Shown here piece after piece: positions 1 to 64,000 of a stretch of 64,000 nucleotides of DNA (position 1 is the stretch's first letter; every line of letters starts with the position of its first letter). The notes under the pieces were generated by a model. That model searched no databases. It saw only the letters and a program-made list of their open reading frames with translations, and was not told where the DNA came from. The DNA lies in NCBI RefSeq assembly GCF_010993745.1, contig NZ_WOTN01000001.1:375235-439234 (forward strand). The letters run 5' to 3'. Made by a program: the position numbers and the translations under genes. Source of the stretch: Fodinicola acaciae. GTDB lineage: Bacteria; Actinomycetota; Actinomycetes; Mycobacteriales; HKI-0501.

Positions 1-873
1 CTGGGCGGGATTCTGGTGTCGGCGCTCGGCTGGCGCGGCGTGTTCCTGGTCAACCTGCCGTTGGGTGTGGCCGCCGGCGTACTCGTCCGGTCGCTCATGC
101 CCAACCCGGTCAGCGCCGCCGTACGCATGGACGTGCTGGGGCAACTGTTGCTCGCCGGATCGCTGGCCGGTGTGACGTACGTGCTGATCGACAGCGGTCC
201 GGGATGGCTGCTGGCGCTCGCAGCCGTTCTGGCCGTCGTCTTTGTCGCGGTGGAGTTCCGGCGGCGCGACACCAATGCGCTGATCCCGTTACGGCTCCTG
301 CGAAACCGCGACTTCAGCCTGGTCGCGGCCGTGGTCGGAACACTGCCGGCGGCGGTTTCCGGGATGACGTTCCTTCTCTCCACCTACCTGCAGAACGTGG
401 CCTCTATGAGTGCGTACGCCGCCGGCCTGCTGCTTGCCGTCGCGCCGGCGGTGTCCATTCCCTTTTCCCATTACGCCGGCGCGATCGTCGACCGCCGCGG
501 CCCGCGGCCGGTGCTCGTCGCCGGCCTGGCTTTCATGGCCGCCGGGGTGGCGGCGTCCGCGGTCGCGGTCGCTTTCCGATCACCGGTCGCACTGCTCGTG
601 CCGGGGCTCGCGATCTTCGGCGTCGGCATGGGGGTCGTCTTCAGCGCGCCGTTCGTCCTGGCGACCCGCAGCCTGCCGGCCGCGCTGATCGGCACCGCCT
701 CGGGGGTTTTCGGTACGGCACAACGATTGGGCGGCATGCTCGGCCTGGCCGCCGCCGGAGCGGTCCTGCGCGCCGACTCGATTCGCGACGCGCTGCTCGT
801 ACCACTGGCCATGCTGATCCTCGCCATCGCGCTCAGCGGATTCACCGCACGATCCCGGCCATCGACTGCTTAG
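1..873 (+). CDS. MFS exporter, DHA2-like, C-terminal part (cut by window edge)
   Basis: Membrane exporter of the major facilitator superfamily, probably a drug:proton antiporter of the DHA2 branch. The frame is open from base 1 and begins inside the family's conserved loop (GWRGVFLVNLPLG), so the true start lies upstream of the window. About 290 residues remain, with roughly eight hydrophobic segments, for example around residues 37-75 and 95-145. The loop DRRGPRPVLVAG matches the cytoplasmic loop motif between transmembrane segments. Family membership is clear, but the substrate cannot be read from sequence. The stop codon TAG abuts a 14-bp inverted repeat that may end transcription. Confidence 0.85.
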   Translation: MGGILVSALGWRGVFLVNLPLGVAAGVLVRSLMPNPVSAAVRMDVLGQLLLAGSLAGVTYVLIDSGPGWLLALAAVLAVVFVAVEFRRRDTNALIPLRLLRNRDFSLVAAVVGTLPAAVSGMTFLLSTYLQNVASMSAYAAGLLLAVAPAVSIPFSHYAGAIVDRRGPRPVLVAGLAFMAAGVAASAVAVAFRSPVALLVPGLAIFGVGMGVVFSAPFVLATRSLPAALIGTASGVFGTAQRLGGMLGLAAAGAVLRADSIRDALLVPLAMLILAIALSGFTARSRPSTA

Positions 874-937
874 AGGCCGCGCGAACAGCACCCCTCGAGA
901 AACACGACTATGACCAACGCCTATTCGCGCGGCCTCT
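872..937. repeat. Inverted repeat directly at the stop of the MFS gene
   Basis: Perfect 14-bp arms AGAGGCCGCGCGAA (872-885) and TTCGCGCGGCCTCT (924-937) are separated by 38 bp. The left arm starts inside the TAG stop codon of the exporter. It could be a terminator-like hairpin or a miniature palindromic element. No U-tract follows, which favours the second reading slightly. Confidence 0.6.
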
Positions 938-957
938 CTGAGTTTCAACTGTTTGCT

Positions 958-1028
958 GCGACTGAGTGTGCCGGAAAAGTGCCCTCATACCCGGTGTATT
1001 CGGGCGCCTTTCCGGTGCACTCAGTCGC
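958..1028. repeat. Palindromic repeat, family B copy 1
   Basis: Arms GCGACTGAGTG (958-968) and CACTCAGTCGC (1018-1028) enclose a core that recurs at 16.4 kb: GCCCTCATACCCGG followed by GTATTCGGGCGCC. The remainder of 874-1230 shows no convincing gene. A short open frame at 910-1200 only translates the repeat. Confidence 0.65.
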
Positions 1029-1266
1029 CGTCTGGGTGCCGAGACAAAGTGACGAATTTCTGACTCGGGACCCTAGTTATCGAGGAGCCGCATCTCAGGT
1101 CGGCCGGGCACGGCTCAGTCCTTTGGCGCTTATCTCCGGAGGAGATCACGGATCTTTAGCAACATCGACCGCGCCAGTGACAGTTGGCGCTCACCTGTGA
1201 CAGGTATGCCTCACAGTCACAACTGTTTGCGTGGAAACGACCGGACCCCGGTGTTCGAGGTGTTCT

Positions 1267-1280
1267 CGAACGTTTGTACG
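1267..1280 (+). promoter_or_regulatory. LexA/SOS-box-like site
   Basis: CGAACGTTTGTACG resembles the actinobacterial SOS box (CGAAC-N4-GTTCG), with one mismatch in the right half. It lies upstream of a DUF222 fragment. The match is suggestive only. Confidence 0.35.
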
Positions 1281-1344
1281 ATATGGGTTAGGTTGGTTGA
1301 GGAGTTGCCGCGGGTCGCCGGGGATTGCCTCTGGCGGTCCGCGG

Positions 1345-1680
1345 TTGCTGCTCGACTCGCGCGATGTGCCGGATCCTGTGTTGTTGTCGGATGCGGAGAT
1401 TGTGGATGCGGCGGTGGTGCTTGATCGGGTGGAGTCGGCTGCTGGTGCGCAGAAGCTGGCGATGATGGCGGAGTTGGCGCGGCGCCGCATCGCCGAGCAG
1501 GAGCCGTTGATCCTGCGCCGCAAGGATGGCACGGCGTTCAAGGAGAGCCTGGCGGAGGCGCTGGAGCGGGCGCAGAGTTGGTGCGCTGATGAGTTCGCCG
1601 CCGCGTTGCGGCTTACCGCCGGTCAGGCGCGGTGCCGGGTGGATCGGTCGTTACGCCCGACCCACCGATGTCACGACCAG
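1345..1680 (+). pseudogene. DUF222 (13E12-repeat HNH endonuclease family) N-terminal remnant
   Basis: The translation contains DAEIVDAAVVLDRVESAA followed by KLAMMAELARRR and LRLTAGQARCRVDRSL. This is the usual start of DUF222/HNH proteins, which are abundant in actinobacteria. Homology stops after about 105 codons. The rest of DUF222 and the HNH domain are absent, and the same frame runs on without a stop into a secreted hydrolase. The fragment uses more TTG, GTG and GGT codons than the hydrolase. It is best read as a gene broken by deletion or recombination. No intact copy occurs in the window. Confidence 0.55.
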
Positions 1681-1749
1681 ACCTTTGGCGGGGTGTCAGC
1701 GGTCTCCGGCTGGTTGTGTGCCTTTGCCGGCATCGCGATCCTCATCCAT

Positions 1750-3594
1750 ATGTGGACGGGAATCGTACCTATCGCTGGTGCTGTCCTGATGGCCTCGATG
1801 GTGACGCCGGTGTACGCGCAATCGCCACGACATCCGTGTGCGGCCGCGGTGAAGCGGTGCGACGGCACGATCAGCGTGCCGTTGGACTGGCGGCGGCCGG
1901 GCGGTGAGCGGGTGACCGCCGCGTTCGCGTGGGTGCCGCGGTCGGACCTGTCCCGGCCGGCGACCGGAACGATCATGGCCAACGGTGGCGGGCCGACCCG
2001 TGCACTTGGCGACGTGCCGTCATTCCAACGCACGCTTGGACCGCTGCTGGTTCACCAGAACCTGTTGATCGTGGAGTTGCGAGGTTTCGGCGCGGCGAAC
2101 ACCTTGCGCTGTCCCGGACTGGACCTCGACAAACCGGCTACCATCCGCGCCTGCGCCAGCCGGCTCGGCGCTCGTACGCGGTATTTCTCCAGCGACCAGG
2201 TCGCCGGGGACATGGACGCGATCCGCGCCGCGCTCGGCGTGCCGAAGGTGAGTTTCTACGGCAATTCCTACGGGACCGTGCATGCGCAGGCGTACGCCAC
2301 CCGGTTCCCGACGCGCGTGGCAGCGATCTATCTGGACAGCGTGCTGTCGGCATTTCCCAATGGTTACTTCGATTGGGGCGAAGCACGTTCCACGATGCGC
2401 ACCACGTTGTCAGACCTGGACGCGATCTGCGACCGGTCACCGGCCTGCCGCGCGCTGCCCGGGCGGTCGCGCGACCGGTGGGTGGCGCTGATCCACCGGC
2501 TGCGGTCGCATCCGGACAAGGACGCTCGCACCATCGACCTCAGCTATCTCGCCAGCTGGGTCGGCGAACCCGGCTACAGCCGAGACCTGGATGCCGCGGT
2601 CGTCGGATACCTGCGCGGCGACCCGGCCGCGCTGCACCGCATCGTGCGCGAGGATCGCGCCTGGCGCGCCGGACGGCCGGACGAAGGCACCGACCCGGAG
2701 GGTGCGGCACTGCTGTCGTACACGTGCGCCGACGCGCAATATCCTTTCGACCACACTGCCGACATCCCCACCCGGCACCGGCAACTGGATGCCTATTTGG
2801 CCAGCCAACCGTACTGGCCGTACACCAACGCGGAGATGCTCCGCGGCGGTGGCGACTACCCGACCTGGTGCGCGGAGTGGCCGACGCCGCGACCGAGTCC
2901 ACCGGTCCCGCCACGGGCCGCGTATCCGGACGTCCCGGTCCTGGTCGTCAACGGACAACTGGACACCACGACCACCCCGTCCAGCGCGCGCAAGGTCGCT
3001 GACCGGTTTCCGAACAGCCGTTACGTCGAAGTGCCGTTTGGCAACCACGCCAGCGGATTCGGCGAGTCGGGGCCATACAGCACCTGCGTACGCGAACTGA
3101 TGCGTGCCTTCCTCGCGCAGCCAAGCGCCGCTTTGCCGGGTAAACCCTGCAGCGCGGAGAACTACCGCGCTCACGGACATTTCCCGCGTACGCTCGCGGC
3201 CGTCCGGCCAGCGACCGGCGCCGCGCGTACGGACGCACAGTTGCTGGCCGCGGTCTTCGCCACCGCCGACGACGTACTGGGTCGCCGCAACCCGACCAAC
3301 CTCGACAGCCTTGCCGGCATTCACCACGAGCCCGGGTTGCGCGGCGGCGCGGTCGCCTACGACGACGAGCACGCCACCATACGGCTGGACCAGGCCCGGT
3401 TCGTCGCCGATCTGCCTGTCACCGGCACGGTTCGGTACGACACCGCTGGCAGAGCGATCGCCGTGCTCGCCACCGTTGGGCCGAAACCGCACCGCGTACG
3501 GTTGCAATGGCTGGCATTCCGCGCCGAAAACAGCACCCAGGTGACCGGCTCCATCGACGGCCACCCCGTCACCGCCGCGATCCCACTCAACTGA
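1750..3594 (+). CDS. Secreted alpha/beta hydrolase, tripeptidyl-aminopeptidase-like
   Basis: Exported serine hydrolase of the alpha/beta fold, TAP-like subgroup. ATG 1750 gives a hydrophobic signal peptide ending near VYAQS. A GTG at 1693 would only lengthen it. The nucleophile elbow is GNSYGT (around residues 173-178), the acid is in NGQLDTT and the histidine in FGNHASG. The C-terminal block with STCVRE and paired cysteines fits the TAP C-terminal domain. The protein of about 614 residues is longer than classical Streptomyces TAP by a C-terminal domain of about 140 residues. The reading frame is open upstream into a DUF222 remnant, so transcription may start from that gene's promoter. The true start is uncertain; the hydrolase call is firm. 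Confidence 0.8.
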   Translation: MWTGIVPIAGAVLMASMVTPVYAQSPRHPCAAAVKRCDGTISVPLDWRRPGGERVTAAFAWVPRSDLSRPATGTIMANGGGPTRALGDVPSFQRTLGPLLVHQNLLIVELRGFGAANTLRCPGLDLDKPATIRACASRLGARTRYFSSDQVAGDMDAIRAALGVPKVSFYGNSYGTVHAQAYATRFPTRVAAIYLDSVLSAFPNGYFDWGEARSTMRTTLSDLDAICDRSPACRALPGRSRDRWVALIHRLRSHPDKDARTIDLSYLASWVGEPGYSRDLDAAVVGYLRGDPAALHRIVREDRAWRAGRPDEGTDPEGAALLSYTCADAQYPFDHTADIPTRHRQLDAYLASQPYWPYTNAEMLRGGGDYPTWCAEWPTPRPSPPVPPRAAYPDVPVLVVNGQLDTTTTPSSARKVADRFPNSRYVEVPFGNHASGFGESGPYSTCVRELMRAFLAQPSAALPGKPCSAENYRAHGHFPRTLAAVRPATGAARTDAQLLAAVFATADDVLGRRNPTNLDSLAGIHHEPGLRGGAVAYDDEHATIRLDQARFVADLPVTGTVRYDTAGRAIAVLATVGPKPHRVRLQWLAFRAENSTQVTGSIDGHPVTAAIPLN

Positions 3595-3912
3595 CGAATT
3601 CGTGTGCCGAGCACAATTGCCGGGCTCTGGCGTCATCGCGGCCGCGTACGACTCGAGCGGTTCATCACGGTCGGAGCGTTCGGACCCGCCGGCCAGGCCG
3701 AACTGCTCGGTCGCGCCGGCGGCAACCCGGACGGCAACGCCGGTGTCGACTACGCGCGGCAGCTGGCCAAGTCGAGCTGGCGATCGCCGGCTCAGGTTGT
3801 GAAATCACCAATCCTGACGACGACGCGCGCCGCCGCGTGATGGATCGTGAGCGTCGGACCTTTCTTTGTGTGAAAGCGATGTCTTGACGACGAATCAACA
3901 GGAGGCGGGCAG
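3595..3912. other. Intergenic stretch without a recognised gene
   Basis: A frame from GTG 3604 to 3840 (78 codons) encodes an unremarkable sequence with no recognisable family and no good ribosome binding site. It may be a decayed fragment. The only clear signal is the AGGAGG at 3900-3905, just before the monooxygenase start. Confidence 0.4.
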
Positions 3913-5130
3913 ATGAGTGGTGTGAGGGTGTTGGTGGCTGGTGCGAGTATCGCGGGGCCGGCGTTGGCGCATTGGTTGTGTCGGCGTGGTGCGCGGGTGA
4001 CGGTGGTGGAGCGGGCGTTGGGGTTGCGTGGGGGTGGTCAGGCGGTGGATGCGCGTGGGGTGGCGCGGGAGGTGATTGGTCGGATGGGGTTGGAGGCGCG
4101 GGTGCGGGCGGCGCGGACGTTGACGGCTGGTGCGTACACGGTGGATGTGGATGGGGCGGTGGTGGAGACGTTTCGTGCGGAGGATGATGGTGGGGATGGG
4201 TATATCGCGGAGATTGAGATTCTGCGGGGTGATCTGTCCCGGGTGTTGTATGAGGACACGCGGGATGGGGTGGAGTATGTGTTTGGGGATCGGATCGCTG
4301 AGCTGACTCAGGACGGCGAGGGTGTTGATGTGCTGTTCGCCGGTGCCGGTGGTGCTGGTGGTGGTGGTTGGCGGCGGTTTGATTTGGTGGTGGGCGCGGA
4401 TGGGTTGCATTCGGCGTTGCGGGCGATGGTGTTCGGGCCGCATGAGCGGTTTGTTCGTCATTTGGGGTTGGTGTTGGCCTTCTACAGTGTGCCGAACGAG
4501 TTTGGGTTGGGGCGGTGGTTGTTGGACTACCGGGACGCTGCCTCGGGGCGTTCGGCTGGTTTGCGGCCGGTCCCGGATCCGAGCCGGGCGATGGCGATGT
4601 TGTCTTTCCCGGCGGCTGATTTCCAGGTCGACTATCGGGACGTCGCGGCGCAGAAGCGGTTGCTGCGGGAGCGGATGGAGGGGATGGGATGGTTGACTCC
4701 GCGCATCCTGGGCCACGCCGATGACACGCCGGACTTCTACCTGGACCAGGTCGCCCAGGTGGTGATGCCGCACTGGTCCAACGGGCGGGTCGGGCTGATC
4801 GGCGATGCCGCCTACAGTTCCTCACCGATGTCCGGCGGCGGCACCGGCCTGGCCCTGGTCGGCGCCTACCTGCTGGCCAGCGAACTGGCCGCCGCCGACT
4901 GGGACCCACACACCGGATTCACCGCCTACCAACACCGGATGCTCCCGTACGTGCAAGCCAACCAGAAAATCGGCCGCCTCCACGCAAACAGCCTCAACGG
5001 CACCCAACACCACACCGAACCCGAATGGGACCTCGACCTGATCCAACGCGCCATCAACGGCGTCGACCTGCCCGACTACAAGGAACTGCCGGACACCAGG
5101 CCCACGACCGTACAGCCGGTCATGTCATAG
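3913..5130 (+). CDS. FAD-dependent monooxygenase, PHBH-like
   Basis: Flavoprotein hydroxylase of the p-hydroxybenzoate-hydroxylase fold (group A monooxygenase). ATG 3913 follows AGGAGG. The N-terminal dinucleotide-binding motif is VAGASIAGPALA, the DG motif is VVGADGLHSALR, and the second FAD motif is VGLIGDAAYSSSP with SGGGTGLAL. At 405 residues it is normal for the family. Substrates are typically aromatic or polyketide; none can be assigned here. Odd feature: bases to about 4690 are strongly G/T-biased on the coding strand (TTG, GTG, GGT codons), while the last 350 bases are C/A-biased. The gene ends 11 bases inside the convergent kinase gene. Confidence 0.88.
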   Translation: MSGVRVLVAGASIAGPALAHWLCRRGARVTVVERALGLRGGGQAVDARGVAREVIGRMGLEARVRAARTLTAGAYTVDVDGAVVETFRAEDDGGDGYIAEIEILRGDLSRVLYEDTRDGVEYVFGDRIAELTQDGEGVDVLFAGAGGAGGGGWRRFDLVVGADGLHSALRAMVFGPHERFVRHLGLVLAFYSVPNEFGLGRWLLDYRDAASGRSAGLRPVPDPSRAMAMLSFPAADFQVDYRDVAAQKRLLRERMEGMGWLTPRILGHADDTPDFYLDQVAQVVMPHWSNGRVGLIGDAAYSSSPMSGGGTGLALVGAYLLASELAAADWDPHTGFTAYQHRMLPYVQANQKIGRLHANSLNGTQHHTEPEWDLDLIQRAINGVDLPDYKELPDTRPTTVQPVMS

Positions 5131-6865
5131 GCCACCGGTGAAAGGGATTTCCGCCGCCGCGGAAACCCAAGGCGCTGACGGCCGAGACGGTCGACGATTT
5201 CGCCGCTCCGGCACATGCGACAGCAACGGTTGAGCCGGCCTGATCGAGTGGATCCGGAAGGCCGAGAAGTCGTGCGGACCAGGACAACGCCACTTCGAGA
5301 CGCCGGCGACGCAGCTGGAACAACGCCGGGTTCGAGTCGCGTGACGGCGTCAGCAGAGGTTGTTGGCCGGCGATCAGAGCCGCGTAGTTGACCGCGTACG
5401 GTCCCTGGTGGTCCTCCGGCGGCGGACCACCTTCCGCATGCATCGCGACCAGCCAGAGATGCCGGTCGAGCCACGGATCGCCGACCCCGGCCGAGGCCCA
5501 GTCCACGAGTACGAGCCGGCCGTCGCGATGCCACAGGTTGGCGGCGCATACGTCGCGATGCAGCAGGCTGGCGCCCTTGAGGGGCGCGTCGGCGGCCGCC
5601 GCCTGCAACGCGGCCAGGTGCTCTGCAAGCCAGTCCGCGGAACACACGTCCATCCACAGCAGCCGACCGAGATCGGCGGAGATCGCGTCCCATGGATTCG
5701 TTGTCGCGGCGACTGTGGGGACGCCGCTCGGAGTCGGCAGCGCGTGCAGGTCCTGAAGCAACCTGTCGGTGGCGTCGATGAGTTCCGGCGTCCAGTCGCG
5801 GACCCAACCGTCCGCGGCAAGCGCCTCCAGTACGAGCATCGGCACTGGTTCGCGAGTGCTCGCGATCATGGCACTGGCCGGCAGCGCGTCGTACGCGGCC
5901 AGCTCCACGTCGAGCTCCGGCCCGGCCTTGACGAACACGGAGTCCGCGATCCGACGTACGGACCTGCTGTAGCCACCCGGCGCCGGCCGCAGCACGCCGA
6001 TGTCACGTCCGAGCAGGTGGCTGGCCTGCTCCGCGATCTGCCGGTCGGTCAGATAGCCGGCCGCCGGCCGGCCGGTCAGCCGCGACAGCAGCAGGTCGAC
6101 CACCGGAGCGTTGGCCCGGCGGACCGCCAGCCGGCTTTCCCGGTCCGGCCGGCCGAGCGACTCGGTCACCAGCCGACACGCCAACGCACGTACCAACAAC
6201 TGGTCGATCTCGTCCTCGTCGTCGAGCTCGTCGAGGATCTCCGGTGGCGCATTTGACCAGGCCAGCAAATCGACCGCGGCGACGGCAAGCGCGTACGCGG
6301 CCGGCCGCCAGTATGGCGAGAAGTCGATCACGGCCGGCGGCTGGCCGTCGGCGAACAGCACGTTGCCGGCGAGGTCACCGTGAATCAGCTGGTCGCGCAG
6401 CCGCACCGGTCTGGTGGTCGCCAGCAGCGCGTCGATCAGGTCGGCGAGCTCCGGCGCCAACTCGACGGCCGCCCCATCCCACGCCACGTGGTCGGCGACG
6501 ACCCACCGATTGCGTTCCTGGCTCAGCCAATCCGGCGCTGGTACGCCGGCCAGGGCCAGGTGAAACGCGCGGCTGGCGGCGATCAGCTCAGGCCAGTGCT
6601 CCAACGCGCCGGGCGTGCCGTCCACGTACGTCCACGCGGCCCATCCATCGACCGTCCAGGAGCCGTCGACCGCCGGCACCGGTCGCGGGACTCGAAACCC
6701 CGAGGTGCGCAGGCCGGCGTACACCCCGGCCGTCCACTCGGCCTCGGCCGGATCCTGATCGGGTTTGAGGACCAGCGCGTCGATCTGCCAGGACGTGCCG
6801 GCTCCGCCGGGAAGGCGGCGCGCCGGGGCCACGAAACTGGAGCGTACCTTTTCTGGGACATTCAC
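5120..6865 (-). CDS. Tandem phosphotransferase-like protein (TIGR02569 kinase fused to a second APH domain)
   Basis: Two aminoglycoside-phosphotransferase-type kinase domains lie in one chain. The first resembles actinobacterial TIGR02569 proteins, with FRVPRP, VDGWAAW, catalytic HGDLAGNVLF (residues 162-171) and metal-binding VIDFSPYWRP. The second starts near residue 265, with HRDVCAANLW (436-445) and LVDWASAGVGDPW. GTG 6865 is chosen because TIGR02569 proteins begin with a PEKV-like segment; an upstream GTG at 6919 is possible. Both catalytic Asp residues are present, so both halves could be active. Known family members are single-domain, so the fusion is unusual. The substrate is unknown and an antibiotic-inactivation role is not implied. 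Confidence 0.75.
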   Translation of the reverse strand: MNVPEKVRSSFVAPARRLPGGAGTSWQIDALVLKPDQDPAEAEWTAGVYAGLRTSGFRVPRPVPAVDGSWTVDGWAAWTYVDGTPGALEHWPELIAASRAFHLALAGVPAPDWLSQERNRWVVADHVAWDGAAVELAPELADLIDALLATTRPVRLRDQLIHGDLAGNVLFADGQPPAVIDFSPYWRPAAYALAVAAVDLLAWSNAPPEILDELDDEDEIDQLLVRALACRLVTESLGRPDRESRLAVRRANAPVVDLLLSRLTGRPAAGYLTDRQIAEQASHLLGRDIGVLRPAPGGYSRSVRRIADSVFVKAGPELDVELAAYDALPASAMIASTREPVPMLVLEALAADGWVRDWTPELIDATDRLLQDLHALPTPSGVPTVAATTNPWDAISADLGRLLWMDVCSADWLAEHLAALQAAAADAPLKGASLLHRDVCAANLWHRDGRLVLVDWASAGVGDPWLDRHLWLVAMHAEGGPPPEDHQGPYAVNYAALIAGQQPLLTPSRDSNPALFQLRRRRLEVALSWSARLLGLPDPLDQAGSTVAVACAGAAKSSTVSAVSALGFRGGGNPFHRWPMT

Positions 6866-6938
6866 CGCCCCACTGTGTTGCCCGTCTTCCTGGCGGGTCA
6901 AGCGAAATATCGCTACCACCGCGTGATCAACTTGGCTG

Positions 6939-6950
6939 TTGAGCGCTAAA
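6939..6950. promoter_or_regulatory. GAGCGCTAAA motif upstream of secreted protease
   Basis: TTGAGCGCTAAA lies 45 nt before the protease start. The same decamer occurs before lanA1 (34.3 kb), before two secreted-protein genes (38.4 and 45.2 kb) and once inside a coding region. Its palindromic AGCGCT core recalls LacI/CebR-type operators. Binding is inferred only. Confidence 0.45.
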
Positions 6951-6994
6951 ATTCACCCTGCTCTTACACACTCGACCGAAAGGGTTTCTTCGAG

Positions 6995-7837
6995 GTGAAA
7001 TCTCGTACGCTGTGGCGCGCGGCTTCCGCGATGGTGGCGGCTGGCCTCGTGCTCGCCGGCGCCGCGCCGGCGCAGGCGATCATCAACGGTCATCCGGCAT
7101 CTGAGAACTATCCATTCGTCGTGTCCATCCAGCGCGAATACAAAGGTGATCCGAACACGCAATGGTGTGGTGGGACATTGGTGTCCGACAACTGGGTGAT
7201 CACGGCCGCGCACTGTGTCACCAAACCCGGCGTGAACGGCGCGCCGTACACCAGCCTGCCGCCGTCGACGTTCCACGTACGGATCGGGTCGAATGACCGT
7301 ACGACCGGCGGCACGGTGGCGAACGTGGCGCAGATCGAGGTCCGGTGGGACTGGGTCAACAAGGCGGATCGTAACGACGGCAAGGACATCGCGCTGCTGC
7401 GTCTTGAGCACGTGGTGCCCAACCAGCGGGCCGCGATGGTGGCGAAGATGCCGCCGCCGGGCACCATGACGCGCCAGATTGGCTGGGGCTATACGACAAT
7501 CGACCAGAACAGCCCGACGCAGCTGCCGGTCGGACTGAACGAGCTGGACTCGCCGGTCGTGGATCCGGCCACTCCTGAATGCGTCAGCGACCCGACCGCC
7601 GGTGACGCGTACGGCATCCGGCCGGGTGACTTCTGCGTTGAGAATCCTGACAAAGTGTCAGGTTCGTGCGGCGGCGACTCCGGTTCGCCAGTGCTGTGGA
7701 AGATCGACGGCCGGTGGCAACTGGCCGGTGTGGTGAGTCGAGGGCCAGGTGACATCTGCGGGCAGACTCCCGACATCGACACTTCTGTCGTAGCGTCGCG
7801 CGGCTGGATCATCGACACGATCTACCCGAACCACTGA
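6995..7837 (+). CDS. Secreted S1-family serine protease
   Basis: Exported chymotrypsin-fold endopeptidase of 280 residues. A Sec signal peptide (KSR then an Ala-rich core) ends near APAQA, and the mature part starts at IINGHP, so there is little or no propeptide. The catalytic triad is visible as His73 (TAAHC), Asp131 (KDIALL) and Ser229 (GGDSGSP). The residue equivalent to trypsin Asp189 is Gly223, so Arg/Lys specificity is not expected. GTG 6995 follows AAAGGG. A strong hairpin terminator follows the stop. The upstream GAGCGCTAAA motif may link its expression with lanA1 and two small secreted proteins. Confidence 0.88.
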   Translation: MKSRTLWRAASAMVAAGLVLAGAAPAQAIINGHPASENYPFVVSIQREYKGDPNTQWCGGTLVSDNWVITAAHCVTKPGVNGAPYTSLPPSTFHVRIGSNDRTTGGTVANVAQIEVRWDWVNKADRNDGKDIALLRLEHVVPNQRAAMVAKMPPPGTMTRQIGWGYTTIDQNSPTQLPVGLNELDSPVVDPATPECVSDPTAGDAYGIRPGDFCVENPDKVSGSCGGDSGSPVLWKIDGRWQLAGVVSRGPGDICGQTPDIDTSVVASRGWIIDTIYPNH

Positions 7838-7842
7838 GCCAT

Positions 7843-7876
7843 GTGACGGCCCGGACCCCCACGCCCGGGCCGTCAC
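7843..7876 (+). terminator. Hairpin terminator after protease gene
   Basis: A perfect 12-bp stem, GTGACGGCCCGG / CCGGGCCGTCAC, with a 10-nt loop begins 5 nt after the stop codon. No T-tract follows, as is common in actinobacteria. Confidence 0.7.
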
Positions 7877-8113
7877 CCGGCCGCCCAGGCGCCCGTTCGG
7901 ACCGGTGAAAATGGCCAGGTGGAACGGAAAGCCCGGTCCTCGCACACCTGTTCCTGGCCTCTGACCATCTGCGTGCTCTCAACGAGATGTCGCCGTGACC
8001 TGCTCCCGGCGACCAGGTGGCAGAAAGGAGCAGTCAGCATCGTGCGTCGATGGGCGGTCGTCCGCGCGGGGTCGTACGATTTCGGCTGCCTGTCTTTTTG
8101 GAGGGGTGAACCG

Positions 8114-8716
8114 ATGTTGATCGAGCACAACGGCCAAAGTCCGTCCGTGGATCCGACCGCGTACGTCGCGCCGAACGCCACCTTGTGTGGTGATGTCCGG
8201 GTCGGACCGCATTGCCAGGTCCTGTTCGGTGCCGTGCTGACCGCCGACGGTGGCCCCGTCGTCCTGGAAGAACACGTGGTGGTGATGGAAAACGCGGTGC
8301 TCCGCGGCACTCCGCGTGATCCGGTGCGGGTCGGGCGGCATGTGTTGGTCGGGCCGATGGCCTACCTGACCGGATGCAGTGTGGCGGACGAGGTGTTTCT
8401 GGCCACCGGCACACGGATTTTCAACGGCGCGAGAATCGGCTCACGCGCGGAGGTGCGGATCAGCGCGGTGGTGCACCTGCGGAGTGTGCTGCCCGAGTCG
8501 ACGGTCGTACCGATCGGCTGGGTCGCGGTGGGCGACCCCGCCCGGCTGTTCGCACCGTCCGAGCACGAACAGATCTGGGAAATCCAACGAGAACTGGATT
8601 TCCCCGGCTATGTTTTCGGACTACCGCGCGACGCCTCCGGCGAGAACACCATGCCCGAGATGACCCGCCGCTACGGTCGCGCACTCGAGCGTCACCGTAC
8701 GAACAGAATTCTCTGA
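8114..8716 (+). CDS. Gamma-carbonic-anhydrase-like hexapeptide-repeat protein lacking zinc histidines
   Basis: Left-handed beta-helix protein of 200 residues. ATG 8114 is preceded by GAGGGG. Imperfect hexapeptide repeats run from about residue 10 to 145 (NATLCGDVRVG and VLVGPMAYLTGC, for example), giving the gamma carbonic anhydrase/YrdA layout with a C-terminal helix. The positions that normally supply zinc-binding histidines appear substituted: GH is replaced by GP, and the LHGC-type turn reads LTGC. It is therefore more likely a non-zinc relative or acyl-CoA-associated protein than an active anhydrase. It stands alone and is convergent with the next hydrolase gene. Confidence 0.75.
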   Translation: MLIEHNGQSPSVDPTAYVAPNATLCGDVRVGPHCQVLFGAVLTADGGPVVLEEHVVVMENAVLRGTPRDPVRVGRHVLVGPMAYLTGCSVADEVFLATGTRIFNGARIGSRAEVRISAVVHLRSVLPESTVVPIGWVAVGDPARLFAPSEHEQIWEIQRELDFPGYVFGLPRDASGENTMPEMTRRYGRALERHRTNRIL

Positions 8717-8733
8717 CGCCAGCGTCTCCGTTA

Positions 8734-9498
8734 TCAGGCCAAGAATTCGCCGACGACGGTTTTGTATCGGTCGCGTGCCTCGCGGTGAATGTTGTGTCCG
8801 ACTCCGTCGATGTGCCTGACGGTCAGCGAACCGCCAGCCTCGCGTTCGCATTCGGCGGCGACCTCGGCGGTGACGATGCCGCCGCGGTCGGGGTCGCCGT
8901 GCAGAAGGAGGACCGGGCAGCTGACTGCTCCGAGCACATCGACCAGCGGCGGTGACGCTTGGCTGAGACGGCCGAAAAATTCCAGATCCATCTCGTGTTT
9001 CGACCTTGCCCAGGGCGGAAGTTCGTCCGCCGGCCACGCGGGATTGTCGGCGCGGCCCCGATCGACGGTGGCCTGCGGGTCGAGCGTACGCAGGTCGGCG
9101 AGCCAGTCCGGCGCCGGATGTCCACCCGGGTGTTGTTGGCGACCAGACGTCGGCGGGTCCTCGAGTACGGCGGCACTGACCAGATCCGGACGGATGCGAC
9201 CGAGGTGCGCGGCGGTCGCGGCCCCCATCGAGTGGCCAATCGCGACTACCGGCCCCGCGTCAAGCTCGTCCAACACCATGGCCGCGTCGGCCGCGAGCAC
9301 AGCTTCGGCCAACGGCTCCTCCGGCAGTCCCGAGCCGCCGTGTCCGCGCGCGTCGGTCGCCACCACGCCGCCGTAGGAGGTGAAGAACGGAATCAACGGA
9401 TCCCAGCACGCGGCTGAGTCGCTCATCCCATGCAAGAGCAAAATCCGTGGTTTCTCACCAAAAAGCTGCCAGGCGATGTGGCCGGTCCGATTCCGCAC
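8734..9498 (-). CDS. Alpha/beta hydrolase, cytoplasmic
   Basis: Soluble alpha/beta-fold hydrolase of 254 residues without a signal peptide. The oxyanion region is LLLHGMSDSA, the nucleophile is in GHSMGAA (around residue 90), the acid in LLLHGDPDRGG and the histidine in GVGHNIHRE. A cap domain of about 60 residues sits between nucleophile and acid. The family includes esterases, haloperoxidase-like enzymes and C-C hydrolases. Nothing in the sequence or neighbours fixes the substrate. Confidence 0.85.
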   Translation of the reverse strand: MRNRTGHIAWQLFGEKPRILLLHGMSDSAACWDPLIPFFTSYGGVVATDARGHGGSGLPEEPLAEAVLAADAAMVLDELDAGPVVAIGHSMGAATAAHLGRIRPDLVSAAVLEDPPTSGRQQHPGGHPAPDWLADLRTLDPQATVDRGRADNPAWPADELPPWARSKHEMDLEFFGRLSQASPPLVDVLGAVSCPVLLLHGDPDRGGIVTAEVAAECEREAGGSLTVRHIDGVGHNIHREARDRYKTVVGEFLA

Positions 9499-9705
9499 CC
9501 GCCGAGGTTACCTCCTCACTCCCGCACAGTGGAAATAGCCGCGGTCAACGCCGTGGCGGTGAAACGTGACGTTCGGCGAGTGGAGCTGCCCTGTGAGATC
9601 AAGAAAACAAGTTCGCAAGCCGCCGGGTTTCGTAGAATGGTCGACGGCTGTTGGAGCGTCGGCATCTCGCCACGAATCAGCCGAAGCGCGTACGATTCAC
9701 CCGAC

Positions 9706-9718
9706 TGAATCGTTACAA
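9706..9718. promoter_or_regulatory. LacI-family-like operator, distal
   Basis: TGAATCGTTACAA is a partial inverted repeat (8 of 12 positions) of the LacI/GalR type, centred on CG. It is 52 nt upstream of a better site and may act with it. Confidence 0.35.
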
Positions 9719-9763
9719 TCGGACACCACCATTGACGCCTTCCGCTCGCGCTCCTAGCTTCTG

Positions 9764-9777
9764 TTGAAGCGTTTCAA
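9764..9777. promoter_or_regulatory. LacI-family operator of the rhamnoside operon
   Basis: TTGAAGCGTTTCAA is a near-perfect 14-bp palindrome with the central CG typical of LacI/GalR repressors. It lies 57 nt before the binding-protein gene. The gap 9499-9834 holds only this site and the distal one; the repressor gene is not in the window. Confidence 0.65.
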
Positions 9778-9834
9778 TGCATCCCCTCCGGAATACCCGA
9801 CGGGAGCTGCGGCGCCACCTCAGGGAGGCTGTTC

Positions 9835-11142
9835 ATGTTCTCTCGACGTACGGCAGCTCGCGTTGCCGCCACTCTCGCGGGCGCGGCCGTGTTCGGCGGC
9901 ACGCTGGTTGGCTGCGGTGCGACCGGCGGCGGGTCCGGTTCGACGATCACCCTCATGGCCGGCGGAAACGACCCGGTCGCCACCAAGACGGCGAACGACT
10001 TCGCGGCCGCATTCCAGAAGGCCAACCCGACGATCAAGGTCAAGGTCGACACGCGGCCGGGCGGCACCGAAGGCGACAACCTGATCAAGACCAGGCTGTC
10101 GACCGGGACGATGGACGACGTTTTCCTGTACAACTCCGGGTCGCTTTTCCAGGCGTTGCATCCGGACTCACAGCTCCAGCCGCTCACCGACGAGCCATGG
10201 GTGAAGGATATCAGCCCTGATTTCAAGAAAACGGTCAGCACACCGAAGGGTGTGTACGGTGCGCCGTGGGGGACGACCTTCGACGGCGGCATCATGTACA
10301 ACAAGAAGGTCTACGCGAAGCTGGGATTGTCGGTGCCGACCAGCTGGGCCCAGTTCATCAGTAACAGCCAGAAAATCAAGGCCGCCGGCATCACCCCGGT
10401 GCTGCAGTCGTTCGGTGACACCTGGACCAGCCAGCTCTTCGTCCTCGCCGACTTTGCCAACGTGAGCGCGAAAGACCCGAACTGGGCCACCGACTACACC
10501 AACAACAAAGCAAAGTACGTGAACCCGCCAGCGCTTGCCGGCTTCACGCACACCGAGCAGATTTTCAAGCTCGGCTTGATGAACAAAGACTTCGCCTCGC
10601 TGACCAACGTCAACGCGCTGAAGCTGCTCGCCACCGGCGCGGCCGCGCAGTATCCGATGATCACCGTGGCGATCGGCAACGTGGTGCAGAGCAATCCGGC
10701 TCAGGTCAACGACATCGGCTATTTCGCGATGCCGACCGACTCCGGTGAACCGCACGCGACGATCTGGGAACCAGGCGGAGCGTACATCCCGAAGTCGACG
10801 ACCGGCGACAAGCTCGTGTCGGCCAAGAAGCTCGTCGCTTTCCTGAACTCTCCGGCCGGCTGCGAGATCCAGAACAAGGCGCAGGTGCCGTCCGGGCCGT
10901 ACGCGATCAGCAGCTGCAAGCTGCCGGCCAACACGCCGGCGCTGGTGGCCGACGAGCTGACCTACCAGAACGTCAAGAAAACCGGGCTGGCGCTCGAGTT
11001 CGTGTCGCCGATCAAGGGGCCAAACCTGGAAAAGATCCTCATCCAGGTCGGTTCCGGCATCACCTCCGGCGCCGCCGGCGCGGCTCTTTACGACAACGAC
11101 GTGAAAGCACAGGCGCAGCAGCTCGGACTCAAAGGCTGGTAG
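9835..11142 (+). CDS. ABC sugar-binding lipoprotein (rhamnoside uptake)
   Basis: Extracellular solute-binding protein, family 1 (MalE-like), 435 residues. A signal peptide and lipobox LVGC place the lipidated cysteine near residue 27. The mature part has the two-lobe arrangement, with NPTIKVKVDTRPGG near the N-terminus and GAPWGTTFDGGIMYNK in the first lobe. It is the first gene of a five-gene run with two permeases, a GH78 rhamnosidase and rhamnose isomerase, so rhamnose-containing glycosides are the likely ligand. It sits directly downstream of a LacI-type operator. Confidence 0.88.
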   Translation: MFSRRTAARVAATLAGAAVFGGTLVGCGATGGGSGSTITLMAGGNDPVATKTANDFAAAFQKANPTIKVKVDTRPGGTEGDNLIKTRLSTGTMDDVFLYNSGSLFQALHPDSQLQPLTDEPWVKDISPDFKKTVSTPKGVYGAPWGTTFDGGIMYNKKVYAKLGLSVPTSWAQFISNSQKIKAAGITPVLQSFGDTWTSQLFVLADFANVSAKDPNWATDYTNNKAKYVNPPALAGFTHTEQIFKLGLMNKDFASLTNVNALKLLATGAAAQYPMITVAIGNVVQSNPAQVNDIGYFAMPTDSGEPHATIWEPGGAYIPKSTTGDKLVSAKKLVAFLNSPAGCEIQNKAQVPSGPYAISSCKLPANTPALVADELTYQNVKKTGLALEFVSPIKGPNLEKILIQVGSGITSGAAGAALYDNDVKAQAQQLGLKGW

Positions 11143-11168
11143 GGCCAACCCGGACGAGGAGTGACGCC

Positions 11169-12110
11169 ATGCCGACCTCGACCGCCAACTCGGCGACCGC
11201 GATCCGCGCGGCCGACGTCAGGGTCGACGCGTCCGCGCCGGGGAAACGACGACGGATCCGGTCGTACTATCCGACCTGGTTCTTCATCCCGGCGATCGCC
11301 TTGTACGTGGTGTTCTTTGCCATTCCGACGTTCTCGTCATTCTATTTCTCCTTGACGCGTTGGTCGCTGTTCGACTCGACGTTCATCGGCTTCGCCAACT
11401 TCGTCCAGTTCTTCCAGAACCCGCAGCTCTACAGCAGCTTCGTCAACACGCTGATCTACGCGGTGATCACGTCGGGGACCAAGGTGGTCGCCGGATTCTT
11501 CCTCGCGTTGCTGCTGACCGGACCGGTCGTCGGTCGTGGTTATCTCCGTGCCGTCGTGTTCTTTCCGGTGCTGATCTCGACGATCGGCGTCGGGATCATG
11601 TTCAAGTCGTTGCTCGATCCATTTCACGGCATGGTCAACGCGGTGCTCGGCTTCTTCGGACTGCCCGAGCCTGGCTGGTTCACCGATCCACACCTCGCGC
11701 TCTACACGATCGCGGCCGTGGACGTCTGGAAGGGCGTCGGCATCGCGACGCTCATCTTCATGGCCGGAATCGTCGCCATTCCGCACGAGTACTTCGAAGC
11801 CGCGAAGATCGACGGTGCCGGCGGCTGGAAGACGCTGCGCCAGATCACGATTCCACTGTGCCGCGGTGCGACCGCGACGGTGATCATCCTCTCGCTGATC
11901 GGCGGACTGCGGTCCTTCGAGATCATCTGGGTCACCACCGGCGGCGGCCCCGGTTTCACCAGTGACGTGCTCGCGTCGGTGATCTACAAGGAATACCAGG
12001 CCGGCTTCTTCGGCCTGTCGACCGCCGGCAACGTCGTGCTCTTCCTCCTGGTCACCGCGATCATGGTCCCGCTTTCGTACGTCCTCAACAGAAAGCAGGT
12101 GGAGCTGTGA
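11169..12110 (+). CDS. ABC sugar transporter permease, MalF type
   Basis: Inner-membrane permease of 313 residues with six predicted transmembrane segments. The cytoplasmic EAA loop, EYFEAAKIDGAGGWKTLRQI, docks the ATPase. It begins 27 nt after the binding-protein gene. No ATPase gene occurs in the operon, so this transporter probably uses a shared MsiK-type ATPase encoded elsewhere, as is usual for actinobacterial CUT1 sugar importers. Confidence 0.88.
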   Translation: MPTSTANSATAIRAADVRVDASAPGKRRRIRSYYPTWFFIPAIALYVVFFAIPTFSSFYFSLTRWSLFDSTFIGFANFVQFFQNPQLYSSFVNTLIYAVITSGTKVVAGFFLALLLTGPVVGRGYLRAVVFFPVLISTIGVGIMFKSLLDPFHGMVNAVLGFFGLPEPGWFTDPHLALYTIAAVDVWKGVGIATLIFMAGIVAIPHEYFEAAKIDGAGGWKTLRQITIPLCRGATATVIILSLIGGLRSFEIIWVTTGGGPGFTSDVLASVIYKEYQAGFFGLSTAGNVVLFLLVTAIMVPLSYVLNRKQVEL

Positions 12111-12940
12111 ACCGCCGGCGGCTCCGAGCCTGGATCGTCGGTGTCATCGCGATCCTGGTGTCCGTGGTGGTCTTCCTCGTACCGTTCGCGTTCGTGCTGC
12201 TGCAGGCGGCGAAAACACCGGCGGAGGCGTCCAACTTCGCGTTTTCCTGGCCGACGCGGTGGGTCTTCTTCCAGAACCTGCGCGACACGCTCACCTCCAA
12301 TGACGGCGTGATCTGGCGCGCGATCATCAACAGCGCCGTCCTGACGGTCGGCTCGGTCACGCTCATGGTGATCATCTCCGCGATGGCCGGATATGTGCTC
12401 GCTCGCAAGAAGAGCAAATGGGGACCGGTCGTCAACTTCTTCGTCCTCGCCGGCCTGATCGTGCCGCCGGCGGTGGTGCCGACCATCTGGGTCCTGCAGG
12501 GACTCAAGCTGTTCGGCACCATTCCCGGGATGATCCTCGTCGAGACGACGCTGGGGTTGTCCTTCTGCATCCTGCTTTTCCGCGTGTTCGTCAGGACGAT
12601 CCCGCGCGAGCTCGACGAGGCCGCGGTGCTCGACGGCGCCGGACCGGTGCGGCTGTTCTTCCAGGTCGTGCTGCCGCTGCTGCGGCCGGTGATCGTGACG
12701 GTGATCGTGGTGCAGGCGGTCTTCGTATTCAACGACTTCGCCGGACCGCTCTATTTCCTGCCAGGCGACCAAAATGTGACCGTACAGTTGGCGCTCTACA
12801 CCTTCTCCGGCCAAAACCTGAGCTTCTACAACCAGCTGTTCATGGCCATTTTCCTGGTCACCATTCCGCCGCTGGTCGCCTACATCTTCTTCAACCGGCA
12901 GATCGTCAGTGGCATGACCAGCGGCGCCATCAAAGGCTGA
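12107..12940 (+). CDS. ABC sugar transporter permease, MalG type
   Basis: Second permease of the CUT1 importer, 277 residues. The GTG start overlaps the preceding stop (GTGA), implying translational coupling. The EAA loop reads RELDEAAVLDGAGPVRLFF. Six hydrophobic segments are visible, and the protein ends with a typical SGMTSGAIKG tail. It forms the membrane channel with the upstream permease. Confidence 0.88.
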   Translation: MNRRRLRAWIVGVIAILVSVVVFLVPFAFVLLQAAKTPAEASNFAFSWPTRWVFFQNLRDTLTSNDGVIWRAIINSAVLTVGSVTLMVIISAMAGYVLARKKSKWGPVVNFFVLAGLIVPPAVVPTIWVLQGLKLFGTIPGMILVETTLGLSFCILLFRVFVRTIPRELDEAAVLDGAGPVRLFFQVVLPLLRPVIVTVIVVQAVFVFNDFAGPLYFLPGDQNVTVQLALYTFSGQNLSFYNQLFMAIFLVTIPPLVAYIFFNRQIVSGMTSGAIKG

Positions 12941-12964
12941 GGCAACCCGACGGAAAGAGAGTCC

Positions 12965-15196
12965 ATGAACTGGCAAGCTCGCATGATCGCCGCAGACAAG
13001 GACTTCGATGGCGCGCCGCTGCTGCGGAGGGAGTTCAGCCTCGATCCTGGTCACGGCGCCGTTACGAGCGCGTCCCTGTCGCTTAGCGCTTTTGGTGTGG
13101 TGGAGGGTTGGCTTAACGGCAGGCCGGTCTCCGACGATCTGCTGACGCCGGGCTGGAGCAGCTACGAATGGCGTCTTCGGTATGCGACGTACGACGTCAC
13201 GGACCTGATTGACGACACGAGCGTCATCGGCCTCGCGCTTGGCAACGGCTGGTTCCGCGGCCGGCTGGGTTGGTCCGGGCGTTCGGCCTTCTATGGCAAG
13301 GAACTTGGCGCGTTCGCGCAGCTTGAGGTCACGTTCGAAGACGGCTCGACGCAGGTCGTCGGCACGGACGAGACCTGGACCGCCGGGCCGAGCGCCGTGC
13401 TCGCGAACGACCTGTACGACGGCCAGACCATCGACGCGCGCCGGCGTGACGACTCCTGGCTCGATGCCGGCTTCGCCGGTGATGGCTGGTGCGGCGTACA
13501 CGTCCTCGACTTCGACACCGACATCCTCACGCCGTACGTCGGTCCCCGCGTTACGCGTTGGAAAGAGCTGGCCGTAACAGAGATATCCACGTCGCCATCC
13601 GGAAAGACCCTGGTGGACTTCGGTCAGAACCTGGTCGGCTGGATCAGGGTCACCGTGCAAGGCGAAGCAGGTGCGGAGATTTCCATCAGGCACGCGGAAG
13701 TCCTGGAGAATGGCGAGCTGGGCACGCGGCCGTTGCGTACGGCCCTGGCGACCGACCGGTTCGTTCTCAGTGGCGGCCGTGACGAGTTCGAACCAACCTT
13801 CACCTTCCACGGCTTCCGATACGCGGAAATCACCGGCTGGCCGGGAGAACTCAGGCCGGAGGACCTGACGGCCGTGGCGATCGGATCCGACCTCGAACGG
13901 ATCGGCACCTTCCGCAGCTCGGACCCGTTGTTGAACCAGTTCCACGAAAACGTGGTGTGGGGGATGCGCGGCAACTTCGTCGACGTGCCGACCGACTGTC
14001 CGCAGCGCGACGAGCGGCTGGGATGGACCGGTGACATCGCGGCGTTCGCGCCGACGGCCGCTTTTTTGTACGACGTGGAGGCATTTCTCCGCGACTGGCT
14101 GGCCAACCTGGCGCTGGAGCAGGCGCACCACGACGGCATCATTCCGTACGTCGTGCCGGATGTGTTGAAGTTCCTCGACCGCCCGGTGGAGTCGACCACG
14201 ATCTGGAGCGACGCCGGCGTGTGGGTCCCGTGGACTCTCTATCAGGCGTACGGAAACGACCAGGTGCTGCGCGCTCAGTTCGACTCCATGGCCGCGCACG
14301 TGCGCCGGGTACGCTCGCTGCTGTCGCCAAACGGGCTGTGGGACACCGGTTTCCAGTTTGGTGACTGGCTGGACCCGGATGCGCCGCCCGAGCGTCCGGC
14401 GCAGGCGAAGGCCGACCCCGGCGTCGTGGCGACGGCCTGCGCGTACCGGTCGGCCGTCATCGTGGCCGAGTCGGCGGCAATTCTCGGACTGTCGGCCGAG
14501 CAGGCGGAATTTGCCGATTTCGCGAGAAAACTCCGGGCTGCTTTCAGCGAGCATTATGTCCACGATGGCCGGGTTTTCAGCGACTGTACGACCGTGTACG
14601 CGCTGGCGATCGTCTTCGGCCTGCTCGACGCGCAGGACGAGGCGGTGGCCGGCGATCGGCTCGCCGAGCTGTGCGCGCAGGCCGGCTATCGCATTTCGAC
14701 CGGATTCGCCGGCACGCCGTTCGTCACCGACGCGCTCACGCGGACCGGCCATCTTGACGACGCGTACAAACTCCTGCTGGAGCGCGAGTGTCCGTCCTGG
14801 CTCTATCCGGTCACGATGGGGGCGACCACCGTGTGGGAACGCTGGGATTCGATGTTGCCGGACGGCACGATCAACCCCGGCGAGATGACTTCCTTCAATC
14901 ATTACGCGCTCGGCGCGGTCGCCGACTGGATGCACCGCGTCGTCGGTGGCATCGCTCCGCTGGCGCCCGGCTATGCGAAGGTGCTCATCGCTCCGCGGCC
15001 TGGCGGCGGCCTCACCGAAGTGGAGACCTCGTTGAAAACGCGGCACGGGCGGATAGCGGTAAAGTGGGTCGTGTCCGATGACGAGATCACCGTAGACGTC
15101 GACATTCCGCCGGGAGTGGAAGGTGTGCTGCGGCTGCCCGGCCAGGCCGACCGGCAGCTGGAAGCCGGCCAGCTCTCGGTCACGGGAGCGCGCTGA
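12965..15196 (+). CDS. Alpha-L-rhamnosidase, GH78
   Basis: Intracellular glycoside hydrolase that releases L-rhamnose from the imported glycoside. There is no signal peptide. N-terminal beta domains (GVVEGWLNGRPV, then NGWFRGRLGW) precede the (alpha/alpha)6 catalytic domain containing VPTDCPQRDERLGWTGD, a GH78 hallmark carrying acidic residues. TTVWERWDSM and EMTSFNHYALG follow, then a C-terminal beta domain. At 743 residues it is shorter than many GH78 enzymes, lacking extra N-terminal carbohydrate-binding modules, which fits a cytoplasmic role. AAAGAG precedes ATG 12965. Confidence 0.9.
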   Translation: MNWQARMIAADKDFDGAPLLRREFSLDPGHGAVTSASLSLSAFGVVEGWLNGRPVSDDLLTPGWSSYEWRLRYATYDVTDLIDDTSVIGLALGNGWFRGRLGWSGRSAFYGKELGAFAQLEVTFEDGSTQVVGTDETWTAGPSAVLANDLYDGQTIDARRRDDSWLDAGFAGDGWCGVHVLDFDTDILTPYVGPRVTRWKELAVTEISTSPSGKTLVDFGQNLVGWIRVTVQGEAGAEISIRHAEVLENGELGTRPLRTALATDRFVLSGGRDEFEPTFTFHGFRYAEITGWPGELRPEDLTAVAIGSDLERIGTFRSSDPLLNQFHENVVWGMRGNFVDVPTDCPQRDERLGWTGDIAAFAPTAAFLYDVEAFLRDWLANLALEQAHHDGIIPYVVPDVLKFLDRPVESTTIWSDAGVWVPWTLYQAYGNDQVLRAQFDSMAAHVRRVRSLLSPNGLWDTGFQFGDWLDPDAPPERPAQAKADPGVVATACAYRSAVIVAESAAILGLSAEQAEFADFARKLRAAFSEHYVHDGRVFSDCTTVYALAIVFGLLDAQDEAVAGDRLAELCAQAGYRISTGFAGTPFVTDALTRTGHLDDAYKLLLERECPSWLYPVTMGATTVWERWDSMLPDGTINPGEMTSFNHYALGAVADWMHRVVGGIAPLAPGYAKVLIAPRPGGGLTEVETSLKTRHGRIAVKWVVSDDEITVDVDIPPGVEGVLRLPGQADRQLEAGQLSVTGAR

Positions 15197-15201
15197 GAGT
15201 C

Positions 15202-16365
15202 ATGACTGAGCTGTCCGGCATCGCGCCGGCACTCGCCGCGCAGACGATCGAACTTCCCAGCTGGGCCTTTGGAAACTCGGGCACCCGCTTCAAGGTGTTC
15301 GGCTCGCCGGGCACTCCGCGCGATCCGTTCGAGAAGGTGTCGGACGCGGCGCAGGTGCACAAGCACACCGGCCTCGCACCCAAGGTCGCCGTCCATATTC
15401 CGTGGGATCTGGTCGATTCGTTCGCCGATCTGCGCCGGCACGCCGAGGACAACGGCGTTTCGATCGGCACGGTCAACTCCAACACCTTCCAGGACGACGC
15501 GTACAAGCTTGGCTCGCTCACACATTCCGACCCGACGGTCCGGCAGAAAGCGATCGACCATCATTTCCGGTGCATCGAGGTGATGCACGAGACCGGGAGC
15601 CGCGACCTGAAGATCTGGCTTGCCGATGGCACAAACTATCCCGGCCAGGACGACATCCGCTCTCGTCAGGACCGTCTTGCCGACTCGCTGCGGCGGATTT
15701 ATCAGCGTCTCGGCGACGAGCAGCGGCTCGTACTGGAATACAAGTTTTTCGAGCCGGCCTTTTATCACACCGATGTGCCGGACTGGGGGACCAGCTATGC
15801 GCACACGGTGGCGCTGGGCGACAAGGCGAAGGTGTGCCTCGACACCGGCCATCACGCGCCCGGCACGAACATCGAGTTCATCGTCGCTCAGCTTCTGCGG
15901 CTGGGAAAGCTCGGCTCGTTTGACTTCAATTCGCGGTTTTATGCCGACGACGATCTGATCGTCGGCGCCGCTGACCCGTTCCAGCTGTTCCGCATCCTCG
16001 CCGAGGTCGTACGCGGCGGGGGACTGAACAGTCCCGACGTGGTGTTCATGCTGGACCAGTGCCACAACATCGAAAAGAAGGTGCCAGGGCAGATCCGTTC
16101 CGTGCTGAACGTACAGGAGATGACCGCGCGCGCTCTGCTCATCGACCGCGACGCACTCGCCGCCGCGCAGTCTGCCGGCGATGTGCTCGGTGCCAACGAA
16201 ATTGTCATGGACGCTTTCTATACCGACGTACGACCGGCGCTCGCCGACTGGCGCGAGTCGCGCGGTCTTCCAGCCGATCCGATGACGACGTATGCGGCAT
16301 CCGGCTATCAGGAGAAGATCGAAGCCGACCGTGTCGGCGGCGTCCAAGCCGGCTGGGGAGCCTAG
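15202..16365 (+). CDS. rhaI: L-rhamnose isomerase, RhaI type
   Basis: Converts L-rhamnose to L-rhamnulose. It is a TIM-barrel sugar isomerase (387 residues) of the RhaI branch found in Gram-positives (TIGR02635-like) rather than E. coli RhaA. Metal-site segments visible are VLEYKFFEPAFY, CLDTGHHAPGTNIE and FDFNSRFYADDD. The gene starts 6 nt after the rhamnosidase. The kinase and aldolase of the pathway are not in the window. Its TAG stop sits at the edge of a palindromic repeat that may terminate the operon. Confidence 0.9.
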   Translation: MTELSGIAPALAAQTIELPSWAFGNSGTRFKVFGSPGTPRDPFEKVSDAAQVHKHTGLAPKVAVHIPWDLVDSFADLRRHAEDNGVSIGTVNSNTFQDDAYKLGSLTHSDPTVRQKAIDHHFRCIEVMHETGSRDLKIWLADGTNYPGQDDIRSRQDRLADSLRRIYQRLGDEQRLVLEYKFFEPAFYHTDVPDWGTSYAHTVALGDKAKVCLDTGHHAPGTNIEFIVAQLLRLGKLGSFDFNSRFYADDDLIVGAADPFQLFRILAEVVRGGGLNSPDVVFMLDQCHNIEKKVPGQIRSVLNVQEMTARALLIDRDALAAAQSAGDVLGANEIVMDAFYTDVRPALADWRESRGLPADPMTTYAASGYQEKIEADRVGGVQAGWGA

Positions 16366-16369
16366 TGGC

Positions 16370-16520
16370 GTGTTTCTGAACTGGCACGCCGGTTCGGGCG
16401 TCCCAGAAGCCGCGTGGACGCACCGGGAAGGCGCCCGGATACGCCCGGTATGAGGGCGCTTTCCCGGCACGCCCAGCCGCCTTCTGGATCACCGGACCCG
16501 GCATCCCATTTCAGAAACAC
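16370..16520. repeat. Palindromic repeat, family B copy 2
   Basis: Outer arms GTGTTTCTGAA (16370-16380) and TTCAGAAACAC (16510-16520) extend imperfectly inward past CCAGAAG. Inside is the core shared with copy 1 near 1.0 kb: GGCGCCCGGATACGCCCGG followed by TATGAGGGCGC. CTAG tetramers flank both ends (16362-16365 and 16521-16524), resembling a YTAR target duplication. A second element abuts at 16521. Confidence 0.7.
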
Positions 16521-16640
16521 CTAGGGTCTATCTTCATCTTCCGCGCGGGGCGATAGCCGAGCCGCTGTCACATCTTTCTCGGGCCGCCTGACGTTTGGAT
16601 CTCGACTCTCATCCCCCCGGAATATGGAGACAGACCCTAG
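16521..16640. repeat. MITE-like palindrome, family A copy 3
   Basis: Ends CTAGGGTCT and AGACCCTAG continue as imperfect arms of about 28 bp. Inside lie GCGATAGCCGAGCC and CGTTTGGATCTCGACTCTC, which also occur in the copies at 41.0 and 49.0 kb. The whole region 16366-16789 lacks genes. Confidence 0.7.
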
Positions 16641-16723
16641 TCGCAGTTTCCTGGCCGTGGTGAGTTGGTGGATTCGGTCGCCCCGACTTCGTGGGCTTGC
16701 AGGAGACCAGCTACTTGGTGTTG

Positions 16724-16764
16724 CTATCTACTGGTAGTCAGCGCTACTATCTACCGGTAGTCAG
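16724..16764. promoter_or_regulatory. Two PadR-type operators
   Basis: Two direct copies, CTATCTACTGGTAGTCAG (16724-16741) and CTATCTACCGGTAGTCAG (16747-16764), each centred on the palindrome CTAC-YGG-TAG. They are 23 bp apart (about two helical turns) and end 25 nt before the padR start. This suggests autorepression by the downstream PadR protein. Confidence 0.7.
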
Positions 16765-16789
16765 TGACATTGAGTAGAAGGACGCGTCC

Positions 16790-17119
16790 ATGGGTAGGCA
16801 GGCAACGGAGCTGCTCAAAGGCACCTTGGAAGGCATCGTGCTGGCGATCCTGGCCGGTCGGCCTGCGTACGGCTATGAGATCACCGCATGGCTGCGCGAC
16901 CAGGGCTTCGCCGACATCGCCGAAGGCACCATCTACGCCCTGCTGGTGCGGGTCGAGCGGCAGGGGCTCGTCGACGTGGAGAAGGTGCCGTCGGAAAAGG
17001 GTCCGCCGCGCAAGGTCTATTCGCTCAACGCGCACGGACACGATTACCTCGAAGAATTCTGGACAACGTGGGGGTTTCTGGTGGATCGGCTCCACCAACT
17101 CCGGCAAGGAGTTATGTGA
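16790..17119 (+). CDS. PadR-family transcriptional repressor
   Basis: Small winged-helix regulator (109 residues) controlling the adjacent exporter. The N-terminal wHTH contains GTLEGIVLAIL, RPAYGYEI and EGTIYALLVRVERQGLV, the PadR signature. A short C-terminal helix supports dimerisation. AGAAGGA precedes ATG 16790. The stop overlaps the ATPase start (TGATG), so regulator and transporter are one transcript. Such repressors usually respond to a toxic ligand exported by the transporter. Confidence 0.88.
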   Translation: MGRQATELLKGTLEGIVLAILAGRPAYGYEITAWLRDQGFADIAEGTIYALLVRVERQGLVDVEKVPSEKGPPRKVYSLNAHGHDYLEEFWTTWGFLVDRLHQLRQGVM

Positions 17120-17877
17120 TGATTCGTGTGCGAGACCTGAAAAAGTCGTACGGCAAGCTCGAAGTGCTGCGTGGCGTGGATGTCGACGTGGCGCGCGGCA
17201 GCATCTTCGCGTTGCTCGGCTCTAACGGCGCGGGCAAGACCACCATTGTCAACATCCTCGCCACGCTGCTGCGAGCCGACAGCGGCACCGCCGCGGTCAA
17301 TGGATTCGACGTCGCCAGGCAACCCGCGGACGTACGGCGGTCGATCAGCCTCACCGGCCAGTTCGCCGCCGTCGACGAAATCCTGAGCGGGCGCGAAAAT
17401 CTCGTCTTGGTGGCGCGTTTACGGCACGTCGGCAAGCCTGGCCGTGTCGCGGATGACCTGCTGGAGCGGTTTTCGCTGACCGACGCTGCCGCGCGGCGGG
17501 TCGCGACGTATTCCGGTGGCATGCGGCGCCGCCTCGACATCGCGATGAGCCTCATCGGCAGTCCGCCGGTCATCTTCCTCGACGAGCCGACGACCGGACT
17601 CGATCCGCAGGCACGCATCGAAGTCTGGAATGCCGTGAAGAAACTGTCCTCCGGCGGCACGACGGTGCTGCTGACCACGCAATATCTGGACGAGGCCGAG
17701 CAACTCGCCGACCGGATCGCGATCCTGCACGAAGGTCGGATCATCGTGAACGGCACGCTCGACGAGCTCAAGCGGTTGCTGCCGCCGGCCAAGGTGGAAT
17801 ACGTCGAAAAGCAGCCGAGCCTCGAAGACGTGTTCCTGGCGATCGTCGGCGATGGTGGAAAGGTGACCACGCCATGA
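17119..17877 (+). CDS. ABC exporter ATPase, DrrA-like
   Basis: Nucleotide-binding subunit of a drug/lipid exporter, 252 residues. Walker A GSNGAGKTT (residues 35-43), Q-loop region LTGQFAAVDEILSGRENL, signature YSGGMRRRLDIA, Walker B VIFLDEPTTGLDPQ and the switch-like region TTQYLDEAEQLAD are all intact. The C-terminal part (LEDVFLAIVG) matches the DrrA regulatory tail. Coupled to padR upstream and to the permease downstream. Confidence 0.9.
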   Translation: MIRVRDLKKSYGKLEVLRGVDVDVARGSIFALLGSNGAGKTTIVNILATLLRADSGTAAVNGFDVARQPADVRRSISLTGQFAAVDEILSGRENLVLVARLRHVGKPGRVADDLLERFSLTDAAARRVATYSGGMRRRLDIAMSLIGSPPVIFLDEPTTGLDPQARIEVWNAVKKLSSGGTTVLLTTQYLDEAEQLADRIAILHEGRIIVNGTLDELKRLLPPAKVEYVEKQPSLEDVFLAIVGDGGKVTTP

Positions 17878-18641
17878 GCACTCACCTCGTCAGCGACACC
17901 GCCGTACTCACCGCACGGTCGTTGAAACACGTCACACGCAGCATGGACACGATTATTACGACGGCGATCGTCCCGATCGCGATGATGTTGCTGTTCGTGT
18001 ACGTTTTCGGCGGCGCGATCAGTCGCGGAGCCAGCAGCGGCACCTACGTCGGCTATCTGCTGCCGGGCATTCTGCTCATGACGATCGCCTCCGGCATCTC
18101 GTACACGGCGTTCCGGCTCTTCACCGACATGACGACCGGAATATTCGGCCGCTTCCAGTCGATGCCGATCGCGCGCTCGGGTGTGCTCTGGTCGCACGTG
18201 CTGACCTCGCTGGTGGCTAACCTCATTTCGGTCGCGGTCGTCTTCGTCGTCGCGCTCGTGATGGGTTTTCGCACCGGTGCTGGCGTGTTGGCGTGGCTCG
18301 CGGTTGCCGGCATCCTGGTCCTGTTCACCCTCGCGTTGACCTGGGTCGCCGTCATTCCCGGCCTCACCGCGAAATCCATCTCCGGCGCGAGCGCGTTCTC
18401 GTATCCGCTGATATTCCTGCCATTCATCAGCTCGGCGTTCGTGCCGACCAACACCATGCCCGGGCCGGTACGATGGTTCGCCGACAACCAGCCGGTGACG
18501 CCGATCGTCAACACGATACGCGATCTTTTCGCCCAGCAGCCAGTCAGCGGCGACATCTGGAGCGCACTTTCCTGGATGGTTGGCATCCTCGTTGTCGCCT
18601 TCGCTCTGGCGATGGTCATCTATCGCCGCAAGATCTCCTAG
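17874..18641 (+). CDS. ABC exporter permease, DrrB-like (ABC2 type)
   Basis: Membrane subunit of 255 residues with six predicted transmembrane segments. Start ATG 17874 overlaps the ATPase stop by 4 nt. The motif LPGILLMTIASG and the late loop PVTPIVNTIRDL are typical of the DrrB/ABC2 family. Together with the ATPase it makes an exporter under PadR control. The substrate is unknown. Confidence 0.88.
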   Translation: MSTHLVSDTAVLTARSLKHVTRSMDTIITTAIVPIAMMLLFVYVFGGAISRGASSGTYVGYLLPGILLMTIASGISYTAFRLFTDMTTGIFGRFQSMPIARSGVLWSHVLTSLVANLISVAVVFVVALVMGFRTGAGVLAWLAVAGILVLFTLALTWVAVIPGLTAKSISGASAFSYPLIFLPFISSAFVPTNTMPGPVRWFADNQPVTPIVNTIRDLFAQQPVSGDIWSALSWMVGILVVAFALAMVIYRRKIS

Positions 18642-18658
18642 CTGGAGAGGACGGACAC

Positions 18659-19009
18659 ATGAACTTCTGGGACACGGTCACCGGAAACGATCTCACCAAG
18701 GAATGGAAGACGTTCGAAGCACGCGCCGCCGTGTTGCCGGCCGACTATCGCGCGGCCTGGGAGGAGATGAAGACGCATCTTTTCTCGTACTCGGACTTCA
18801 CCGGCCGCAACCTGATGCCGATTTTCGACAGCGCTCTCGGACTGCTCGAGGAGACGGCGGCCGAGGAGCAGAGCATCGAGGATGTGCTCGGTGACGACAT
18901 CGCCGGTTTCTGCGCGGCACTGGCCGGCGGCGAGGGAGCGCGCACCTATCGCGACCGGTGGCGCGACCAGCTGAACCGAAATGTCGCGAGGAAACTGGGA
19001 CGGGGCTGA
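18659..19009 (+). CDS. DUF1048 protein
   Basis: All-alpha cytoplasmic protein of 116 residues of family DUF1048, found next to PadR/DrrAB-like genes in many actinobacteria and firmicutes. It lies 18 nt after the permease, with GGAGAGGACGG as ribosome binding site. It shows the LPADYRAAWEEMKTHLF and IEDVLGDDIAGFCAAL blocks shared with the next gene. Function is unknown; a role with the exporter or regulator is inferred from conserved neighbourhood only. Confidence 0.8.
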   Translation: MNFWDTVTGNDLTKEWKTFEARAAVLPADYRAAWEEMKTHLFSYSDFTGRNLMPIFDSALGLLEETAAEEQSIEDVLGDDIAGFCAALAGGEGARTYRDRWRDQLNRNVARKLGRG

Positions 19010-19010
19010 C

Positions 19011-19319
19011 ATGGGGATCCAGGACATCATCGAGGGCAAGAAGCAGTGGCGTGCGCACATGGCGCGGGTCAAGGCACTGCCGCGCGACTATCAGATCGTC
19101 TACAAGGAAATCCAGAAGTATTTCTTCAAGGTCGGACCGGTCGGATTGACCGACGGCACGCTGCTGCCAGGCATCGTCGACTTCTTCGAGGAAGGAGCGG
19201 CGGCAGGCAAAGGAGTCCTCGAACTCATCGGCACCGATGTGGCGGCATTCTGCGACGATTTGGTGAAGGACTCGCCGACGTACGCGGACAGTTATCGAGA
19301 CACCATCAACAAGAAATAG
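19011..19319 (+). CDS. DUF1048 protein, second copy
   Basis: Paralogue of the preceding gene (102 residues), starting 1 nt after its stop. LPRDYQIVYKEIQKYFF and LELIGTDVAAFCDDLV correspond to the blocks of the first copy. The pair may form a heterodimer. The 3' end overlaps the convergent AfsR-like gene by 14 bp. Confidence 0.8.
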   Translation: MGIQDIIEGKKQWRAHMARVKALPRDYQIVYKEIQKYFFKVGPVGLTDGTLLPGIVDFFEEGAAAGKGVLELIGTDVAAFCDDLVKDSPTYADSYRDTINKK

Positions 19320-21996
19320 CGCCCTTGGCGGTGTCGCGGAAGGCGTCGGCCGCGCGCCGGTCGTAGCTGGCCAGCTGGCCGTAGATCTGCTCGAAGGTGT
19401 ACGCGTCGAGCTGATCGAGCACCAGACGGGCCGCATGCCAGTGTTCGTACGCGGCCACGTCGTCGCCGGCGTGGTGATGACAGGCTCCGAGGTGGGCGAG
19501 TGTGCTTGCCTCGCCGTAAACATCGCTGATCTCTCGGAAAAGGTCGAGCGCCTGGCGCCACCAGGCGGCGGCCGCGGCCGGGTCGCCGGCGGTGAGATGA
19601 CTGTCGGCGAGGCAGGACAGCGTGTGCGCCTCGTACGTACGGTTGCCAAGTTTTTGGTGCAGGACAAGGGCTTGCTCGCACAGCTCAACGGCTCGCAGGT
19701 GGTTTCCGAGCCGGCCGTGGTGCCAGCCGATGTCGGTGAGCGCGATCGCCTGACCGGCCTGGTCACCTTGTTGTTCGAAGAGGTCGTACGCGCGGACTGC
19801 GGCATCGAGTGCGTCGGCCGGGTGGCCCTGGATGGCGTAGACGATGTCGCGATTGTGGTGCGTCCACGGGTCGTCTTGCGACGCGTTGTCGAAACACGTG
19901 TGCGCGTCGTCGAAACGTCCGAGGTCGGCAAGTGCGCGAGCCAGGTTGCAGAGCGCGCGTGTTTCCGCCGTCGGGTCGTGGAGCCGGCGTGCCGCGTCGA
20001 CGGCGGCACGCTGTACGTCGGCTCGATCGTGCCAATGGCCGTGGCGGTGCAGAAAAATGGACAGCGCCTCCGCCAGGGCGCAGACCTGCCGGTCGAGCCC
20101 GGCCGTGACGGCGAGCTTCAGGACGGCGAGCAGGACGTGGCGCTCGGTGGCGAACCAGCTCGCCGTGGTGACGGCGTCGCCTGGTCCACGCTCCATCGAA
20201 GCCAGCCGCGCGGCGGCCGCCTCGGCGGCACGTACGTAGTGGTCGACGACGCGTTGCCGCGCGGCCGCTCGATCCGCGTCGTGGGCCTGGCAGAGCTCGG
20301 CCGCGTACGCGCGAAGCAGGTCGTGGCAGGAAAACCGATCCGGCGCGGGCTCGGTCAGCAGGTTGGCGCGGGCCAGCTCGGCCAACAGCGCCGACGCCTG
20401 CGAGTCCGGGATGCCGGCCAGGCTCGCCGTGGCCGCGGTCGTGCTGTGCGGGCCGGGATGCAGGCCGGCGACCAGCCGGAACAGCCGGGCCGCCGGCTCG
20501 CTGAGCGTCCCGTACGACCAGGAGAAGACGGCGCGTACGCCGGCGGCCCGGTCCAGCGCGCCGAGGGCGTCGCGAAGCTCGGTGGCGAGCGCGTCGAGCG
20601 GATGCGCGGGACGGATCGCGCCTCGAGCGGCCGCGATGGCCAGCGCCAGCGGCAAACCGGCGCAGCGCCGGATGATCTCGTCGGTCGCGGCCGGCTCGAT
20701 GGCGATCCGGTCGGCGCCGAGCCGGCTGGCCAGCAGCCGTCTGGCCTCGCTCGGCGGCAACAGGTCGAGCGTGACCGAGCGTGCGCCGCACGCCATGACC
20801 AGGCCGGTGAGGTGCTCACGGCTGGTGACGACGACCAGGCAGCCGGACGCGCCGGGCAGCAGCGGGATGACCTGGTCGGCGTCGCGAGCGTTGTCCAGCA
20901 GGACGAGCATGCGCCGCTCGGCGAGCAGGCTGCGAAACAGGCCGGCCTGAGCCGCCGCGCCATCCGGGATCTCGTGTGGCGGCACCCGCAACGCGTCGAG
21001 AAACTCGCGGATCGCTGCCTCTGGCCGTACGACGTCCGACGGGTCGTAGCCGCGGAGGTTCAGATAGAGCTGGCCGTCCGGAAAGTGGCTGGCGATCCGG
21101 TGTCCCCAATGCACGGCGAGCGTCGTCTTTCCGATGCCGGCCGTGCCGGCGATCACCGCCACCGGCAACGACCGCCGGCGCGGATCGAGCAACCCGTCGA
21201 GCGCCGCCAGCTCGCACTCGCGTCCGGCGAATCCATGGACGCCGGGCGGCAGCTGGCGGGGGACCGACGGCAGCTGGCTCGGACCGCGACCGGCGAGCAG
21301 GTCCGCGTACACCTGCCGCAGCTCAGGGCTCGGATCGACGCCGAGCTCGTCGGCAAGCCGCCGCCGGATCGTCTCGTACCGCTCCAGCGCCTCTGCCGGA
21401 CGACCGGCTGCCGCCAGCACCTGGAGCAGCCGTACGCACAGCGACTCGCGCAGCGGATGGCGCTCGGCTGCCGCGACGAGCGCCGTCGGCTCCGGACGCG
21501 AGCCGGCGGCGAGGTCGAGGTCGGTCCGCCGCTCCAACGTTGTCAGATATCGGCCTTCCAGCGCGGGTCCGACCGCGCGGTCGATCCGGATGCCGTCGAG
21601 AGGAAAGCCGCGCCACAGTGCCAACGCGGCGTCCAGCCGGCACCGCTCGGTGGCTGGGTCCGACGTCGCCGCGGCCTCATCGAGCAGCCGGCCGAAACGA
21701 AGCACGTCCACCTGATCGGGATCGACGTTCAACAGATAGCCGCCTGGTCGAGCCGCGATCACCTCCGCGGCGCCGAGGACCTGGCGCAACCGCTTGATGT
21801 TCGTACGCACATTGGCTCGCGCGTCGCCGCCGGCCTCCGGTCCCCAGACGGCCGCCGCCAGCTCGTCCGTCGAGACCGTCCGGCCCGCCGACAGCGCCAA
21901 CACAGCCAAAAGCGCGCGCAACCGTCCGGCCGGCAGCTCGACCGGCCGTCCGTCCAGTGCGACGCGCAAGGCGCCGAGCAGGTCGACAGTCAGCAT
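19306..21996 (-). CDS. AfsR/SARP-family transcriptional regulator
   Basis: Large regulator of 896 residues. Order: OmpR-type winged helix (about 1-95; VDLLGALRVALDGRPVEL), bacterial transcriptional activation domain (about 96-245), NB-ARC/AP-ATPase with P-loop AGTAGIGKTT (about 283-292) and LVLLDNARDADQ, then TPR-like repeats to the end (LADLGRFDDAHTCF, for example). Members usually activate secondary-metabolite genes in response to phosphorylation or ATP state. ATG 21996 is chosen because GGAGG lies 8 nt upstream; a GTG three codons earlier sits on top of that site. The target cannot be deduced. It is convergent with the DUF1048 genes and divergent from a secreted hydrolase. Confidence 0.88.
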   Translation of the reverse strand: MLTVDLLGALRVALDGRPVELPAGRLRALLAVLALSAGRTVSTDELAAAVWGPEAGGDARANVRTNIKRLRQVLGAAEVIAARPGGYLLNVDPDQVDVLRFGRLLDEAAATSDPATERCRLDAALALWRGFPLDGIRIDRAVGPALEGRYLTTLERRTDLDLAAGSRPEPTALVAAAERHPLRESLCVRLLQVLAAAGRPAEALERYETIRRRLADELGVDPSPELRQVYADLLAGRGPSQLPSVPRQLPPGVHGFAGRECELAALDGLLDPRRRSLPVAVIAGTAGIGKTTLAVHWGHRIASHFPDGQLYLNLRGYDPSDVVRPEAAIREFLDALRVPPHEIPDGAAAQAGLFRSLLAERRMLVLLDNARDADQVIPLLPGASGCLVVVTSREHLTGLVMACGARSVTLDLLPPSEARRLLASRLGADRIAIEPAATDEIIRRCAGLPLALAIAAARGAIRPAHPLDALATELRDALGALDRAAGVRAVFSWSYGTLSEPAARLFRLVAGLHPGPHSTTAATASLAGIPDSQASALLAELARANLLTEPAPDRFSCHDLLRAYAAELCQAHDADRAAARQRVVDHYVRAAEAAAARLASMERGPGDAVTTASWFATERHVLLAVLKLAVTAGLDRQVCALAEALSIFLHRHGHWHDRADVQRAAVDAARRLHDPTAETRALCNLARALADLGRFDDAHTCFDNASQDDPWTHHNRDIVYAIQGHPADALDAAVRAYDLFEQQGDQAGQAIALTDIGWHHGRLGNHLRAVELCEQALVLHQKLGNRTYEAHTLSCLADSHLTAGDPAAAAAWWRQALDLFREISDVYGEASTLAHLGACHHHAGDDVAAYEHWHAARLVLDQLDAYTFEQIYGQLASYDRRAADAFRDTAKGAISC

Positions 21997-22103
21997 GGAC
22001 GGCACCTCCTCAGCCGAGTTTCACCGGACTGACAGCACTCTGCCACCGCCGTACGCGAAGCTGACGATCATTTCGCGAAAACGCAACTCATCGAAGGAGC
22101 GAT

Positions 22104-23507
22104 ATGATCCACCGTTGGCTCCGCGTCGCCGGTTATGTCGCCACCGTGGTCGTCCTGCTCGCCAGCGGTCCGGTCACCGCTGCCGAAACCGGCCGGCGAA
22201 CGATCACCGGCACGATCGGCAGCGCGGATTTCCGGATCGAGATGCCGCGGCGCTGGAACGGCACACTGGTGTTGTTCAGCCACGGCGACTGGCCGACCAC
22301 CGTCGGCGCGCCGCCTGGTGGCATCTGGCTGGCCAACCGGCCGCCGGACCGGTCACGCACCGCGACGTGGCTGCTCGACAACGGCTACGCGCTGGCCGCG
22401 TCCAACTTCACCGGAGTCACCGGCTATGTGACCGAGCCGGCGCTGCACGACCAGATCGCCCTGCTGGACTGGTTTGACGCAAACATCGGACATCCGCGCC
22501 GTACGCTGTCGACCGGCCAGTCGCACGGCGGTCTCATCGCGGTCGAGCTGGCCGAGCGCAACCCCGGACGGTTTGCCGGCGTGGCGACGATGTGCGCCGA
22601 GCTGGACGCCGGAGCCACGCTGAACACCGCGCTCGACATGCTGTACGCGGTCAAAACCCTGCTCGTACCGGCAAAAGATCAGGACATCGACCTGGTCCTG
22701 GCTCGCGATCCCAAACACAGCAACGACCTGCTTGCCAAGGCCATCAACGACGCGGTCGCCACGCCGCAAGGCAGAGCACGGATCGCGCTCGCCGCGTCGT
22801 TCGGCAACATCCCCGGCGCCTTCTCCGGTCATGAGCCGCCGCCGTCCACCTTGGACGGTCAGATCCGCGCGCAGGCGGAATGGCTCAGCAGCTACCTGCT
22901 TTTCGCCGGGCCGTACGAACGCGCCGCCGACATCGAACGCCGTGCCGGCGGAAATCCCTCGTGGAACCTCGGCATCGACTATCGGGCGCAGCTGGCCAGA
23001 TCCGCGCTGACCCGGCAGGTGCGCACCGCGTACGCGTCGGCCGGCCTCGATCTGGACACCGACCTCGCCAGGCTCAATGCGGCACCGCGGATCGCAGCCA
23101 GCCCGTCCGCGGTCGGCTATCTCTACCGTTTCTGGGTCCCCAGCGGTCGTACGCCGGTGCCGGTCATCACCGTACACACGCCGAAAGACGGAGGCGCGGT
23201 GCCGGACCAGGAGCGGTGGTATGCGCAGCAGGTCGACCGGCGCGATCAACTGCGGCAGCTGTTTACCGACCGCGGAATGCACTGCGCCATCAGCGACGCC
23301 GAAGAACTCGTCGCGATTCGTGCTTTGCTGCAACGTATCGACACCGGCCGGTGGCCTGACCTGCGACCGTCGCAGCTCAACCGTGAGGCCGCCGCGTACG
23401 GTCCTGACTATCAGAACGTCCTCGATTTCCCCACCTTCCAAGACAAAGCCATGCCGCCAGCATTTCTTTCCTTCACCCCACCGCGATCACTGCGTCCATC
23501 ACGCTGA
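22104..23507 (+). CDS. Secreted alpha/beta-hydrolase-fold protein
   Basis: Exported protein of 467 residues; AAGGAG precedes ATG 22104. A signal peptide ends near PVTAAE. The fold shows an oxyanion segment LVLFSHGDW and the nucleophile motif TGQSHGG (around residue 137), with likely acid and histidine in the C-terminal third (VHTPKDG and RGMHCAI). The family resembles uncharacterised actinobacterial hydrolases. No closer function can be given. It is divergent from the AfsR-like gene, so the 107-bp gap holds both promoters. Confidence 0.75.
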   Translation: MIHRWLRVAGYVATVVVLLASGPVTAAETGRRTITGTIGSADFRIEMPRRWNGTLVLFSHGDWPTTVGAPPGGIWLANRPPDRSRTATWLLDNGYALAASNFTGVTGYVTEPALHDQIALLDWFDANIGHPRRTLSTGQSHGGLIAVELAERNPGRFAGVATMCAELDAGATLNTALDMLYAVKTLLVPAKDQDIDLVLARDPKHSNDLLAKAINDAVATPQGRARIALAASFGNIPGAFSGHEPPPSTLDGQIRAQAEWLSSYLLFAGPYERAADIERRAGGNPSWNLGIDYRAQLARSALTRQVRTAYASAGLDLDTDLARLNAAPRIAASPSAVGYLYRFWVPSGRTPVPVITVHTPKDGGAVPDQERWYAQQVDRRDQLRQLFTDRGMHCAISDAEELVAIRALLQRIDTGRWPDLRPSQLNREAAAYGPDYQNVLDFPTFQDKAMPPAFLSFTPPRSLRPSR

Positions 23508-23518
23508 AAGGAACTGAC

Positions 23519-24112
23519 ATGACGCGCGTTGTTGCCGACATCTCGATCTCTCTCGACGGCTTCGTCACCGGTCCGAACGCCGGCCCCGACAACGGTCTCG
23601 GCGACGGCGGCGAGGCGCTGCACACCTGGGCTTTTTCTGGCGACGACGAAGATCGCCGGATCCTGCGGGAGGGGACCGCTCGCTCCGGAGCGGTCATCCT
23701 CGGCCGCCGGCTCTTCGACGTGGTCGACGGGCCGAAGGGGTGGAGCGAGCAGGTCGGCTATGGCGCCACCGAGGTCGGAAAGCCGGCGTTTGTGGTCATG
23801 ACCAGTTCGCCGCCGGAATCGGTGCGGCTGACCAATCTTGACTGGACCTTTGTCACCACCGGCGTGTCCGACGCCGTCGCCGTCGCGCGCCAGAAAGCGC
23901 CGTCCGGCCGAGATGTCGTCCTCATGGGTGGCGGCGCGTCGATCCACTCGGCGCTCGAAGCCGGGTTGGTCGACGTGCTTTTCGTACACCTTTCACCCGT
24001 CGTGCTCGGTGCCGGCACACCGCTGTTCACCGGCGGCGCGACGCGTACGCTCGTGCAGCGGAGCGTCACTGTCACCTCCACCGCGACACACCTGGTCTAC
24101 GACATCGTTTGA
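23519..24112 (+). CDS. Dihydrofolate-reductase-fold protein, RibD C-terminal family
   Basis: Cytoplasmic protein of 197 residues with the RibD_C/DHFR-like fold: start ISISLDGFVTGPN, then GAVILGRRLFDVVDG, VVLMGGGAS (nucleotide-binding) and LSPVVLGAGTPLF. Members bind NADPH, but most have no known substrate and are not folate enzymes. AAAGGA precedes ATG 23519, 11 nt after the hydrolase stop, so the two are probably co-transcribed. A paralogue lies on the opposite strand just downstream. Confidence 0.82.
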   Translation: MTRVVADISISLDGFVTGPNAGPDNGLGDGGEALHTWAFSGDDEDRRILREGTARSGAVILGRRLFDVVDGPKGWSEQVGYGATEVGKPAFVVMTSSPPESVRLTNLDWTFVTTGVSDAVAVARQKAPSGRDVVLMGGGASIHSALEAGLVDVLFVHLSPVVLGAGTPLFTGGATRTLVQRSVTVTSTATHLVYDIV

Positions 24113-24126
24113 CGAGCTCCGCCTGC

Positions 24127-24843
24127 CTATCCATTCCCTTCCGGAGTAAGCCCGCGAGAGGCGCCGTTATCAGAGATCTGTCGTTTCCGGACGGTGTACG
24201 TTAGGTGGGTCACCCTGGGGGAGGGCTCCGCGCGGACGGGTTCCAGGGCCACGCGATCCGCGTCGACGCCTTCGAACAGGCGGATTCCAGAGCCGAACAA
24301 CACCGGCGACAGCGCGATCGAGAACTCGTCGACCAGACCGGCATTGACGTACGCCACGATCGTCTCGGCGCCACCGGCGATGCGTACGTCGCGGTCGCCG
24401 GCGGCCGCGCGGGCCTGGTCGAGCGCGGTTTCGACGCCGTCGTTGACGAAGTGGAAGGTGGTGCCGCCGAGCCGTTCCCAGGGATCGCGTTTTTCGTGTG
24501 TGACGACGAAGACCGGCGTATGGAACGGCGCGTCCTCCGGCCAGGCGAGCTCGCCGGCGTCGAACATGCGTTTACCCATGATGCTCGCCCCGGTCCGTTC
24601 GTACGTTGACCGAGCGATGTCGTTGTCGAGTCCTTCCTCGCCGCCTTCGCCGAGCTTGAGGTTTTCCCGAAAGAACCGTTGCGGGAAAGCCCACGCCTGC
24701 AGCTCCGACCATTTTGTCATCCATCGCTGGACCCTCGGGTCATTCTGACCTTCGGGGGAGAAGACGTCCTCGACCGGTACTGCCTCCGGCGCCATGAAGC
24801 CGTCGAGCGACATCGTCACGCTGAAGAACACCTTGCCGGCCAT
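24127..24843 (-). CDS. Dihydrofolate-reductase-fold protein, RibD C-terminal family
   Basis: Paralogue of the convergent gene (238 residues): FSVTMSLDGFMAPE, ASIMGKRMFDAGEL, VRIAGGAETIVAYVNAGLVDE and LSPVLFGSGIRLFEG. Its ATG overlaps the SRPBCC stop (TGATG), making it the third gene of an ArsR-SRPBCC-DHFR-like operon. This trio is common in actinobacteria, but its physiological role is not established. Confidence 0.85.
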   Translation of the reverse strand: MAGKVFFSVTMSLDGFMAPEAVPVEDVFSPEGQNDPRVQRWMTKWSELQAWAFPQRFFRENLKLGEGGEEGLDNDIARSTYERTGASIMGKRMFDAGELAWPEDAPFHTPVFVVTHEKRDPWERLGGTTFHFVNDGVETALDQARAAAGDRDVRIAGGAETIVAYVNAGLVDEFSIALSPVLFGSGIRLFEGVDADRVALEPVRAEPSPRVTHLTYTVRKRQISDNGASRGLTPEGNG

Positions 24844-25331
24844 CAGTCCTCCGCATGCTCTCGAATGATCTCGGCGACGTACGCGGCCAGGCTGTCCAGG
24901 GTCTGCTGGCCACCTTCGATCGCGTGGTATTTCTCGACCGCCTGGTCGCGAAGTTCCTTGCTGGGAAACAGCGTTCGCATAACGATCTGTGTTGCCGTGC
25001 CGTCCGGCTCGAATGTCAGGACCGACTCGAAGGCGTTCGGGTCGCCGCGGGACTCACCGTGCAGCAGTGCGATCCGCTCCGGCGGCGTGATCTCGGTCCA
25101 CGAAATCCACTCGGAATAGTCAGTGCCGTCCGGCCCGTGCATGATGAAATCCCACTCTCCGCCGGCGCGAAACTCGAACGACCGGGTGGTGGTGGTGAAA
25201 CCGTCCGGGCCCCACCACCGCGACAGATGCCGCACCTCGGTGAACGCCTCGAAAACCAGCTCTCGCGGTGCGTCGATGACCCGGGAGATCACGATCTCCC
25301 GGTCGGCCGTCGGCTGCCTTGCTCCTGCCAT
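24843..25331 (-). CDS. SRPBCC/AHSA1-domain protein
   Basis: START-like hydrophobic-pocket protein of 162 residues: ISRVIDAPRELVFEAFTE, HLSRWWGPDGF, a beta-sheet core and a long C-terminal helix (QQTLDSLAAYVAEII). AHSA1-type domains bind small lipophilic ligands. ATG 25331 overlaps the ArsR stop (ATGA). An in-frame upstream extension exists, but it runs inside arsR and is rejected. Confidence 0.88.
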   Translation of the reverse strand: MAGARQPTADREIVISRVIDAPRELVFEAFTEVRHLSRWWGPDGFTTTTRSFEFRAGGEWDFIMHGPDGTDYSEWISWTEITPPERIALLHGESRGDPNAFESVLTFEPDGTATQIVMRTLFPSKELRDQAVEKYHAIEGGQQTLDSLAAYVAEIIREHAED

Positions 25332-25675
25332 CAGTCGTCCCCTTGCTTTGCCTGCTTCAGATTTTGTACGTATGCGTCCAACCGGTCGAAACTCTCGTTC
25401 CAGAACCGCTCGAAGCCACCAGTCCACTCGTGCACCGGCCGCAGTCCGCGCGCGTCGAGGCCATAGAAGCGCTGCTTGCCGGCACCACGGACCCGCACCA
25501 GACCGACCTCCCGGAGCACTCGCAGGTGATGGGAAGCCCGCGGTTGGGCCATCCCCAGCTCCTGCGCCAGTTCCGTCACCGGCCGCTCGCCCGCCCGCAG
25601 CAGCATCAGGATGTCGCGGCGCTGCGGCTCGGCGATCGCGTTGAAGACGTCCGAGGTCGTCGCTGCTCGTGCCAT
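25331..25675 (-). CDS. ArsR-family transcriptional regulator
   Basis: Winged-helix repressor of 114 residues. IAEPQRRDILMLL, VTELAQELGMAQPRASHHLRVLREVGLV and the wing KQRFYGLD are diagnostic. It lacks the CxC metal site of metal-sensing ArsR proteins, so it belongs to the ligand-sensing or autonomous subgroup found beside AHSA1 genes. Codons at 25687 and 25684 are alternative starts; 25675 is chosen because the first two overlap the operator palindrome. Confidence 0.85.
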   Translation of the reverse strand: MARAATTSDVFNAIAEPQRRDILMLLRAGERPVTELAQELGMAQPRASHHLRVLREVGLVRVRGAGKQRFYGLDARGLRPVHEWTGGFERFWNESFDRLDAYVQNLKQAKQGDD

Positions 25676-25686
25676 GACGACCATCA

Positions 25687-25704
25687 TATTTCGATATCGA
25701 GATA
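25687..25704. promoter_or_regulatory. Palindromic operator of the ArsR operon
   Basis: TATTTCGATATCGAGATA is an 18-bp palindrome with one mismatched pair, directly before arsR. This is the expected place for autoregulation. Confidence 0.55.
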
Positions 25705-25840
25705 CGTCAAGTCCACTGGAGATCCAGTACGCCCGGCGGCTGGCGGAATGTCGTCGGCGGCGGTGTTGGCCGGATTCCGTACGACGTTTCCGTCACGGCC
25801 GCGCGGACTCATCGTTCGGCCACCAAACTTTGGCCGATGA

Positions 25841-26623
25841 CTACGCGAATTCCTTCAACATGTCCTGAAGAACGTCGGCGGTTGTCGCGTCGGCGGGGAA
25901 GAACGCTTCGATGGCGATCTCGTCAAGAGTCACGTCCAGTGGCGCTCCGAAGACCGTCGTGGTGTAGAGAAAGGAAAGTTCACCGCCGCCAAACGACAAT
26001 CGCAGCGGAATGACCAGACCGTCGTACGGCACGCTGCCGTCGTCGTGAGGCGCCGGATAACTTTCCAGCTCGGCCAACAGATCGGCGAGGCCGTCGGCAG
26101 CGGTGCTGGCCAGCTGGCGGCGGATCCGGCGCAGTACGTGGCCGCGCCACTGGCCGAGATTGCTGATCCGGCCGGCCAAACCGTCCGGATGCAATGTGGC
26201 ACGAAGGACATTCAACGGCGGCCTGCGCAGTTCGTCCGGGACGCCGTCAAGAAAGACAGCCATCGCACGGTTGGCCGCCAGCAGTTCCCAGCGCACGTTG
26301 ACCGCGAGCGCCGGGTGCGGCTCAAGGCCGGTCAACACCGCCTCCACCGCCGTACGCGCGGCCGCCAGGTCTGCGTACGCACGCTCGGCGTAGGCAGGCG
26401 CGAAGCCCGCGGCCAGGTAAAACGCGTTGCGTTCGCGCAGCGGCACGTCCAGTTCCTCGCACAGCCGCTCGATCATCTGCCGGCTCGGCATGGCGCGTCC
26501 GGTCTCGATGTAGCTCAGATGCCGCGTCGAGAGGTCGGCGGCCACCGACACGTCCAGCTGCGAGCGTTGCCGCCGCAGCCGCCACTTCCGTACGAGCGCG
26601 CCGACCGGTTCCGTCACCGTCAT
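25841..26623 (-). CDS. XRE-family regulator with MmyB-type ligand-binding domain
   Basis: Cytoplasmic transcription factor of 260 residues. An N-terminal helix-turn-helix (LRRQRSQLDVSVAADLSTRHLSYIE, in part) is followed by the MmyB-like domain with NVRWELLAANRAM and LSFLYTTTVFGAPLDVTLDEI, thought to bind fatty-acid-like ligands. ATG 26623 fits the family start. A longer frame upstream is an artefact of GC-rich DNA. It is divergent from a SnoaL-like gene that it probably controls. Confidence 0.87.
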   Translation of the reverse strand: MTVTEPVGALVRKWRLRRQRSQLDVSVAADLSTRHLSYIETGRAMPSRQMIERLCEELDVPLRERNAFYLAAGFAPAYAERAYADLAAARTAVEAVLTGLEPHPALAVNVRWELLAANRAMAVFLDGVPDELRRPPLNVLRATLHPDGLAGRISNLGQWRGHVLRRIRRQLASTAADGLADLLAELESYPAPHDDGSVPYDGLVIPLRLSFGGGELSFLYTTTVFGAPLDVTLDEIAIEAFFPADATTADVLQDMLKEFA

Positions 26624-26734
26624 GGCACCAGCCTGCGCATTTTTCCGCGGCAAGGCAATGACCTGGCAGGTTATCGACACGCGTCGTGAGCCCCGGCACA
26701 GTCGGCGTACGAAATCACCCGGCAGGAGGACGTC

Positions 26735-27112
26735 ATGACCAACCACGAGGCGACCGTCGAGCGTTATTTCGCGTTCTGGAACGCCGACACACCGGAGGAA
26801 CAGCGGCGCATCGCGACGACGGTTTTCGCTGACGGCGTCAGCTATCACGCGCCGGTCGGCATTCTGGAGAGCGTCGACGCGATGATCGACTTTCGCGGCC
26901 ACGTCGGCGCCAACGTCGGCGCGGTGAGGTTTTTGCACCGCGGGAAGCCACAGTTCCACACCGACCGAGCCCGGGTCAGCTGGGAGATCGAGGTGGGGGA
27001 CGGAAAGTCCTTCGCAGCCGGCATGGACGTGCTGGAATTCGCCGACGACGGGCGGATCGCGGCGGTCAGCGCGTTTCTCGACCGAGCACCGGAGGGCTTC
27101 GATGCCGAATAA
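26735..27112 (+). CDS. SnoaL/NTF2-like protein
   Basis: Small alpha+beta-barrel protein (125 residues): VERYFAFWNADTPEEQ, VSYHAPVGILESVDAMIDF and LEFADDGRIAAVSAFLD. The fold covers isomerases, cyclases and simple ligand-binding proteins; the substrate is not predictable. AGGAGG precedes ATG 26735. Its position divergent to the XRE regulator suggests it is the regulator's target. Confidence 0.82.
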   Translation: MTNHEATVERYFAFWNADTPEEQRRIATTVFADGVSYHAPVGILESVDAMIDFRGHVGANVGAVRFLHRGKPQFHTDRARVSWEIEVGDGKSFAAGMDVLEFADDGRIAAVSAFLDRAPEGFDAE

Positions 27113-27682
27113 TCACCGCGTACGGGGAAAAGTCAGCTCAAGCACGTCGATCAGCATCGCGTCCAGATCGTCAGTGTCGTCGAACTTTCCATCGAGTGCG
27201 AGCTGGGCGAAGCCGTGGACCAGCGACCACGCGCCGGTTGCCGCCGGGCGCCAGGCCCGATCCGGTCCGAGGTAGCCGCGGACGGCATCGACGAGTTCGC
27301 CGTGTGCCTGCTTCGACGCGGCCCGCAGCCGCGGATCCGCGGATTTGAGCATGTCACGGCGAAACATCAGCTGAAACTGGCCAGGCTTGGCCAGCGCGAA
27401 CCGGACGTATGCGACGGCCTGCGCGTACAACCGGTCGGTGGGATCGCCGCCCGCTGACCGCAGTTCCTGCCGCAGTGCGTCGAAACCGCGCGCGGCGACC
27501 TCGGTCAGCAGGCCGCGTGCGTCGCCGAAGTGGTGTGCCGGCGCCGCCGGTGACACGTCGGCGCGGCGCGCCGTCTCGCGCAGGCTGAACCTCTCGACGC
27601 CGCGCTCGGCGAGCAGGTCGACGGCGGCCCGTACGAGCGCGTCGCGTAGGTCGCCGTGGTGGTACGACCGCGTTGTGCTCAT
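27113..27682 (-). CDS. TetR-family repressor
   Basis: 189-residue regulator. The N-terminal HTH is clear (LVRAAVDLLAERGVERFSL, then RRADVSPAAPAHHFGD), followed by a TetR_C (WHG-like) domain with RFALAKPGQFQLMF. Divergently transcribed from an SDR gene; two palindromic operators lie between them. It probably represses both genes and is released by the SDR's substrate or product. Confidence 0.88.
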   Translation of the reverse strand: MSTTRSYHHGDLRDALVRAAVDLLAERGVERFSLRETARRADVSPAAPAHHFGDARGLLTEVAARGFDALRQELRSAGGDPTDRLYAQAVAYVRFALAKPGQFQLMFRRDMLKSADPRLRAASKQAHGELVDAVRGYLGPDRAWRPAATGAWSLVHGFAQLALDGKFDDTDDLDAMLIDVLELTFPRTR

Positions 27683-27693
27683 GCCGAAATCCT

Positions 27694-27746
27694 ATCTTGA
27701 CACTGTCCAGATCGCAGCTCTAGCCTCGGTCTTGACAGTGTCAAGA
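27694..27746. promoter_or_regulatory. Two TetR operators between tetR and the SDR gene
   Basis: ATCTTGACACTGTCCAGAT (27694-27712) and the near-perfect palindrome TCTTGACAGTGTCAAGA (27730-27746). The second lies 11 nt before the SDR start, and the first 11 nt before the tetR start, a symmetric divergent control region. Confidence 0.75.
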
Positions 27747-27757
27747 TTGGGGACGTG

Positions 27758-28693
27758 ATGACCGAGACCAACGAGCCGGCCGGACACAGCCGGCGCGGAC
27801 TGTTGCGCGGTGCGGCGATCGGCGCGGCCGGACTCGCCGCGGGCTTTGGCGCTGGCGCGGCCGTCGGAGTCGGCGCGGCGGCGCCGCCTTACCGGCCGTC
27901 CGGACGCCGCCGTTTCGCCGGCAAGGTCGTGCTGATCACCGGCGCGACCTCCGGAATCGGCCGTGCCGCGGCGATCCAGTTCGCCGCGGAAGGCGGCAAG
28001 GTCGGCTTCTGTGGCCGGCGAGTCGACCGCGGCCGCGCGGTCGAGGCGGAGATCCGCGCGGCTGGCGGCGAGGCCACCTACATACGCGCGGACGTGCGCG
28101 TCGAGTCAGGCGTGCGTTCTTTCGTCGACCAGATCGCGAAAAAGTACGGTGGCCTGCACGTGGCCTTCAACAATGCCGGTGTCACCATCGAAAAGCCCGT
28201 CGACCAGCTGAGCTCGGCGGAGTTCGACCAGGTTGTGCACACCAACCTGCGTGGTGCGTTTTTGGCCACCAAATACGAAATCCCACATCTGGTCGCCGCG
28301 GGTGGTGGCGTCATCCTGGTCACTTCGTCGTCGAACGCGTTGTCCACCACCGAAAACCGTGCCGCGTACACCGCGAGCAAGCGCGGCATCGTCGGACTTG
28401 TCCAGTCGGCGGCGTTCGACTTCGCTCCCAAAGGCATCCGCGTCAACGCACTGATTCCTGGTACGACCGACACCGAGCTGGTGCGGCGCGCCGCCGGCAT
28501 GCTCAACGCCCCCGAGTCGGTGTGGCGAGTTTTCGCCGCGCAGTGGGCCAAGTCGCACGTGCCGGGGCTTGGCCGGATGGCCACCGCGGACGAGGTCGCG
28601 GCCTTCGCGCTGGCGCTGGCGTCGGACGACTTCCCGTACATGACCGGCGCACAGATGGTGCTCGACGGCGGAAAGACCGCACACGCCGGCTAA
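27758..28693 (+). CDS. Short-chain dehydrogenase/reductase with a Tat signal
   Basis: NAD(P)-dependent oxidoreductase of 311 residues. The N-terminus carries a twin-arginine signal, SRRGLL at residues 11-16, followed by a Gly/Ala-rich hydrophobic stretch. The Rossmann core follows: TGATSGIG, NNAG, catalytic Ser in VTSSSNA and Tyr/Lys in AAYTASK. Tat export would place a folded, cofactor-loaded SDR outside the membrane, which is uncommon. It is divergent from and probably repressed by the TetR protein. GTG 27755 is an alternative start one codon earlier. Confidence 0.85.
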   Translation: MTETNEPAGHSRRGLLRGAAIGAAGLAAGFGAGAAVGVGAAAPPYRPSGRRRFAGKVVLITGATSGIGRAAAIQFAAEGGKVGFCGRRVDRGRAVEAEIRAAGGEATYIRADVRVESGVRSFVDQIAKKYGGLHVAFNNAGVTIEKPVDQLSSAEFDQVVHTNLRGAFLATKYEIPHLVAAGGGVILVTSSSNALSTTENRAAYTASKRGIVGLVQSAAFDFAPKGIRVNALIPGTTDTELVRRAAGMLNAPESVWRVFAAQWAKSHVPGLGRMATADEVAAFALALASDDFPYMTGAQMVLDGGKTAHAG

Positions 28694-28734
28694 GGCCCGT
28701 TTCGAAACAGAGCTTAGTGCGTCCCGGTCCGTGT

Positions 28735-29973
28735 TCAGTCGAGCAGGACCAGACGTGTCCACTGTGGTCGGTCGTACGCGCAAATGGTCGCGAGCACGGT
28801 CGCGATGCCGGCCGTGCCGCACAACCAGCCGGGGTTGTCCACGGCGTCACCGCCGACCTCGTGATCGCGGAATCCGAGCAAAGAATTCGGGTCATAATGC
28901 CGAAGGAGCCGGCGGACCAGGTCGGCGGTCGCTGTCACGAGTGCCGGTTGTCCGGTGTCGCTGGCGAAAACGAAGGTGGTCATGAGCAGGCCGGCCAGCC
29001 CGTGACAGAACGTCGGCGAGGTCAGTTGGTCGACGTTGGCGAGCGCGGTGGACAGGCTTTTCATGGCGAGATCGCGATAGTCGGCGCGGTCGAGGACCGT
29101 GCCGGCGAGCCACATCGCGCGTGCGACACCGGGATCGCCATAGCACCAGCCGGGACGGTTGAGCGTGCCGGGTCCGGCCAGGTCGCCGTTTTCGTCGAGC
29201 AGAACAAAACGTGGCCAGCTGGGGCCATGCGTGGTTTCCACGATCTGGCGCGCCAGCCAGTCGGTGGCGTACCCGAGCGCCTCGAGAGCCGCGTCCGACA
29301 GTGGTGCTGAGATAGCCAGCGCCGCGACGAGGCCGGGCAGACCGTGTGAGAGCCCGCAGTCGAGATAGCCGTGCGGTGCCAGCACTCGTTGTTGTTCTTC
29401 CAGACGGGACGCGGGGATCCGGAGCTGCCGCAGCTTTGCCGCGGGCGCAAGGAGTTCGGTGGCTCGTACGATGATGTCGTCACGCGCTCTCTCGGAATCG
29501 TGGAGCGTGGCGATCCAGCCAGCCAGGCCGTTGACGAGGTCGAAGTCGGCTCCCGCCGCGGCGCGAGCCAGGATGGCAGGCGGCAGGATCGTGTCGAGTT
29601 GTTGGCGCAGCCGACGATAATTGCCTTGCCCGGCCGACAATGCCGCGACCGCTGAGAAACCGGACGCACCGCCGAAGAGCGTGACGTCGTGCAATGACAG
29701 CGACGATGCGGCGGTCCGCAGCGCGCGGTGGCCTTTCTCAGCGTACGCGGGCACGTTGAACGCGTCGGCGACGGTGAAGAACGCCAATGCCTGTCCGGTG
29801 GAGCCTTGAGCAAGTGAGAGATCGCGCCAGGCGAATTCCCTGTGGAACCGAGTTTGCCGTGCGCACGCGCCGATGCCGGCGGCCAGGACCGTGTCGTCGG
29901 CGAGCCGGTCGGTGAGATCGCGCGCGACGGTCTCGACCTCTGCCGCGAGTTTCGCGTCCAGGAGTTGATTCAT
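28735..29973 (-). CDS. LanC-like lanthipeptide cyclase (locus 1, second cyclase)
   Basis: Zinc enzyme that adds cysteine thiols to dehydrated Ser/Thr to form thioether rings. It has 412 residues and an alpha/alpha toroid. Zinc ligands are Cys277 (GWCYGD), Cys323 and His324 (FCHGLAG); the catalytic-region His210 is in GLSHGLPG. It overlaps the preceding lanC by 4 nt (ATGA) and is the last gene of the lanA1-lanB1-lanC-lanC run. The two cyclases of the locus differ enough to suggest separate roles. All metal ligands are kept, so it need not be a decayed copy. Confidence 0.88.
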   Translation of the reverse strand: MNQLLDAKLAAEVETVARDLTDRLADDTVLAAGIGACARQTRFHREFAWRDLSLAQGSTGQALAFFTVADAFNVPAYAEKGHRALRTAASSLSLHDVTLFGGASGFSAVAALSAGQGNYRRLRQQLDTILPPAILARAAAGADFDLVNGLAGWIATLHDSERARDDIIVRATELLAPAAKLRQLRIPASRLEEQQRVLAPHGYLDCGLSHGLPGLVAALAISAPLSDAALEALGYATDWLARQIVETTHGPSWPRFVLLDENGDLAGPGTLNRPGWCYGDPGVARAMWLAGTVLDRADYRDLAMKSLSTALANVDQLTSPTFCHGLAGLLMTTFVFASDTGQPALVTATADLVRRLLRHYDPNSLLGFRDHEVGGDAVDNPGWLCGTAGIATVLATICAYDRPQWTRLVLLD

Positions 29974-31214
29974 CGCAACAGCAGTGCCTTGTCCCAGCCG
30001 GTACGCGGCGGCTCGCCGGTGGCGTACGCGAGCAGTGCGGCGGCCGTGCCGGCGGCGCCGCCGAGCAGGCCTGGAATGTCGCGCGGCGCACGTCCGTGTG
30101 TGCCGTCATAGCGAAAGCCGAAACTTTCTTGGTCGTCATAGGATTCCACAATGCGGCTGGCCAGCTCGTCGGCGACCGGACCATTGTCGACCAGCCGTAC
30201 GATGTGCAGCAGGCCGGCCCAGCCGTGGCACAGTCCGGTGCCGTCGACCGGCGCCAGGTCCGCGGAGTTGGCACACAGCTTGTCCAAAGCGGTCGCCGCG
30301 AGCGCCGACCATTCCGGCCGATCGACGGCAGCGGCGGCGAGGTGGAGAGCTGCCGCGATGCCGGGTGTCCCGTAACACCAGGCGGCCCGGTCCGGTGAAT
30401 CGGCCGGTCCGCCGGCGATTTCCTCCTCAAGGCGTACGGCCATCGGCCAGTTTCCGGTCGCGGATCGGCCATACCAGCCGGCCAGCCAGGTCGCGATCGT
30501 GTCGATCGCCTCGACGAGGCCGGCTTCGTCGACGCCGTTGTCGGCGGCGATGGCCAGGCAGGCCAACGATCCGGCGATGCCGTGCGCGAGACCCAGATCG
30601 AGGCCGGTGGTCACCTCATCGCGGTCGTTGCGGCTCAGGGTGAGTGCATTGCCAGGCAGAAGCCAGCCGGGGACCGCGCAACCGTCGATCTTTTTTGGCT
30701 GAGCATGGCGGATAAGTGCGCGCACGTGAGCGCGTACGCCCGGATCGGCGCGATGCAACAGGTAGCGCGTCACGCCAGCGGTGCCTTTGATGACATCGAA
30801 ATCCGTCGTGTCCGCAGTGTTGATGCGACCGGATCGCACGGCACGGTCGCAGTAGGCGATCATGGCGGCACAGTCGGCGTTGGATCTGGAGACAGCGGTC
30901 GCCGCGAAACCTATGCCGGCCATGCCGATGTGCAGGCTCGGCAGCCGCGCGAACGGACCGAGGTGTGTGGCCGCCGCGGCGAGATGAGCGCGCGCGGCCG
31001 GCAGCCATCGAGGATCGACATGAGCCATCTCGGCAAGGAAAACCGCGATGCCGGGATGGCCGTCGCTCAGCCAGGCCGCCCGCCACTCGCTCGGCCTGGC
31101 CGCCGCGCACGCCGACCACGAGGCCGTGGCGACGGCGGCGACGATGGCCGGATCGCTGAGCCGCTCGGCAACCGCGCAGGCGATGTCGTACGCGGCCGCC
31201 CGGACGTCGGTCAT
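29970..31214 (-). CDS. LanC-like lanthipeptide cyclase (locus 1, first cyclase)
   Basis: Cyclase of 414 residues. Zinc ligands Cys280 (AWCYGTPG), Cys329 and His330 (LCHGWAG), with His211 in LAHGIAG, match active LanC proteins. It overlaps the lanB1 stop by 4 nt and the next lanC start by 4 nt, so the three enzymes are translationally coupled. Sequence details (CYGTPG, CHGWAG, GFRYD) are closer to the locus 2 cyclase than to its tandem partner. Confidence 0.9.
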   Translation of the reverse strand: MTDVRAAAYDIACAVAERLSDPAIVAAVATASWSACAAARPSEWRAAWLSDGHPGIAVFLAEMAHVDPRWLPAARAHLAAAATHLGPFARLPSLHIGMAGIGFAATAVSRSNADCAAMIAYCDRAVRSGRINTADTTDFDVIKGTAGVTRYLLHRADPGVRAHVRALIRHAQPKKIDGCAVPGWLLPGNALTLSRNDRDEVTTGLDLGLAHGIAGSLACLAIAADNGVDEAGLVEAIDTIATWLAGWYGRSATGNWPMAVRLEEEIAGGPADSPDRAAWCYGTPGIAAALHLAAAAVDRPEWSALAATALDKLCANSADLAPVDGTGLCHGWAGLLHIVRLVDNGPVADELASRIVESYDDQESFGFRYDGTHGRAPRDIPGLLGGAAGTAAALLAYATGEPPRTGWDKALLLR

Positions 31215-34105
31215 TGCCTCGCGCGTTCGCGGTTGACCAGGCTCTGCGCCAGGTTCCGCGCGGCGGCATAGCTGGCGCTTTCCGAGTGAGGGTCGATGCC
31301 GATCGCGCGATTATGGTGCATGTGCAGCAATCCGCCGAATGCGTCTGGGTGGTCGTCCGTGTCGACGAGTGCCGCGTACGCGCACAAAGCCTCGCCACGA
31401 CGAGCCAGAGCCGGCGGCTGAGTGTCGGCCATCGCCGGCAGCTTGCTCCGAAACCTGCGGAAATCCGGCGTCTCCGGTTCGCGTTTGAACATGGACAACA
31501 ACGCGTCGCGCCAGGCATCTCCGCGCAGTGCTTGCATCATGTACACAACGTCCAACGCGGCAACCAGTGTCGGCGGCAGGTCGTGACGCGTGGTCAGCTG
31601 CGTCAGGACGAGTTCGCTGTCCGCATGGAAAACGCGTTCCGCGGCCGTGAGTGCGGCGCCGTCACCGTAGCGTGCGACTTCTGGTGCGTATTCCTCGACA
31701 ACGACACGGCTGGCCAGGTCGTCGTCGCGAAGTTGGCCGCACATCGCGAAAACCGCGGCCTCGACGGCCGTGCGTACGCGCGGATCGCTGGCGTGGAAGC
31801 GCAATCGCAGATGATCGTCCGGATCTCGATAACGGATGAAAAACCAGCGATCGACACCGTCAGGCAGGTCGGCGACCAACTGACGAACCGGTCCGGTCAG
31901 GAGACTGTTGTGACGGCTCGCCGCGGCGTAGATTTTCACATACAGCCAAGGGCCGCCGAGGCGATGGCAGGCTGTCGACGCTCGCGTACGTGGCACTGCC
32001 GGCTGTCGCCGTGGTTCGCCCTCGCGCGGCACCTGGAGCACGATTTCGCTGGCATGACCCGACAACCATCCGGTGGCTTCCGGCGTCGTGTGCGGCGACT
32101 CGGTGAAGACACACGACAGCCCGCGCGCCAGCTCGGCCTGGACGAGACGGCGATGCAGACCGCTGGCGAGGTCGACTTCGACGCGGTTGTCGGCAAAACT
32201 CAGCTGCAGGACGTCCGGCAGGTCGAAACGGCGTTGCCAGCCGGTCATTTTCCGGTCCCAGTCAGCGGGGGAGAGGGTCCTGTCGGCCAGTTCCTCCGGC
32301 GGGACCCATCGTGCCGCGGTCAACACCGTACGCCCATAGGTGACGCGTGGCAGGAACGGCAACGCCGACAGGCGTCCCCAATGCCAGTCGTACGCGCAGC
32401 GCTCTTCTTCGCGACCCAGCTCTCGCAGCAGCCGTCCGACGTCGTTGGTGCCAAGGGTCGGGTTGAGCATCGAGTACGTGACCGGACGAATCTCGCGGCC
32501 GTCGGACAGACCGACCAGGCCGAGGCGGTCTTCGTTGGCGTACAAGGCCAAGTTGGCAGGCGAGACGATGCCGGAGGCGTCCGGATCGTGGAACGTGCCG
32601 ATCGGGATCAGCCGCGGCAGTAGTCGCGGCTGCATCGCCACATTGGTGAGTTTCGGTTTCGTAACGACGAAATCCAGCTGCGCCGCATGCTCGTCGCCGG
32701 CGGTGAACGCGTCGTCGAACAGGTGCAGGAGACGACCGAGGCTCGCGCCGCGGATGCCGCTGGCGATCGACGGCACGAGCATCAGCCGAAACCGTCCGGC
32801 GTCGACGGCTGGCATCGAGTCGGCCATCAGATGGAACGCCATCTCGCGGGCAGGCCGGCCGGAGGGCACTGGGCTTTCCCATGAGGCAAGACGTTGGGGC
32901 GTCAATGCGATCTCGCGCGAGCCGTCCAGCGTGGCCTCCTGCACCCACCTGGCGAGGTGCGGTGTGCGGGGATCGTGCGGAGGTGATGGTGTCTTGGCGG
33001 CGGGGTCGCGATAGATCGGTGGCGGTCCGATGCCACGCTCGGTGTCCAGCGCGTCCAAGAGCGGTACGAGCGTGTTGCGTCCGTATTTTTCCATCAGCCG
33101 CACGCGAAACTCGGCCAGGTGTGCGGGCTCGGTCAGCGGCGGCGAGGCTCTGTCCAATGCGGACACCGCCTCGTACGCCTCGGCCAGCACGATCTGCGGG
33201 ATCCTGATCCGCGCGTCGAAACGCAGGTCGACGCGTATGGCCTGGCCGTCACCCGTGGCGACCTCGTTGGCCTTTCGGTAAGCCGCGACGGCGTCTTCGG
33301 GCGAAGCATTCTGATAGGCGGCGACAGCCGTCGCAAAATCGGTGACGCGGCGATCGTTGATGCGCGCGGCTATGTGCGCGAGAGGATCGGCGCCGACCAA
33401 CGGCGGTCGCAGGTCCGTGACGAGGAAGCCGGCATTGACGAGCTGGTCGACCATCGCGTAGATGCGCGTGTTTTCGTACGCCGGATAGGAATCGGTCAAC
33501 CGCGCGACGAGATCCGCGACCCGCACCGGACGCCGCGCCAGCGCGAGAACGTCCCGCAGCGCCGACGTCAACCGGACCGAGACCTCACGGGTGATCCCGT
33601 CCGGATCTTCCTGCGGTGGATATGGATTGACCAGGCGATTTCCGCGGGTCAGACACAGATTGTTGGTGACCACACGCAGATTCGCGAGCACCGCCCGGTC
33701 GCGTTGACATTTCTGGATGACTGTTTCCAGCCAGGCCATGTCCGGGCCGGCGACCCGCCGGTGATCGTCCCCGACCTTGGCCTCGCCGGTCGCGGCCACC
33801 TCGGCGAACGTGACTCCGGCGAGCGTACCGAACGGTGTCGACCTGGTGGCCATCCGCAGGACGTACTTCGTCATCGACAGCAGCGCCCGATGCAGCTTCT
33901 TGGCGCTGACCGGCGCGCCGCTGTCGATTTTGTCGAGCAACTGTCCCAATGCCGGACTGGCGACCTCCACGGCCTCGCGGATCACCGGATCCGCCGACCA
34001 TTTCCCGAGCAGGTCGCGAGCGAGCTGGGGATCGTCGTCGACACGCGTCTCGACCGCCCGGTGAACGCCGAGTCGTGCGAGGCGTACGAAGACAAGCTCC
34101 GGCAC
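31211..34105 (-). CDS. LanB lanthipeptide dehydratase (locus 1)
   Basis: Class I dehydratase of 964 residues that glutamylates Ser/Thr of the precursor from glutamyl-tRNA and eliminates glutamate to give dehydroamino acids. The N-terminal glutamylation domain shows RSTPFGTLAGV (about residue 88). The C-terminal elimination (SpaB_C/thiopeptide-type) domain begins near residue 725 with PWLYVKIYAA and DRWFFIRYRD. The length is normal for a full, single-chain LanB. GTG 34105 lies 3 nt after the lanA1 stop, so precursor and dehydratase are co-translated. Confidence 0.92.
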   Translation of the reverse strand: MPELVFVRLARLGVHRAVETRVDDDPQLARDLLGKWSADPVIREAVEVASPALGQLLDKIDSGAPVSAKKLHRALLSMTKYVLRMATRSTPFGTLAGVTFAEVAATGEAKVGDDHRRVAGPDMAWLETVIQKCQRDRAVLANLRVVTNNLCLTRGNRLVNPYPPQEDPDGITREVSVRLTSALRDVLALARRPVRVADLVARLTDSYPAYENTRIYAMVDQLVNAGFLVTDLRPPLVGADPLAHIAARINDRRVTDFATAVAAYQNASPEDAVAAYRKANEVATGDGQAIRVDLRFDARIRIPQIVLAEAYEAVSALDRASPPLTEPAHLAEFRVRLMEKYGRNTLVPLLDALDTERGIGPPPIYRDPAAKTPSPPHDPRTPHLARWVQEATLDGSREIALTPQRLASWESPVPSGRPAREMAFHLMADSMPAVDAGRFRLMLVPSIASGIRGASLGRLLHLFDDAFTAGDEHAAQLDFVVTKPKLTNVAMQPRLLPRLIPIGTFHDPDASGIVSPANLALYANEDRLGLVGLSDGREIRPVTYSMLNPTLGTNDVGRLLRELGREEERCAYDWHWGRLSALPFLPRVTYGRTVLTAARWVPPEELADRTLSPADWDRKMTGWQRRFDLPDVLQLSFADNRVEVDLASGLHRRLVQAELARGLSCVFTESPHTTPEATGWLSGHASEIVLQVPREGEPRRQPAVPRTRASTACHRLGGPWLYVKIYAAASRHNSLLTGPVRQLVADLPDGVDRWFFIRYRDPDDHLRLRFHASDPRVRTAVEAAVFAMCGQLRDDDLASRVVVEEYAPEVARYGDGAALTAAERVFHADSELVLTQLTTRHDLPPTLVAALDVVYMMQALRGDAWRDALLSMFKREPETPDFRRFRSKLPAMADTQPPALARRGEALCAYAALVDTDDHPDAFGGLLHMHHNRAIGIDPHSESASYAAARNLAQSLVNRERARQ

Positions 34106-34108
34106 GTG

Positions 34109-34303
34109 TCAGCAGGCGCAGGGGTGGCCAGTCACACCGCCGCAGGTTTCCCCGCAGGTCCCCCACGAGATCAGCGTCGGCATGCAACCGGACGCCGTTT
34201 GGCCGGCCATGATGTCGTCCCGAACCACGCCGTCCGGCGCCAGCTCGACAATAGTCTCCAGATCCAGGTCGAAAACGTCGTCCACCACACTCGCCGCGGT
34301 CAC
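34109..34303 (-). CDS. Class I lanthipeptide precursor LanA1
   Basis: 64-residue precursor. GTG 34303 has GAGAGGAG 6-7 nt upstream. The leader contains FDLDLE (residues 11-16), matching the F-N/D-L-D box by which class I leaders bind LanB and LanC. The core, from about residue 36, holds five Cys (40, 50, 54, 62, 64) and seven Ser/Thr (36, 38, 43, 46, 49, 53, 58), with WGTCGETCGG in the middle and HPCAC at the end. Up to five thioether rings are possible. No leader protease gene lies beside it and no cleavage motif is obvious. The core matches no lanthipeptide I recognise. First gene of a four-gene run. Confidence 0.88.
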   Translation of the reverse strand: MTAASVVDDVFDLDLETIVELAPDGVVRDDIMAGQTASGCMPTLISWGTCGETCGGVTGHPCAC

Positions 34304-34327
34304 CGAAGCTCCTCTCGTCGAAACGGT

Positions 34328-34340
34328 TTGGAGCGCTAAA
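34328..34340. promoter_or_regulatory. GAGCGCTAAA motif upstream of lanA1
   Basis: TTGGAGCGCTAAA on the plus strand (TTTAGCGCTCCAA on the coding strand), 25 nt before the lanA1 start. Same motif as at 6.9, 38.4 and 45.2 kb. It is the likely operator or promoter element of the locus 1 operon. Confidence 0.5.
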
Positions 34341-34419
34341 ACTAAATCAGCGAACACCACCTGGTCAACCGGTCGCCGGCAGACCGCGACAGCGGACGCG
34401 GCCAGTTGAGGCCAGAACA

Positions 34420-35304
34420 TCAACGGCTGACCTGGCGTGGCGCCGTCACCGCACGAAGCTTGTCGGGGTTACGGATCGCATAGAGATTGGTAATTTTCTC
34501 GTCGGTGATCTCGATCAGGAAGACGCCGTGCAGCTGGCTTCCGTCGTAGTAGGCGATCGCCGGCGAGTTGTTGCAGTTGAGCGTCTCGATCCGCGGATTT
34601 TCCAGCCGCTCCGGACGAAACACGTTCGCCAGGATCGCGGCCACCTTCTCGGCGCCGACGACCGGCAGTCGCGACGCCCGGGTTTTACCGCCGCTGTCGG
34701 CAGTCCAGGTGGCCTGCGGCGCGAGAAGTGCGAGCAGCCCGTCCACGTCACCGGTGGTCGCGGCGGTCATGAACCGCTGGGTGATCCGGGCGGTCTTCGC
34801 CGTGTCGACCGGTGTGAAACGCCGGCGCCGCGCTCGTACGTGCTCGCGAGCGCGATGCGCCACCTGGCGCACGGTCGGCACGGATTTTCCTACCGCCGAG
34901 GCGATGTCTTCGTAATCGAACCCGAAGACCTCGCGCAGCACGAACACCGCTCGCTCGTCAGGCGAAAGCGTTTCCAGGAGTACGAGCATCGCCATCGACA
35001 CCGACTCGGCGAGCACCACGTCGGCCGAGGCGTCGTGCTCCAGCAACAACGGCTCCGGCAGCCACGATCCAACGTAAACCTCGCGCCGGCGAGCACTGGT
35101 GCGTAAGGCGTTGAGCGCCTGCCGCGTCACCAGCCGCGCCAAATACGACTTGGTGTCGCGTACGGTCGCGAGATCCACCTCGGCCCAGCGCAGATAGCTG
35201 TCCTGGAGCACGTCGTCGGATTCGGTGACCGAGCCGAGGATTTCGTAGGCAATGGTGAAAAGTAGCGGCCGCAGCACGGTGAACCGGTCGGCGTGCTCGC
35301 TCAT
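34420..35304 (-). CDS. ECF41-type RNA polymerase sigma factor (SigJ-like)
   Basis: Sigma-70 region 2 and 4 domains followed by a SnoaL-like C-terminal domain, 294 residues. The ECF41 hallmarks WLPEP (linker after region 2) and NPDKL (near the C-terminus) are present, and a DSGGKTR segment corresponds to the DGGGR motif. In ECF41 the C-terminal domain regulates the sigma factor and replaces an anti-sigma factor. It overlaps the oxidoreductase upstream by 4 nt, the usual ECF41 pairing. It ends 117 nt before lanA1 in the same orientation; control of the lantibiotic genes is possible but unsupported. Confidence 0.9.
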   Translation of the reverse strand: MSEHADRFTVLRPLLFTIAYEILGSVTESDDVLQDSYLRWAEVDLATVRDTKSYLARLVTRQALNALRTSARRREVYVGSWLPEPLLLEHDASADVVLAESVSMAMLVLLETLSPDERAVFVLREVFGFDYEDIASAVGKSVPTVRQVAHRAREHVRARRRRFTPVDTAKTARITQRFMTAATTGDVDGLLALLAPQATWTADSGGKTRASRLPVVGAEKVAAILANVFRPERLENPRIETLNCNNSPAIAYYDGSQLHGVFLIEITDEKITNLYAIRNPDKLRAVTAPRQVSR

Positions 35305-36476
35305 GGCATCATGACCGTCGGGTCGGCCAGCCGCGGTCCGCCGGTCGGCCAGCGCATCGAGCCCGGTTTGCGTGCCTCCAGGCGAAGCCGTTTGGACACC
35401 ACGAAACGACAGGTCAGCTCTTTGATCGCGGCTCCGAGCCGGCCACCGACGAAGAAATTGACCGCGATGTCGTCTCGGCCGGCCAGTTGCCGGATGCCAG
35501 CGCGGCGCCCGAGGCTGACGCAGGCGCCGGAAAAAGCCAGATCGATCACCGCCGGATCGGTGCCGGAAAGGCGGCTCAGCACGGTGTCGGCGGCCCGGGC
35601 GCCGAGCGGTGTGGCAGCGTACGTGCTCATCCGCAGTGGCCTGCCGGACGGTGCGGCGGCGTCGCCGGCGGCGATCACCCGGCTGTCGTCGAGGCTGGTC
35701 AGTGTCTCGTCGGTGATCAGCCGGCCGAGCGCGTCGGTGCGCAGTCCGCTCGCCGCCGCCAGCTCAGGCACACCGAAACCGGCCGTCCAGATGGTCAATG
35801 CGCTCGTACGCGCCGATCCGTCGGACAGGGCGACCGCCTCCGGCCGGACCTCGGTCACCTCGCTGGTCTCCAACACGGTGACATCGTGCCTGGCCAGCCA
35901 CCTGGCGATGTATCCGCGGCCGGGTGCGCCGAAGGTCGGCGCCAGATTTCCGCCGCATATCAGGGTGACCGCGCGTCCCTGCTCGGCAAGCTCAGCGGCC
36001 GTCTCGATGCCGGTCAGTCCGCCACCGACCACGACGAGCGGAGCATCGACTGGCAACGCCGCGAGTCTGTCGCGCAGTTGTCGCGCGTACTCGAACTCAC
36101 CAATTGGCAAGGCAAACTCAGCGGCACCAGGCACCGACAGCGGGATCCGCGCGGTGCTGCCGACGGCATAGATGACATAGTCGTATTCCAGCGTACGGCC
36201 GGAAGCGAGCCGCACCGTACGAGCGGCCGCGTCGATGCGGACGGCTGTGTCGACCACCAGCCGAATTCCGTTGCCGAGCAACGTGTTGAAGTCGATGGTC
36301 GCGGCGCCGGTGCGCGCCACGAACTGATGCAGCCGAACGCGTTCGACGAACGCCGGCCGCGGATTGACCAGCGTGATGTCGACATCCGCCCGTACGCGCA
36401 GACGGTTGGCGGCGAGCGTGCCGGCGTAACCGCCGCCGATGACCACGACCTTGTGAACTGCGCCTTGTTTCGTCAT
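35301..36476 (-). CDS. NAD(P)/FAD-dependent oxidoreductase, NDH-2-like (ECF41 partner)
   Basis: Two-dinucleotide-binding flavoprotein of 391 residues: FAD motif VVIGGGYAGTLAANRL at the start, NAD motif VVVGGGLTGIETAAELAE (about residue 145) and the second FAD motif VIAAGDAAA. It resembles type II NADH dehydrogenases. ATG 36476 is chosen because it precedes the FAD motif by the usual few residues. ECF41 sigma factors are typically next to a carboxymuconolactone decarboxylase, oxidoreductase or epimerase gene that they activate; this gene takes that place. Confidence 0.87.
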   Translation of the reverse strand: MTKQGAVHKVVVIGGGYAGTLAANRLRVRADVDITLVNPRPAFVERVRLHQFVARTGAATIDFNTLLGNGIRLVVDTAVRIDAAARTVRLASGRTLEYDYVIYAVGSTARIPLSVPGAAEFALPIGEFEYARQLRDRLAALPVDAPLVVVGGGLTGIETAAELAEQGRAVTLICGGNLAPTFGAPGRGYIARWLARHDVTVLETSEVTEVRPEAVALSDGSARTSALTIWTAGFGVPELAAASGLRTDALGRLITDETLTSLDDSRVIAAGDAAAPSGRPLRMSTYAATPLGARAADTVLSRLSGTDPAVIDLAFSGACVSLGRRAGIRQLAGRDDIAVNFFVGGRLGAAIKELTCRFVVSKRLRLEARKPGSMRWPTGGPRLADPTVMMP

Positions 36477-36484
36477 GCATTCCA

Positions 36485-36511
36485 GACACCGCCGGTCATG
36501 CGGACATGACA
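36485..36511 (-). promoter_or_regulatory. Probable ECF41-dependent promoter
   Basis: On the minus strand TGTCATG (36511-36505) and TGTC (36488-36485) are separated by exactly 16 bp. This is close to the ECF41 consensus I recall, TGTCACA-N16-CGTC, and lies directly before the partner oxidoreductase. It supports autoregulation of the oxidoreductase-sigma operon. Confidence 0.5.
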
Positions 36512-36653
36512 CAGCATGACGCAGATCACTTGTTAGCGCGGACTTAGCGGGCACATAGCGCAATTGGGACCGTGTCGCGATGCATGCGACGGACCGCGTG
36601 AGCTCGGAAAGAGAGAGAACATATGAGGGCTGCGTACGATCCTTGGCGCGGCG

Positions 36654-36989
36654 TCAGCCGGGAAGCGAATGGAAATATCCCGCCGACACGACACCGAGGA
36701 CAACCGCGGCGAGGAAAACCCCCAGGCTGGCCACTTCCCGGGCCCGGGTGGAGCGCCGGCCCGTCGCAGCCAAGACGATCGACACCAACCACAACACGGC
36801 CGGGCCGAACACAACGGTGTTCCACGCGTACGCCGACCGGCAGATCGCAGTGCTCGCGCCGGTGCAGCCATCACTGAACGCCACCGACAGCAGAGTGAGC
36901 AACGGAATCGCGAAAAGGCCGCAGACCACGATGAAGAGCAACGAACCCCGCATCGCACGGCCTGCTTCGTTGACAGACATTCCAGTCAT
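36654..36989 (-). CDS. Small membrane protein, unknown
   Basis: 111 residues with three hydrophobic segments (about 16-38, 55-75, 87-105) and a Cys-containing external loop (DGCTGASTAICRS). AAAGGTG precedes ATG 36989. No family is recognised. It is a single gene between the ECF41 operon and an AlkD-like gene, on the same strand as both. Confidence 0.6.
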   Translation of the reverse strand: MTGMSVNEAGRAMRGSLLFIVVCGLFAIPLLTLLSVAFSDGCTGASTAICRSAYAWNTVVFGPAVLWLVSIVLAATGRRSTRAREVASLGVFLAAVVLGVVSAGYFHSLPG

Positions 36990-37050
36990 CGTGACACCTT
37001 TCGCCGTGAATGTCCACCCTACCGCGGGTCATGAGCGCTCAACGGCGTGG

Positions 37051-37716
37051 CTATCCCTGCCGGCGTACCATTTCGGCGATCCACACCGGCGCATACGGTG
37101 ACGTGCAGTTTGGTGGTGTCGGATAGTCCTTGAGCACCTGCAGCCGCTCGCCGATGTCGATCGCGCGACCGCGCAGGTCGGCGTGCTCGATGCCGATCTG
37201 CGCGAGGCAGTTGTTCATGGACCATTGCAGCCTGTCCGGTGCGCGTTTCATCTTCGCCTCGATCTCGTCGAGCAATGCCGGCAAATCCAGGCCGTCCGGT
37301 TTCTTCGCGACGCGTTCGGTGGTCAGCGCCCAGCCGGCGCTCGCGACCACCGGATCCGGATCGGCCGACCAGGCGGTCCGCAGGTCCTCGGCGTGCGGAC
37401 TTTTCTTCACCACGTAATTCACCAGCCAGTCGTGCACCTTCGGCGTACGCGCCTCGCGTAACATGGTGTCCAGTTCGGTGCGGTCAAAGGCTTTGGGGCG
37501 ACAGATCAGCGTCGCCAGCAGGCGCGCGGCGGAGTCGCCGGTCCGCCACAACTCGCGCGCGAGTTCCTGCTGCGTTTTCAGTCGCTTCGCGAGCGCGCGC
37601 AGTCTGCTCAGGTTGACGGCGTGGTCGTCACCGTGTTTCTCATTCACCTCGCGGCTGCGCGCGTCTGCGAGCGAGGTCAGCTCGGCCATCACCTCGCCGA
37701 CGGTTGTCCCGGCCAC
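37051..37716 (-). CDS. DNA alkylation repair protein, AlkD-like
   Basis: HEAT-repeat DNA glycosylase-like protein of 221 residues. The helical repeats LWRTGDSAARLLATLICRP, TPKVHDWLVNYVVKKS and TAWSADPDPVVASAGWALTTERV are typical. AlkD-type enzymes excise N3- and N7-alkylated bases; activity is inferred from family only. GTG 37716 is chosen because AGGAGG lies 5 nt upstream. The longer open frame runs through a terminator and is rejected. Confidence 0.8.
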   Translation of the reverse strand: MAGTTVGEVMAELTSLADARSREVNEKHGDDHAVNLSRLRALAKRLKTQQELARELWRTGDSAARLLATLICRPKAFDRTELDTMLREARTPKVHDWLVNYVVKKSPHAEDLRTAWSADPDPVVASAGWALTTERVAKKPDGLDLPALLDEIEAKMKRAPDRLQWSMNNCLAQIGIEHADLRGRAIDIGERLQVLKDYPTPPNCTSPYAPVWIAEMVRRQG

Positions 37717-37801
37717 CTCAGCCTCCTGTGCGTCACCTCTGACCTGCCTGGTTTCCGCAAGATTACCGCCAGGTGGCATTGTTGGCGTCGGCACCGTAGC
37801 A

Positions 37802-37843
37802 AACGAATGGCCCCGCACCGTTGGGCGCGGGGCCATTTTCGTT
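37802..37843. terminator. Bidirectional hairpin terminator
   Basis: Stem ATGGCCCCGC (37807-37816) / GCGGGGCCAT (37827-37836), extended by AACGAA/TTCGTT ends, with TTTT on one strand. It lies just after the stop of the 37854-38378 gene (minus strand). Confidence 0.8.
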
Positions 37844-37853
37844 GCCAGGACGG

Positions 37854-38378
37854 TCAGTAACAGGAGGCGGCCGAGCTGGCCTGGTTGTCGTCGGCCGGCG
37901 CGACGTTGATGAAGTGGTCCGCGCCGGTCGGCGGCATCGTACGCGGAGTGCCCTGCCAGTGCGCGTCCGGCATCCAGCACCACTGGATCGGCGACGCGTT
38001 GGTGAACGAGGACATGTCGTCGTTGAGGTCGTTGTTGCTGCATCCGGTGTCTGGCGGACACGACACGTTGGCCAGGTCCTCCAGCTGGGTCGCCGGCACC
38101 TGGTACTGGAAGGCGAGATACGCGCCGCGAACAGCGTTTGCGTTGGGGTTCTGGAACAGGCAGATGTAGTTGATCGTACAGAAAGTCGCCTGCGTACGCG
38201 CGTCACCCTGGTAGATGCCCTGGTAGACGCCCGGTTTCACCTGCTTGCCGGCGGTGATCGCGGTCAACGGCGCGGTCCTGGTGCCGGCGGTGGTGGCGGC
38301 GCTGGCCGGCATCGCCGCCACCGTCATGGTCAGGCCGACGATGGCGGCCAAGACCACGAGCAGAGGTGTTCGCTTCAC
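37854..38378 (-). CDS. Small secreted cysteine-containing protein, I36-like
   Basis: 174-residue exported protein; AGGAGG precedes GTG 38378. A signal peptide ends near MPASAA. The mature part has six cysteines and the segment FCTINYICLFQNPNA, recalling the CLF/CLY-rich start of peptidase-inhibitor family I36 and beta/gamma-crystallin-like domains. The assignment is tentative. It is a single gene with its own terminator and an upstream GAGCGCTAAA motif shared with lanA1, another small secreted protein and a secreted protease. Confidence 0.6.
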   Translation of the reverse strand: MKRTPLLVVLAAIVGLTMTVAAMPASAATTAGTRTAPLTAITAGKQVKPGVYQGIYQGDARTQATFCTINYICLFQNPNANAVRGAYLAFQYQVPATQLEDLANVSCPPDTGCSNNDLNDDMSSFTNASPIQWCWMPDAHWQGTPRTMPPTGADHFINVAPADDNQASSAASCY

Positions 38379-38436
38379 TGGGTCCTCCTGACATTCGTGA
38401 GGTTCCGGTCGTGACTGCTGTCCGGTACCCGCCGGG

Positions 38437-38449
38437 TTGGAGCGCTAAA
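38437..38449. promoter_or_regulatory. GAGCGCTAAA motif upstream of secreted protein gene
   Basis: TTGGAGCGCTAAA, identical over 13 bases to the site before lanA1, 59 nt from the start of the minus-strand secreted-protein gene. Confidence 0.5.
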
Positions 38450-38523
38450 CGCGGATGGCGAAACTTACTTTCGGGATCGATTCCCGCACGGTTGGTGAAA
38501 CCCTTCCGTTGATGTTCGCCAAG

Positions 38524-38552
38524 TTGAAGGCTTTGCACGCGACCCCTACAGT
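38524..38552 (+). promoter_or_regulatory. Sigma-70-type promoter of lanA2
   Basis: TTGAAG (38524-38529) and TACAGT (38547-38552) are separated by 17 bp, 33 nt before the lanA2 start. It is the only good promoter seen for that gene. Confidence 0.55.
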
Positions 38553-38585
38553 GACGAATACCGACGATCACCGAAAGGGGCTCTG

Positions 38586-38840
38586 ATGGGTGAATTCGAC
38601 CTCGATCCGCGGGTCGAGGCAGCGGTCGGGTTCGGCTGGGCCGCGCATTTCGGCTCCGCCGATGCCGCCGGTGCGCGGGGCCTGGCTCTGCTCGACCACA
38701 CCGACTCCTGCGACACCTGCGGAAATCCTTGTACGGCGACCTGCAACACCAACACCGGCACCTGCCTGACCAACTGCGACACGTGTCCCGGTGCGACGGT
38801 TTGCGGCACGTGCGCACCACCTGGCGCGGGTGGCTGCTAA
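38586..38840 (+). CDS. Cysteine-rich class I lanthipeptide precursor LanA2 (candidate)
   Basis: 84-residue peptide; AAAGGGG lies 5 nt before ATG 38586. The leader starts with EFDLDPRVE (residues 3-11), carrying the FDLD box seen in LanA1. The core from about residue 38 holds ten Cys (42, 45, 49, 53, 60, 64, 67, 73, 76, 84) and twelve Ser/Thr, mostly Thr placed one to five residues before a Cys; the last residue is Cys. Up to ten (methyl)lanthionine rings would be possible, far more than in usual class I products. It faces lanC3-lanB2 across a shared terminator. An alternative reading is a metallothionein-like protein, but the FDLD box and neighbours favour a RiPP precursor. Confidence 0.78.
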   Translation: MGEFDLDPRVEAAVGFGWAAHFGSADAAGARGLALLDHTDSCDTCGNPCTATCNTNTGTCLTNCDTCPGATVCGTCAPPGAGGC

Positions 38841-38870
38841 GCCTCGATACGTGGATCGAGGCTAAGTTTT
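38840..38870. terminator. Terminator between lanA2 and lanC3
   Basis: Stem AGCCTCGAT (38840-38848) / ATCGAGGCT (38855-38863) with a 6-nt loop, then AAGTTTT on the plus strand. It serves lanA2 and, read the other way, the convergent lanC3. Confidence 0.75.
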
Positions 38871-38874
38871 CGGC

Positions 38875-40125
38875 TCAGGTCAACATAAGCGCGGCATCCC
38901 AGCCGGTCGCGGACGGGCGACCGGTCGCGTGCTCGTGCAGGGCCAGCGCGATTCCGGCCGCACCTTCCAGGAAACCGGCACGGTCGGTCCCGGCAGGGGC
39001 GGCCGGATGCGTGTAGCGAAAGCCAAACGCGTGGTCGTCGCGAAATCCGGACCGGATGGTCGCCGCGATACGGTCGGCGGCGCATTGGTACGTGGCCGCA
39101 TTGGTGTCCCAGGCCATCCGGTTGGCGATCTGCAGAAGGCCGGACCAGCCGTGGCACAGCGCGAAATCGCCGATGCCGGCACCGGCGACGGTGAGCGCGC
39201 TCTGCATGGCCGACTCGCCAAGCTCAGCCAGTTTTGGCCTTTCGAGGGCCTTTCCGGCCAGATGGAGCGCCCGTCCGACGCCGCCGCAGCCGTAACACCA
39301 CACCTCCCGCGACCTGTTGACCGGTGGTCCCTCGCCGGCGCGGATCCAGCTCGGCCAGAACGGGCCACGGTCGTCGTCCTGTTGCCATTTCGCAAGCAGG
39401 TCAACGATGTGTCCCATCGCCTCCTGCTGCCGGTCGACTTTTACACCTCGTCGCCAGCAGATCGCCAGCAGCGCGAGAGGACCGGCAATGCCGTGCGCCA
39501 GACCGAGATTGAGGTGTCCAGGCGGGCCTTCCTGGCCGATGTAGGCGTACGTGTCGACCCACCACGCTTTATCGCCGCCACACGCGGCCGCGACGAAAAG
39601 CGAGATGACATCCGTAACCGCGTCGCGAATGTTGTCGTCTTGCGTGGCCTCGTATCGGGCCAACAGGAGCCGTGCGACACCGGAGGCTCCGGAGATGACG
39701 TCGTACGCGTCCCAGCTCCCGAGCGGCTGACCGGCCGCGAGACGCTCGCGGTCATGACGTACGCGTGCGCGTAACTGCGACACGATCGCGTGGTCCAGCT
39801 CAGTCAGAAGCGTGTCGTAGCCACCGAAAACCGTGCTGGCCGCGTGCGCCGCGAAAGCGAGTGAGGCGATGCCGTTGTAGAGACCCAGGGCCGGTGGTGC
39901 GTCCGAGGCGAGCGCTGCGCTGAGATATTCGTGTGTCAGGTCGTGCTGACCAAGCTCGGCATGGAGCAGCGCCAGTGACGGAAAACCGTCGGACAATGCG
40001 GCCGACCGCCACGGCGAGACGCGTCGCCCAGGCAACACCATCGCGTTTCGCGACGCCGAGGCGATCGAGCGTACGCGGTCGGGATCGGCGAGGCTGGCAG
40101 CGATCGACTCGACGATGGAGGTCAT
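38875..40125 (-). CDS. LanC-like lanthipeptide cyclase (locus 2)
   Basis: Zinc cyclase of 416 residues: Cys277 (VWCYGCGG), Cys324 and His325 (LCHGWSG), and His211 in LAHGIAGPLA. An extra cysteine sits three residues after the first zinc ligand. It overlaps lanB2 by 4 nt (ATGA). It is the only cyclase of locus 2 and would have to close every ring of the ten-cysteine precursor, unless the locus 1 cyclases help. Confidence 0.9.
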   Translation of the reverse strand: MTSIVESIAASLADPDRVRSIASASRNAMVLPGRRVSPWRSAALSDGFPSLALLHAELGQHDLTHEYLSAALASDAPPALGLYNGIASLAFAAHAASTVFGGYDTLLTELDHAIVSQLRARVRHDRERLAAGQPLGSWDAYDVISGASGVARLLLARYEATQDDNIRDAVTDVISLFVAAACGGDKAWWVDTYAYIGQEGPPGHLNLGLAHGIAGPLALLAICWRRGVKVDRQQEAMGHIVDLLAKWQQDDDRGPFWPSWIRAGEGPPVNRSREVWCYGCGGVGRALHLAGKALERPKLAELGESAMQSALTVAGAGIGDFALCHGWSGLLQIANRMAWDTNAATYQCAADRIAATIRSGFRDDHAFGFRYTHPAAPAGTDRAGFLEGAAGIALALHEHATGRPSATGWDAALMLT

Positions 40126-43100
40126 CGATTCCTTCCGGATTTCCGCAAATGACGATCACGGTCGGCCTGCGCCTGCAATGTGCCGCGGGCGACCGCGTAT
40201 CCGTCCTGCTCTCTGCCGCGGTCGATGCCGACCAGGCGATTGTGGTGGAGATGCAGGATGCTGGAGATGGGACCGGCGAGGTCAGTGTCCTGTGCACGCA
40301 GCAGTTGTCCGTAGTCGGCCGCCGCGGAGGCTCTCTGTGCCCAGCTTTCCAGCAGTTGTGGACCGCCGGGCATCGCGGCGAGTTCTTTCCAGCCACCGAG
40401 CGGATCCAGCAGACGCATCGCGGCGCGGCGATGCTCCTGGAACGTCGCGTGGCGGTCTCCTTTGGGATAGGCGGAGAGCAGGAACTCCCACCAACCGTCG
40501 CCGTGGATCCACCGCACGAGATCGATGTGGTTGGCGGCGAGCAGTATCTCCACCGGCAGATCGAGTTGTCCCTGCTCGCGCAGGCGCAGCTGTGTCAGTA
40601 CGCTTTCGCTGTCCGCGCGAAACAAGTGCTCCGCGGCCTCGATGGCGGAGGAGCCGCCGTAACGCTGGTATTCCGGCCGGTAGGTGTCCAGGGTCAGGTT
40701 GCCGACGATGCCGGCCTCGGTGAGATCCGCGCTCCACGCAGCCAACATCGGCAGCACCGTGCCGTTGAGGTCGGCCGGATCGCCGTGGAACCGTATCCGC
40801 AGCTGTGCGCCATCCTCGCGATAGCGAAGGAAAAACCACCGATCGACGCCGGTCAGGCGACCGACGAGCGCCGGCAGATGGCGGGACAGCAACTCGGCGT
40901 GCCGGCCCGGATCGGCGAAAACCTTGGCGTAGAGCCATTCACTGCCTGGCGGATACGACCTCGCGGCCGTCGCATGCCGGCTGAGAGACTGTTGGGGAAC
41001 TGAGGTGCGTGAGAGTCGAGATCCAAACGGCGGCGTTTGGGCTCGGCTATCGCGTGCCTCAGTTCCCCAACAGTCTCTAGGTGCGCCGACGGGACGACGG
41101 TCGGCCACGCGCCGCGGCACCAGCGGGATGACGATTTCGTTGGCATGGCCGCCGATCCAGCCGGTGCCGATTTCGCCGCCGGCCGGCTCCTCCTGCAGTG
41201 CGGTCGCCGGACGCTTGCGCAGGTCATCGTGCAGCATCCGCAGCTGAGCCGGCTCGGTCAGGTCGACGAGCACGCGATTGTCGGAAGATACGGCGTAAAC
41301 CCGGTCCGGAACGTCCCATTCCTTGCGCCACCGTTCGAAAGCCGGTCGCCACCGCGTCCAGCTCCGCTCTGTCTTCAGTCGTGGATCGAGCTGCCACCGT
41401 GCGGACGACAACACCGTGCGGCCGTGGCGTACGCGCGGCAGATAGGGCAGACGGTCGGCGGCACCCCAGGTCCACAACGGCCACGGTGGCGTGTCGGCCT
41501 GACCGACCTCCAGCAGGAACCGTACGGCGTTCGGCATGGACAGCAACGGATTGAGCGCGTGGAACGGCTGTGGCGAGATGCGTCGTCCGTCCCTTGTGGA
41601 CACCAGGAAGAACCGCCGGTGGTCGGCGCCGACGAGCACTTCGTCCAGGCTCAGTGCGTTGGCTCGATCGGCGAAAACGCCGACTTCCAGGCTCTGCTCG
41701 GTCAGCCGCGGCACCTGGCTGACGTTGAACGTACGCGACTGCGTGAGCGGACCGCACAGCTGCGTCGGCGTGGCGTCACCGGCCAGCTCGGTGGCCAGCT
41801 GGGACATCGGCGTGGCGAGCTCCGGAAGCAGATGCAGGAACCGGCCGAACATCGCTCCGGGCCGGTTGAAGTTGGCCGATCCCGCGACCAGCCGGAAATC
41901 GCCGCCGGCGAGGGAATCCGTCGAGTCGGCCAGGACCTGGACGCATGCCTCCAGATATGGCGGTGGTTCGTCCGCGCGGTCCGTGCGGCCGAGCCGCTCG
42001 ACCAGCTCCTCATCGAGTACGATCTCGCGGCCGCTTCCCCAGGCCAGCTGGAAAAGCAGCTCGTCGCGCTGTGCCGACCCGGTCTCCAACTCGACAGCGC
42101 GCCGGCTGCTCGGTGGCAGCAGATATCCAGGGGGCGCGCCAAGTCCGGTGGTCGGGTTGAGGACTTCCTTCACCGGCACCAAAACGTTGGTGCCGTAACG
42201 CTCGATGAACTCGGCACGGAAACCGGCGAGCGGATCCGCCGGTGCCAGTTGCGCCGGCGTGAGCCGCCACGCGACCGCGGCCGCTTCGACGAGCTCGTCG
42301 GCGACGGCGGCCGGTATGACCACGTCGGCGTCCATGCCGAGGTCGACCTGGATCATCCGGTCGGCGGTTTTCCAGCGGCGCAACGCCTCCGTGCTCCGCG
42401 ACCAGGCAGCGGCACCAGCGCCGACCGACGTGCGAGCGTATTCTTCCAACGCCCGCTTGACACTTGCCATCTCCGGCAGCCGTTGCGCGACGTGGCTCAG
42501 CGGATCGGTGCAGGTGGCCGACGGCCGCAGATCGGTCAGCAGGAACTCGCGCCGTACCAGCTCGGTCACCATCGTGGTGACCTCGGTTTCGGTGGCTGCC
42601 GGAAAATCCGCGTGCAGCCGCTTGACCAGCTCCGGATAGCCGACCGGTGAGCTGGCCGCCGCCATCGCCGTACGCACCGCGTTCGTGAGCCTGACGGTGT
42701 GCTCGCGATCGTCCGGCCCGCGTCGCTCGATCTCGTCGCGTACCATCGGCAGGACCAGCCGGTCGCCGCGCCCGAAGCACTGGTCATTGGCCACCAGGCG
42801 AAGCTTCTCCAGCACCGTCGGATCGGTTTCCATCGGCCGTACGACGTCGACCAGCCAACCCATGTCGACGCGGACCTGACGGCGATGCGCCGTGCCGACA
42901 CGCGTGTCGGTGGCATCGCCGAAACGCAGCCGGCAGACACCGGCCAACAGTCCAAAAGGAGTCGGCCGGTGCGACATCCTTGACACGTAACGGATCGCGG
43001 CGAGGACCGCTCGGCGCAAACGTTTCGGCTCGACGCTCACGCCGTCGGCGACCCGCGCCAATGTGTGGCCAAGCGATGCACTGGAGACCGTCAACGCCTC

Positions 43101-43280
43101 ACGCACGTATGCGTCCGCGGCCAGCTTCCGCAGAAAATCCACCATCGCGGTCGTGTCGTCGACATCGTCGAGCGGCGGCACTGAGGTGCATTGCGGCAGC
43201 GCGGAAAGGCGAGCGATTCCCACCTCCAGTGCGGTGAACACTGCGATTCCTTCCGATCGGCCGGCGCCAGCTGTCTCCAT
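40122..43280 (-). CDS. LanB lanthipeptide dehydratase (locus 2) with an in-frame palindromic insert
   Basis: Full-length class I dehydratase of 1052 residues. The glutamylation domain contains HRPTPFGLLAGV (about residue 100); the elimination domain starts near residue 776 with SEWLYAKVFADPG and DRWFFLRYRED. Between the two domains, residues 735-766 are encoded by a 93-bp palindromic repeat copy (40985-41077) that keeps the frame. LanB1 has no equivalent. The linker position makes it plausible that the enzyme still folds. ATG 43280 is chosen; ATG 43295 is possible and would overlap the divergent exporter start. Confidence 0.88.
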   Translation of the reverse strand: METAGAGRSEGIAVFTALEVGIARLSALPQCTSVPPLDDVDDTTAMVDFLRKLAADAYVREALTVSSASLGHTLARVADGVSVEPKRLRRAVLAAIRYVSRMSHRPTPFGLLAGVCRLRFGDATDTRVGTAHRRQVRVDMGWLVDVVRPMETDPTVLEKLRLVANDQCFGRGDRLVLPMVRDEIERRGPDDREHTVRLTNAVRTAMAAASSPVGYPELVKRLHADFPAATETEVTTMVTELVRREFLLTDLRPSATCTDPLSHVAQRLPEMASVKRALEEYARTSVGAGAAAWSRSTEALRRWKTADRMIQVDLGMDADVVIPAAVADELVEAAAVAWRLTPAQLAPADPLAGFRAEFIERYGTNVLVPVKEVLNPTTGLGAPPGYLLPPSSRRAVELETGSAQRDELLFQLAWGSGREIVLDEELVERLGRTDRADEPPPYLEACVQVLADSTDSLAGGDFRLVAGSANFNRPGAMFGRFLHLLPELATPMSQLATELAGDATPTQLCGPLTQSRTFNVSQVPRLTEQSLEVGVFADRANALSLDEVLVGADHRRFFLVSTRDGRRISPQPFHALNPLLSMPNAVRFLLEVGQADTPPWPLWTWGAADRLPYLPRVRHGRTVLSSARWQLDPRLKTERSWTRWRPAFERWRKEWDVPDRVYAVSSDNRVLVDLTEPAQLRMLHDDLRKRPATALQEEPAGGEIGTGWIGGHANEIVIPLVPRRVADRRPVGAPRDCWGTEARDSRAQTPPFGSRLSRTSVPQQSLSRHATAARSYPPGSEWLYAKVFADPGRHAELLSRHLPALVGRLTGVDRWFFLRYREDGAQLRIRFHGDPADLNGTVLPMLAAWSADLTEAGIVGNLTLDTYRPEYQRYGGSSAIEAAEHLFRADSESVLTQLRLREQGQLDLPVEILLAANHIDLVRWIHGDGWWEFLLSAYPKGDRHATFQEHRRAAMRLLDPLGGWKELAAMPGGPQLLESWAQRASAAADYGQLLRAQDTDLAGPISSILHLHHNRLVGIDRGREQDGYAVARGTLQAQADRDRHLRKSGRNR
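40985..41077. repeat. MITE-like palindrome, family A copy 1, inside lanB2
   Basis: Arms AGAGACTGTTGGGGAACTGA (from 40984) and its exact complement ending at 41078. The inner palindrome CCAAACGGCGGCGTTTGG is flanked by the shared core sequences GAGAGTCGAGATC and CTCGGCTATCGCG. 93 bp plus a 3-bp duplication equals 32 codons. The ends resemble IS5-family termini. No transposase is present. Confidence 0.8.
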
Positions 43281-43293
43281 TAGATTAATTACC
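43281..43293. promoter_or_regulatory. Divergent AT-rich promoter between lanB2 and the exporter
   Basis: TAGATTAATTACC separates the two start codons and is the only AT-rich patch nearby. On the plus strand TAGATT ends 7 nt before ATG 43294, the spacing of a -10 box for a leaderless mRNA. Neither gene has a Shine-Dalgarno sequence. Confidence 0.45.
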
Positions 43294-45198
43294 ATGTCCA
43301 CGTCACCCGCGCAGGATCCGCTTTTCGGCTCCGGTTTGCGCCTTTCGCAGGTGCGCAACTATGATCGCGCGCCGGTCGGAATGCTGCGTACGCTTCGCGC
43401 ACTGCCGCGGTTGGTCGGCATCACCGCGCGGCTCGGTTGGCGACAGGACCGCGCGGCGATGTGCGCGATGGTCGTGAGTCAGTTGCTGACCGGTGTGACT
43501 ACGGCGGGGACTTACCTGACCACACAACGTTTCCTGTCCGGCGTGTTCGCGGCTGGAGCGCTAAACGGCAAGCTCGCCGCGCTGGCGCCGATCGCGATGA
43601 TCATGGTGGCGCTGCTTGCCACCCGCGGCTTGGCCGACGCGGTGTCCACCGCGACATCCGGACGGCTGGGACCGCGGATTGCCAGAGCCGCCAACCTCGA
43701 GTTGCTCGAACGCGCCGTACGGGTCGAGCTGGCGGTGATCGAGGACGCGGCGTTCCACCAGCTGCTGGAGTCGGCACGCCGCGGCGCGGATGCCGTACGC
43801 CGGTTGACAGATCGCGTCGTCGGCATGTCCACGGCCGCGGTTTCGGTGTGCGGCATGGTGGTGGCGCTGGCGATTCTCGACGCACGACTGCTGCCGCTGT
43901 TGTTGCTGACGCTCGTGCCGCGGGGCTGGGGCGCGGCGAGGATGGCCGGCGTACGGTATGCGTCGGCGAAACGGTGGATGGATCTCACCCGCCAGGTCGA
44001 CCAGCTCGGCATGCTGATGACGGCGCGCCGGACGGCGGAGGAAATCCGCGCACATCGTGCCGGTGGGTTTCTGTTGCGTGAGTTTCGGCGGCTCTCGGCG
44101 CATTCCGACGGAGAGCAGGCCAGGTTGGCGCGTCAGGAGGCCGTGACGCGTTTGCTGGTCGGCGCTGCGAGCGGTGCGGCCGCCGTCCTGGTTTACGGCG
44201 TGCTGGTCCTCCTCACGGTCACTGGCGGCATGTCGTTGGCGGTCGCTGGGGCTGCCGCGCTGGCGATCAGGTCGAGCGCCTTGAGCCTGGCAACGCTCGT
44301 CACGCAGTTTCAGCAGGTGTACGAGGACGGCCTGCTGGTGTTGGACTGGCGTGCTGCTTGTGACAGCGCGGAATTGTCGGCGATCCGCGACGGCGGCAGC
44401 CCTCCGGCTGCCGATCCGCGGCGAATTTCGGCTTGCCGGTTGACCTTCCGCTATCCAGGCACGCAGCGCGCCGCGGTGGACGGCGTGGACCTGGAACTGC
44501 GGCGCGGTGAGATCGTCGCGCTGGTCGGCGAAAACGGCTCAGGAAAGTCCACTGTGGCCAAGTTGTTGACCGGCCTCTATCTGCCGCAGGGCGGAGCCGT
44601 CACGTGGGACGGTGTGAGCACACGCGACCTCGACCGGCACGCGCTGTTCGACCACGTCGCGCTGCTGTCGCAGTCGTTTCCGCGTTGGCCTTTCACCGCG
44701 AGGATGAACGTGGCGATCGGACGATCCGCCGAGGCTGTTGACGAGGCGAGGCTGGTTTCGGCGGCCGGCCGCACCGGTGCGGACACCGTCATCGACGGCC
44801 TGGATGGTGGATGGGACACGTTGCTGGCGCCGGAGTTCTTTGGTGGCACCGATCTTTCCGGCGGCCAGTGGCAGCGGCTCGGCCTGGCCAGGTCCTGGTA
44901 TCGCGACGCGCGGCTGCTCGTCGTCGACGAACCGACCTCCGCTTTGGACCCGGCCGCTGAGATCGAGGTCTTCGACCGGATCGGCGCGATGGCCAGGGAC
45001 GGCCGTACGATTCTGCTGATCACGCACCGTCTCGCGTCTGTCGCGTCCGCCGATCGCATCTACGTTCTCGACCACGGCCGGATCGTGGAGCACGGCAGTC
45101 ACGCTCAGCTCATCCGCGCTGACGGAAAATACGCCGCGCTCTATCGATTGCAGGCCGCGCAGTTCCAATCCGACTCGGCATGCGACGGCACAGGTTGA
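43294..45198 (+). CDS. ABC exporter with fused permease and ATPase (lanthipeptide export)
   Basis: Membrane exporter half-transporter of 634 residues: about six transmembrane segments (residues 50-330), then an ATPase with Walker A GENGSGKST, signature LSGGQWQRLGLARS, Walker B LLVVDEPTSALD and the switch histidine in LLITHRLA. It has no N-terminal C39 peptidase domain, so it would export but not cleave the precursor. It is divergent from lanB2 with start codons 14 bp apart, so it most likely exports the locus 2 product. The stop codon lies inside a GAGCGCTAAA motif belonging to the next gene. Confidence 0.87.
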   Translation: MSTSPAQDPLFGSGLRLSQVRNYDRAPVGMLRTLRALPRLVGITARLGWRQDRAAMCAMVVSQLLTGVTTAGTYLTTQRFLSGVFAAGALNGKLAALAPIAMIMVALLATRGLADAVSTATSGRLGPRIARAANLELLERAVRVELAVIEDAAFHQLLESARRGADAVRRLTDRVVGMSTAAVSVCGMVVALAILDARLLPLLLLTLVPRGWGAARMAGVRYASAKRWMDLTRQVDQLGMLMTARRTAEEIRAHRAGGFLLREFRRLSAHSDGEQARLARQEAVTRLLVGAASGAAAVLVYGVLVLLTVTGGMSLAVAGAAALAIRSSALSLATLVTQFQQVYEDGLLVLDWRAACDSAELSAIRDGGSPPAADPRRISACRLTFRYPGTQRAAVDGVDLELRRGEIVALVGENGSGKSTVAKLLTGLYLPQGGAVTWDGVSTRDLDRHALFDHVALLSQSFPRWPFTARMNVAIGRSAEAVDEARLVSAAGRTGADTVIDGLDGGWDTLLAPEFFGGTDLSGGQWQRLGLARSWYRDARLLVVDEPTSALDPAAEIEVFDRIGAMARDGRTILLITHRLASVASADRIYVLDHGRIVEHGSHAQLIRADGKYAALYRLQAAQFQSDSACDGTG

Positions 45199-45206
45199 GC
45201 GCTAAA
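45195..45206. promoter_or_regulatory. GAGCGCTAAA motif upstream of secreted protein gene
   Basis: TTGAGCGCTAAA, identical to the copy before the secreted protease, 33 nt before ATG 45239. It overlaps the stop codon of the exporter. Confidence 0.45.
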
Positions 45207-45238
45207 GTGCCATTACGTCTCATCGACAGAGAAGGGAC

Positions 45239-45649
45239 ATGTCCGTGAAACGGAGCTTGCTGGTCGTGGCCGTCGTTTCGGCCGCATTGCTGACGATCCC
45301 ACAAACCGCGGTGGCGCGTCCGGCGGCGGCGCCATGCGCCGCCCAGACCAACTGCTGGTGGTCCCTCGCCGGCTTCACCGGTCAGTCGGCGACCTGGCAG
45401 GCGCCACGACCTCCGGGTTCGTGCGCGTCCGCGCCGAATGCCGTCGTGCGGTCATATGCTTTCTACGGTGGCCAAGAAGGCTATTTCTATCGCAGCAACA
45501 ACTGCACCGGCGAGTCGCGTGCCGTGTTGGCGAACAGTGAGTCCGCCGATCTCGGCTTCGACGCGTACAGCTTCAAGTCGGCCTGCGTCTCCTGCAAGGT
45601 CAACGCCGGAACACTCGGCGGCCGGCAAACCACGTCTCATCGACCGTGA
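45239..45649 (+). CDS. Small secreted protein, I36/crystallin-like
   Basis: 136-residue exported protein; GAAGGG precedes ATG 45239. The signal peptide ends near TAVARP. Mature segments SYAFYGGQEGYFYRSNNCTGE and six cysteines suggest a beta/gamma-crystallin or I36 inhibitor-like fold; the resemblance is weak. It shares its upstream motif with the 37854-38378 gene. The last 50 bases overlap the convergent amidohydrolase gene. A role as inhibitor, immunity factor or scavenger of the lanthipeptide is conceivable but not shown. Confidence 0.6.
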   Translation: MSVKRSLLVVAVVSAALLTIPQTAVARPAAAPCAAQTNCWWSLAGFTGQSATWQAPRPPGSCASAPNAVVRSYAFYGGQEGYFYRSNNCTGESRAVLANSESADLGFDAYSFKSACVSCKVNAGTLGGRQTTSHRP

Positions 45650-47198
45650 CCCGAGCCAGTTCGTCGACCGGCGTCGCGAACGGATTTCGGTCGAGGACAA
45701 GGAAATCGGCCGACTTGCCGACGGTCAGCGAGCCGGTGACGTCGTCGAGACCACAGGCACGCGCCGCGTTGATGGTGAAAACCTCGATGGCTTCGGACAA
45801 GGAGATGGCCTGCTCCGGCCACAAAACGCCGGCGTGGACTCCGTTCGGGTCGCGGCGGGTGACCAGGCCCTGAATGCCGAGCCACGGATTCGGTGACTCG
45901 CTGACCGGCCAGTCGGTGCCGCCGGCGACCAGCGCGCCATGGTCGAGCAGCGCTCGGTTGGGTTGCATGTGGTCGGCGAGCCGCGCCGGCAGCACCTGCG
46001 CGATGGCGGTCGGAATCACACCGGGAGTCCACAGAAACGGCGAGATGTCGGCCGACACGTCCAGCTCGGCAAACCTGCGTAGGTCGTCCGGGTGAACGAA
46101 CTGGCCGTGTGCCACCTGGATTCGGGTCGTGTGGTCGCCGCCCGCGCGGAGCGTCGCGGCGGCGTCGAGTGTCGCGCGTACGGCCGCGTCGCCGGTGCAG
46201 TGGATCTTCGCGGAGAGCCCTTCAGCCGCTGCGATTTCCAGCCAGGACACCAGTTCGTCTGGTGACATCGCCGGTTTGCCGCCATACGGCTCAAGAAATG
46301 CCGCCGTGTGCGCCGGTGGGGTGCCGTCGAGAAAGATTTTCACGAAATCCGGCCGGTGACGCGGGGTGCGACAGCCTGCCGCGAGTTTCAGCAACGGCTC
46401 GCCGACTGGCTCCACGCCGAAAATCGGGTCGTTGACAAGCATCGACGAGACGACCCAGGCGGCCAGGTCGCCGGCGTCGTCCAGCGTTTTCAGCGCACGG
46501 AGGATGTCGAGGGACACCGCGGCGTCCTGGAACGCGGTGATGCCGTACGAGTGCAGGATCGCGATCGCGCGCCGCGACGCGTCCGCGTGTTGAGTGGCCG
46601 TGAGCGGTCGCGTCGCCTGCCGTGCGCGCTCCACGAGCAGGCCGGCCGATTCGATCAGCAGGCCGGTGACCGCGCCGGTCGACGGATCGCGACCGATCGT
46701 GCCGCCTGGCGGATTTGGCGTGGCCGCGGTGATGCCGGCGATTTCCAACGCACGGCTGTTGACCCAGCGATTGTGCCGGCTGTCTTCGATAAGAACGACC
46801 GGCCGGCCGTCGGCCGCGTCGTCCAGAGCATGTCGCGCGGACTCGCGCAGCAATGCCGGCGCGAGCGTCGACGGCCAGGCACCACCGACGATCCAGTCGT
46901 CCGGACCGAGACCGGCGGCCCATTTCCGTACGGCGGCGAGGATCCGTGGCAGGTCGTCGGCGGGGGACAGGCGCAGCTCGAACATCTCGCGTCCGGCGAG
47001 TGCGTGATGACTGTGTACGTCGACGAAACCCGGCATGACGAACGCGCCGCCGAGATCGCGGACCTCGGTCCGTGGACCAGGCTCGACCTTGTCGAGCGCC
47101 ACGATTCGTCCATCGGACACGGCGAAGGAGGTCGCCGACGGACGACCACCGTCCACTGTGTACACGGTGGCGTTGCTGATGACGAGATCAGGGACCAT
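45600..47198 (-). CDS. Amidohydrolase, YtcJ-like
   Basis: Metal-dependent hydrolase of the amidohydrolase superfamily, 532 residues. Metal-site motifs in order: VDVHSHHALAG, the carboxylated-lysine segment FVKIFLDGTPP, IHCTGDAAV, VAHGQFV and GGTDWPVS. The composite beta domain is formed by both ends (ISNATVYTVDGG and GKSADFLVLDRNPF). ATG 47198 is chosen by family start. It overlaps the upstream MoaF-like gene by 11 nt, so the two are co-expressed. A second amidohydrolase lies at 59.8 kb. Confidence 0.88.
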   Translation of the reverse strand: MVPDLVISNATVYTVDGGRPSATSFAVSDGRIVALDKVEPGPRTEVRDLGGAFVMPGFVDVHSHHALAGREMFELRLSPADDLPRILAAVRKWAAGLGPDDWIVGGAWPSTLAPALLRESARHALDDAADGRPVVLIEDSRHNRWVNSRALEIAGITAATPNPPGGTIGRDPSTGAVTGLLIESAGLLVERARQATRPLTATQHADASRRAIAILHSYGITAFQDAAVSLDILRALKTLDDAGDLAAWVVSSMLVNDPIFGVEPVGEPLLKLAAGCRTPRHRPDFVKIFLDGTPPAHTAAFLEPYGGKPAMSPDELVSWLEIAAAEGLSAKIHCTGDAAVRATLDAAATLRAGGDHTTRIQVAHGQFVHPDDLRRFAELDVSADISPFLWTPGVIPTAIAQVLPARLADHMQPNRALLDHGALVAGGTDWPVSESPNPWLGIQGLVTRRDPNGVHAGVLWPEQAISLSEAIEVFTINAARACGLDDVTGSLTVGKSADFLVLDRNPFATPVDELARVTVDETWFAGRRVFRR

Positions 47199-47943
47199 CG
47201 TAGTGACCAGGATAGACGGTCGTGCTGAGCAGACGACCGTATGCGCCAAAGGTGAAATGCGTCGGCGTCACGCCGTCCTCGCCGATGCCGAACAACGCTC
47301 CGTGCGAGCGCATCCGCCTGGCGTCGCGATGGTCGGCGATCGTCACGGCGGCGCACGGAATGACCTTTTCGCGCCAGGCAAACAGATAGATGCCCTGCCG
47401 CAGCTGATACGTGGAGTTTTCGTCGGTGTCGGCGAGTCCGCGCTCCGGACCGGCCAGGCACTGCCAGGTGTACCAGTGTGGCGTGAGATAGATGTGCTCG
47501 TACGCGTGATGTTGGCTGTAGACCCACAAAGCACGGCGGCCGATGAGCGAGTCGCTGGCCGCCATCGGCTCGCCGTGTGCCTCGATGCCGTCGATCGTGG
47601 CCGGCAGGAACGTTTGCCGTAGGCGCGGCGTCGTGTCGCCGATGGTGCTCGTCACGACCAGCGCGCGACCGCGCTGCAGGTCGAGCACCAGGCTGTAGGC
47701 CGTCTCCGCGCCAGGATGCGTTTGCACGTAATACAAACCGTCGTCGACGAGGAACGCCTCGTACGGATCTTCGCTGGCACTCCAGGCGAACTCGTCGTCG
47801 CCGCTGCGCAGCACGAACGAGCAGCCGTGCAGGTCGTCCACGGTGGCGGCCTTGTTGGCGTCGAAGCCCGGTGCGAGTCCGTCCAGTGGCAGCCAGGTGG
47901 AGGTGTCGGAGAGATCGGACAGATCCGTGCCGCCGTTGGTCAT
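47188..47943 (-). CDS. MoaF-like protein (first copy)
   Basis: 251 residues of the MoaF family: two lipocalin-like halves, with DDLHGCSFVLRSGDDEF, YEAFLVDDGLYYVQ, RRALWVYSQHHAYEHIYL and YTWQCLAGPERGLADTD. MoaF was named from a molybdenum-cofactor gene set, but its biochemical role is not established. No other molybdopterin gene occurs in the window, so a cofactor role is doubtful here. A paralogue lies at 53.9 kb. ATG 47943 is chosen; it is preceded by GGAGGC. Confidence 0.8.
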   Translation of the reverse strand: MTNGGTDLSDLSDTSTWLPLDGLAPGFDANKAATVDDLHGCSFVLRSGDDEFAWSASEDPYEAFLVDDGLYYVQTHPGAETAYSLVLDLQRGRALVVTSTIGDTTPRLRQTFLPATIDGIEAHGEPMAASDSLIGRRALWVYSQHHAYEHIYLTPHWYTWQCLAGPERGLADTDENSTYQLRQGIYLFAWREKVIPCAAVTIADHRDARRMRSHGALFGIGEDGVTPTHFTFGAYGRLLSTTVYPGHYDGP

Positions 47944-48115
47944 CAATGCCTCCGTCCTCGGGTCGCCTCGCAAGTGTTCGCCACATCCCGGTCGTTTGGA
48001 AGTCACGCCGCTCACCTTTTGCCGCAGCCGACAAGAACGCTGCGCTCACGGCCAAAAGCGCCGCGAAGGCCATGCAGCACGATGGAGGAATTCATTGGTC
48101 GACGAGGAGAAACTG

Positions 48116-48916
48116 ATGAGCAGTGCCAGCAGGGTCGTCGCGATCACCGGTGGCGGCACCGGCATCGGTGCGGCGGTGGCGCACCGATACGCCCAGGACG
48201 GCGCGAAAGTCGTCGTGCTCGGCCGTCGCGAGCAGCCGTTGCGGAAGGTCGCCGCCGAGACCGGTGCGCACGTCATCGTGGCCGATTCGTGCGTACGGAC
48301 CGATGTCGAGAACGCGATCGCGGACATCACCGACCGCTTCGGCCGGCTCGATGTCGCCGTGGCGAATGCCGGTGGCCACGGTCTGTCGTCGGTGACCGAC
48401 ACCGACGACGACGCGTGGCAACTCGCGATGCAGTCGAACTTGTCAAGCGCGTTCGTGTTTTGTCGCGCGGCGCTGCCGGCTTTGTTGGCAACGAAAGGGC
48501 AGGTCGTCATCGTGTCCTCGCTGGCGGGACTGTTCGCCGGGCCCAATGTCGCCGGCTACACGGTGGCCAAGCACGCGCTTATCGGCCTGACCCGGTCGAT
48601 CGCGCGCGATTACGGTCCGCGTGGCGTACGCGCCAACGCGGTGTGTCCGGGATGGGTCCGCACTCCGATGGCCGACGGCGAGATGGACCAGTTCGCCGCG
48701 GCCGCCGGGATCACCAACGGACGCGAGGAAGCCTACCGACGGGTGACCGCGGAGGTGCCGCTGCGCCGACCGGCCGAGCCGGCGGAAATCGCCTCGGTCG
48801 TCCGTTTCCTTGGTTCGTCCGAGTCTTCCTGCATCACCGGTGCGGTGCTGGTCGCCGACGGCGGAGCGCACGCGGTCGACCTGCCGACACTGGAGTTCGA
48901 GCGAGCCGGAATGTAA
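48116..48916 (+). CDS. Short-chain dehydrogenase/reductase
   Basis: Classical SDR of 266 residues: cofactor motif TGGGTGIG, ANAGG, active-site Ser in IVSSLAG and YxxxK as GYTVAKH. GAGGAG lies 6 nt before ATG 48116. The Arg in VLGRRE after beta-2 suggests NADP preference. It is divergent from the MoaF-like gene. Its TAA stop coincides with the left target duplication of a palindromic element, so the gene end was the insertion site, without loss of sequence. Confidence 0.88.
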   Translation: MSSASRVVAITGGGTGIGAAVAHRYAQDGAKVVVLGRREQPLRKVAAETGAHVIVADSCVRTDVENAIADITDRFGRLDVAVANAGGHGLSSVTDTDDDAWQLAMQSNLSSAFVFCRAALPALLATKGQVVIVSSLAGLFAGPNVAGYTVAKHALIGLTRSIARDYGPRGVRANAVCPGWVRTPMADGEMDQFAAAAGITNGREEAYRRVTAEVPLRRPAEPAEIASVVRFLGSSESSCITGAVLVADGGAHAVDLPTLEFERAGM

Positions 48917-49078
48917 GAGCCTGTTGGTGAATTGGGGCACGCGATAGCCGAGCCCAAACGCCGCCTGGTGGCACCGGACGATAACCCACCATAGCGCTGC
49001 TATTTGGGCCATCGCCCGGCACCGCCAGGACGACGTTTGGATCTCGACTCTCGCGCACCCCAATTCACCAACAGGCTC
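48917..49078. repeat. MITE-like palindrome, family A copy 2
   Basis: Ends GAGCCTGTTGGTGAATTGGGG and its exact complement, flanked by TAA on both sides (48914-48916 and 49079-49081), a 3-bp TNA-type duplication as made by IS1031-like members of the IS5 family. Core sequences GCGATAGCCGAGCCCAAACG and CGTTTGGATCTCGACTCTC match the other two copies. An extra internal hairpin makes it longer (162 bp). Confidence 0.8.
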
Positions 49079-49082
49079 TAAC

Positions 49083-49775
49083 TCATTCGCCGAGATATGC
49101 CGAGTGCAGCGTGGCCGGCGAGTCGAGCAGCGTACCCGCGTCGCCGGCGTACGTGACCCGACCTGACGCCACGACGACGGCATCTTGCGCGACACCAAGC
49201 GCGAGATGGGTGAACTGCTCGACCAGGAGTACGGCCGCGCCGGCCTCGGTGAACCGCGTGACCACCGGCAACAGCCGCGTGAAAACCGCCGGCGCCAACC
49301 CAAGTGACATCTCGTCGATCAACAGAAACGCTGGCTTCGCGGCAAAGGCTCTGGCCAGCACGACCATTTGCTGCTCTCCGCCGGAAAGCAACGCGGCTGG
49401 CGCGTCCTTGCGCTTGTCCAGCTCGGGAAACAACGCCAGCATCTCCTCGACATCGGCGGCCGTACGTGCGGTGAGCCGGATGTTTTCCAGCGTTGTCAGG
49501 CCACCGAAGACCGTGCGGCCCTGCTCGACATGTGCCACGCCGAGGCGTGCGCGCGCGACGCGCGAGTGACGCGTGATGTCAATGCCGCCGAGCGTGATGT
49601 TTCCGCGCGCTGCCGGCAAAACACCGGACACGGCTTCCAGCGTGCTGGTCTTGCCGGCGCCGTTGGGCCCGACCAGCGCGGTGATCTTGCCTGGTTCGAG
49701 GCGAAAGTCGACGCCGGTGATCACCGGTCCGGCGCCGCGCGCGACGGTCAGATCGTGCACCTGCAAGGTGGTCAC
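49083..49775 (-). CDS. livF: Branched-chain-amino-acid-type ABC ATPase, LivF-like
   Basis: Cytoplasmic ATPase of 230 residues: Walker A GPNGAGKTST, Q-loop GVAHVEQGRTVFGGLT (LivF-type), signature LLSGGEQQMV and Walker B FLLIDEMSLGLAP. It overlaps the permease-ATPase fusion by 4 nt. HAAT-family importers take up amino acids, but many transport aromatic or other carboxylic compounds. Confidence 0.9.
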   Translation of the reverse strand: MTTLQVHDLTVARGAGPVITGVDFRLEPGKITALVGPNGAGKTSTLEAVSGVLPAARGNITLGGIDITRHSRVARARLGVAHVEQGRTVFGGLTTLENIRLTARTAADVEEMLALFPELDKRKDAPAALLSGGEQQMVVLARAFAAKPAFLLIDEMSLGLAPAVFTRLLPVVTRFTEAGAAVLLVEQFTHLALGVAQDAVVVASGRVTYAGDAGTLLDSPATLHSAYLGE

Positions 49776-51466
49776 AGCAACTCCGTCTCACCCATGTACG
49801 CGGTGCGTACGGCCGGATCCGCGAGCACTTCGGCCTGCGGTCCGCTGGCGATCACCTCGCCGAAGTCCAGCACCGTGATCGTGTCGCAGACGGCGCGTAC
49901 CAGCTCGAGGTCGTGGTCGATGAGCAGCACCGATACGCCAAACCGGGCCGGCACCTGGCGCAGTCGCTCGGCGAGGACCAGGTGATCCTCGTGCGGCAGG
50001 CCGGCCGCCGGCTCGTCGAGAAGCAGCACGCGCGGTGCCGCGAGCACTTGGCCGGCCATTTCCACCAGCCGGCGCGCACCGACATCGACGTGTTCGAGAC
50101 GTGTTGTCGGTGGTGGACAGCCGAAAAATCGCAAGGCTTCGGTGATGTCCGTTGCGGCGAGCCTTCTTCGCGCGACGAACCGCACATACGACGCGACCGT
50201 CAGTCCAGCCGGGACGCGGTCCTGCTGGAAGGTGCGGCGCAGGCCGTTGCGCGCCCGCTGCGTCGGATCGCCGGTCAGGGGGCGGCCGTCGAGCTCGACG
50301 GTGCCGGTGGCCTGCGGCAGGAAACCGCTGATGACGTCGACCAGCGTCGACTTGCCAGCGCCGTTGGGTCCGATGACACCGAGGACGCCGTTTTCCGGCA
50401 CGTCCAGATCCACAGTGGACAGTGCGTCGACCTGTCCGAACCGGATGCTCAACCCGCGTACGACCAACACTGGGTCGCCGGCTGGCGCGACCGCCGTGTC
50501 ACTCGTCGGTTCCGGTGCGAGCTCCACGCCGGCGCGCCGCCGGTGCCGCAGCTCACGGATGGTGGCGCCGAGATTTGTCTTGCTGGCCAGGGCCTGGATG
50601 CCGAGCAGGCCGAAGATCACGAAACCCCAGTCCTGTGGCACACCCCAGCGTTTGAGCAGCTCCGGCACCGCGACCCAGAGCAGCGCGCCGAAAACCGCCA
50701 TGTCGATCAGGTGCGCGCCGGACATGATCGCCAGCACGTAGAGCGCCAGCGACTGGATTGGCGTGAAACTGCTGGGAAAGGCATAGCCGACCTGGCCGGT
50801 CAGCAGGCCGCCGCTGATGCCGCCGAGCGCGGCGCTCACCGCGAACGCGGAGATTTTCGCGGTGCGTACGTTGGCGCCGGCCGCGGCCGCGCCGCGTTCG
50901 GAAAAGGCCACCGCGGCCCACGCGCTTCCCCAGCGGCCGCGTCGTACGAAATGCACGGCGAGACAACAGATCACCAAGACGACGACGCACAGCAGGAAGT
51001 ATGCGTTGTCATCCGCGAAAGGTGCCGGCCGGTCGGTCGACACACCTGTGGTCGTGCCAGGAAACTGGATTTGCAACAGGGTCGCGTCGACCGCGGCGGC
51101 GAAGCCGAGCGTGACGACCGCCAGGTTGATGCCGCGCAGCCGCAAGGCCGGCAGGCCGATCACGACGCCGACCGCGCCGGCCGCGAGACCGCCGAGCACC
51201 AGCCACACCAGGAAGCCGCCTGGCGCGTGCGCCACGTTGAGCGCCGATACGACCCAGGCACCGACGGCCGCGAAGGTGAGCTGGCACAACGAAATCATGC
51301 CGGCGCTGCCGGCGACGACGCCGAGGCCGAGCAGCGCGATCGCGGCGACCACGACGCTGACACCGAGATAGGCGAAATAGCCGTTGAGGCCGACGGTGAG
51401 CAGACTTCCCACCACCAAAGCGATCGCCGCGACCGCCAGGGGCCAGCGCGTGTCAGCGAGCCGCAT
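49772..51466 (-). CDS. LivM-LivG fusion: permease and ATPase in one chain
   Basis: 564-residue protein. Residues 1-310 form a LivM-like permease with eight to nine transmembrane segments (GLGVVAGSAGMISLCQL and LPALRLRGINLAVVTLGFA are typical). After a linker rich in Arg and Glu/Pro, an ATPase of the LivG type follows, with Walker A GPNGAGKST (about residue 355), RTFQQDRVPAGLTV and VLLLDEPAAGL. The signature region is divergent (DVGARRLVEMAGQV, no LSGG). Fused LivMG chains are known in actinobacteria but are a minority. ATG 51466 overlaps the LivH stop. Confidence 0.88.
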   Translation of the reverse strand: MRLADTRWPLAVAAIALVVGSLLTVGLNGYFAYLGVSVVVAAIALLGLGVVAGSAGMISLCQLTFAAVGAWVVSALNVAHAPGGFLVWLVLGGLAAGAVGVVIGLPALRLRGINLAVVTLGFAAAVDATLLQIQFPGTTTGVSTDRPAPFADDNAYFLLCVVVLVICCLAVHFVRRGRWGSAWAAVAFSERGAAAAGANVRTAKISAFAVSAALGGISGGLLTGQVGYAFPSSFTPIQSLALYVLAIMSGAHLIDMAVFGALLWVAVPELLKRWGVPQDWGFVIFGLLGIQALASKTNLGATIRELRHRRRAGVELAPEPTSDTAVAPAGDPVLVVRGLSIRFGQVDALSTVDLDVPENGVLGVIGPNGAGKSTLVDVISGFLPQATGTVELDGRPLTGDPTQRARNGLRRTFQQDRVPAGLTVASYVRFVARRRLAATDITEALRFFGCPPPTTRLEHVDVGARRLVEMAGQVLAAPRVLLLDEPAAGLPHEDHLVLAERLRQVPARFGVSVLLIDHDLELVRAVCDTITVLDFGEVIASGPQAEVLADPAVRTAYMGETELL

Positions 51467-52313
51467 CCCACACCTCCTTGCGCTGTGACCACAGCAGGAG
51501 TCCGGCGATGGCCAGGAACGGTACGAAATAGCGCGCGATCGACAGCTGCTCGGACTGCGCCAGCGCACCTTGTACGACACCGAGCAGCAGGCCGCCGACG
51601 ACGGCGAGGTCGAGCCGGCGGAAACCACCGAGCAGCGCGGCCGCCGCGGCCGGAACGACCAGCATGGAAAGCGAAGTCGCGTCATTTGACTGCGATGGCG
51701 CGACGATCTCGATGATGACCGTGCCGAGTAGTCCGGTCACACCCCACACGGCCGCGCTCAGCGCTTTGGCCGGAATGCCGAGAAGTTCCGCGGTGGTCGG
51801 CCGTTCTGACAAGGCACGCAACGAAACGCCGACGGTCGTACGCGTCAGCAGCAGCCAGCTGGCGACCGCCACGACGACCGCGAGGCCGACGGTCGCGACG
51901 GTGACCTGGCTGATCACCACGCCGCCGGCGGTGAAGGCCGGACCTGCCAGCAGCGGCTGGAACGGCTGCGGTTTGTTGCCGAACAGGATGAACGACAGCG
52001 AGATCAGCAGAAGTAGTGCGGCGACCGTCACCGCAGACCGCGTGCCGGTGCTCGCCTCGGCGAGCCAGGTGGACACCACGAAACCGAGCGCCACACTCAG
52101 CGCGCCGCCAAGCAGCACGCCGACGGCGACGGCGAGCCAGCTTGGCAGTCCAATGTGGACGGCCAGCCAGACGGATACGTAGCTGCCGAACATGCCGGTC
52201 GCCGCCTGAGCGAAGTTGACGACCCGCACCAGTCGCGACATCAGCGTCAGGCACACCGCCAGCACCGCGTACAAGCCGCCGGCGGCCAGACCCGCCAACG
52301 CTCCCTGCAACAT
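51453..52313 (-). CDS. livH: Branched-chain-type ABC permease, LivH-like
   Basis: Membrane subunit of 286 residues with about eight hydrophobic segments: GLAAGGLYAVLAVCLTL near the start, VVNFAQAATGMFGSY and LRALSERPTTAELLGIP (the cytoplasmic coupling loop). It partners the LivM half of the fusion. It starts 10 nt after the binding-protein gene. Confidence 0.9.
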   Translation of the reverse strand: MLQGALAGLAAGGLYAVLAVCLTLMSRLVRVVNFAQAATGMFGSYVSVWLAVHIGLPSWLAVAVGVLLGGALSVALGFVVSTWLAEASTGTRSAVTVAALLLLISLSFILFGNKPQPFQPLLAGPAFTAGGVVISQVTVATVGLAVVVAVASWLLLTRTTVGVSLRALSERPTTAELLGIPAKALSAAVWGVTGLLGTVIIEIVAPSQSNDATSLSMLVVPAAAAALLGGFRRLDLAVVGGLLLGVVQGALAQSEQLSIARYFVPFLAIAGLLLWSQRKEVWDAAR

Positions 52314-52322
52314 CGGCTCTCC

Positions 52323-53492
52323 TCAGGTTCGCCGGGGGATCCGGAGCCAGTCGTCCGCGGCGACCTGCCAGCGGTTGGTGCCGGTCAACAGCTTGATCGG
52401 CCAGCCGGCGGTGTTGTCGTGGTGCGTACGGCCAGGCCCGAAGACATAGGGCGTGCCGGCCATCGGATCGGAGATCGGCCGCATTTCACGCAAGGCCTTG
52501 GTCACCGACTCTCTGGTGATCTCGCCTTTGATGCCGGCCAGGACCTGCAGGAAATACGTCGCGGCCAGATATCCGCCCTGGCTGAAGGAAGTCAGCGGGA
52601 TGTGGTTACGCGTCATGAGGTCGCGCCATTTTTTGGTGCGTGGGCTGGCCGCGTCGGTGAACGGATAGAACTCCGCCGGCACGTAGACACCGGCACCGGC
52701 GTTGGCGATGGCCTTGGCGTACTGCTCGCTGTAGACGCTGGTCAACAGCAGCCAGGTCACGTCGTTCCAGCCCTGCGCCTGTGCGGCCTTGAGCTGGCCG
52801 ATCGAGTCCGGCTCGACCGGGTTCACGGTGATCGCCTTGCAGCCGGCCGCTCTCGCTCTGACGACGTACGGCGTGTAGTCGGATCCGTTGTATGGCACCG
52901 TCGCGTCGAGGTATTTGAGCTTCCTACCGGTGATCGTCGACCATTCGGCGATCGCCGCGCGATAGTACGGCAGTGTGTTGCCGGCGATCTCCAGCAATGC
53001 GCAAATGTCGTTGAGGTGCAGCACTTCCGAGCCGTACAACAGGGTCAGGGTCAGGTCGTGGAACGGACCGACGTTGGCCGGCGCGATGTTGGGGCTGGTG
53101 AAGCAGAACGGGTCGACGCCGATGCCGGAGATCGAGAGGATGTCCTCCTGCTGGTAGTACTTCGCGTTGATCTCGCACTCGATCAGGCTGGAGGAGCCGA
53201 CAAGGGCGACGGCGTGGTCGCCGCCGACGATCTCGCGTGCCGCCGCTGCCGCGGCGGTCGGATCGCCTTTGTCGTCCACGGCGTGATATTCGATCCGCCG
53301 GCCATGAACGCCGCCGGCCGCGTTGGCCGCGTCGAACACGGCTTTGGCCGCCTGCGACGACTCGGGGAAGGTCGCCGGACCACTGATCGAGTCGACCGAG
53401 CCGACGACGATCGGACCGTTGGGATCGGCCGGCCCGGCGCAGCCGGCGGCCAGCAACACCAAGGCGGCCAGCGCGGCCAGAGATTTTCGCAT
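52323..53492 (-). CDS. ABC substrate-binding lipoprotein, LivK/periplasmic-binding type 1
   Basis: 389-residue lipoprotein. The signal peptide with lipobox LLAAGC puts the lipid on about residue 18. The mature part begins IVVGSVDSISGPATF, typical of branched-chain-type binding proteins. ATG 53492 is preferred for its signal peptide; a TTG at 53513 would add seven residues. First gene of the importer run (SBP-LivH-LivMG-LivF), downstream of SnoaL- and MoaF-like genes, so the ligand is probably the island's substrate rather than an amino acid. Confidence 0.88.
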   Translation of the reverse strand: MRKSLAALAALVLLAAGCAGPADPNGPIVVGSVDSISGPATFPESSQAAKAVFDAANAAGGVHGRRIEYHAVDDKGDPTAAAAAAREIVGGDHAVALVGSSSLIECEINAKYYQQEDILSISGIGVDPFCFTSPNIAPANVGPFHDLTLTLLYGSEVLHLNDICALLEIAGNTLPYYRAAIAEWSTITGRKLKYLDATVPYNGSDYTPYVVRARAAGCKAITVNPVEPDSIGQLKAAQAQGWNDVTWLLLTSVYSEQYAKAIANAGAGVYVPAEFYPFTDAASPRTKKWRDLMTRNHIPLTSFSQGGYLAATYFLQVLAGIKGEITRESVTKALREMRPISDPMAGTPYVFGPGRTHHDNTAGWPIKLLTGTNRWQVAADDWLRIPRRT

Positions 53493-53509
53493 GAATAGCT
53501 CGGCTTTCG

Positions 53510-53896
53510 TCAACCGGTCGCGGCGATCACCGGTGCGGAGTCCACGATCTGCTCGAAACGTGCCAACCGGTCGCCGTCGAAGGTCCAGACGTGTGCCACC
53601 CGTGCGCTGAACGACTTGCCGGTGTGCCGGTGCGTGCCGCTGTACGTGCCGATGCCGACGATCGTGTCGCCGGCATCCAACAACTCGGCCAAGGTGAACC
53701 GATAGCCGTCCCAGTCGGCCGCGATGGCCTCGAAAACGTTGCGACGGACCTCGCCCGGACCGGTGTAGGTGCCGGCGTACGGAAAACCGGCCGCCTCCGT
53801 CCAGGTGGTGTCCGCGCTCAGCGGCGCCAGCATGCCGGCCAGGTCACCGCGATCGCTTGCCGCGTAATGCGCGGCGATAACGTCCACTTTGGACAC
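53510..53896 (-). CDS. SnoaL/NTF2-like protein
   Basis: 128 residues, cone-shaped alpha+beta barrel: VIAAHYAASDRGDLAGML, GPGEVRRNVFEAI and VAHVWTFDGDRLARFEQI. It may be an isomerase, dehydratase or binding protein. It sits between a MoaF-like gene (9 nt) and the ABC importer (17 nt), all in one direction, so it probably belongs to the same operon. Confidence 0.85.
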   Translation of the reverse strand: MSKVDVIAAHYAASDRGDLAGMLAPLSADTTWTEAAGFPYAGTYTGPGEVRRNVFEAIAADWDGYRFTLAELLDAGDTIVGIGTYSGTHRHTGKSFSARVAHVWTFDGDRLARFEQIVDSAPVIAATG

Positions 53897-53905
53897 GGCG
53901 CTCCT

Positions 53906-54673
53906 TCAGATGGGTTGTACGTCGGGATAGCTGACCGCACCGAGCGGATAGATGTGCCCGCCGGCGCGCGAATGTTCTGACCGGCCGCCGCCGGTCAGGC
54001 CGAGGAAAACGCCGGTGGTGCGCAGCGCGTATCCGAGGTCGTGCAACCAGACGCTGGCCACCGCGATCCGGAACTCGCGAAAACAGAACAGATAGAGGCC
54101 GTCGGCGAACTTCCAGACCGTGGACAGGTCGACGTCGCCGTGGCCGCGCTGCACGCCTTCGACGCATTGCCAAGCATAGCGTTGCGACGAGAGATAGACG
54201 TGCTCGTAAAGGTGGTTGGGGCTGTAGCGATAGACGTTGCGCTTTCCGATCAGGTCGCGGGACGGACCTGGTGTCACCCCAGTTGGCGTGCCGCCGTCGG
54301 TCGTGCCACTGGAAAACGTCTGCGAAACGCGCGGTACACCTTCGACCTCTTCCGCACCGATTGTCGATCGTACGACGATGGCGCGGTGCGTCGTGGTGGA
54401 GAAGACGACCGTGAGCGCCTCGCCGTCGACGCTGGTCATCGGCATGTTCACGAAGAAAACGTCGTCGCGGACGGCGACGGCGTCGTACGGATCCTCGACG
54501 CCGTCGCAGCTGAGCCTTTCCGCGTCAAGGAAACGCAGGTCCAGCTGGCCGCCGTCGTCGAGGTTGACGGTCAGCGTACGGCCGGAAAGGTCGGCGGCCG
54601 GCAGGCGAAAGGTGTCTATTCCGGCGGCGAACTCGTCGTACGTCCGCCACTCGTCGGTCGAGGTGTCCGGCAT
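53906..54673 (-). CDS. MoaF-like protein (second copy)
   Basis: 255 residues. FAAGIDTFRLPAADLSGRTL, EDPYDAVAVRDDVFFVNM, RNVYRYSPNHLYEHVYLS and YAWQCVEGVQRGHGD align position by position with the copy at 47.2 kb (YSxxHxYEHxYL and WQCxxGxxRG in both). The conserved His, Tyr and Trp residues suggest a shared binding pocket. First gene of a run with SnoaL and the importer; divergent control region unclear. Confidence 0.8.
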   Translation of the reverse strand: MPDTSTDEWRTYDEFAAGIDTFRLPAADLSGRTLTVNLDDGGQLDLRFLDAERLSCDGVEDPYDAVAVRDDVFFVNMPMTSVDGEALTVVFSTTTHRAIVVRSTIGAEEVEGVPRVSQTFSSGTTDGGTPTGVTPGPSRDLIGKRNVYRYSPNHLYEHVYLSSQRYAWQCVEGVQRGHGDVDLSTVWKFADGLYLFCFREFRIAVASVWLHDLGYALRTTGVFLGLTGGGRSEHSRAGGHIYPLGAVSYPDVQPI

Positions 54674-54747
54674 GCGTTCATGCTGGTGGTACGGCGGCGC
54701 CGTGGCGAGCGGTCATGCGCTTGCGAGCAAGTGCCGGTCACTCCTGG

Positions 54748-55683
54748 TCAACCGCGGCCGCGCAGCTCGCTCGGCGACTGGTCGTATGCGGCCCGGAAAA
54801 TCCGGCTGAAATGTGCGGCGTCGATGAAACCCCAGCGCGCCGCGATGGCCGCGACCGGACGCGCGGCCAGCAACGGATCGCGCAGATCGCGGCGGCACCG
54901 CTCCAGCCGCCGCTGCCGGACCCAACCGGCGACCGTCGTTCCCTGCTCACGGAAAAGTCCGTGCAAATGCCGCGTTGAGATGTAGTGCTCCGCGGCGATC
55001 TGTGCCGGTCCGAGATCAGGCGAGGACAGGTTGGCGTCGATATAGTCGTGGATGCGGCGCATGAGATCGCGGTGCGGGTCGGCGTTGGCCAGGTCCACGC
55101 CGAGCTCGGCGACCAGCATGGTGGTCAGCAGGTCGACGGTGTTGCGTTCCAGTCGCAGGCCGACCGGACTGCCGAGCAGCTGCAGGTTTCCCCCGAGCTG
55201 AGCCAAATACGGCCCGACCACGCCGCCGGTCCCGGTGTGACCGGACATTCGTACGGCGGTCAGCTGCCCGACCAGATCGCGCGGCAGGTCGATCAGCCGC
55301 TGCGGGAAAATCAGCACCAGCGAACGGAAACTCTCCTCGAAGACCAGCGAGTATGGCCGGTTGGTGTCATACAGCGCGAAATCTCCCGGCCCCAGCACGG
55401 CATCGCGGCCGTCCTGCGTGAGCAGGCCGGTGCCGGCGAGGATCTGGCTCACCTTGTAACGCGGCCGGTCCGACCGCGCGATCAGCTCCGGCGTCCGCTG
55501 CACGACGTGCGGCGACGCGGCGATCTCGCAGAAACCGACCTCGTCGGCGCCGCACATCCGCAGCCTGCCGTGGAAACGCTCGCCGTGGCCGGGACTGGCC
55601 TGTAGCGGCACGAAGGACTGCGAGACCGCGGCGCGAAACTCGGCAAAATCCCTGGTGACGAGGGCCTGCTGGGGAACGGTCAC
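54748..55683 (-). CDS. AraC/XylS-family regulator
   Basis: 311-residue activator. The N-terminal AraC-binding-like cupin region (FGR-like FHGRLRMCGADEVGF; GPGDFALYDTNRPYSLVF) is followed by a C-terminal double HTH (LGPAQIAAEHYISTRHLHGLF, and PVAAIAARWGFIDAAHFSRIFRAAYDQSPSELR in parts). The second half matches AraC well. GTG 55683 has AGGGAGG 8 nt upstream. It likely activates the neighbouring degradation genes in response to their substrate. Confidence 0.87.
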   Translation of the reverse strand: MTVPQQALVTRDFAEFRAAVSQSFVPLQASPGHGERFHGRLRMCGADEVGFCEIAASPHVVQRTPELIARSDRPRYKVSQILAGTGLLTQDGRDAVLGPGDFALYDTNRPYSLVFEESFRSLVLIFPQRLIDLPRDLVGQLTAVRMSGHTGTGGVVGPYLAQLGGNLQLLGSPVGLRLERNTVDLLTTMLVAELGVDLANADPHRDLMRRIHDYIDANLSSPDLGPAQIAAEHYISTRHLHGLFREQGTTVAGWVRQRRLERCRRDLRDPLLAARPVAAIAARWGFIDAAHFSRIFRAAYDQSPSELRGRG

Positions 55684-55744
55684 GACACTCACCTCCCTGA
55701 GAGGGTCCACCATAGGGGCGCAAAAGCCGCCCGCCAAGTCGCTC

Positions 55745-56689
55745 TCACCGCAGAATTCGCCGCAACCAGGTCAGCCGGGTCGCCTCGGCGGCGCGGGAAA
55801 CCGCCGCGTTTGGTGAAAATCCGGTAAAACCATGATAACCGCCGGCCCATACGTGCAACTCGGCCTGGCCGCCGGCGGCCCAGATCCGCCGTGCGTATTC
55901 CACCGCCTCGTCGCGAAACGTCTCAGCGGCGCCGACATCGACGTAGGCCGGCGGAAGGCCGGACAGGTCCGGCATCCGCGCAGGTGCGGCATATGGCGAG
56001 GCCTGGTCGGCGCCCCCGAGGACTGCGGTCCACGCCGTCTCGTTGTTGTTGCGGTCCCATGCGCCGATTCCGTCGTACTGGCGCGCCGACACGGTGTCGT
56101 TGCGGTCGTCCAGCATCGGACACATCAGCATCTGCCCGGCGATGGGCGGTCCACCGCGATCCCTTGCCAGCAGGGACGTTCCGGCGGCGAGTCCGCCACC
56201 GGCACTGAACCCACCGACGACGATCCGGCTGGCGTCGACACCGAGCTCACCCGCGTTTGCGGCCAACCACCGCAGGCCGGCGTAGCAGTCCTCGACGGCG
56301 GCGGGAGCCGGATTTTCCGGCGCCAGCCGGTATTCGACCGATACGCCGACGGCGGCAAACCGCAGCACGTCATCGATCAGCCTGTCGAGGCCGAAAAACC
56401 GCGTGCCGAGGATCATCCCGCCCCCGTGGATGTGGTAAAGCGCTGGGGCGTTCGGCCTCAGTTCATGTGGACCTACGATGGTCAGGTCCACCTGCGCGTT
56501 GACTGTGTGGTCGAAAACGCTGACCTGACGGCCACGGATTTGTTCGTCCAGCGGCGGAATGATCGTCGCGAAATGTGCGCGGTTGGCCAGGATGGTGTCG
56601 GCGCGCAACGGAATCTTCTCCACCAGCGCGAGGAACGCCGCGAGGCCCGGCGTGAGCTCAGGGTCGTATGGCACCGGCGGACAGGTCAT
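55745..56689 (-). CDS. HSL-family esterase (alpha/beta hydrolase 3), copy A
   Basis: Carboxylesterase of the hormone-sensitive-lipase family, 314 residues: oxyanion motif HIHGGGMILG, nucleophile GFSAGGG (about residue 160), acid in VGAAETFRDEAVEY and histidine in GGYHGFTGF. The start overlaps the stop of the upstream paralogue (ATGA). GGGAGG precedes it. It acts on small acyl esters or lactones; the substrate is unknown. Confidence 0.9.
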   Translation of the reverse strand: MTCPPVPYDPELTPGLAAFLALVEKIPLRADTILANRAHFATIIPPLDEQIRGRQVSVFDHTVNAQVDLTIVGPHELRPNAPALYHIHGGGMILGTRFFGLDRLIDDVLRFAAVGVSVEYRLAPENPAPAAVEDCYAGLRWLAANAGELGVDASRIVVGGFSAGGGLAAGTSLLARDRGGPPIAGQMLMCPMLDDRNDTVSARQYDGIGAWDRNNNETAWTAVLGGADQASPYAAPARMPDLSGLPPAYVDVGAAETFRDEAVEYARRIWAAGGQAELHVWAGGYHGFTGFSPNAAVSRAAEATRLTWLRRILR

Positions 56690-57660
56690 TTCCCTCCCAG
56701 TCCGAGGATGCGGCGCAGCCACGAGTCGCGGGTGTCGAGCGCGGCGCGGCTGATCGGCCATTCTGGCGCGTACATGTCGAATCCGTGGAAGGCGCCGCTC
56801 CACACGTGCAGCTCGGCCTGGCCGCCGGTGGCCCAGATGCGCAGCGCGTACGCGGTGTCCTCGTCGCGAAACGGCTCGGCGCTGCCGACCTCGATGAATG
56901 CCGGCGGCAGGCCGGAAAGATCAGAGGCGCGGCTCGGCGCGGCGTAGGGTGACACCGCGTCGGTGCCGACCGCATCGCCGAGCAGCGACCGCCAGCCGGC
57001 GAGGTTTGCCTCGCGCGGCCACGGACCAAGGCCGGCGTACTGGTGGCTCGCGACGCTGGTGTTGGTGTCGTCGATCATCGGACAAAGCAACAGTTGTCCG
57101 GCCAGCGCCGGACCTCCGCGGTCGCGCGCCATCAGCGCCACCGCGGCCGAAAGTCCGCCGCCGGCACTGCCACCCATCACCACGATCCGGTCCGGATCGA
57201 TGCCGAGCTCGCCGGCGGTTTTCGCCGTCCACACCAGGCCGGCATAGCAGTCCTCGACCGGCGCCGGATGCGGATGCTCCGGCGCCAGGCGGTATTCGAC
57301 GTTGACGGCGACGACGCCGAGCTCCAGGACAAGGCCGAGAAGCCGCGGCACATCCATGTCGCGGTGGCCGACCATCATGCCGCCGCCGTGGATGTTGTAG
57401 AGGCCGGGCAACGGTTTTTCGGCCGCCTGTGGCGACATTATGGTGACTTCCAGGTCGGGAGCGCCGTCCGGACCGGGAATCGTACGCTCCTCGACATCCA
57501 CCGGCGCGTCGTCGATGGCCTGTGCGGCAGGCGGAAAACGCGCTGCCATCGCGGCGCGGACAGCCGGAATGGTGTCCGGTGTGAATGGTGGCGTGTCCGG
57601 CGGGACGATCTCGGCGAGAAGCGGCTCGATCTCCGGGTCGAAGGGGACTGGCCGCGACAT
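56686..57660 (-). CDS. HSL-family esterase (alpha/beta hydrolase 3), copy B
   Basis: Paralogue of the downstream esterase, 324 residues: NIHGGGMMVG, GGSAGGGL, LSGLPPAFIEVGSAEPFRDE and SGAFHGFDMY. Both copies keep the full catalytic triad, so two related ester substrates or steps are likely. Its ATG overlaps the aldo/keto reductase stop. Confidence 0.9.
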   Translation of the reverse strand: MSRPVPFDPEIEPLLAEIVPPDTPPFTPDTIPAVRAAMAARFPPAAQAIDDAPVDVEERTIPGPDGAPDLEVTIMSPQAAEKPLPGLYNIHGGGMMVGHRDMDVPRLLGLVLELGVVAVNVEYRLAPEHPHPAPVEDCYAGLVWTAKTAGELGIDPDRIVVMGGSAGGGLSAAVALMARDRGGPALAGQLLLCPMIDDTNTSVASHQYAGLGPWPREANLAGWRSLLGDAVGTDAVSPYAAPSRASDLSGLPPAFIEVGSAEPFRDEDTAYALRIWATGGQAELHVWSGAFHGFDMYAPEWPISRAALDTRDSWLRRILGLGGK

Positions 57661-58616
57661 CACGGCCCCTCCGGGTCGACGATGCCGCGATCGGCACAGT
57701 ACGGCTCGACCAGCGCGCGCAGCTGGTCGGCACCGACCTCTTCGACCAGATCGACCGCCGCGAGATTGTCCCGCAGCTGCGCCAATCTCGTCGCGCCGAA
57801 AAGCGTACTGACATTGGCTGGATGGGTGAGCGTGAAAGCCACCGCGAGGCGGGCCGCGCTGACACCGAGTTTTCGCGCCACCTCGGTGACACCCGCGGCG
57901 TTTCCGACAATTGTCTCGCGTACGCCGCCAGGATCGCGGCCGATCGGCCGGGCCGGCTCGGTGCGTCCGGCGAGGATGCCGCCTTCGAGCACGTCGGAGG
58001 CCTGCATCGAGAATCCGTCGGCGAACAGCCGGCCAAACGGTTCGCCGTCCGGGATGCTGCGCCGGCCGATGCTGTATTTCAGCTGCGCGATCTGTGGACC
58101 GTCGACGCCGCGAGCGGCCGCGATGTCGCGCAGTCGCTGGATGTTGGTGGCGGACCAGTTGTTGACACCCCACGCGCGAACCAGGCCGGCGCGTACGAGG
58201 CCGGAAACGTCGTCGACGAGGTCCTCGAGCGTCACGTCGTCACGCCTCAGGTCGCCGAGGATCACCAGGTCGGCCACGTCGAAACCGCCGCGCAGGAAAG
58301 CGTTTTCCAGCTGTGGCCGGAATCCCTGGTCGCCGAACCCCTCGACCCAGAGTTTCGCCGAGACCAGGTAGTCATCGCGAGGAATGCCGCTCGCGTGCAT
58401 GATCGCACCCCACAACACATCGGTGAAAACCGGTGGTGCGCCAGGCATTCCGTAAACACCGACATCGAAGAGGTTGATGCCGGCGGACACCGCGGCACGG
58501 ATCATGGCGACCGCGTCGGCGAAGTCCATCCGGTCGTACGTGTGCCACGATCCCAGCGAGAGCAACGAAACGTCGAGCTCGGACGTGCCGACGCGACGGC
58601 GAGGCAGGTGCGCCAC
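57660..58616 (-). CDS. Aldo/keto-reductase-like protein (first copy)
   Basis: TIM-barrel protein of 318 residues. GTG 58616 has AAGGAG 5 nt upstream. GSWHTYDRMDFADAVAMI, the Asp/Tyr pair in LFDVGVYG, the catalytic Lys in VSAKLWVEG and GVNNWSATN match AKRs. The position of the usual catalytic His (DLxLxHxPD) reads VILGDLRRD, so one tetrad residue appears lost. Coupled with the esterases in a gene run. A similar protein is encoded at 61.9 kb. Confidence 0.82.
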   Translation of the reverse strand: MAHLPRRRVGTSELDVSLLSLGSWHTYDRMDFADAVAMIRAAVSAGINLFDVGVYGMPGAPPVFTDVLWGAIMHASGIPRDDYLVSAKLWVEGFGDQGFRPQLENAFLRGGFDVADLVILGDLRRDDVTLEDLVDDVSGLVRAGLVRAWGVNNWSATNIQRLRDIAAARGVDGPQIAQLKYSIGRRSIPDGEPFGRLFADGFSMQASDVLEGGILAGRTEPARPIGRDPGGVRETIVGNAAGVTEVARKLGVSAARLAVAFTLTHPANVSTLFGATRLAQLRDNLAAVDLVEEVGADQLRALVEPYCADRGIVDPEGP

Positions 58617-58626
58617 CAGGTCTCCT

Positions 58627-59724
58627 TCAGCTGCGCGGGTCGATGACGGCCTTGATCTCCTCGAGGCGGTGCATCGCCTCGATCCGCTGGTACGCGGCGG
58701 ACAATCCGACCGGTGTGCCGAACAGATCGTCCCACGACATCCGGCCGGCGAACGTGGTGAAAAACTCGATGGCGCGGTGATAGTCGGCGATGTCGCCATT
58801 GAGCGAGCCGACGATGGTGAGCTCTTTCCCCATCACCGCGCCAAGTGGCAGCGGCGCGACGGCCGGCGCGGTGCTGCCGACGATGACGATCCGGCCGCGT
58901 TGCGTGGCCATTCCGACCGCTTCGCGGCCGACCGAGGGTGCTCCGGCGAAGTCCATCACCAGCTCGGCGCCACGTCCGCCGGTCAGGTCGAGCACTCGCT
59001 CGACGATGCCATCGGCGACCTCGACCACCGCATCCGCGCCGAATTTCGTCGCCACCGCAAGGCGCGCGGCCGGAGCGCCGACCGTGATCACCTGTCCGGC
59101 ACCGGAAAGGCGAGCGACCGCGGTCGCGAACAGGCCGAGCGCACCGGAACCCTGGACGACGACTGTCGCGCCGGGTCGGACTCCGCCGACGCGATCAAAG
59201 GCGCGGAGCACGGTTTTGCCGGCACAGCCGGCCATCGCGGCCCAGGTGTCCGGCACACGGTCCGGCAACAGCAGTTTCGCGGCGCGCGGCACCACGTACG
59301 CGTATTCGCTGAGGCCGGCGGTCGCGTACGGGAAAGTGTCGCTGCGCTGCCGAAATCCGTAGCCACGGCGCGCGCAGGCCACCGGCTCGCGCAGGATCAC
59401 ACAACCGTGGCATTCACCGCAGGTCGACTCCGACCAACCGATCCGCGCGCCAGCCGGGATGTCGTGACCCAGCGCGTCCCGTGTGTCCGGACCGGTGGCG
59501 ATCACCTCGCCGACCATCTCGTGACCGAGGACCATCGGCAGCATTCCGGGAAAACTCATCCGGCCTGACCAGATTTCCACGTCGGTGCCGCAAAGCGTGG
59601 CACAACGGATGCGTACGAGTGCGGCGCCGGGAGTCAGGTCGTCCGGCAGCGGCAGCTCGGTCAGCCGCAGTGGTTCGCCGTGGTCGGTCAGCACCGCCGC
59701 GCGAGTGGAGGTCGGGATCGGCAT
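58627..59724 (-). CDS. Zinc-dependent alcohol dehydrogenase
   Basis: Medium-chain dehydrogenase of 365 residues. The catalytic zinc site is in CGTDVEIW and GHEMVGEV; the structural zinc cysteines are in STCGECHGCV and ACARR. The Rossmann fold shows VVVQGSGALGLFATAVA. AAGGAC precedes ATG 59724. First gene of the minus-strand run (ADH-AKR-esterase-esterase). A 16-bp operator lies 30 nt before the start, shared with the divergent amidohydrolase. Confidence 0.9.
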   Translation of the reverse strand: MPIPTSTRAAVLTDHGEPLRLTELPLPDDLTPGAALVRIRCATLCGTDVEIWSGRMSFPGMLPMVLGHEMVGEVIATGPDTRDALGHDIPAGARIGWSESTCGECHGCVILREPVACARRGYGFRQRSDTFPYATAGLSEYAYVVPRAAKLLLPDRVPDTWAAMAGCAGKTVLRAFDRVGGVRPGATVVVQGSGALGLFATAVARLSGAGQVITVGAPAARLAVATKFGADAVVEVADGIVERVLDLTGGRGAELVMDFAGAPSVGREAVGMATQRGRIVIVGSTAPAVAPLPLGAVMGKELTIVGSLNGDIADYHRAIEFFTTFAGRMSWDDLFGTPVGLSAAYQRIEAMHRLEEIKAVIDPRS

Positions 59725-59753
59725 CTGAGTCCTTCCGGTGGCAACTGAGGTTA

Positions 59754-59769
59754 GTCTACGAGTGTTGAC
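59754..59769. promoter_or_regulatory. Island operator, site 1
   Basis: GTCTACGAGTGTTGAC (other strand GTCAACACTCGTAGAC). It is centred between the divergent ADH (30 nt) and amidohydrolase (31 nt) starts. One of four copies with invariant CGTAGAC. Confidence 0.65.
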
Positions 59770-59799
59770 GAAAAAGTCCAGCAGGAGACGGGAGTATCC

Positions 59800-61149
59800 G
59801 TGCCGAGAGCGTTCGCAGATCTGGTCCTCCGCGGCGGACCGGTCCACACGATGGCCGGCGGCGATCCGGCGACCGCGCTGGCCGTCCGGAACAGCCGCGT
59901 GTCGCGAGTGGGGACGGATGCGCACGTACGCGACCTGACCGGTCCGCGTACGACGGTGGTCGATCTCAACGGACGCGCGGTGATTCCTGGGATCAACGAC
60001 GCGCACCTGCATGCGACCTGGCTCGGTCTGCGGTGGCCGCATACGTTGCTCGGCGACAGCGCCGGATCGCAGCGGTCGTTACAGCGGTCGTTACGGACGG
60101 ACGCCGAGCGCCGAGCGGCGATCCTGCGCGCCGGAGATGTCCTGGCGAGACTGGGAATCACCAGCTACACCGAGCCGGGGTTGGGTCCGGGGGAGGACGG
60201 CGGGTCGACCGGAGCCTTCGGCAGCTCGGTCGTACGGCAATATCGTGAGCTCGCGGCCGAGGGTTTGTTGCGGTCACGGGTAACCGCATTGTGGCTGTAT
60301 GGCGAGGTGGACGGTCCGAGTGCGTACGCCGATCTCGCAAGGGGACTGTCCACAATAGACGACAACAGGATGGATCCGCGGCATTTGTCGTTCACCGGTG
60401 TGAAGATCTTCGCCGATGGCATTCCGCCGATGCGTTCGGCATATCTCGATGACGGTTATTCCGACGGTGGCCGAGGCGAGCTTTTGGTCGATGGGAAGGA
60501 CGATGCCGAGCGAGAGCGGCATCTCACCGACATGATCCTGGCCGTGCATCGCGCCGGACTGCAGGTCGGCGTACACGCCACCGGCGACCGCGCGATCGAG
60601 GTCGTGCTCGACGCCGTGGCAATGGCGCGGGCGGAGCGAGACGTCGACCTTCGCCACTACGTCATTCACGGCGACTTGGTGACGGCGGCGCAGTTGAGAC
60701 GGATGGCGCGGCTGGGCGTCGGTCTGGCCGTGCAGGCCGGCATCGCGGTGCGTACGGCCAAGGCCGTGGAGGCCGTCCTGGCGGCCGGTCGCGCGGAAAA
60801 CGCGTGGCCGTTTCAGGACATTCTGCGGGCCGGCGTTCCGCTGTGCCTGACCTCGGACGCGCCGGTGCTCGCGCCCGACTGGCGGCGCGAGATCGCGGCG
60901 GCTGACGAATGGCTCGGAGCGGCCGCGGACGTGCGCGCGCGTGTCGAGTGCCTTCTTCGTTGTTATACGGTGAATCCGGCACGCCAGGACGGCGCGGACA
61001 GCTGGAAGGGCACGTTGGCCGCCGGAATGGCCGCCGACCTGTGCGTGCTGAGCGCCGATCCGTTGGCGCTGACCGCGGCGGAGCTGCCTGAGGTGGAGAT
61101 CGATCTTACTGTGCTCGGTGGAAAAATCGTCTACGAGCGGCTCAGGTGA
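59800..61149 (+). CDS. Amidohydrolase, YtcJ-like (second copy)
   Basis: 449 residues; AGGAGACGG precedes GTG 59800. Metal-site motifs: INDAHLHATWLG, GVKIFADGIPP, GVHATGDRAIE, VIHGDL and LTSDAPVLAPD. It is shorter than the copy at 45.6 kb, lacking parts of the insertion domain. It is controlled by operator site 1 and convergent with the next SDR, overlapping it by 8 bp. Confidence 0.88.
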   Translation: MPRAFADLVLRGGPVHTMAGGDPATALAVRNSRVSRVGTDAHVRDLTGPRTTVVDLNGRAVIPGINDAHLHATWLGLRWPHTLLGDSAGSQRSLQRSLRTDAERRAAILRAGDVLARLGITSYTEPGLGPGEDGGSTGAFGSSVVRQYRELAAEGLLRSRVTALWLYGEVDGPSAYADLARGLSTIDDNRMDPRHLSFTGVKIFADGIPPMRSAYLDDGYSDGGRGELLVDGKDDAERERHLTDMILAVHRAGLQVGVHATGDRAIEVVLDAVAMARAERDVDLRHYVIHGDLVTAAQLRRMARLGVGLAVQAGIAVRTAKAVEAVLAAGRAENAWPFQDILRAGVPLCLTSDAPVLAPDWRREIAAADEWLGAAADVRARVECLLRCYTVNPARQDGADSWKGTLAAGMAADLCVLSADPLALTAAELPEVEIDLTVLGGKIVYERLR

Positions 61150-61864
61150 GCAGCTGGCCGCCATCGACCGGCAGGCTCACGCCAGTGATGTGCGCCGCGA
61201 CGTCGCTGGCCAGGAACACCACCGCCGCGGCCACGGCCTCGACGGTTGCCAGCTCCCGCAACGGAATCCGGTCCAGCCAGGCCTGGCGTGCCGGCGAGCC
61301 GGCCGGCAGTCCGGCGGCGAGCATCGGCGTGAGCACCGGACCGGGAGCTACCGCGTTGACACGGATGCCATGCTCGGCCAGCTCGATCGCCGACCAGCGC
61401 GTCAACGCGTCGACAGCGGCCTTGCTGCATTCGTAGCCACCCATGCCAGGAGTCGGCTGGCGCGCGCCGATCGACGACAGGTTGACCACGGCGCCACCCC
61501 TGCCGCGCGACACCAGCTGCCGCGCAACCTGTTGCGTCATCAGGAAAGTGCCGTGCGCGTTCGTACGCAGGATCCGCAGCATGTCCGCGCCGGGCAGCTC
61601 CATCAGCCGGCCATGGACGGTCAGCAGGCCGGCATTGTTGACCAGCACGTCGACTGGACCGATCCGCTCAAGGGCCGCGGCGATCGAATCCTCGTCGGTG
61701 ATGTCGATGGCGACCCCACGGATGCCGAGCGAGGTCGCCGCCACGTCGGCGTCGCGGAGGTCGGCGACCACCACGTCGTCGCCGAGATCGCGGAAGGCGG
61801 CGGCGATCGCGCGGCCGATGCCGCCGGCACCTCCGGTGACCAGGACCGTACGGACGACGCTCAT
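61142..61864 (-). CDS. Short-chain dehydrogenase/reductase
   Basis: Classical SDR of 240 residues: TGGAGGIG, NNAGLL, Ser in NLSSIGA and YxxxK as GYECSKAA. Asp at the end of beta-2 (VVADLRD) favours NAD. GGGAGGAG precedes ATG 61864. Divergent from the aldo/keto-reductase gene across operator site 2. Confidence 0.9.
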   Translation of the reverse strand: MSVVRTVLVTGGAGGIGRAIAAAFRDLGDDVVVADLRDADVAATSLGIRGVAIDITDEDSIAAALERIGPVDVLVNNAGLLTVHGRLMELPGADMLRILRTNAHGTFLMTQQVARQLVSRGRGGAVVNLSSIGARQPTPGMGGYECSKAAVDALTRWSAIELAEHGIRVNAVAPGPVLTPMLAAGLPAGSPARQAWLDRIPLRELATVEAVAAAVVFLASDVAAHITGVSLPVDGGQLLT

Positions 61865-61886
61865 CGCGGCTCCTCCCAGGTTTATA

Positions 61887-61902
61887 GTCATCACTCGTAG
61901 AC
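61887..61902. promoter_or_regulatory. Island operator, site 2
   Basis: GTCATCACTCGTAGAC, 29 nt before the plus-strand aldo/keto reductase and 23 nt before the minus-strand SDR. Confidence 0.65.
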
Positions 61903-61931
61903 AATAAATCCGTTACGGTAAAGGAGGAAGC

Positions 61932-62858
61932 ATGCGTGGTGACGTGCCGGTCCTGGCGCTCGGATCGTGGCACACCTGGGACCGGATGGAATTCGACGAG
62001 GTCGTCGCGGTGATCGCGCGAGCGGCCGAGCTCGGCTGTGCGTTCTTCGACGTGGCGCATTACGACATGGGTCCACACGCGGAAGGCTCGCGCACCGACC
62101 TGATTTTCGGTCAAGCCGTACGCGCCGCCGGTCTCACCCGCGAAGATTGGCTTTATTGCGGCAAACTCTGGCTCTGGGACTATCCTCGCACCGGTTTCGA
62201 CCGGCAAATGACGACATCTCTGGAGCGCGTAGGTGTGGAACGCGCGGACATGGTCGTGGTTGGCGACTATGCCGGCGCGCTGGAGGTGGAGCGTGTCGTG
62301 GTGGACGTGGCCGAGCAGGTCGAGGCCGGCAGGTTTGCCAGCTGGGGTGTCAACAACTGGCGGATTGGCGACGTACGAGCGGCGATCGACATCGCGCGGC
62401 GGCACGGCCTGCCGCCTCCGTCGTTTGCTCAGCTGAAATACGGTCTGGTGCGGCGGTCGGTGGCCGAAGGTGAGTGCTACGCCCCGCTGTTCGCGTCCGG
62501 CGAGCTGGCGCTGCAGGCCTCCGACGTACTGGAAGGTGGCCTGCTGGCCGGAAACCTGCGGCCAGGCCGGAAAATCGGTGCCGACGTCGGTGGCATCCGT
62601 GGTCGCATCATCGATGCCTGGCCGCAGGTGGCCCACATTGCCGGCGATCTCGGTGTGTCCGCCGCACAGCTCGGCATTGCCTTCTGCCTGACCAATCCGG
62701 CGACGGCCAACGTGCTGGTCGGTGTGTCGAGCCTTGCGCAGCTGGAGGACGATCTCGCGGCGATCGAGCTGGTCGATCGTGTCGGCGCGGATACGCTGCG
62801 CGAGCTGACCGATGCTCTGTGGCTGGACCGCGAGGTCGCCGCCGACGGAAGTTGGTGA
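61932..62858 (+). CDS. Aldo/keto-reductase-like protein (second copy)
   Basis: 308 residues, paralogue of the 57.7-kb protein: GSWHTWDRMEFDEVVAVI, FFDVAHYD, YCGKLWLWD and GVNNWRIGD. Asp, Tyr and Lys of the tetrad are kept, but the histidine position again reads VVVGDY. Sharing this loss in both copies argues for a distinct subfamily, not decay. Preceded by operator site 2 and AAAGGAGGA before ATG 61932. Confidence 0.82.
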   Translation: MRGDVPVLALGSWHTWDRMEFDEVVAVIARAAELGCAFFDVAHYDMGPHAEGSRTDLIFGQAVRAAGLTREDWLYCGKLWLWDYPRTGFDRQMTTSLERVGVERADMVVVGDYAGALEVERVVVDVAEQVEAGRFASWGVNNWRIGDVRAAIDIARRHGLPPPSFAQLKYGLVRRSVAEGECYAPLFASGELALQASDVLEGGLLAGNLRPGRKIGADVGGIRGRIIDAWPQVAHIAGDLGVSAAQLGIAFCLTNPATANVLVGVSSLAQLEDDLAAIELVDRVGADTLRELTDALWLDREVAADGSW

Positions 62859-62875
62859 AACGGCTGGCATTTTTA

Positions 62876-62891
62876 GTCGACGTGCGTAGAC
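62876..62891. promoter_or_regulatory. Island operator, site 3
   Basis: GTCGACGTGCGTAGAC, ending 31 nt before the methyltransferase start. TAGACT within it could double as a -10 box. Confidence 0.65.
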
Positions 62892-62922
62892 TAATGGTCT
62901 CACGGTCGGACGAGGAGTCGCG

Positions 62923-63900
62923 ATGACAGCAACCACGCCAGGCCGGATCGTCGACATCGCCATTGGTTACATGGCCGCCAAGCAGCTGTTCGCCGCCTCG
63001 CGGATCGGCTTGTTCCAAGCGTTGGCCGGCGGTCCGCGTACGGTGGCCGAGCTGGCCACGGCGACGGGTGTGAGTGACCGGACCGTGCGCATTCTCGCGG
63101 ACGCGATGAACGCGCATGGACTGCTCGAGCGGCGAGACGGCCGATATGCCTTGAGTCCGGATGCCGCCGCGTATCTTGGTGGCGATGGCGGCACCGATTT
63201 GGCGCCGTTCCTGAGATTTCTCAACGAGATCAGCTATTGGCAGTGGCTGCAGTTCGACGGCGCGGTGGACGCGGCAAAGCCGGGTGAGCTGCGGTTGGAC
63301 GACGCAGGTTGGAGCACGTTCATGGCCGGCGTGATGCGTTACAGCGCGGTGCACGCCGCGATGTTGGCCGACAGCTTCGATTTCACGCCCTTCCGGTCCA
63401 TGCTCGACCTCGGTGGGCTCTCGCCGGCCTTCGCCATCGGAGCCATGCGCGGCAATCCGCACCTTTCCGTACGGTTCGTCTTCGCGTCGACGGCGACGAA
63501 AGGCATTGTCGACGCGCTCGCCGCCGCCGGATTTGCCGACCGTGCGAAGGTCGAGCCGGCGGACACGCCGACCGCCGCGCCGGGTGGTGACCACGACATC
63601 GTGATGGTCAACCACGTGATTCATCGGTTCAGTGCCGAACAAAACCAGGCGATCCTGGCCAATGCCCGCGCGGCCGCGCAGACCGGCGCGACCCTGCTGT
63701 TGCTGGACTTTTTCCTGGACGACAACCAATGCCAGCGCCGGATCGACGCACTGCACGCCGGCGAGTATTTCGTTATCGACGGCACGGTCGTCTATCCGGA
63801 GGCGGACGTACGCGCGTGGCTCGACAAAGCCGGCTGGCGCGCGCAAACCGTGCTGGAGCTGCCGGGCAGTCCTCGCGTCCTGGTGGCCGAAGCCGTCTGA
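62923..63900 (+). CDS. O-methyltransferase family 2-like protein
   Basis: SAM-dependent methyltransferase fold, 325 residues. An N-terminal winged-helix dimerisation domain (AASRIGLFQALAGGPRTV, then TGVSDRTVRILADAM) is followed by the catalytic Rossmann domain. The SAM-binding loop, normally DxGGGxG, reads LDLGGLSPAFA, and a later segment DIVMVNHVIHRFS corresponds to the motif around the catalytic His. The altered Gly-rich loop makes methyl transfer uncertain; similar variants have other activities. Preceded by operator site 3. Confidence 0.82.
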   Translation: MTATTPGRIVDIAIGYMAAKQLFAASRIGLFQALAGGPRTVAELATATGVSDRTVRILADAMNAHGLLERRDGRYALSPDAAAYLGGDGGTDLAPFLRFLNEISYWQWLQFDGAVDAAKPGELRLDDAGWSTFMAGVMRYSAVHAAMLADSFDFTPFRSMLDLGGLSPAFAIGAMRGNPHLSVRFVFASTATKGIVDALAAAGFADRAKVEPADTPTAAPGGDHDIVMVNHVIHRFSAEQNQAILANARAAAQTGATLLLLDFFLDDNQCQRRIDALHAGEYFVIDGTVVYPEADVRAWLDKAGWRAQTVLELPGSPRVLVAEAV

Positions 63901-63916
63901 CACCGTTGATTTTTTT

Positions 63917-63932
63917 GCCGACAGTCGTAGAC
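63917..63932. promoter_or_regulatory. Island operator, site 4
   Basis: GCCGACAGTCGTAGAC, ending 30 nt before the next start codon at 63963. Confidence 0.65.
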
Positions 63933-63962
63933 TATCCCGCATTCCTCCGAGAGAAGGACTCC

Positions 63963-64000
63963 ATGCCGAGGAAGCAGCGCAGGACACGGTTGGCGGCGCT
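63963..64000 (+). CDS. Start of an unidentified gene (cut by window edge)
   Basis: ATG 63963 follows AGAGAAGGAC and opens MPRKQRRTRLAA, a basic N-terminus that could begin a signal peptide. Twelve codons are visible, too few for a family call. Its position 30 nt after operator site 4 makes it a member of the same regulon. Confidence 0.6.
   Translation, partial: MPRKQRRTRLAA

What the first reader, a model, noticed from the sequence alone, without database searches (positions are those of the whole stretch)
38586..38840. Candidate class I lanthipeptide precursor with ten cysteines
The sequence shows an 84-residue peptide with an FDLD box at residues 4-7, the leader element recognised by LanB/LanC in class I systems, followed by a Cys/Thr-rich core with ten Cys and twelve Ser/Thr. 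Known class I products have mostly three to seven rings. If all cysteines are cyclised, this would be an unusually dense polythioether. It has its own promoter, ribosome binding site and terminator, and faces lanC3-lanB2. That it is a substrate is inferred from the box and neighbourhood.
Basis: partly seen in the sequence, partly recalled or inferred. Interest (0 to 1): 0.88.

Follow-up and report, generated by a model that had tools for sequence, protein, structure and literature searches.

The report
Ten-cysteine lanthipeptide precursor with conserved leader
This small gene very probably encodes the raw peptide for a ribosomally made, ring-bridged natural product (a class I lanthipeptide); it is the most cysteine-rich member found of a small actinomycete family and might carry up to ten sulfur bridges, though that number is unproven.

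Summary
The ORF is as described: 84 aa, FDLD at residues 4-7, ten Cys, twelve core Ser/Thr. The reading as a class I lanthipeptide precursor, inferred from motif and neighbourhood, now has comparative support. A scan with the neighbouring LanB found six named loci with a homologous peptide beside LanB; the own genome holds a seventh. Identity to the five closest is 73-81% in the leader, 21-28% in the core. The eight LanBs paired with this leader (FxLD then GxGW) form one group among 75. A precursor profile matched 6 of 21 chosen genomes, each once, beside the LanB, and 1 of 396 phylum genomes, the own one (only 14 candidates per genome scored). LanC and exporter are conserved. Ten Cys is the most among 64 LanB-associated peptides found. 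A published ring rule places all ten Cys, but two relatives have more Cys than core Ser/Thr, so full cyclisation is not a family rule and disulfides remain possible. A new member of a known kind, with unusual ring potential.

The parts
38586..38840 (+). lanA: 84-aa class I lanthipeptide precursor
   Evidence: homologues beside LanB in L055, L056, L057, L058, L080, L111 and own paralogue at L045.
38586..38693 (+). Leader (residues 1-36; boundary inferred), FDLD at 38595-38606, conserved GFGWxAHF at residues 15-22
   Evidence: Alignment A3 of 6: 16 of the first 22 residues invariant.
38694..38837 (+). Core (residues 37-84; boundary inferred): 10 Cys, 11 Thr, 1 Ser
38573..38580 (+). Ribosome-binding site GAAAGGGG, 5 nt before the ATG
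   Evidence: Read directly.
38524..38552 (+). Weak promoter-like pair TTGAAG-17-TACAGT
   Evidence: Loose pattern; below the cut-off; that pattern finds nothing in 160 nt upstream of the seven homologues.
38837..38870 (.). Hairpin plus TTTT between the convergent genes, probable shared terminator
   Evidence: Inverted repeat I3; 48-nt stretch folds at -19.1 kcal/mol on +, -15.3 on -; not called by the scan.
38875..40125 (-). lanC3: LanC-type cyclase
   Evidence: PF05147 8.3e-54; PDB 8byk 9.3e-33 and NisC 2g02 5.2e-17 with WCYG and CHG stretches aligned.
40122..43358 (-). lanB2: full-length LanB dehydratase (ORF as listed; the true start is probably the ATG at 43295 or 43280)
   Evidence: PF04738 3.7e-176, PF14028 2.6e-47; PDB 5ehk 1.5e-112, NisB 4wd9 1.4e-31; starts read.
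43063..45198 (+). lanT: ABC exporter without a recognised C39 peptidase domain (ORF as listed; true start probably near 43294)
   Evidence: 54-60% identical ABC beside the precursor in L055, L056, L057, L058 and L080.

Best explanation
The gene encodes the precursor (LanA) of a class I lanthipeptide. LanB2 binds the N-terminal leader through its FDLD box, and perhaps the conserved GxGW part, and dehydrates core Thr/Ser (mostly Thr); LanC3 adds Cys thiols to the products to form mainly methyllanthionine rings; the neighbouring ABC transporter exports the peptide, and an unlinked protease removes the leader. Shown: the gene, its homologues, a conserved leader with variable core, co-occurrence and matching phylogeny with LanB, LanB and LanC domains that look complete. 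Inferred from the known class I pathway: modification, export, leader cleavage, ring number. I expect most Cys to end in thioether rings, with a clear chance that some stay as disulfides.
For: FDLD leader box; Walker et al. call FxLD the long-recognised class I leader motif (PMC7268733, outline and passages). Homologous precursors beside LanB in 6 named loci and at one further locus of the own genome. Identity of ours to the five closest: 73-81% in the first 26 columns, 21-28% after. The 8 LanBs with this leader type are one side of a branch, support 100, among 75 LanBs (FastTree). A family profile hits only the LanB-adjacent gene in 21 chosen genomes, 6 of 21. ABC transporter conserved in 5 of the 7 homologous loci; LanC in L055, L056, L058, L111 and L045, and its first part at the contig end of L057. 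LanB2 and LanC3 align to solved LanB and LanC enzymes. No stable fold predicted for the peptide. By the ring rule of PMC11251773 all ten Cys find a Thr/Ser at least three residues upstream; over the six closest members 44 rings are placed against a mean of 33.4 in shuffled cores.
Against: No product is known. For this core alone the ring count is not significant (13.7% of shuffles do as well), and the family test treats related sequences as independent. L056 and L057 have one Cys more than core Ser/Thr. The six named homologues were found through LanB, so their LanB neighbourhood is by design; offset this only partly, since they scored only some candidates per genome. In the relatives with an ABC gene the precursor sits beside it; in ours it sits at the other end of the cassette. 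The own paralogue L045 and L111 have no such ABC gene in the stretch held. No leader protease or immunity gene was recognised among the window proteins I scanned, which are not all of them.
Confidence: 0.92

Rival explanations
1. A sub-case of the best explanation: it is a lanthipeptide precursor, but only part of the Cys are thioethers; the rest pair as disulfides, giving a mixed thioether-disulfide peptide.
For: Two relatives cannot cyclise all Cys with simple lanthionines. Roseocin alpha, a class II peptide, has four rings and a disulfide (PMC10027976, passages).
Against: This member has 12 Ser/Thr for 10 Cys and the ring rule places all ten.
Confidence: 0.5
2. It is a free-thiol, metal-binding small protein that merely lies next to lanthipeptide genes.
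For: CxxC pairs at residues 42-45, 64-67 and 73-76 (positions).
Against: The conserved half is the Cys-free leader; Cys number varies from 4 to 10 in the family; LanB phylogeny tracks the leader; no confident fold from a shallow alignment; no Pfam match up to E 0.1 and no NCBIfam match up to E 1.
Confidence: 0.03
3. It is a lanthipeptide precursor, but modified by another of the genome's LanBs (eight span the whole model), for example LanB1 about 4.5 kb away.
For: Eight full-length LanBs and 14 LanC-like domains in the genome; LanB1 has its own FDLD peptide at 34109-34285.
Against: LanB2 falls in the group of LanBs paired with this leader, LanB1 does not (LanB1 is a long branch).
Confidence: 0.04

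Closest known systems
Class I lanthipeptide precursors (nisin type)
   Same: FxLD leader box, separate full-length LanB and LanC, ABC exporter; LanB2 is closest in the PDB to 5ehk (named lantibiotic dehydratase; microbisporicin enzyme by recall), then 9g04 and NisB.
   Different: FxLD at the extreme N-terminus followed by a conserved GFGWxAHF; ten Cys; residues 39-84 hold no basic or aromatic residue; no protease or immunity gene recognised among the neighbours scanned.
Geobacillin I and elgicin
   Same: Cited as the known lanthipeptides with most bridges, seven (PMC11251773, passages; geobacillin I also PMC6165006, passages).
   Different: No sequence relation was tested; ours would have up to ten bridges.
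Supersized roseocin alpha homologue of Micromonosporaceae (predicted)
   Different: Class II (LanM), two-peptide system; not class I.
Predicted precursors of Streptosporangium carneum, Actinomadura macra, A. fibrosa, A. rudentiformis, an Actinoallomurus MAG and Bailinhaonella thermotolerans
   Same: Homologues: same leader type, LanB, LanC where the contig reaches, and the ABC gene in all but Bailinhaonella.
   Different: 8, 8, 9, 7, 6 and 4 Cys; different cores; L055, L056 and L058 carry a JmjC-type gene after lanC for which the own genome gave no match (no positive control).

Membership tests
Class I lanthipeptide biosynthetic cluster | LanB with both Pfam domains PF04738 and PF14028 close to a LanC-like gene (criterion of PMC7268733) | tested here: met
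   criterion from passages.
Class I lanthipeptide precursor | FxLD box in the leader | tested here: met
   Residues 4-7; F, L, D invariant in 8 of 8 aligned.
Class I lanthipeptide precursor | 30-120 aa ORF with Cys, near the synthetase genes | tested here: met
   84 aa, 10 Cys, 34 bp from lanC3; size range from passages.
Class I lanthipeptide precursor | Conserved leader, variable core among relatives | tested here: met
   73-81% against 21-28% identity of ours to five homologues.
Class I lanthipeptide precursor | Dehydration and thioether formation in the core | not testable with these tools
   Needs expression and mass spectrometry.
LanC cyclase | WCYG and CHG stretches as in NisC (their role as zinc ligands is recalled) | tested here: met
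   Aligned with NisC and 8byk.
Metal-binding free-thiol protein | Conserved Cys pattern and a stable fold | tested here: not met
   Cys number varies 4-10; mean pLDDT 46 with only 8 sequences.
Leader cleavage by a C39 exporter | C39 domain on the exporter | tested here: not met
   No peptidase family among the Pfam matches of the exporter up to E 0.1.

The most novel reading that the evidence does not exclude
All ten cysteines are cyclised, mostly as methyllanthionines, into two runs of interlocked rings and one lone ring, giving a lanthipeptide with more thioether bridges than the seven cited as the known maximum, and defining an exported, non-cationic polythioether family whose core expands and contracts under a fixed GxGW leader.
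Probability: 0.3. Interest if true: 0.65.

Novelty: new member of a known kind. Interest (0 to 1): 0.45.

Why it matters
If its ring potential is realised it would raise the cited ceiling on thioether bridges in a lanthipeptide and test how one LanB/LanC pair handles ten sites. The family, with one fixed leader and cores of 4 to 10 Cys, is a natural series for asking what limits ring number, and LanB2/LanC3 could be useful, core-tolerant tools. The genome itself, with eight LanBs, is a rich source of class I peptides.

Tried and rejected
Internal duplication as the source of the ten Cys: two CDTC segments (22 codons apart) suggest it, but self-alignment is not better than shuffled cores (12% of shuffles as good, 27% with Cys fixed; DNA 35%). 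Rejected as unsupported.

Conserved promoter: my loose pattern fits only the window gene, none of the seven homologues.

Weak hits of the single precursor in two order relatives, L002 and L003 (E 0.001 and 0.01, L002 with an internal stop; 3 of 61 genomes in all with the own one): not read; taken as probable chance Cys/Thr matches. The profile search included G033 (L003's genome) and reported nothing there; G013 (L002's genome) is not named in the part that was shown.

Ring overlap count as a sign of unusual topology: 7 overlaps by the rule, but shuffled cores average 9.6, so not special.

Paper searches (five): 'lanthipeptide' + 'ten cysteine' + 'lanthionine' gave 0 papers; the others gave the papers cited, of which I saw passages only (and one outline). 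The library lacks most subscription journals, so absence there is weak.

Full report
What is there. The ORF 38586-38840(+) encodes 84 residues with FDLD at 4-7, ten Cys and twelve core Ser/Thr, eleven of them Thr. It has a good ribosome site, a weak promoter-like pair below the standard cut-off, and a hairpin with TTTT between it and the convergent lanC3, which the standard terminator scan did not call. It matches no Pfam model up to E 0.1 and no NCBIfam model up to E 1, and the 8.86 Mb genome gives one match to it at E <= 0.001.

Neighbourhood. lanC3 (38875-40125, -), lanB2 (40122-43358, -) and an ABC exporter (43063-45198, +) follow; as listed the last two ORFs overlap, and their true starts probably lie within a few bases of each other near 43294. 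LanB2 has both LanB domains and is closest in the PDB to 5ehk, named lantibiotic dehydratase, then 9g04 and NisB. LanC3 matches 8byk and NisC, with the WCYG and CHG stretches aligned; that these hold the zinc ligands is recalled. No C39 peptidase domain was found on the exporter.

Own genome. It gives 11 matches to the LanB N-terminal model, 8 of which span the whole model, and 14 LanC-like matches over the Pfam cut-off. The six full-length LanB loci outside the window that I fetched each have a small Cys peptide with an FxLD-like box nearby (FDLD, FSLD, FTLD, FNLN or LDLD); the remaining one is LanB1 in this window, with its peptide at 34109-34285. The peptide most like ours (MDDFSLDARV...GGWQA) lies at the locus whose LanB is the closest paralogue of LanB2, 45% identical.

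Relatives. A scan of the species-genome collection with an alignment of four LanBs gave 131 relatives, of which the best 80 were kept. Beside the closest LanBs (47-56% identical in the best segment) stand homologous peptides in Streptosporangium carneum (8 Cys), Actinomadura macra (8), A. fibrosa (9), A. rudentiformis (7), an Actinoallomurus MAG (6) and Bailinhaonella thermotolerans (4). In the five closest plus ours, 16 of the first 22 residues are invariant. Identity of ours to those five is 73-81% in the first 26 columns and 21-28% after. The ABC gene is present in five of these six loci (54-60% identical; not in Bailinhaonella, nor at L045). LanC (43-49%) follows LanB in L055, L056, L058, L111 and L045; L057 holds only its first part at the contig end, and the L080 contig ends inside LanB.

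Tests of the pairing. In a tree of 75 LanBs (FastTree, a rough method; some rows are long branches) the eight LanBs with a GxGW-type leader are one side of a branch, support 100, one change against 7.7 in shuffles. A profile of six precursors was run on 21 genomes that I chose from the 80 loci: 6 of 21 matched, once each, and by coordinates each match is the LanB-adjacent gene. In 396 genomes of the phylum it matched 1, the own genome. These negatives are soft: only 150 or 14 first-look candidates per genome were scored, and the profile did not report the own paralogue at L045. The six named homologues themselves were found through LanB.

Cysteine number. Of 75 LanBs, 64 had a Cys peptide with an FxLD-like box within 4.5 kb by my filter and 11 had none; the Cys-richest such peptide per LanB had 3 Cys in 32 cases, 4 in 13, 1-2 in 5, 5-9 in 13 and 10 in one, ours. 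The filter is crude. Passages in the literature give seven bridges as the known maximum (geobacillin I, elgicin) and eight as a prediction (PMC11251773), and a predicted class II precursor with 9 Cys and 13 Ser/Thr (PMC10027976).

Rings. The rule in PMC11251773 (each Cys, from the C-terminus, takes the nearest free Ser/Thr at least three residues upstream; I left out its labionin step) places 10 of 10 Cys in ours, 7/8, 7/8, 8/9, 6/7 and 6/6 in L055, L056, L057, L058 and L080, and 4/4 in L111 and L045. For ours alone 13.7% of shuffled cores do as well; for the six closest together 44 rings stand against a mean of 33.4, reached by a fraction of 0.0001 of 20,000 shuffles, but the six are related, so this overstates the evidence. 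L056 and L057 have one Cys more than core Ser/Thr. The authors of the rule note that its power may fail for more complex structures.

Mechanism. Leader docking to LanB2, glutamylation and elimination at Thr/Ser, thiol addition by LanC3, export by the ABC protein and leader removal by an unlinked protease all come from the known class I pathway; none was tested here. Residues 39-84 hold no basic or aromatic residue and have a computed charge of about -3.7 with free thiols, so a nisin-like cationic action is not the obvious guess; the biological role is open.

Verdict. It is a new member of class I lanthipeptides, in a subfamily with a distinctive leader for which I found no description in the five paper searches made (none used the leader sequence). 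Full ten-ring cyclisation is possible and would be notable, but I give it about 0.3.

Noticed in passing
28735-34285 (-): A second class I cluster in the same window: FDLD peptide with five Cys (34109-34285), LanB1 (31211-34105) and two LanC genes (29970-31214 and 28735-29973).
   Followed up: partly
37854-38378 (-) and 45239-45649 (+): Two small proteins with peptidase inhibitor I36 domains and signal-like N-termini (by eye) flank the precursor-LanC-LanB-ABC cassette on both sides.
   Followed up: no
L055:14419-15318, L056:14392-15291, L058:9987-10889: A JmjC_2/cupin gene directly follows lanC in three relatives, a possible hydroxylase acting on the peptide; no match in the own genome (no positive control).
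   Followed up: partly
L042:6877-7101 and L043:6535-6699 (own genome): Two LanB loci of the own genome encode near-identical cores (PCSTNDGCAxSCASxCASRG).
   Followed up: no
43278-43296: The divergent lanB2 and ABC genes appear to start within a few bases of each other or to overlap, with no clear ribosome site seen for the ABC gene, hinting at leaderless transcripts.
   Followed up: no
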